Source of the DNA: Pinguiococcus pyrenoidosus
Taxonomy: Eukaryota; Sar; Pinguiophyceae; Pinguiochrysidales; Pinguiochrysidaceae
NCBI GenBank assembly: GCA_019677205.1
Contig: JAAMXY010000123.1
Coordinates: 1 to 22,697 of the forward strand
Reading direction: 5' to 3'
Length of the DNA: 22,697 bases
Shown here: piece after piece, positions 1 to 22,697 of the stretch
Layout of the letters: every line of letters starts with the position of its first letter
How positions within the stretch are numbered: the first letter of the stretch is position 1
Position numbers and translations under genes: made by a program
Notes under the pieces: model-generated
What the model was told of the DNA's origin: nothing
Database searches by the model: none
The model's input: only the letters and a program-made list of their open reading frames with translations

Positions 1-1214
1 AATTGGAGCCCGCCCGTCGGAGCCGACTCGGCCAGCTTTTCGACCGGCGCCTCTGATGCCGCCACCGCAGAAAGGACGAAGCCGACGGGGCAGCGCATAT
101 CCTCCCGACTCCGTGGCAATCACCGTGTGCAAAGTCCGTCCGGAGCTTTGACCTTGCAGCTGTCTTTCAGCGTGACAGGATCCGTGTGGGAACTACAGGT
201 GTTTCCTGAGCGCTTGGGGTCCAAAAATCCTTTGCTGTACGCCAAGTCCCTAGGAGGAAGGTCAAGGCGGTCGCAGAGAGCACGGTGGATCCAGCGAACA
301 ACACGAGAAGGAGGCTCCCGCCCTACGCTCCATGATCCTCGTCCGGTGAATGGAACGCCGTAGCATTTGCGGCCCTCAACCCTTCACAAAAGGCGACACG
401 CTTCTCAGCAGATCCATCGTGGCAGCCGATCCTTCGTGGCAAAAGGTCTTGCCAGCGCGTCCACAATGACCGCGCCAAACGACGCAAAGAGCAAGGAGCC
501 GACGAAACCTGCAACTCTGCAACTCGCCTTCTGTTCACCACGTAAAGCAACTCCTGTTCTTCAACAGCGAAGCAGGATCATGCATGTGCCAGTCATCCGG
601 GTAGCCGTGATCCCCTGCAGCCGTTGCCGGCCGCGGAATGAATCACGCATCTTCTTCGCGACGTGTACAGCAGTCTAGGCGCCGCCGGAGGCTCCGCCGA
701 TTGATACAGACGCAAGCAGCTCGTGTTCGGGCAGTCTGTTGCATGGCAAGATAGGTGGCCACTTTGGAACATGGGCTGGGAGCTGGAAACTTATGGAATG
801 CATGTTGCCGTTTGTCCCGGGACGAAGCCCATTCCTTAGAGGAGCCATCTTCGCCTGCAAGAAAAAGGGCTCCTTCTTCCTGCGGCCACTATCCGCCAAT
901 CATCTCTAGAAACCGGGATTCCGTTGTCGCCGCCGACAGCATCGGCTCATGCCACACGTGCTTAACGCGCTCTACGGACGTCACGGTAGGAACGACTTCG
1001 ACCTGCTGCACGCCCATGCTTCACGCGCGGTCCTACACCGCGAGCCGATCCCGTTATGAGCCAAGTGCACACCGAAAGCTACCGCAGCATTCCTACCTGC
1101 TCCACCGGAACCTTGAACTGCCACTTCGGGAGTCTAAACGTGCCGCACCGTTGGTGCCTCCTCTGTGCGCCAACTTGGAAACTGCGGCGCCGAGTGGCGG
1201 GCGTCATAAGCACC
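1..1214. other. Left flank, no confident gene
   Basis: I find no recognisable gene here. Plus frame 1 is open from the left edge to a stop at 361-363 (120 codons). Plus frame 2 is open from the edge to about 152. Either could be the 3' end of a gene lying to the left, but I recognise neither product and GC-rich DNA often gives such frames. Between 364 and 1214 only short overlapping frames occur on both strands. The last part is probably promoter and 5' UTR of the receptor gene at 1215; a CCAAT box in good NF-Y context (GCCAATCA) lies at 896-900. Confidence 0.5.
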
Positions 1215-4200
1215 ATGTCGGAAGCGGCCGCGCTGCATGGCCAAGCGAAGGCGTCGTCCATCTTGTCGATCCTGTCGTCTGGCGTGGTGATTTACTGGCT
1301 GCTCGATGAGAGGGGCTTCTTCGACGTCTTCCGGGGGCGGGACCGGATCATCGACTCGGACCCGCACCGCCTCCGCATGACCACGCTCATTCTGGTGCTG
1401 TCGCTCATCGACATCGTGGCGTCCTTCCACTGGATGCTGGGGCCGGTGGGCGACACCTCCAAGCCGTTCTGCGACTACCAGGGCTTCATGATCCAGTGGT
1501 TTGCGCTGGGCGGCATCGTGTGGAACGTGTGCATGGCACACAACCTGTACAACTGGCTCGTGCTCAATAGGACGCCCAAGCAGCTCAGCTTCCTGGTAAG
1601 AAAGACGGAGAGGCGGGGAGAGCGAGGGAGGCCGGGAGGGAAGAAGGTGTCGGCGTTTTGCACCAAAACTCCAGAATTCAAGCGGGGGCCGGCGTTCCAC
1701 GGAGAAGCCTCTCTTGCGAATGAGTGCGTCCTTGCGAGACGTGTTTGCGTGTGTACATACGCATGTGCACATCTCTGGCTCGGTCGTGCTGCGTGGACGA
1801 GCGACAACAAGAACTAATGCTTCTCCCAAAGGTGAACGTCTACCTCATCGTGGGCGTCGGCGGCTGCGGCGTCCTGGCCTTCGTGCTGCTGGCGCTGGAC
1901 GTGTACGGCTACGCGTCGCTGTGGTGCTGGATCGACGAGAAGTACATAGACCTGCGCTTCTACTGCCTGTTCTTCATCCTGTTCGCCGGCTGGATCTACA
2001 ACGGCTTCGTCTTCTACCGGGTGCTCAAGAGCGCCAACAAGGCCACCGGCGACAAGCAGATCACCAAGCGCCTGGCCTTCAAGCTGGAGCTGTTCGTGGG
2101 CGCCTTCGTCCTCACCTGGTTCTTCGGCGGCCTCAACCGCACTCTCCAGTTCTTCGGTGTCGATCTGTTCCCCATTCTGTACTTGCACGTGTTCTTCGTG
2201 CCGCTCCAGGGCTTCTTCAACGCGCTCATCTACGGCGGCCTCTTCGAGTCCGACAGTCCCTTGCGCGCCCAGCTGCGTAGCTTCATCCGCCGCTTGCTCA
2301 ACCAGTCGATGAACCCCATCGACCAGATGGCGGCGGAGGGGGAGGCGGAGGACAAGCGCACCAGCTTCGCCATCCGCGGCAACGTGGACAAGGAGGTGAG
2401 TTTCTACTGCGTGACGTTCAACTTGGGAGAGGCCGACATCGACGGCGTGCGGCCGCTGGGCCAGTGGATCCCGCGCGGCCACGACGTGTACATCATCAGC
2501 GTCCAGGAATGCATGTGCCTGGCGCAGCTCCAGCAATGCATCCAGGACCACCTGGGTGGGCGCGAGCGCTACGTCGGCTACATGAACAACATCGGCAGTA
2601 CGAACAAGCGCCTGGGCTTCCACGGCTACATCGCGCTGCTAGTCTTCGCGCGTGCGGAAGAAGTCGAGTCCGGCGCCTTCAGCCCTCTGCATTCCCTCCG
2701 AGACAACGTGAAAGCCGGCGCGAAGCTTGGCGTCTACACCGCATCCAACAAGGGCAGCGTGTCCTTCCCCTTTGGCTACCACGACACCACCTTCGCCGCC
2801 ATGGGTTGCCACTTCGCCTCGGACAACAAGGGAAAGAGTCGCTTCAAGCAGCGCAACGCCAACACCTACCGCATGCTGGGTCGGTCGACGCTCACGGACG
2901 TCGACACGGGTCTGGATGTGCACATGCTGTTCCACCACACCTTCTGCCTGGGCGACATGAACTTCCGCACCCGCGGAGAGCCCGGACAACTGCTAGGAAT
3001 GGTTGCCGAAGCCTGCCAGATCGAGAAGCAGAGCCAGAATGACAAGGACTGGGTCCGCCGCTTCTTCAGCATCCTGTGCCCCGACACCGGCGCCCAGGAG
3101 TCGCCGTCGCCGCGCGACGACTGGGACATCCGCCAGCTGTCCGACCAGGAGCGCTCGAGGATCTTGACCCCCAACCAGGCGGCACAGGACGCCTGGCGCA
3201 AGATCCTGGACCGCGAGGAACTCACGGCGTCTCGTACGGGAGGTGCGGCCTTCTACAAGTTCGAAGAGCCCGAGGTGCGCTTCCCACCCTCCTTCCGCCG
3301 CGTGCGCGGAGAGGACGGCATGTGCGGCTGCTACACCAACTTGGACAAGCTGCTGGAGAGCTTCGTGCTCAAGGTCAAGGACGTCCGCAAGAAAGGCGAG
3401 AACGACGACGACGACCCCAACGACGATGGCAACGAGGTCAACAACGCGCTGCTGGCCGGCGAAGGCTTCAGTTGGCGTCCGCCGAGCTACACCGACCGCA
3501 TCATGCTGCACAGCCTGGACGACGTGTCCGAGCGCGTGGCCTGCACGGGATACATGATTTGCGACGACGTGTTGGGAAGTGACCACCGTCCGGTAGCCGC
3601 CACGTACAAGGTCCGCCTGAACTCGCTGGTGGCGCCGCACGGGCGCCTCATGAAGGCGCTGGTGGACCCCAGCAAGAACCAGACGACCGTGATGGCCGTG
3701 GACGCCAACAACAAGACCCTGTACAGCATCGAGCTGGCCGACGTGGATATCAGCCTGCTGCCGCGCAACCAAGTGAAGCCCATCTTCGGCGATGCCACGG
3801 CCGGCGAGATGGACGCCGCCGACTACAACCCCGAGACGGATATGGACCTGCTGGACGCAGATGACAAGCCCGACGCCCGCGTGGGCGACGACGAGGACGA
3901 GGACGGAGAGGTCTTGCTCCAGGCGTCAGACTCCAGCGACGACGAAGACGAGGACGGTGCGGAGATTCTGGGCCAGAACTGGCAGCCGTCCAAGCAGTCC
4001 GAGCCCATCATCAACGGCATGACGCTGCTGTTCCCGCTGCCGCCGGAGGACCCGCTGGGCGCCGCGGGGCGCCAGGTGCAGGCCGCGGCCAACGTGTTCG
4101 GGCATCAGCGACGCCCCACGGTGAAGCACCTGGACCCCGGCCACGGCCACGAGCTGCAGTCCCGCGTGACGGCCAAGTGGTCGGACATCGAAGGTGGGAA

Positions 4201-4435
4201 GACCCTGCGGCTCATGTCGCACGGCACAGCCAAGACGGGGCTCCACGCCGCGCTCCGGGTCGAGAACAAGAAGGGCAACGCCATCGCGCAGGCCAGCCTG
4301 TGCTGCGCAGAGCTCGTGGACAAGGGGCCGGTGCAGGTCACGCTGGATCTGCAGCTCGCGGGGATGCAACGGGGCACCATCGACATGACCATCACGGTCG
4401 CTGCAGTGAAAGGCAATCAGGAGGAGTGGATATAA
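1215..4435 (+). CDS. Seven-helix receptor (cAMP-receptor-like GPCR) fused to inositol polyphosphate 5-phosphatase
   Basis: Exons are 1215-1595 and 1832-4435, giving 994 residues. The 236-nt intron (GTAAGA...CCCAAAG) falls between codons and joins helices 3 and 4. Seven hydrophobic helices lie near residues 13-30, 54-76, 89-117, 128-150, 168-191, 208-228 and 239-263. The C86-D-Y-Q-G-F motif before helix 3 and C159 in the next outer loop suit the class E/cAMP-receptor family. From about residue 314 an inositol polyphosphate 5-phosphatase follows: N324, Q352-E353, G501-D-M-N-F-R506, P678-S-Y-T-D-R683 and S-D711-H-R-P714 are the family's catalytic signatures. An acidic linker (about 790-840) and a C-terminal domain of about 130 residues complete it. 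The family removes the 5-phosphate from PtdIns(4,5)P2 or inositol phosphates. I infer a membrane receptor directly controlling phosphoinositides. Oomycete GPCRs fused to phosphoinositide enzymes are known. The start is the first Met in frame that precedes helix 1. Confidence 0.9.
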
Positions 4436-4533
4436 GTTTTTCATGGTCGGATTCACACTTGGTTGAGGCTTTCTATTACTTCGGGAGAGAAGAGTTGGGA
4501 GTTCCTAGAACCCATCACCTTTTTGGATCCGCC

Positions 4534-4569
4534 GTCCAAGTCACGCCCCATGTCCAAGTCACGCCCCAT
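4534..4569. repeat. Two perfect tandem copies of an 18-bp unit
   Basis: The unit GTCCAAGTCACGCCCCAT occurs at 4534-4551 and again at 4552-4569. It lies in the spacer between the convergent receptor-phosphatase and transporter genes, probably in 3' UTR sequence. Confidence 0.9.
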
Positions 4570-4763
4570 GCCGTCTACCTCTCACGCGCCTCCACCCTCC
4601 GCCCAGCACGACATGGGCAAGGGATTCTTCTTGCGAGCGGCGAGTACAAGAGCCGCCAGCATCCTCCGCCAGCATTCTCAACGTACGTATCAGGACTGAC
4701 CGCAACTACCTCAGGAATCCGTCTCACTTTGGATAGTCTCTATTCGACATCTTATGCTTGGCC

Positions 4764-4873
4764 TTGCACTGCTCTGTTTTGCATTGCATTGCATTGCATC
4801 GCACTGCACTGCTCTGTTTTGCATTGCACTGCACTGCTTTGCTCTGCTTTGCATCGCTCTGCTTTGCATTGCT
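4764..4873. repeat. Degenerate pentanucleotide tract (TGCAT/TGCAC/TGCTT)
   Basis: About 110 bp is built from TGCAY and TGCTY pentamers with pure runs of GCATT. A block of about 24 bp near 4766-4789 recurs near 4805-4828, so the tract grew both by unit slippage and by a larger duplication. It ends 14 bp before the stop codon of the minus-strand transporter gene and so probably lies in that gene's 3' UTR. The rest of the 4436-4886 spacer holds nothing I recognise beyond this and the 18-bp duplication. Confidence 0.85.
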
Positions 4874-4886
4874 CAACTCTCTACTG

Positions 4887-5834
4887 CTAGTCGGACGGAG
4901 CGTATCCATCCGCCTTGTTCCGTAAGGGCGCTTGCTTGTAGAAATAGCTGGCCGTCAAGCAGCCCAGCAGGCAAAGGATGCCGATGTTCGACGCATGCTT
5001 CTCCCAGATGGACACGTTGATCACCACGGTGAGCAGCTTGCAGGAGTTCCCAATGACTGTGAAATACGTCGCCGACACGAGGCTCCGCGCGAGCCAGGCG
5101 AAGTAGCTCATCGCAATGCCCAGCGCCACCGACAAGAGCAGCGCGAGCACCGCTTCGATGCTCCAGGTCTCCGCCTTGGTCACGACGTCCGTCTCGGACA
5201 GCAGGCCGGAGAACACCAGCGGCAGCGCGGCGAGGAAGTTGGTGTAGAACACGCGTCCCCAGTTGCTGCGCATCCTCACCGTGTTGATGACGTGCTTGAG
5301 GTACACCTGGTCCAGCGTGAAGATGGCGAACCAGATGGCCACGAAGGTATACCCGCGCACTTCGAAGTGCGAGTCCGTCATGGTGTACATGGTGGCAAAG
5401 GCCGCGAGCGCCAAGAGGCACGTCCAGGACCGCGCGCTGGGCAGCTCTCTGCCCAGCAGCAGCCAGTCCAGAACGCTGATGACCAGTGGCGTGGACGCGC
5501 GGAACACGATGAAGGTCTCGACGTTGGCGTGCTGCAGCGTCTTGATGTTCGTGAAGATTGTGCCCAAGAAGATGAGCGCCACCGGCGCGAACGCCATCAT
5601 CTTGCTGCCCTCCACGCCGTCCACCTCGATGAATCGCAGCTGGCCTGCCAGCCACACCACCAGAGCGGTGGCGGCCAGCTGCGACCACAGCACGAAGCTG
5701 GGCGCGGGGACGAAGTGCACGGCCAACTTGTTCGCGACCAGCATGAGAGAGCTGCAAGTCATGTATCCCACCACCGCGAACACCAGAGACTGGTGCCTGG
5801 GCTTCTTCTGTGTCTCTAGCAGCGACGGCGCCAT
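4887..5834 (-). CDS. Nucleotide-sugar transporter, GDP-mannose/GONST type
   Basis: A single exon encodes 315 residues with about ten hydrophobic segments, the usual size for this drug/metabolite superfamily carrier. It resembles plant GONST3/4-type and fungal VRG4-type carriers, which bring GDP-sugars into the Golgi in exchange for GMP. Recognisable stretches are the T-N-I-K-T-L-Q-H-A-N-V-E-T-F region (95-108), F-R-A-S-T-P-L-V-I (111-119) and G-N-S-C-K at 262-266. The last sits where the GDP-binding GALNK-like motif occurs in the family, so the substrate is probably a GDP-sugar, but which one is not decidable. The frame stays open upstream to 5858, but that codon is TTG; the first ATG is at 5834. 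The gene converges on the receptor-phosphatase gene. Confidence 0.85.
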   Translation of the reverse strand: MAPSLLETQKKPRHQSLVFAVVGYMTCSSLMLVANKLAVHFVPAPSFVLWSQLAATALVVWLAGQLRFIEVDGVEGSKMMAFAPVALIFLGTIFTNIKTLQHANVETFIVFRASTPLVISVLDWLLLGRELPSARSWTCLLALAAFATMYTMTDSHFEVRGYTFVAIWFAIFTLDQVYLKHVINTVRMRSNWGRVFYTNFLAALPLVFSGLLSETDVVTKAETWSIEAVLALLLSVALGIAMSYFAWLARSLVSATYFTVIGNSCKLLTVVINVSIWEKHASNIGILCLLGCLTASYFYKQAPLRNKADGYAPSD

Positions 5835-5968
5835 CGTGGCCGGGACAGCGCGCAGCAAAGCGCAAGCGTGCGCAAAGAGAACTCAAACGGCCGAGAGATC
5901 CTGAACCCCAGAGGAACAGAGCCAAAACCAAAAAAACGCAAAAACCAAAATCCAAAGATCATCAGAAG

Positions 5969-6008
5969 ATCAAAAGATCAAAAGATCAAAAGATCAAAAG
6001 ATCAAAAG
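5969..6008. repeat. Five copies of an 8-bp unit, ATCAAAAG
   Basis: Perfect ATCAAAAG units occupy 5969-6008, preceded by imperfect copies from about 5955. They lie 135 to 174 bp upstream of the transporter ATG on the minus strand, in its 5' UTR or promoter, within an A-rich patch. Confidence 0.9.
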
Positions 6009-6535
6009 AACCGCGCGAGACGGAAACGAAGACCGGGAATGACGAACGCCAGACAGCCAGACAGCCGAGAATTCAGAGAATCCACGCGCGAACTTCAAAA
6101 ATTGTTCTCGAGTTTCTCGCTACTGGACTGTATGTAACAGGTTCAGGGTCTTGCTCAATGCAGCAACAGAGCGTTTCCGGCTCCGTTACGCCATCTCATT
6201 GGGCGTGGGGCCACAGTTGAAAACAAAAAAAGGAAAACTCGAAGCCCGATTCTCACCTCAACTGTCGAGCTCCCCCGGGTTCCACGCGATTCGATGCCGA
6301 TCGTTGATTTGTCCACGGCGAAGGCGAATCTCCTGCTGGCACGGGAGCGTCTGAGCTGGCCTTCGGCAAGGTCAAACAAGACTTCAAAGTTAAGTTTGCT
6401 CTGGTGGAGCACGACTTCCCCTGGCTTCTGAAAGTTGAGCTTGACCGTTCTTGCGCACAAGAGTTCGGAGGCGTGGCGCCCGTCGCGGCGGATTGCACAG
6501 CGAAGCGGGTGACAAGGATCAATTCAACCTCGTGT

Positions 6536-6549
6536 CCAATCATGATTGG
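6536..6549. promoter_or_regulatory. Palindrome CCAATCATGATTGG (inverted CCAAT pair)
   Basis: This is a perfect 14-bp palindrome formed by two CCAAT boxes facing away from each other with a 4-bp centre. NF-Y binds CCAAT, commonly followed by CA or GA as here. It lies 451 bp upstream of the bHLH start codon. The assignment as a regulatory site is inferred. Confidence 0.4.
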
Positions 6550-6787
6550 TGCTCGGGGCGAATGCTCTTGACTCATAGCATGACATCCGAGGCTCACCAG
6601 CTGCCAGGAATTGAGCCGCCCTTCTCTATTGGCCGCTAGTCGGAAACGTCACCAAACCTCAAATAGCTGCCGGTCCTATGGCCCTATTCTAGTTGAACTC
6701 ACGCTTCAAAATCGCTTCCAATCCCGCTGAACTTTGCGCGCTGCACGCGCACGCGCCCACTTTCGGCGCATACGGCTTCCGAAAGAC

Positions 6788-6793
6788 CACGTG
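6788..6793. promoter_or_regulatory. CACGTG E-box (G-box) upstream of the bHLH gene
   Basis: The palindromic class B E-box lies about 207 bp upstream of the chosen ATG of the bHLH-PAS gene. Many bHLH proteins bind this hexamer, so self-regulation is possible but unproven. Confidence 0.4.
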
Positions 6794-6863
6794 CGGCGGC
6801 GTGTAGTCCAGTCGCTCGGGCCTATTCTCACAGGTGACGGCCTCCGTCTCGCGGTGTTGTAAG

Positions 6864-6887
6864 CAGCAGCAGCAGCAGCAGCAGCAG
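6864..6887 (+). repeat. (CAG)8 microsatellite in the bHLH 5' UTR
   Basis: Eight CAG triplets are followed by TAG at 6888-6890. The run lies about 110 bp upstream of the ATG at 7000 and is not translated in the predicted protein. Confidence 0.9.
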
Positions 6888-6999
6888 TAGTGGGCGCCGC
6901 GCGAAGGGCGAGGGGAGGCTCTTTTCAGTGGCGGCGCAGCAGTGTGGGCCGGGAGGCCGGACGGCCCAGTCGGCCCAGTCGGCCTGGGCGCCACAAGCC

Positions 7000-8742
7000 A
7001 TGGCTTCGGCGGCGGAGACGACGCCAGGCTCCGGATGCAGCGGAGTGGCCATCACCAGTGGCGACTCGTCGGATGACGCGCGCGCGTTCTTGTCGTCGGA
7101 CTCCGGCGCGCCCTCCGCGCCGAACTCGTCTCTGTCGAGTTCGGAGGATTCGGGCGTCGCCGGCCTGAAGAGAGCGCCCGAGGACGCCGGAGGCGCCGGC
7201 GGGACCCGCAGAGGCCTGAAGCGACCTCGCGCGACGGGCACGGAGGCGGAGGTGCGCGACTTCCACGAGATGTACAGACGCTACGCCCGACTGGTCGGGA
7301 GCGTGCGGAGGAAGCGGGCGGCCTTGGAGGCGAATGGGGAGCTGATGGAGCTGGTGAAGCTGGAGGACGCGTATGGCTCCGATGGAGCCGAGGGAGAGCA
7401 GAGCAAGAAGACGGGCGACGGAGGAGGGCAGAAGCGGCGGATTGCCAGGAACTATCGGGAGCAGAAGAGGGCGCATCGCATCTCGGACGTCATCGAGCAG
7501 CTGAAGAAGACGCTGGCGGCGGCGGGATTCCCCACCAGGAGCACCAGCAAGTACCACGTGCTCAAGGCGGCGCAGGCGTACATTCAGTCGCTGCAGCACC
7601 GCGAGAGATGTGCCATGATGGAGAAGAAGGTGCTGGAGCAGCTGCAGGGGCAGAAGCAGGGCAGCGTAGACCGCATGACGGTGGCAGATAGAGATCTCCT
7701 GCGGCGACTTCGCGAGGCAGAGGAGGCGACCGAGGCCGCGAAGGCGCTACCGGAGACGGTTAGATCAGCGCACGAAGGCGTTGCGCTTGTTAGGGTAGAC
7801 TTTCGACGCGTGTTTTTCGGATCTCGAATTGCCATGTGTCTGGCGGCCGTGGACGGCCGCATCCTCCGGTGTAACCGGATGTTTGAGCTTGTCATGGGCT
7901 ACACCAGCGAGGAGGCGCGGCAGCTCACCATCTTCTCGCTCGTTCCCCAAGAGTGCCTGCAAGGCACTTTCGAGGCGGCGGGGAGGCTGCTGAGCGCCGC
8001 GCAGGAGGAGTGCTACTTGGCCGAATGCGCCTCGAGCGACGCGGCGCTGAGCATCGGGTCCACTGGGGGCGCCACTGGGTCCACGGGTTCAGGGAGCGGC
8101 GCGAGCGCGTCCCGGAAGCCCTCGACGGCGGCGTCCACGCGGTCGACACTGCAGTCGGGCTCGGGGTCGTCGGTGGGCAGCAGATCGTCAGCTAGCAACG
8201 TGGCCAACGACGCCCTGCAGAGGTACGGCGGCCGCGGACCGTCGCGCGCGTTCGCGACGTTCGCGAAGCCCAAGCGGGGCCACATCCCGTACAGGGATGC
8301 GGGGGAGTACGCACGGCATGGCAGGCTCTACCTTGGGGCGTCCCATGATCGCGGAATGGGCAAGGAGACGAAGGAGACGCTGACGCTGACGACGTCACTG
8401 AGCTCATCGGCGGCTCCGAGCATGGCCGCCCTGCTCGGCGTCCATCAGCTCTGTGCCAGCATCTCGGTCGTGACGCCTTCGGTGGCCGACGGAAGCCCCA
8501 AGGAGCTACAGCATTCGGATGCGTCGTCCTCTTCGTCCGATTCCGTGCTGGATCCGCGCGCTGGAAGCCACTCGCCCAACACCAGTGGAGACGTGAGCGT
8601 ACAGGGCGTGAGGCGCAGCATCGGCAGCTGCAAGCCACGGTTCTTCCACGTGACGATTGTAGATGCGCCGCGGAGAAGCGCGGTGATTCCGCCCGTGCCA
8701 TTGACGATGAAGATGTTTGATCTTGACGACGAGGAGGACTGA
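7000..8742 (+). CDS. bHLH-PAS transcription factor
   Basis: A single exon encodes 580 residues. The frame continues upstream to a GTG at 6928, but the first ATG is at 7000. A Ser/Gly/acidic N-terminus (1-75) leads to a charged helical stretch. A bHLH domain follows at about 145-199, with basic region R-N-Y-R-E-Q-K-R-A-H-R, a loop containing G-F-P-T, and helix 2 ending Y-I-Q-S-L-Q. The R-E-Q-K-R core resembles stramenopile bHLH proteins. A PAS domain begins near 266: the stretch F-F-G-S-R-I-A-M-C-L-A-A-V-D-G leads to G-Y-T-S-E-E near 306-311. After about 325 the fold is interrupted by Ser/Gly/Thr-rich sequence. PAS-like strands seem to resume near 480-490 (A-S-I-S-V-V) and at 547-557 (R-F-F-H-V-T-I-V-D-A-P). 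It should act in the nucleus as a dimer. Diatom bHLH-PAS RITMO1 controls daily rhythms; orthology is not shown. Confidence 0.85.
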   Translation: MASAAETTPGSGCSGVAITSGDSSDDARAFLSSDSGAPSAPNSSLSSSEDSGVAGLKRAPEDAGGAGGTRRGLKRPRATGTEAEVRDFHEMYRRYARLVGSVRRKRAALEANGELMELVKLEDAYGSDGAEGEQSKKTGDGGGQKRRIARNYREQKRAHRISDVIEQLKKTLAAAGFPTRSTSKYHVLKAAQAYIQSLQHRERCAMMEKKVLEQLQGQKQGSVDRMTVADRDLLRRLREAEEATEAAKALPETVRSAHEGVALVRVDFRRVFFGSRIAMCLAAVDGRILRCNRMFELVMGYTSEEARQLTIFSLVPQECLQGTFEAAGRLLSAAQEECYLAECASSDAALSIGSTGGATGSTGSGSGASASRKPSTAASTRSTLQSGSGSSVGSRSSASNVANDALQRYGGRGPSRAFATFAKPKRGHIPYRDAGEYARHGRLYLGASHDRGMGKETKETLTLTTSLSSSAAPSMAALLGVHQLCASISVVTPSVADGSPKELQHSDASSSSSDSVLDPRAGSHSPNTSGDVSVQGVRRSIGSCKPRFFHVTIVDAPRRSAVIPPVPLTMKMFDLDDEED

Positions 8743-9112
8743 TGCCGTGTCGTGCGAGTGCCTGACTTGGACTTGGACTTTCAATTTCACTTTCACTTCC
8801 CTGTTGACTCTCAGTGATAGGTTTAGACGTTGCGAGGTGCTCTCGCGGTACCAGTGGGGATCATGAGGCGTGGCCGGAGTCGATCAGCTGTCGATCAGGT
8901 CCAGGCGAGAGCTTCTGCGGAAGCTGCTGTGCAATAGTTGTAAGACTAGGAGCAGGAAATGTAGACTGGCGATGGCAAATTGGAGCAAGGCGGGCAGAAC
9001 GTGCAGTGAAGCACTCAAAGTGGCCACGGACGGAAAGGTGCCTTTGTGCAGCAACAGCTCGGGATAGCGATCCTCACTGGTAATTGCGTTAAGTTAGTAA
9101 ACGTTGTTGGTC

Positions 9113-9271
9113 GTGATGACTGTATATTGGCTTCATGACTGCATACTGGCTTCATGACTGCATATTGGCTTCATGACTGCATACTGGCTTCATGACTGCA
9201 TACTGGCTTCATGACTGCATACTGGCTTCATGACTGCATATTGGCTTCATGCGTCATGACTGCCTAGTGGC
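9113..9271. repeat. 19-bp tandem minisatellite, about eight copies
   Basis: Six near-identical units of TTCATGACTGCATAYTGGC run from 9132 to 9245, differing only in C or T at one position. A degenerate copy precedes them (9113-9131) and another follows after a 7-bp partial unit (9253-9271). The array ends 12 bp before the stop codon of the minus-strand gene at 9283. The rest of the 8743-9282 spacer holds a frame at 8863-9067 without ATG, which I do not call as a gene. Confidence 0.95.
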
Positions 9272-9282
9272 CTGCTGTGGAG

Positions 9283-10278
9283 CTAGTCCTCGTCAGAAGA
9301 TTCGCTATCGCTAAGGCCCAGCGAGATCTTCGCCCTCTTCTTTGGAGGGGGCTTGACGTCCACAGGCGCCGCTTGCTTTTCAGGTTCGAGCTTGCTTGCA
9401 CCCTCAAGCACTGCGTCTGCGTCTGCGTCTTCTATCTTCGGCTTGGTTTTCCCGTCTATGTCTCCCGTCCTCGGCACCTCTTCCTTGGCTGCTACTGCCA
9501 TGGTCTCTGAGACTCCGCTATCATCTTTCTCATCTTCTCGCGATCTCTTCTTTCTAACAATCTTTGGCCCGCTTTCATCCTCAGTTGGCCCCGGCGCTTT
9601 CTCCAGCGACATCTCCTCCGCTTTTACCGCCGCAGTCGATGTCGATTCCGCCGAGGCCTCCGCTGGCTTCTCCGCCGCCTTCTCCACCTCTTTGGCCTCA
9701 GGTGGCAGCCCCTTGCCTTGCGAGAGCCTCAAGGCAGACACCAGCACCATATCGCGCGTCGGAAACGGATAGCGGCCGTGAACGAGTGGTGTCTGCGGGT
9801 CGTATCTTGGCGGAGCGGTGGTCACGGGCGCCAGCATCCTGGCGTATCGCATCGTCTCTGCCAAGGATGGACGGGGAGAGGCTTCCACGGCGTCTAGATG
9901 GGCCACCAGATCCTCTGCATTGCGAACTTTCGCTCTTAAGATGGAGTTGGCGCCCAAAAACCGCCGGAAGATCCCCGCGACGGCGGACGGAGACGACGAG
10001 CGGGCCTTGCAGGCGCTCACCATCGCATTGATGGGGAACGTCGCCAGAAGGTCCGGCGCGTCCAAGGCTGCATCCGCCTCAGCAGCCATACTACAGGCTG
10101 AGACGCGACGGAGAATCTGCAAGGCGGCGTCGATTCTGTGGCCCTCGTGAACTTGCGACGGGTTGGCTGCCTGCGGGCGCAACATCTCGTGTGTTATGTC
10201 CATTCTTATGGCGATCAAAATAGCTCCCACGTCGCATCTTTGAGACGAAACGGCAGAAGTGTAGCGGTCCATGCACAT
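9283..10278 (-). CDS. MED4: Probable Mediator complex subunit 4 (Med4-like)
   Basis: A single exon encodes 331 residues. The best clue is residues 140-185: A-E-T-M-R-Y-A-R-M-L-A-P, then T-T-A-P-P-R-Y, then a P-F-P-T stretch and M-V-L-V-S-A-L-R. This matches the Med4 signature, in which a Y-A-x-x-I/L helix precedes T-x-A-P-P and a proline-rich turn. Residues 75-135 look helical, as in Med4. Med4 sits in the middle module of Mediator, the nuclear bridge between activators and RNA polymerase II. The tail (190-331) is rich in Glu, Lys and Ala, with a basic K-K-R-A-K and an acidic S-D-S-E-S-S-D-E-D end. The first ATG is used; Met26 (10203) is an alternative start. The match is by eye, so it stays tentative. 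Confidence 0.5.
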   Translation of the reverse strand: MCMDRYTSAVSSQRCDVGAILIAIRMDITHEMLRPQAANPSQVHEGHRIDAALQILRRVSACSMAAEADAALDAPDLLATFPINAMVSACKARSSSPSAVAGIFRRFLGANSILRAKVRNAEDLVAHLDAVEASPRPSLAETMRYARMLAPVTTAPPRYDPQTPLVHGRYPFPTRDMVLVSALRLSQGKGLPPEAKEVEKAAEKPAEASAESTSTAAVKAEEMSLEKAPGPTEDESGPKIVRKKRSREDEKDDSGVSETMAVAAKEEVPRTGDIDGKTKPKIEDADADAVLEGASKLEPEKQAAPVDVKPPPKKRAKISLGLSDSESSDED

Positions 10279-10418
10279 GATAAAGTAAAAAGTTTAAAAC
10301 TGATTTCTAACTTGAGGTGAATCCACAGTGGCTCCGCAACTGACGGTTTCAAGTCAACAAGGCGCCGCTTGGAAGCTCTTTCGCCCTCCTTTTCCATTCT
10401 TTTCCGCCTGTGAGCATC
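10279..10418. promoter_or_regulatory. 140-bp bidirectional promoter between Med4-like and light-harvesting genes
   Basis: The two start codons are only 140 bp apart and point away from each other, so promoters and 5' leaders must share this stretch. It has an A/T-rich patch around 10279-10315 and a pyrimidine-rich stretch before the light-harvesting ATG. I see no CCAAT box or canonical TATA box. Confidence 0.5.
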
Positions 10419-11428
10419 ATGTTCCGTCTGGCTCTCGCTGCAGCCCTCGTGGCCTCCGCTGCTGCCTTCGCCCCGGCGCGCAGGGGTCACATGTCCATGA
10501 AGGTGGACCTCGTGGGCGCCTCCAAGGTGAGCTCTCGAGCAAATCGGGGAGAAACTTGATGCGGCGGGGCGACTCCGGGGAGAGCCTTTAGCTTGGAGAC
10601 TGCTTTGGGGGCAAGGTCTGCCATGGGAGCGGAGGTTCCGCAAGTATTGTGGTGCAGAGAGCGAGCGGTCGCCTGCACTTCGTGGCTTTCTGGTCGCCGA
10701 TCCTGGGCCAGCGAGCTGCAGTAGAGCGCTGGTTGTGGAGCAGTCGACGCGGAGCCCTTCAGAAAGTCTGCGAAACGACAGCGAAGAAGAAGGTTCCCTC
10801 TCCGCAGCTGTTGTTCCGTCGATGAGGGAGAGGCAGCACGGCATACGTATGCAGCCCGAGGGGAGTAGCAGCAACCGCGCTTACGTCTCGTGTCTTCTCT
10901 GTCGCAGCCGCTTGGCTTCTTCGACCCGCTGGGTTTCTCCAAGAACGAGGACGCGCTCATGAACTACAGGTGAGTGGCGCGTTGAGGGCAGGAGGGTCTC
11001 GGGAAGCGCTGATGGTGCGGCCTCGTTTTCCCAGGGAAGCGGAGCTGAAGCACTGCCGCTTGGCGATGCTCGGCGCCCTCGGCTACTTCGTGCAGAGCGT
11101 GTACCACCCTCTCTATGAAGGCGCTGCCATGTCCAACAACCCCTTCGTGGCCATGAAGTCCGTGCCGACGCTCGGCTGGGTCCAGATTGTTGCGGCTGCG
11201 TCGATCATCGAGGTGATCGGCATCCTCGCGAAGAAGCGTGCCGACTACCAGCCCGGAGACCTGCTCGGCTCCAGCGAATGGACGGACAACTCGGACGAGG
11301 GCTGGGTGGACTACCAAACCAAGGAGCTGAACAACGGCCGTCTCGCCATGCTCGCGATGGCAGGGCTCTTTGCGCAGTCCGCCATCGGCGCGCCGGCGGG
11401 TGACCTGCTCTTCAAGCCGCTCCTCTAA
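10419..11428 (+). CDS. Plastid light-harvesting chlorophyll-binding protein (LHC/FCP family)
   Basis: Exons 10419-10526, 10908-10969 and 11035-11428 encode 187 residues; the introns are 381 and 65 nt. The second splits an Arg codon exactly at the Y-R-E-A-E-L-K-H-C-R motif. Residues 1-16 form a signal peptide and F17-A-P follows, the bipartite targeting pattern of red-derived complex plastids, in which F is the first residue of the transit peptide. Helix 1 carries E60, H63 and R65. Helix 2 lies near 99-122. Helix 3 carries E154, N157 and R159 in T-K-E-L-N-N-G-R-L-A-M-L. These are the expected chlorophyll ligands and helix-locking ion pairs of thylakoid antenna proteins. The length fits small FCP/Lhcr/Lhcf members. 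Which subfamily cannot be decided by eye. The gene is divergent from the Med4-like gene. Confidence 0.92.
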
Positions 11429-11581
11429 GGTGAGGGGCCGCCCGCGGAGCAACCTGCGGTGGGAGTGAAGTGTACAGATCGTTCGTAATCCTGAGGTTGG
11501 CGAAGCAAGACCGAGGTGCGGCAAGGTGCCGCAGGCTCGTTGTCAAGAGTGACGATCTCGGATGGTGCATGTGATGAATTC

Positions 11582-14500
11582 TCAACCCCGCGTTCCTTCC
11601 TTCCTTCGCCTGCCTCTGCCCTGCTTCGGAAGCCGGTAGCGCCGGCGAGCGCCACTTTCAAAAACCACAGACGCATACTCGACATCAAAGTGAGCGCAGA
11701 TTGCGGTGTCGTCGGATTGGATCTCAACATCGCCGGCTTCCTCGAAGTCGTCCTCCGCTTCGTTGTCGAGACCGCGATGAAGCAGGTCACTCTCGTCGAC
11801 GTCGTGATCAGCGACCTCTTTCTCTGGCCGCACGATCTCGATGCGCTCCGCGGGAACCACCCGACCGGAATCGTCGCGGTGAAACACCAGTCGCGTCAGA
11901 GAGGTGGAGCCGCGAGTCGTCAGGAACACATCCAGCGTGGCCTGGTCGCCCTCTTGCGCTGAGTGGCGCATGAAAATGCTTGAAGACACCTTGGCGTACG
12001 ATATGTCCCTGGCTATGGGGACGAGCTTCATCGGCGACGCCGCCGACTCACGCGCCTCCAACGCGTAGACGGATGCCGAGTGCATGAACTCCGCCACGGC
12101 CAGATACCCCAGCGTGATGGCTGTCGAGTCGTCTGCGCCGGCATTCGGACTCGCACACAAAGCCGAGATCGCACCGCCTTCCAACGTCTTCGCACTGCAA
12201 AGTTGATCGAAGTCCCCGGACGAGACGAGCAATTGGTCATCAATGGCGATCGCGAGCAAACCGAGCTGGTCAGAAGCAGCGCTTTGAACGAAGAAGGGCT
12301 CGACCAGCGAGATGATGCCCGGCACGCAGCGACTCCCCAGATAGTGCAGGTGACATGCCGACGATGCGCCGCCCAGGAGCTGAAAGAAGAGCACCTTCGC
12401 CTCTCCGCCGCTTGCGACGCTGTGCTGCTGCTCGATGTGGTCGGACTTCCGCAGCGTGGAGACGGCGACGGTCGGGGCCTTTCTCTCAGGGCGCTGGGCA
12501 TCTGGGATGAGATAGAGGCCGATGGGAACCACGTCGTCGTCAAGAAAGGCCCGCGAAAAGAGCCCCTCATCAATCCAAACATCCCCAAAGCCGCACTTCG
12601 TCCCTCTGGTGATACATTCGTACGAATAGCAAGAGACCGCGAAGCTGGAAGCTCTGTCAGACGTGCTCGAGGACGCCTCCTCCGACACCACCACGACACC
12701 AAGCATGCGCGGCAGGAATGCAAGATGGAGCACTCGCGTCTGGAGTGCCGATCGACGATCAACGGGAAGGTCCAGCGTCCAGCTCGCTGAGCAGTGACGA
12801 GATACGTCCAGCTCAGAAATGATCAGGTTCAGCTCTCCTTTGGCCCCAGATGAAAGCCATGCGACATCTGCCGACGTCGCGGTGTTGGACTTGGCTGGCG
12901 CCACCTGTCGACGACAGGGACTCCCGCTGACCCCGAAAATGCCAACGTCCTGCCCATGCTCATGTTCGTCCTCGGGACGCGGCGGCCTCCTTGCTAGTAC
13001 GGCGTCTGCAGAGAGGGTGCTCAGGTACACTCCAAGATCGGCTGGTAGCAAGGATGCGCAAGCGGCGCCGTAGCCGACATGTATCTGCTCGTGTGCCCAA
13101 TCGTCCTTGCCAGTGTCTGCATCGACCTTCCTGAGCACACCAACCCAGCCGGAGTCTGTGGGCAGCACTAGAAGCGGCCATCCCTTCGTGGTAAGGCCCA
13201 AGACAGGCTCGCGGATCAAAGGGCGAAGCTTGAGAGCTGAGAAGACTTGCTCGACGTCCGGAATCTTCACTTCCTCCAGTGGAGGGGACTCATGAGATGC
13301 GCCGCCAAGTCGCCTCGCTGATCTGAAGAGGGACGGTGTCGACGAGAAGTGGGCGGCAAGAATCCAGAGGCGGCCATTCACGACGCAGGCGCTTAGGCCG
13401 CTGACGTCGCTATGAACCTCAATGGTCATGCGATGTGACAGGGATGTGCCTTGGACATCGAAGACCTGAACGACACTTGCCGAGGAAGTCACCATCGTGT
13501 CCTCCTCCTGCCCATCGTCATCTCGCGTTCTCACACAGAAATCGACACGCTTCTTGAAGCAAAATTCGCCGCTTCGCCCCGAAGAACTCTTCAGGAGGAA
13601 GATTGCTCGACGTGGCGTGACTTGTACCAGTACATCATTCGACGTGTGGAAGAGCGCCAGAGTCCGCTCTGCCTCCTCCCAGCCGTTGAGGTGTTCCAAC
13701 TCAAGCTGCTTGTTCCGTCCACCAGCACTCCGGAGGAGATGGGAAATTCCGAGTGTAGACGTCAGCACGAAGTGCTGCTTGCTGCGCAGAAGCTGGAAGT
13801 CTGCTGCGCTCTCCCCTTCCGCGACCGCCATGAGGCTGAGCTGATGCTGCGCCAGATGCCGCATGGCAAATTGCTTTGAGCCGTCGAAGCAAAGCTGGTA
13901 GTTGGTGGCCTGCTTGGTCTTGCCTGCGATCTTTACGCACGTGCGTCGCAACCGGGGCCAGCAAAAGATCGGCTGCCTCGCGTCCATCGTCGTCGTCTGT
14001 TCGTCGAAGGCCAAAAAAGGGACGCACCAGGAAGGCCGCGCATCCCCACAGCAGCTTTCGAGCTGCTGCAAGATTTGAGGGTCGCCCTCAAAGATGGCGT
14101 GGGTGTCCCCGAGGAGCTCGACTGCGACGTGAATGCCTTTCTGGCCGATCTCCAGCCAACCGAGCGGCGCTAGCTCGAGCGTCGGCTTTTCGGCGTTCCT
14201 CTGAAGAACGCCGTGCCACACTTGCTCAAAGTCGTCCAAGACGTAAATCTGCAGCATACAATCCCATGTGAGACCCGCAGCGATGCATTTCGCTTTGGGC
14301 ATGTCACAAGCTTACATGGTCATCTTCAGATCTCGTCGTGCAGAAGGCGGCTTGGACTCGGCCGCAAGGCCCATCTGGGATGAGGACCTGCTGCACACGA
14401 TCGCACTCGAGCAGAATTGCGCACAACCGGCTGTCCTCCAAGTTCGACGAGACCATCGCCAGTACCGCACGGCGCTCCACATCGTGCAGCGGTACGATCA

Positions 14501-15170
14501 TGGTCGTCTCTCCTCCCTGCAGTTTTCCGAAAGCATTGCGGATCAGAGTCGAAGCACGGCGTCGTTCCTTCCTGTTTCTCACCTTGACTCCTCTGAAGGC
14601 GACCTCCGTCATCACATCAAGACTGCATAGCACGTGGACCTCGAAGGCTTTGCCTTCAATGAGATCCGCAAGCCAGACCTTCGGCGAGGAAAAGCCGCCC
14701 GGCTTGAGCTGCCGAAGTGTGAGAGCGATCGGAACGACTCCGTCGTGGTAGCCTTCCTCCCTCGGGAAGATCCTTGCATCATCCAGCACCCAAGGCCTCT
14801 CGTAGGCCCCACGAAGACTATCGGGGGTCCAGATCCGCAGCACTGGCCCCACTGGCTCCGCTGAATCGCTTGGAAACTTCAGGAGAACCAGCAAAGCCGG
14901 CCTTACACGCAGCACGACGAACGGATCCCGAGAAATAAGGCCTCCACCAACGATGCCGGCGATCCTACAGCCAGATCTCAGTCCTGCGATGCAGCCTCGA
15001 CAGTTGCGACTCTGCGGGTGCAAAGAACCTTGTGTCAGAAGGCTGAGGCGCTGGAGAAGGCATCGTCCGCGTTGCACCTTGTGCTCTTTGTGCTGCAGTG
15101 CAAAGAGTCCCGAGGCTGTGACCTGGAAGACAGAGCCGTCCGGAAGAGAGAGGTGCTGCAACGTTGGCAT
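11582..15170 (-). CDS. Large uncharacterised protein, possibly beta-propeller
   Basis: I do not recognise this protein. Two adjacent open frames, 15170-14304 and 14302-11582, are best read as one gene with a 67-nt intron at 14315-14249 (GTAAGC...CTGCAG), which falls between codons and removes the stop at 14306-14304. Exons 15170-14316 and 14248-11582 give 1173 residues. Short alternating hydrophobic strands separated by Gly, Asp and Ser turns, for example I-Y-V-L-D-D-F just after the junction, suggest stacked beta-propellers as in the CPSF160/DDB1/SF3B3 group. That is a guess from texture, not a motif match. The tail has an acidic stretch (D-E-S-D..., E-A-E-D-D-F-E-E) and a basic end (R-R-R-Y-R, G-R-R-R-K). 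The frame stays open upstream of 15170 to about 15240, and a C-T-C-A-G acceptor near 15222 leaves room for an extra first exon. It converges on the light-harvesting gene across 153 bp. Confidence 0.6.
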
Positions 15171-15592
15171 GAAGCTCCTTGGGGGGCTGCCGCAGAGCCC
15201 TTTTTGAATCCGGAGAACATCTGAGAAATGGCCGTTTTACGTCATTTGAGCGGATTAACCGTTTCATTTCCAAAGAAAACCCAAAAATTCCAGGGCCGTT
15301 CATGTTTAAATTAATTTGGACCCAATGTAATCTAAATATTAATTAAAATTTTTGGATTTTCTATACATTCATATTTTGTGTTCGCAATAACATCATGTAA
15401 TATCACAATAGAAAGCTTCTACAGTTTTAAAAAACCCTTCCATTCGACGAAAATGAAGCAAGGGATTTGCGGTGCTCCTGTGCGCGCCGCGTGTGGATCC
15501 TGGCCATTGACGCCTATACAGCTGCTCGATCGCCCTTCCACCGTGTTGAAGCTGGTGTTTCGTACGCAGACGCGTCGGAAGAGTGCAGAATC
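15171..15592. promoter_or_regulatory. AT-rich divergent promoter region
   Basis: About 420 bp separates two divergent start codons. The part from about 15225 to 15450 is strikingly A/T-rich against GC-rich surroundings, with runs such as TTAAATTAATTT and AATATTAATTAAAA. A CCAAT box lies at 15322-15326. The first 50 bp may still belong to the minus-strand gene. No other gene is visible. Confidence 0.5.
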
Positions 15593-16580
15593 ATGGATAA
15601 AGACGGCATTCTGGGGGCGCACAAACTCAACATCGCCATCTGGGGCGGTTTCCTCATCTTCTCCTTTCTGGTGTACATGCTGGTGAGCAATGGCGACTTC
15701 TCCTTCCTACTGGTACGTCGTTGTCACTTCACGTGGTCTTCGTGTCGCGACCTTGGAACTCATGCGCACACTGTCCTGTCTCTCTCTCTCTCTCTCTCTT
15801 TCTCTCCCTCTCTCTTCCATCTGATTTTGGTTTCCGAAGACGTATGGCGCGCTGATGCGCACCTTCAGCTTCTTCCTGCTCATCGTGCGCATGGTGATGT
15901 CGAAGAGCTGCCGAGGGATCTCCGTGAAGTCTCTGGAGGCGTATGCGGTGGTGTTCGTGTTCCGACTTCTCTCCATCGTGCGCCACGAGGGCTACTTGCC
16001 GTGGGATAAATCCGGGGACTGGTTTTACCATGTGGTGGAGATCTCCAGCATGGGACTCGTGAGTCTCAGCCTGTACCTCACGCTGGTGCGATTCAGGAAC
16101 ACCTACGACGCGCAGACGGACACGTTTGGCAACCTGCACGTGCCGGATCACCTGGGGGTGGTGTGGCTGCTGGGGCCGCCGCTCGTGCTGGCACTCCTCC
16201 TGCATCCCAACTTGAATAGCGAGTTCTTCTCGGATGTCTGCTGGACGTTCGCGATGTATTTGGAGTCGATCGCGATTTTCCCGCAGCTGTACCAGTTTCA
16301 GCGCCAGGCCGCGCAGAAGAACTTTGAGGTCGAGATTCTGCACGCCCACTTCGTGTCGGCTCTCGGACTCGCCAGAATTATCGAGATGATCTTCTGGAGC
16401 TCGTCCTTCCGGGAGCTGTCGCATTCGTCGAATTCTACGTGGGTGGGAATCTTCGTGCTGGTCGCGCAGATAGTGCACATCCTGATCATGCTGGACTTCT
16501 TCTACTACTACTTCAACGCGCTCAAGTCCGGCACGCCGATGAGACTCCCGCAGCACACGGCCGGCGCAGGCATGGTGTAG
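15593..16580 (+). CDS. ERD2-like (KDEL-receptor family) membrane protein, divergent
   Basis: Exons 15593-15712 and 15840-16580 encode 286 residues; the 127-nt intron (GTACGT...CCGAAG) falls between codons. Family landmarks are K62-S-C-R-G-I-S68 followed by V-K-S, F-R-N-T-Y-D and T-D-T-F, W-T-F-A-M-Y-L-E-S-I-A-I-F-P-Q-L, L-G-L-A-R and D-F-F-Y-Y-Y. ERD2 proteins have seven helices and return escaped ER proteins from the Golgi by binding C-terminal K/HDEL signals. This one has about 40 extra N-terminal residues including an extra hydrophobic segment (about 13-29). By eye, several ligand-contact residues of the animal receptor are replaced. That resembles the ERD2-related (ERP) branch, so retrieval activity is doubtful. 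The intron carries a CT tract. GTGAGC at 15683 is a second possible donor; the later one keeps the frame. Confidence 0.85.
15779..15818 (+). repeat. CT-rich microsatellite in the ERD2-like intron
   Basis: Ten TC units (15779-15798) continue as an imperfect pyrimidine run to 15818. It lies 21 bp before the acceptor at 15839 and may serve as an enlarged polypyrimidine tract. Confidence 0.9.
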
Positions 16581-17004
16581 AAGCCCACGAGAACTCTATG
16601 ATAAGAGAAAGCGTCGTTGCAGTGGTGTTGGTGCAGAGCTTTGCTGAAGTCTCCTCTACAATCAGTGCCCAGTACTCGCTCTGCATCACTCAGCATCATT
16701 CGTTGTCCATCGACTCTGCATGAGACCACGCCGCTGGATGTAGCCTTCGGCCGAGTAGCCTCTGGATCCGCCCCCCACCCCTGGAGACAAGCAATAAAGC
16801 GCAGAAGCTTCCCAAGTCGTGGGGCCACTGGTGAACCTGCGTTCGCATGACCAGCGAGATGAGCGTCAACGCGCGCGCAAGCCCAGCCGCTGTCGTCGTC
16901 CAAAAGGAAGGCCGTTCAGACTCATCCTTTTCACCTTCTTATTTCTATCATTTTTGTCCATTTGAAAGTCGTCCGTCTACGGCGAACTCCGCTCAGCCAC
17001 CGCC
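16581..17004. other. Tandem intergenic spacer (ERD2-like to RecQ)
   Basis: This 424-bp stretch must contain the 3' end of the ERD2-like transcript and the RecQ promoter. AATAAA occurs once at 16793-16798, about 215 bp after the stop, and could be a polyadenylation signal. A T-rich patch at 16925-16965 precedes the RecQ start. I see no gene. Confidence 0.45.
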
Positions 17005-20000
17005 ATGCTACGCTGCCAAAGGCCCCAACGCCTCCGCGCCTTGCTCATATACTCCCTTACAGCCGCCATGCTGCCACGCTGCGGTTCCTTCCGAGTCGCA
17101 CGAGGCATCGGGCGTGTACGGCCCTGGAAAGCGCTGTCTCTGTCCACGGATGCGGATGCCATCGACGCCACGCTGCGTGACACCTTTGGGCTGACGCACT
17201 TCCGGCCTTTGCAGAGGTAGAGAGAGAGAGAGAGAGAGAGAGTGCTGAGAAAGGCTGCAAAGCGCCAAAAGAGTGTTCAGACGTTTAAAGCCCTACGCAG
17301 GAAAGTGGTGGAACGCCTGCTAGAGAACCGCAGCACTCTTGCGGTGCTCTCCACAGGCTATGGAAAGAGCCTTATCTATCAGCTGACGGCGCTGCTGCTA
17401 CCTCCGGGCCTCACGGTGGTGGTGAGTCCGCTGCTGGCGCTCATGAGGTGCGTAGTAGCGCGTGGTGACCAAAGATCCAACTCTGCCGGTGGCTTAGTCG
17501 GGCGGATCTAGGGAGCAAGAGGCGTACATGCGCTCCCTGGGCCTGCCAGCCATTCGCCTGGACAGCACCAACAATGCCGTCGAGATGAGATCGGCGCTTC
17601 AGAGCATCGAGAACGGTGAGAAAGCGCTCTTGACAGCCACTGGGTCAACGGGACGCTGTGCTGAATCCGTGAGTAGGGACCGCCAGGATCGCATTGGTGT
17701 CTCCCGAGAGGTTTATCCAGCGGCGCTTCACCGAGACGCTCAATAGATGTCCAGGTGCGATGCAGCCATGAGAAAGCAACCTAAAGCATCTCCACGTGAC
17801 CGAAAAGCTCCGCCTCCCTCCCCTCGCCCGTTTCTCAGGCGGCGTGAACATGCTCGTCGTCGATGAAGCGCATTGCATGAGCGAATGGGGCCACAGCTTC
17901 CGCCCGGATTACCTCCGCCTCAGCATCGCAGCACAGTCGGCGAAGGTATGTACCGTACGTGGCGCTCCGAATCGCTGCCTTAACGAGTAAAGAAACGTTC
18001 CCTGTCCAAGGTGGTGCTCGCATTGACTGCAACGGCGACACCGAAAGTCCGCGCAGACATCTGCAATCGCCTGGGCATTCCTCCAGGATTTGTGGACTTG
18101 CGCAATGCTGATGCACAGGCAGACGAGGCGGGCTTGATCTGCGGTCCGAGTCGAAGGCCAAACCTAATCCTCTGCGCGCGAGACGCGCCGCCGAAGGGGC
18201 TGAAAGGCGCAACCGATCCCGCCGTGGCGCGTCCCGGAGTGCAGCTGACGCCGGCCTTTGGCATTCCCATCGACGGACTGAAGGAGCGTATCGAGATGCT
18301 CGCGAGGACGCTTTCGCAGCGACCGGCTGGGGACGCGATTGTTTACGTGCGCTACCGATACGAGGTGGGTCTCATCTCCTCGTTGCAGAGCGTCGCCGGA
18401 GCAGAGATCAAGTCAGGATGGTGACCTAGCCGATGCGACGTCTGTTCCCAGGCGGATCTTATTGCAAAGGCCCTCAACGAGGCGGCTGGCGCGATGATGC
18501 ACACCATCAAGAACGTCCGGCTCGGTGGGGACCCAGACGGGGCGACGCAGCGCATGCTGCCCTGGGAAGCAAAGTCGTTCCACGCGGGGAAGAATACCGA
18601 AGATAGAGAAGCGATCCAAGATTGGTTTGTGAATCGGGGCGCTGGCGAAGGTGCAGGGGAGAGCATCGGGGAGAGCCGCATCCTCGTGGGAACCATCGCA
18701 TTTGGACTGGGGGTGGACAAGCCAGACGTGCGCTACGTGTACCACATGCAGCTTCCCGACTGTATCGAAAGCTACGCCCAGGAAGTTGGGCGCGCTGGCC
18801 GCGATGGCGAGCCTTCGCTTTGTGAAGCCTTTGTCAACTTGTCCGACTTTCCGATTAACGAAAATGCCGCGCTCTCGAGCCTACCGACTCTTCAGTCTAT
18901 CCACAGGTATGTGGACCTTATCCTCGGGGACCCCTTCGCCGTGGACGAGGTGATGGAGTGGGCGAGAACACAGAATCTCTGGGAGAACGACAAGATGGAT
19001 GTAGTGACGCTGAACGACCACGGCCGTGATCGCTGGCTGAACCTCCATAGCCTCGGGCTCCTGATCGACGAGAGGGACGTTGGCCTGCAGAAGGCCCTGT
19101 TTCTCCTAGAGGAAGCGCAGTTGCTTCGAATCGAGACTCCCTTCTACGCCATGGCCAAGGCAACCCTATCTGAAGAAGGCAAGGAAGCTGCGAGGTTGTT
19201 CTTGGAGAAAGGACCGGGCGAAACGATGCCGAATGCGGCCGCGTTCGCGGCCGCTGCGGCAGCCAAGAAGCTGGAGGGGAGGCGAGCAAAGATTGCGGAG
19301 TTGGATGTCCTGGCACTGGCGAGAGAGCTTGCTCGTCTCAAGTATGACGTGGACGCATCGGAAGTTCCCGCGGTGGTCGAACCGGCAACGGCTCTCTTCG
19401 CCATTCTGGACGCAGATTTCAATGGGTACTTCAGCAAGGTGGACCTCAGCCAGAATCGCGCGCGGATTCGGTTGAGGACGGAAAAGAAGTCTGGACCGAG
19501 CCTGAGCGAAGCGGCAGTCGCTTGGCTGAAGGACGGGCAGGCCAAGTTCGATCTTGGTGTGGATCTCCGCGGAGTGGAGCGCGCCCTCAAAGAAGAAGGG
19601 AGATCGGCGGGCGCGGGTATTGAAAGTGACTACATTCGACGGCAGCTTGCAGCAGGAATCCACGCCTACCTTCGAAGGTTTGCCGAGCGCGATTCGCGGC
19701 GTGCGGCGGACTGTCTGAATCTGCTAGCTGGCGTTCGAACCAGCGGCTCCGACAACAAATCTCAGACCCCCTCGATCGCCGACAACATGGAAGACTATTT
19801 CGATCTGCCCGTAAGATCTGACGGGCAGCAGTGGGCTGGTCATACCGGACGCAATCGCACGATTGAAAGCGAGGATGGCTTGCTTGGGGTGGTGTTGGGG
19901 GAGAGCGATGTGGAGCTCGACGCCAGCAACCCTCCGACGGCGGTTGGCGTTCGCGCAACCTTGGAGAGGAACGCGACGCAGATACTCCCCCATTCGTCCG

Positions 20001-20377
20001 TCTTAGAGGATGGTCCGGAAGACGTTGTGGAGCAGATGCGCCGCGCTGTCTTTCGCACCAGTGGCGTGGAGGCTGCCTACGAGAGCATTGCGGACCCAGG
20101 TGTACAGGAGCGATGGCGACAGGTCTGCGACTTCGCCAAGAGCGAACGGGGCCGGCTGTGTGGACTGCAGAATCCGACGAGCCTTGCTCGCTTCTGCATG
20201 GGATACGGTTCTCCCCGCCTTGCCTGGGGCATGCGTAAGAAGGTCCCGGGAGAGGCGGATGGCGCGTCGTTCCGGCACTTGTCTGGGTGCCTTGCCTACT
20301 GCAAGTGGACCGACGTGCTGGATGAAGCGACCGCCGTCTTCGATACCGAGAGTGTCAATACGGAGCTTTCCTTGTGA
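17005..20377 (+). CDS. RecQ-family ATP-dependent DNA helicase, probably organelle-targeted
   Basis: Seven exons (17005-17216, 17301-17447, 17512-17615, 17677-17754, 17839-17945, 18011-18364, 18452-20377) join in frame to 975 residues; the six introns are 61 to 87 nt. Helicase motifs run in order: motif 0 F-R-P-L-Q (66-70), Walker A T89-G-Y-G-K-S94, S-P-L-L-A-L-M, V-S-P-E-R-F, D189-E-A-H192, T222-A-T-A-T226, G414[14 protein letters not shown] and Q444-E-V-G-R-A-G-R-D-G453. RecQ enzymes unwind DNA 3' to 5' in recombination and fork repair. The first 50 residues are rich in Arg, Ala and Ser with no acidic residue, like a mitochondrial presequence; Met22 (17068) is an alternative start. The C-terminus (893-935) has an A-R-F-C-x-G-x-x-S-P-R motif like that of some bacterial RecQ-like helicases. 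The usual four-cysteine zinc site and HRDC domain are not evident. Confidence 0.9.
17219..17242 (+). repeat. (AG)12 microsatellite at the donor of RecQ intron 1
   Basis: Twelve AG units start inside the donor site GTAGAG of the 84-nt first RecQ intron (17217-17300), so a repeat makes up the 5' third of the intron. Confidence 0.9.
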
Positions 20378-20516
20378 GGCCGCCAACTAGGCTCCGTTCA
20401 AAACTTGGGATCAAAAATCTGGCAAGAGCTCGCAGAGTCTTGCTGTCTTGATCACACTTTCCAACCCGTCTCGCGCATTTCCCAACGCTTCTCGCGTTTC
20501 CAAGCCCAGGAAAGCT
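20378..20516. other. Convergent spacer (RecQ to cytochrome b5 reductase)
   Basis: Only 139 bp lies between two facing stop codons, so the 3' UTRs probably overlap or are very short. It has two CCCAACnCnTCTCGCnnTTTC-like imperfect repeats near 20462-20500. No other feature is visible. Confidence 0.5.
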
Positions 20517-21188
20517 TTAGAACTTGACCACCTGCTCGGCGGTGAAGCCCATGTCGGCGAGGGTTCCAGTGAGTTCTTTGTCGCCTCTGGGGCCGCAAAG
20601 CGCCTTGTACATGGGAGGAGGTCCGCACACGAAGCAGATGGTGTCCTGCGACAAGGGAGGGCATGAGGCTGACCACGAAGCGCGCAAAAAGAAGAGCGCG
20701 AGCAAATTAAGGACCACGGCTCACCTCGCTCGGCTGCACCCCGTACTTCTCCAGCAGCTCCTGCGAGAGGTAGCCACGCTCGCCCTTCCAGTCCGAGTCT
20801 TCGGGCTCGCCGCTGAGCACATCGATGACCTTGAGCCTGTTGGGGAACGCTTCGGCCCAGTTTATCAAGGTGTCGTGCGCAAGCATGTCGTTCTGACTTC
20901 GGTTGCCAAAGAGCATCAAAACCTCCGTGGTATCCTCGGGGTTTCCGAGGATTGCGTGAAGTGCCTGCGGGCGTGTTCCGGAGGGCATGAGCTGAGCGGG
21001 TGGGACGAGTGCGGGCACGGGGCCATGGTGGTGGCCTTGTAGGATGGTACCTGGATCATCGGAGTGATACCCGTGCCGCCAACCAGCATGACAATCTTGG
21101 AGGCACCGAACGGGTACTGAACCTAGCGAGCAGCGTCCAAGCTTAGCACAGGGAATCCTGTTGGCGCGCAGAGAGAAAGAGAGAGAGG

Positions 21189-21219
<31 letters not shown>

Positions 21220-22012
21220 GGAGATTCTGTTGGCATGCTACCTTGACGTTGAAGGGAATGTGCTTGCATTCGACCATCTCGCCTTCGGCGAGGTTGTCCA
21301 GCCAGGTCGTGGCCTTGCCATCCGGATAGATCTGCAGTGAAGCAATCATTAAAGAGGTGAAGCAATCATCGAAAAAGGGAAGTTCCCAAGCGTTCCCCTA
21401 AGAGACACGAAAAAGAAGGGGGCCAATGCAACGCAACGCAACGCAACGCAACGCAACGCAACGCAACGCAACGCAGTTCCTTTTTGCACCAACCTTCACG
21501 AGCAGCTCAAACTTGCCAGCCGGGTTGGCAGAGAAGGGCGTATACGGCCGCACGACAGGCTCGCCATCGTGCTCGCCGCACTTGAGAAGGATGCAAGCGC
21601 AGGTGGACAGTCCCAGGATCTTATCTGCGAGAAGAGAAGTATCCATTCGCCGCCGTGATGAGCGCTTCGGTGGCAAAGCATTCGACTGGCGCATCACATG
21701 GACTTGCTCACTGACCTTCTGGCAGTCCGAAGGTGAGGAGACGCGTGTCATGCGTGACCACCTCTCTGCTGACGAGGGGCACAGGCGCCCATTCCTCTCC
21801 GAAGAAGCACTCTCCCGGAGGCACGGTCTGCGCCGGAGAGCGGACATGAGCGGGACCGCGATCCCGGGGAAGGCCCGGCGTGCGCGTTGGAAGGCCTCAC
21901 TCACCGCGAACACGGGAGGCTGTCCCAAGGAGCCTGGCAGGCTAGAAGCGGCCATGTTGCGCAGGAAAAGCAGGGGAGCGACACGTCTGGAGAGACTGGC
22001 CACACGGTGCAT
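20517..22012 (-). CDS. NADH-cytochrome b5 reductase
   Basis: Seven exons on the minus strand (22012-21905, 21827-21716, 21624-21494, 21331-21242, 21122-21051, 20964-20725, 20645-20517) join in frame to 293 residues, the usual family length. The enzyme passes electrons from NADH through FAD to cytochrome b5 for lipid desaturation and related reactions. Diagnostic motifs are R99-P-Y-T102 (FAD), G-K-F-E-L-L-V-K, G162-G-T-G-I-T-P168 (NADH ribose/pyrophosphate) and C258-G-P-P-P-M263; the chain ends in Phe, as usual. The N-terminus M-H-R-V-A-S-L-S-R-R-V-A-P-L-L-F-L-R is basic and amphipathic, like a mitochondrial presequence or membrane anchor. The frame extends upstream to 22072, but that codon is GTG, so the ATG at 22012 is chosen; Met20 at 21955 is an alternative. 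Introns 3 and 4 carry microsatellites. Confidence 0.93.
21170..21224. repeat. GA-rich microsatellite in b5 reductase intron 4
   Basis: An imperfect GAGA/GAAA tract of about 55 bp lies in the 119-nt intron at 21241-21123. On the coding strand it is a CT-rich tract about 50 nt before the acceptor. Confidence 0.9.
21428..21475. repeat. (ACGCA)9 pentanucleotide repeat in b5 reductase intron 3
   Basis: Nine perfect ACGCA units at 21431-21475, plus a partial GCA before them, lie in the 162-nt intron at 21493-21332, close to its donor. On the coding strand they read TGCGT. Confidence 0.95.
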
Positions 22013-22581
22013 TGGCCTGGCGTCCGGAGAGGTCGCTTCCCGTCCTGAAGGAAACGCAGCCGAAGCTTTCACTTTGGGGACTGACGCACAACACCGTGCC
22101 GTCTCGAAATGGAGTGATATCGGGAGCGCTCGCGCGGAACTTCGCCGAGTTCAACAGAAGGCCGGCTCGGGGAAAGTATGCGCGCGTTAGGGGTCCGCAC
22201 CGCGCTTTTGAAACTTGCTGCGAGGCCAGGTGGGTCCAATGATTGGAGCGATGGAGATGGCCGAGATGCGCTTCAGCCAATGAAGAAGATGACACTCTGG
22301 ATGTCGTTGGGTAGATGCGCTGAGCAACAGATTCGACAACGTCATCTTTTTCTCAGCGTGTATTCAGCTCAACAAGGTATAGTGCAGGCGCAGTTCAAAG
22401 ATCCACCTCGAAAGCATAGGTAGTGCCACTGCATTTGGCGTCGCTGGTTTGTACCGCGCCGCAGAGCTCCTTCCAGACGCCGACGCCACTGCCGCTTCTC
22501 ACACCGAATCCCAGCCTCTTCCTGTTTTGATCCGCGGCAGAGAACTGGGACGACAGCGGCGCGGAGGCTCTGCTGCTCGGG
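22013..22581. promoter_or_regulatory. Divergent promoter region (b5 reductase and ZIP-like genes)
   Basis: About 570 bp lies between divergent start codons. It contains an inverted CCAAT pair, CCAATGATTGG at 22236-22246, and a third CCAAT at 22277-22281. The minus frame 22652-22395 is open, but its product is unrecognised and it overlaps the ZIP-like start. I do not call it. Any untranslated first exon of the right-hand gene would also lie here. Confidence 0.45.
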
Positions 22582-22697
22582 ATGGGCGTCGACAGCGACA
22601 ATGCCAGTCTGGGCTTCGGCCTCGTCTGCTTCGCAGGCGCCTCCACGGGCATCGGCGCAGGTGCACTAGCAGCCTTTCTCGTTTCTTCGCGGGCGGG
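22582..22697 (+). CDS. N-terminal fragment of a probable ZIP-family metal transporter
   Basis: The frame runs off the right edge after 38 codons. After a short acidic lead (M-G-V-D-S-D-N) comes a Gly/Ala-rich membrane helix, G-F-G-L-V-C-F-A-G-A-S-T-G-I-G-A-G-A. It resembles the first helix of ZIP (ZupT/GufA-like) zinc or divalent-metal importers, where A-G-x-x-T-G-x-G-A is typical. The frame is open upstream to a TGA near 22533, and a G-G-C-A-G before A-G-A-A-C (about 22537-22541) could be a splice acceptor, so this Met may not be the real start. With one helix visible the family call is tentative. Confidence 0.4.
   Translation, partial: MGVDSDNASLGFGLVCFAGASTGIGAGALAAFLVSSRA

Follow-up and report, generated by a model that had tools for sequence, protein, structure and literature searches.

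In GPCR-bigrams a single chain combines a receptor with a second-messenger enzyme, and their mode of action is treated as an open question in passages of PMC6033456. The locus at 1215-4435 (forward strand) of the window, i.e. the whole stretch of 22,697 nucleotides that was analysed, raises the question whether one gene encodes a class E-type GPCR and an inositol polyphosphate 5-phosphatase as a fused protein, and what this product might do. Judged from its sequence, the protein is a GPCR-INPP bigram, a fusion type that has already been described, including in one alga. GPCR-INPP bigrams were published in 2018 for oomycetes and the alga Nannochloropsis gaditana, the count being seven genes in P. 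infestans and likewise seven in N. gaditana according to the passages of van den Hoogen et al. (PMC5784254) that deal with them. The original prediction named only oomycetes as having such fusions; in view of this publication the fusion is not new to algae.

Gene structure and continuity of the reading frame

The coding sequence is divided between two exons. Exon 1 (1215..1595, forward strand) encodes residues 1-127, from the start codon through TM1-TM3 and the loop that follows, with CDYQGF and its Cys86; it is supported by the splice and by the Pfam domain Dicty_CAR, which begins at residue 53. Exon 2 (1832..4435, forward strand) encodes residues 128-994 and the stop codon, with TM4-TM7, the junction, the 5-phosphatase and a C-terminal domain in one unbroken frame. 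The spliced product, 1215-1595 plus 1832-4435, has 994 codons and a stop. The intron (1596..1831, forward strand) is 236 bp long, has GT-AG borders (GTAAG...CAAAG), is the single one that the frame requires and, as originally predicted, falls inside the receptor half, here between the TM3 loop and TM4. If it is retained the frame of exon 1 ends at 1817, therefore splicing is needed. The splice joint falls where TM4 begins, and all 13 relatives shown align across it with no gap.

The receptor-enzyme junction (2240..2392, forward strand; residues 264-314) is in frame and free of stops, and part of it has low confidence in the AlphaFold2 model. GC at third codon positions amounts to 0.92 for exon 1 and 0.905 for exon 2; the junction, at 0.96, agrees with both flanks, and at second positions GC is 0.39-0.41. 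Exon 2 lies within an open frame of 903 codons, whereas the longest frame reached 498 codons (mean 180) when the 4 kb around it were shuffled base by base 200 times, i.e. the long open frame exceeds chance expectation. The junction had been claimed to be continuous coding sequence, and its frame, the lack of stops and its coding-type base composition bear this out. Both domains score above the Pfam cut-offs in the spliced protein, in line with one predicted polypeptide that joins receptor and enzyme, and the domain search proposed with the original prediction recovers both Dicty_CAR and Exo_endo_phos2.

The receptor, phosphatase and C2-type domains

Pfam assigns residues 53-260 to Dicty_CAR (E 1.7e-12, 47.6 bits, cut-off 21), a seven-helix domain of the class E/cAMP-receptor type. 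TM4-TM7 (1832..2245, forward strand) contain WCWI (158-161, with Cys159) and, in TM7, QGFFNALIYG. Besides the Pfam match, these helices are seen in the AlphaFold2 model of the query, which covers the translation of exon 2, TM1-3 of exon 1 lying outside it. Solved GPCR structures are matched by the family profile and by the model of a Triparma relative. Cys86 is present in 31 out of 36 aligned rows and Cys159 in 33, the remaining five and three rows being gapped, i.e. the pair is kept in every row that has a letter there. According to passages of PMC12716839, the seven helices of GPR157 resemble those of cAMP receptors and GPCR-PIPKs; WCWI here equals the GPR157 motif reported there, and the TM2 and TM7 stretches resemble the reported ones.

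The inositol polyphosphate 5-phosphatase domain (2393..3625, forward strand; residues ~315-725) carries the full catalytic residues and is identified by Pfam, by solved 5-phosphatases in both sequence and fold, and by a residue tally. The best stretch of Exo_endo_phos2 (PF22669) covers 321-512 (E 2.2e-22, 80.4 bits, cut-off 27). The seven-helix domain, the C-x-x-Q-G-F motif and the catalytic set that had been noticed at first are all found, as CDYQGF 86-91, N324, QE 352-353, GDMNFR 501, PSYTDR 678 and SDHRP 710. Thirteen active-site or motif residues do not vary among the 36 aligned rows; His454 is shared by 35, the remaining row being gapped. Judged by these residues the active site of the 5-phosphatase is complete, and catalysis is predicted.

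The C-terminal ~240 residues are modelled as a C2 domain seated on the phosphatase, in an arrangement similar to SHIP1/SHIP2. This C2-type domain (3713..4405, forward strand; residues ~755-985) is indicated by the model, by the SHIP1/2 matches, by a weak profile match to the SHIP C2 and by conservation, with the family motif FPLPxED at 861-867. It contains an acidic insert (3806..4003, forward strand; residues 786-851) of low confidence, the pLDDT being below 50 over residues 659-724 of exon 2. Pfam names the C-terminal region in none of the 36 family members scanned, and the original two-domain account missed it. As modelled, this third, C2-type domain makes the enzyme half resemble human SHIP1/SHIP2, a new detail of the present analysis. 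The words C2 domain and SHIP are absent from the main text of PMC5784254 by word search, and no connection of C2 or SHIP to GPCR-INPPs was seen in the two open-licence papers that use the latter term or among the further open-licence papers and titles listed.

By sequence the closest solved relatives are SHIP2 and SHIP1, and by Foldseek E-value the phosphatase-C2 of SHIP2 comes first. In the model, 399 residues of the SHIP2 phosphatase-C2 superpose at 3.0 A, and the VIA-align Z is nearly equal for the SHIPs, INPP5E, INPP5B, OCRL and synaptojanin (35.6 to 33.9). SHIP1/SHIP2 (INPP5D/INPPL1), as described in parts of PMC5550278, share with the query a 5-phosphatase followed by a docked C2 in a similar predicted spatial arrangement; however, the query has a 7TM receptor and lacks an SH2 domain. 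No SH2 was found in the protein by Pfam, where up to E 1 only Dicty_CAR and Exo_endo_phos2 appear, and this rules out membership of SHIP proper.

The comparison with SHIP2 also bears on the substrate. In passages of PMC5550278, binding of the 3- and 4-phosphates by SHIP2 is attributed to Arg682 and Asn684, and the basic residue selecting the 3-phosphate is Arg682 in SHIP2 and Lys665 in SHIP1. Here Ser674 aligns to Arg682, i.e. the basic residue is absent, and Arg676, invariant in the 36 rows, aligns to Asn684, with the residue numbers mapped by hand via the alignments, beside a loop of differing length. Across the 36 rows position 674 is G in 21, K in 7, T in 4, S in 3 and E in 1, i.e. it is basic in seven. 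The loss of the 3-phosphate residue argues against a strict SHIP-like preference for PtdIns(3,4,5)P3 and weakly suggests PtdIns(4,5)P2 as the likelier main substrate, given the seven rows with Lys and the differing length of the neighbouring loop. That PtdIns(3,4,5)P3 would be the only substrate, as the resemblance to SHIP might suggest, is disfavoured as the 3-phosphate residue is not kept, though the assembly has two matches to the PI3K Ras-binding domain.

Relatives and known fusions of the same type

We found 56 relatives, all with the phosphatase domain and 36 also with a 7TM Pfam domain, a lower bound as only the 7995 candidates sharing most words were scored. The 20 without a 7TM Pfam domain include short or partial proteins as well as proteins such as P0025 and P0026, in which hydropathy and motifs point to helices overlooked by Pfam. 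The closest relative found (P0001) aligns to 91% of the query at 41% identity. Oomycetes and Triparma are the named organisms visible; most of the others come from metagenomes or transcriptomes, and Nannochloropsis is not seen among the names of the relatives found. A profile search (alignment A3, E 1e-30) gave 16 proteins, seven of them new, and no further named organism. In the viral fold library, most of the 50 rows shown are named as GPCR or phosphatase-family proteins, some are without names and none is named as both.

The pairwise identities of the receptor, phosphatase and C2 parts correlate across the family (0.63, 0.68 and 0.54; in none of the three cases did any of 999 permutations reach the observed value), which would be expected of three parts that travelled together. 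The linker between receptor and enzyme is of variable length and sequence in the 13 relatives shown. In the phosphatase tree the 36 family rows are set apart from four unfused phosphatases taken from this assembly with 99% SH-aLRT, which lends weak support to a fusion family that holds together; the tree is a quick search with a long-branch warning on the four unfused proteins and cannot date or root the fusion.

One protein of the assembly provides a possible picture of the unfused module. Locus L013 on contig C20 (250-3009, forward strand) encodes an unfused 5-phosphatase in which, as in the query, Exo_endo_phos2 is followed by a C2 domain. However, no receptor domain is found by Pfam, the C2 is recognised by Pfam (E 2.3e-10), and in the phosphatase tree the protein sits apart on a long branch.

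As described in the passages of PMC5784254, the known GPCR-INPPs share with the query the N-terminal GPCR-type seven helices and the C-terminal inositol polyphosphate phosphatase, and named oomycete proteins are among the relatives. The host is another alga, however, and there is one full-length match here versus seven genes in P. infestans and seven in N. gaditana; the N. gaditana proteins are likened to the query by their published description alone. A search of the open-licence literature for Nannochloropsis or Triparma linked with receptor terms found nothing. GPCR-PIPKs (RpkA of Dictyostelium, oomycetes, choanoflagellates and sponges, according to passages of PMC12716839) have a related 7TM type joined to a phosphoinositide enzyme, but the predicted chemistry of the query is the opposite, a 5-phosphatase and not a kinase. 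Identity as a GPCR-PIPK is ruled out, as Pfam finds no PIP5K domain in the query. A phosphorylation cycle between GPCR-INPPs and GPCR-PIPKs is speculated on in PMC5784254, in the same passages.

Host assembly and candidate modes of action

The assembly searched comprises 23.7 Mb in 768 contigs. Its supposed algal source agrees with a light-harvesting protein gene inside the window and with rbcL on a separate contig (C750, L044), whose relatives are mainly ochrophytes (named ones such as Chattonella and Olisthodiscus are ~88% identical among the 120 rows listed). The host is therefore taken as an ochrophyte alga, assuming that both contigs come from one organism. At 100%, this rbcL matches two EukProt entries best, one labelled Lingulodinium polyedra (over its full length) and the other Karenia brevis (over 95%); both may be contaminants that stem from an alga present in the cultures concerned.

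Among the best candidates scored in the assembly, the query itself is the sole full-length match, with a weak partial match on C20, i.e. the fusion gene is apparently single-copy. Three contigs carry Dicty_CAR and eight the phosphatase family, only C62 having both. The Dicty_CAR-type receptors L024 (C644) and L026 (C102) have no fused enzyme in the frames read.

G-alpha is matched above the cut-off on five contigs of the assembly, which also has a single PI-PLC-X locus, two IP3-receptor-type matches, PIP5K on five contigs, three matches to PI3K_C2 and two to PI3K_rbd. The canonical pathway is therefore available, and bypassing the G-protein route would be a hypothesis and not a necessity. The original prediction of signalling without a G protein or phospholipase C is a proposal to be set against the G-alpha loci, the PI-PLC-X locus and the IP3-receptor-type matches of the assembly, and the idea that the alga needs the fusion for want of G proteins or PLC is refuted by the same matches. 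The two PI3K Ras-binding-domain matches are on C537 and C79 (L050, L051; E 1.5e-10 and 5.5e-8), and C537 also has PI3K_C2, which suggests a class I-like PI3K in the assembly.

We lean towards a GPCR-INPP bigram in which a receptor of the cAMP-receptor/GPR157/GPCR-PIPK type has a 5-phosphatase with a SHIP-like C2 as its cytoplasmic tail, and a ligand alters the output. Of this reading, the sequence and the model show the single frame, the seven-helix domain, the complete predicted active site, the C2-type domain and the parallel divergence of the three parts. Going only by GPCR topology, the C-terminus would be in the cytosol, and the receptor would hold the enzyme at the membrane beside its lipid substrate. 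Ligand binding might then alter the 5-phosphatase output, either by switching catalysis directly or by only setting where and when the tethered enzyme acts, and PtdIns(4,5)P2, and perhaps also PtdIns(3,4,5)P3 or soluble InsP3, would be lowered near the receptor. The models discussed in passages of PMC6033456 are direct activation, cleavage, G-protein-dependent action and an inactive enzyme, and direct coupling without G proteins has already been proposed there.

A more specific and only tentative proposal is that stramenopile GPCR-INPPs are receptor-gated SHIP-like phosphatases, the ligand signal being relayed from the seven helices to the phosphatase via the docked C2 and its family-specific FPLPxED helix, so that a single chain would lead from an external signal to the loss of PtdIns(4,5)P2 or PtdIns(3,4,5)P3. 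In the Triparma model many GPCR alignments end at residue 809-818, right after the helix that follows FPLPxED. This is a hint, read from alignment ends and not from coordinates, that the stretch after FPLPxED may pack near the receptor. If true, a GPCR fold would exert direct allosteric control over a lipid phosphatase.

The variable and partly low-confidence linker could also fit seven helices that are a mere membrane anchor or address label for a constitutive phosphatase with no ligand. The C2 domain of SHIP2 already helps membrane docking according to passages of PMC5550278, and gating by a ligand enters our preferred reading by inference. However, receptor features beyond hydrophobicity are kept, namely the Cys86/Cys159 pair (above) and the motifs equal to or resembling those given for GPR157 in parts of PMC12716839, and we regard a mere anchor as rather unlikely. 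It is likewise doubtful that the receptor signals through a conventional heterotrimeric G protein, with the tethered 5-phosphatase as a local feedback or off-switch on PtdIns(4,5)P2 or InsP3: the G-alpha, PI-PLC-X and IP3-receptor-type matches of the assembly favour it, as do the G-protein-coupled modes among the models in the passages of PMC6033456, but no pathway partner was found among the ten other window reading frames scanned. Two adjacent genes misread as one, with the proteins made apart, are highly improbable and were rejected, as the fusion, though predicted from genomic sequence, has TM4 to the stop in one exon 2 frame and coding-type composition across the junction, and both domains recur in 36 of the 56 relatives, among them proteins named as oomycete or Triparma.

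For the question of how GPCR-bigrams work, an apparently single-copy gene in a small algal assembly, where genes of the G-protein, PLC and PI3K type are also present, could offer a cleaner test than the many-copy oomycetes. Recognition of the C2 ties the enzyme half to SHIP2, whose communication between C2 and active site has been measured, and concrete mutations and substrates are therefore suggested.

A bacterial-type promoter scan was empty, which is uninformative for a eukaryote. Elsewhere in the window, and with no relation to the fusion, the frame at 15825-16580 (forward strand) encodes a multi-helix protein, an ER lumen protein (KDEL) receptor (E 4.4e-32). The one at 6838-8742 (forward strand) encodes a helix-loop-helix protein with weak PAS matches under the Pfam cut-off. 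Downstream of the fusion gene, at 4770-4870, degenerate simple repeats of the GCATT/GCACT type are visible by eye.
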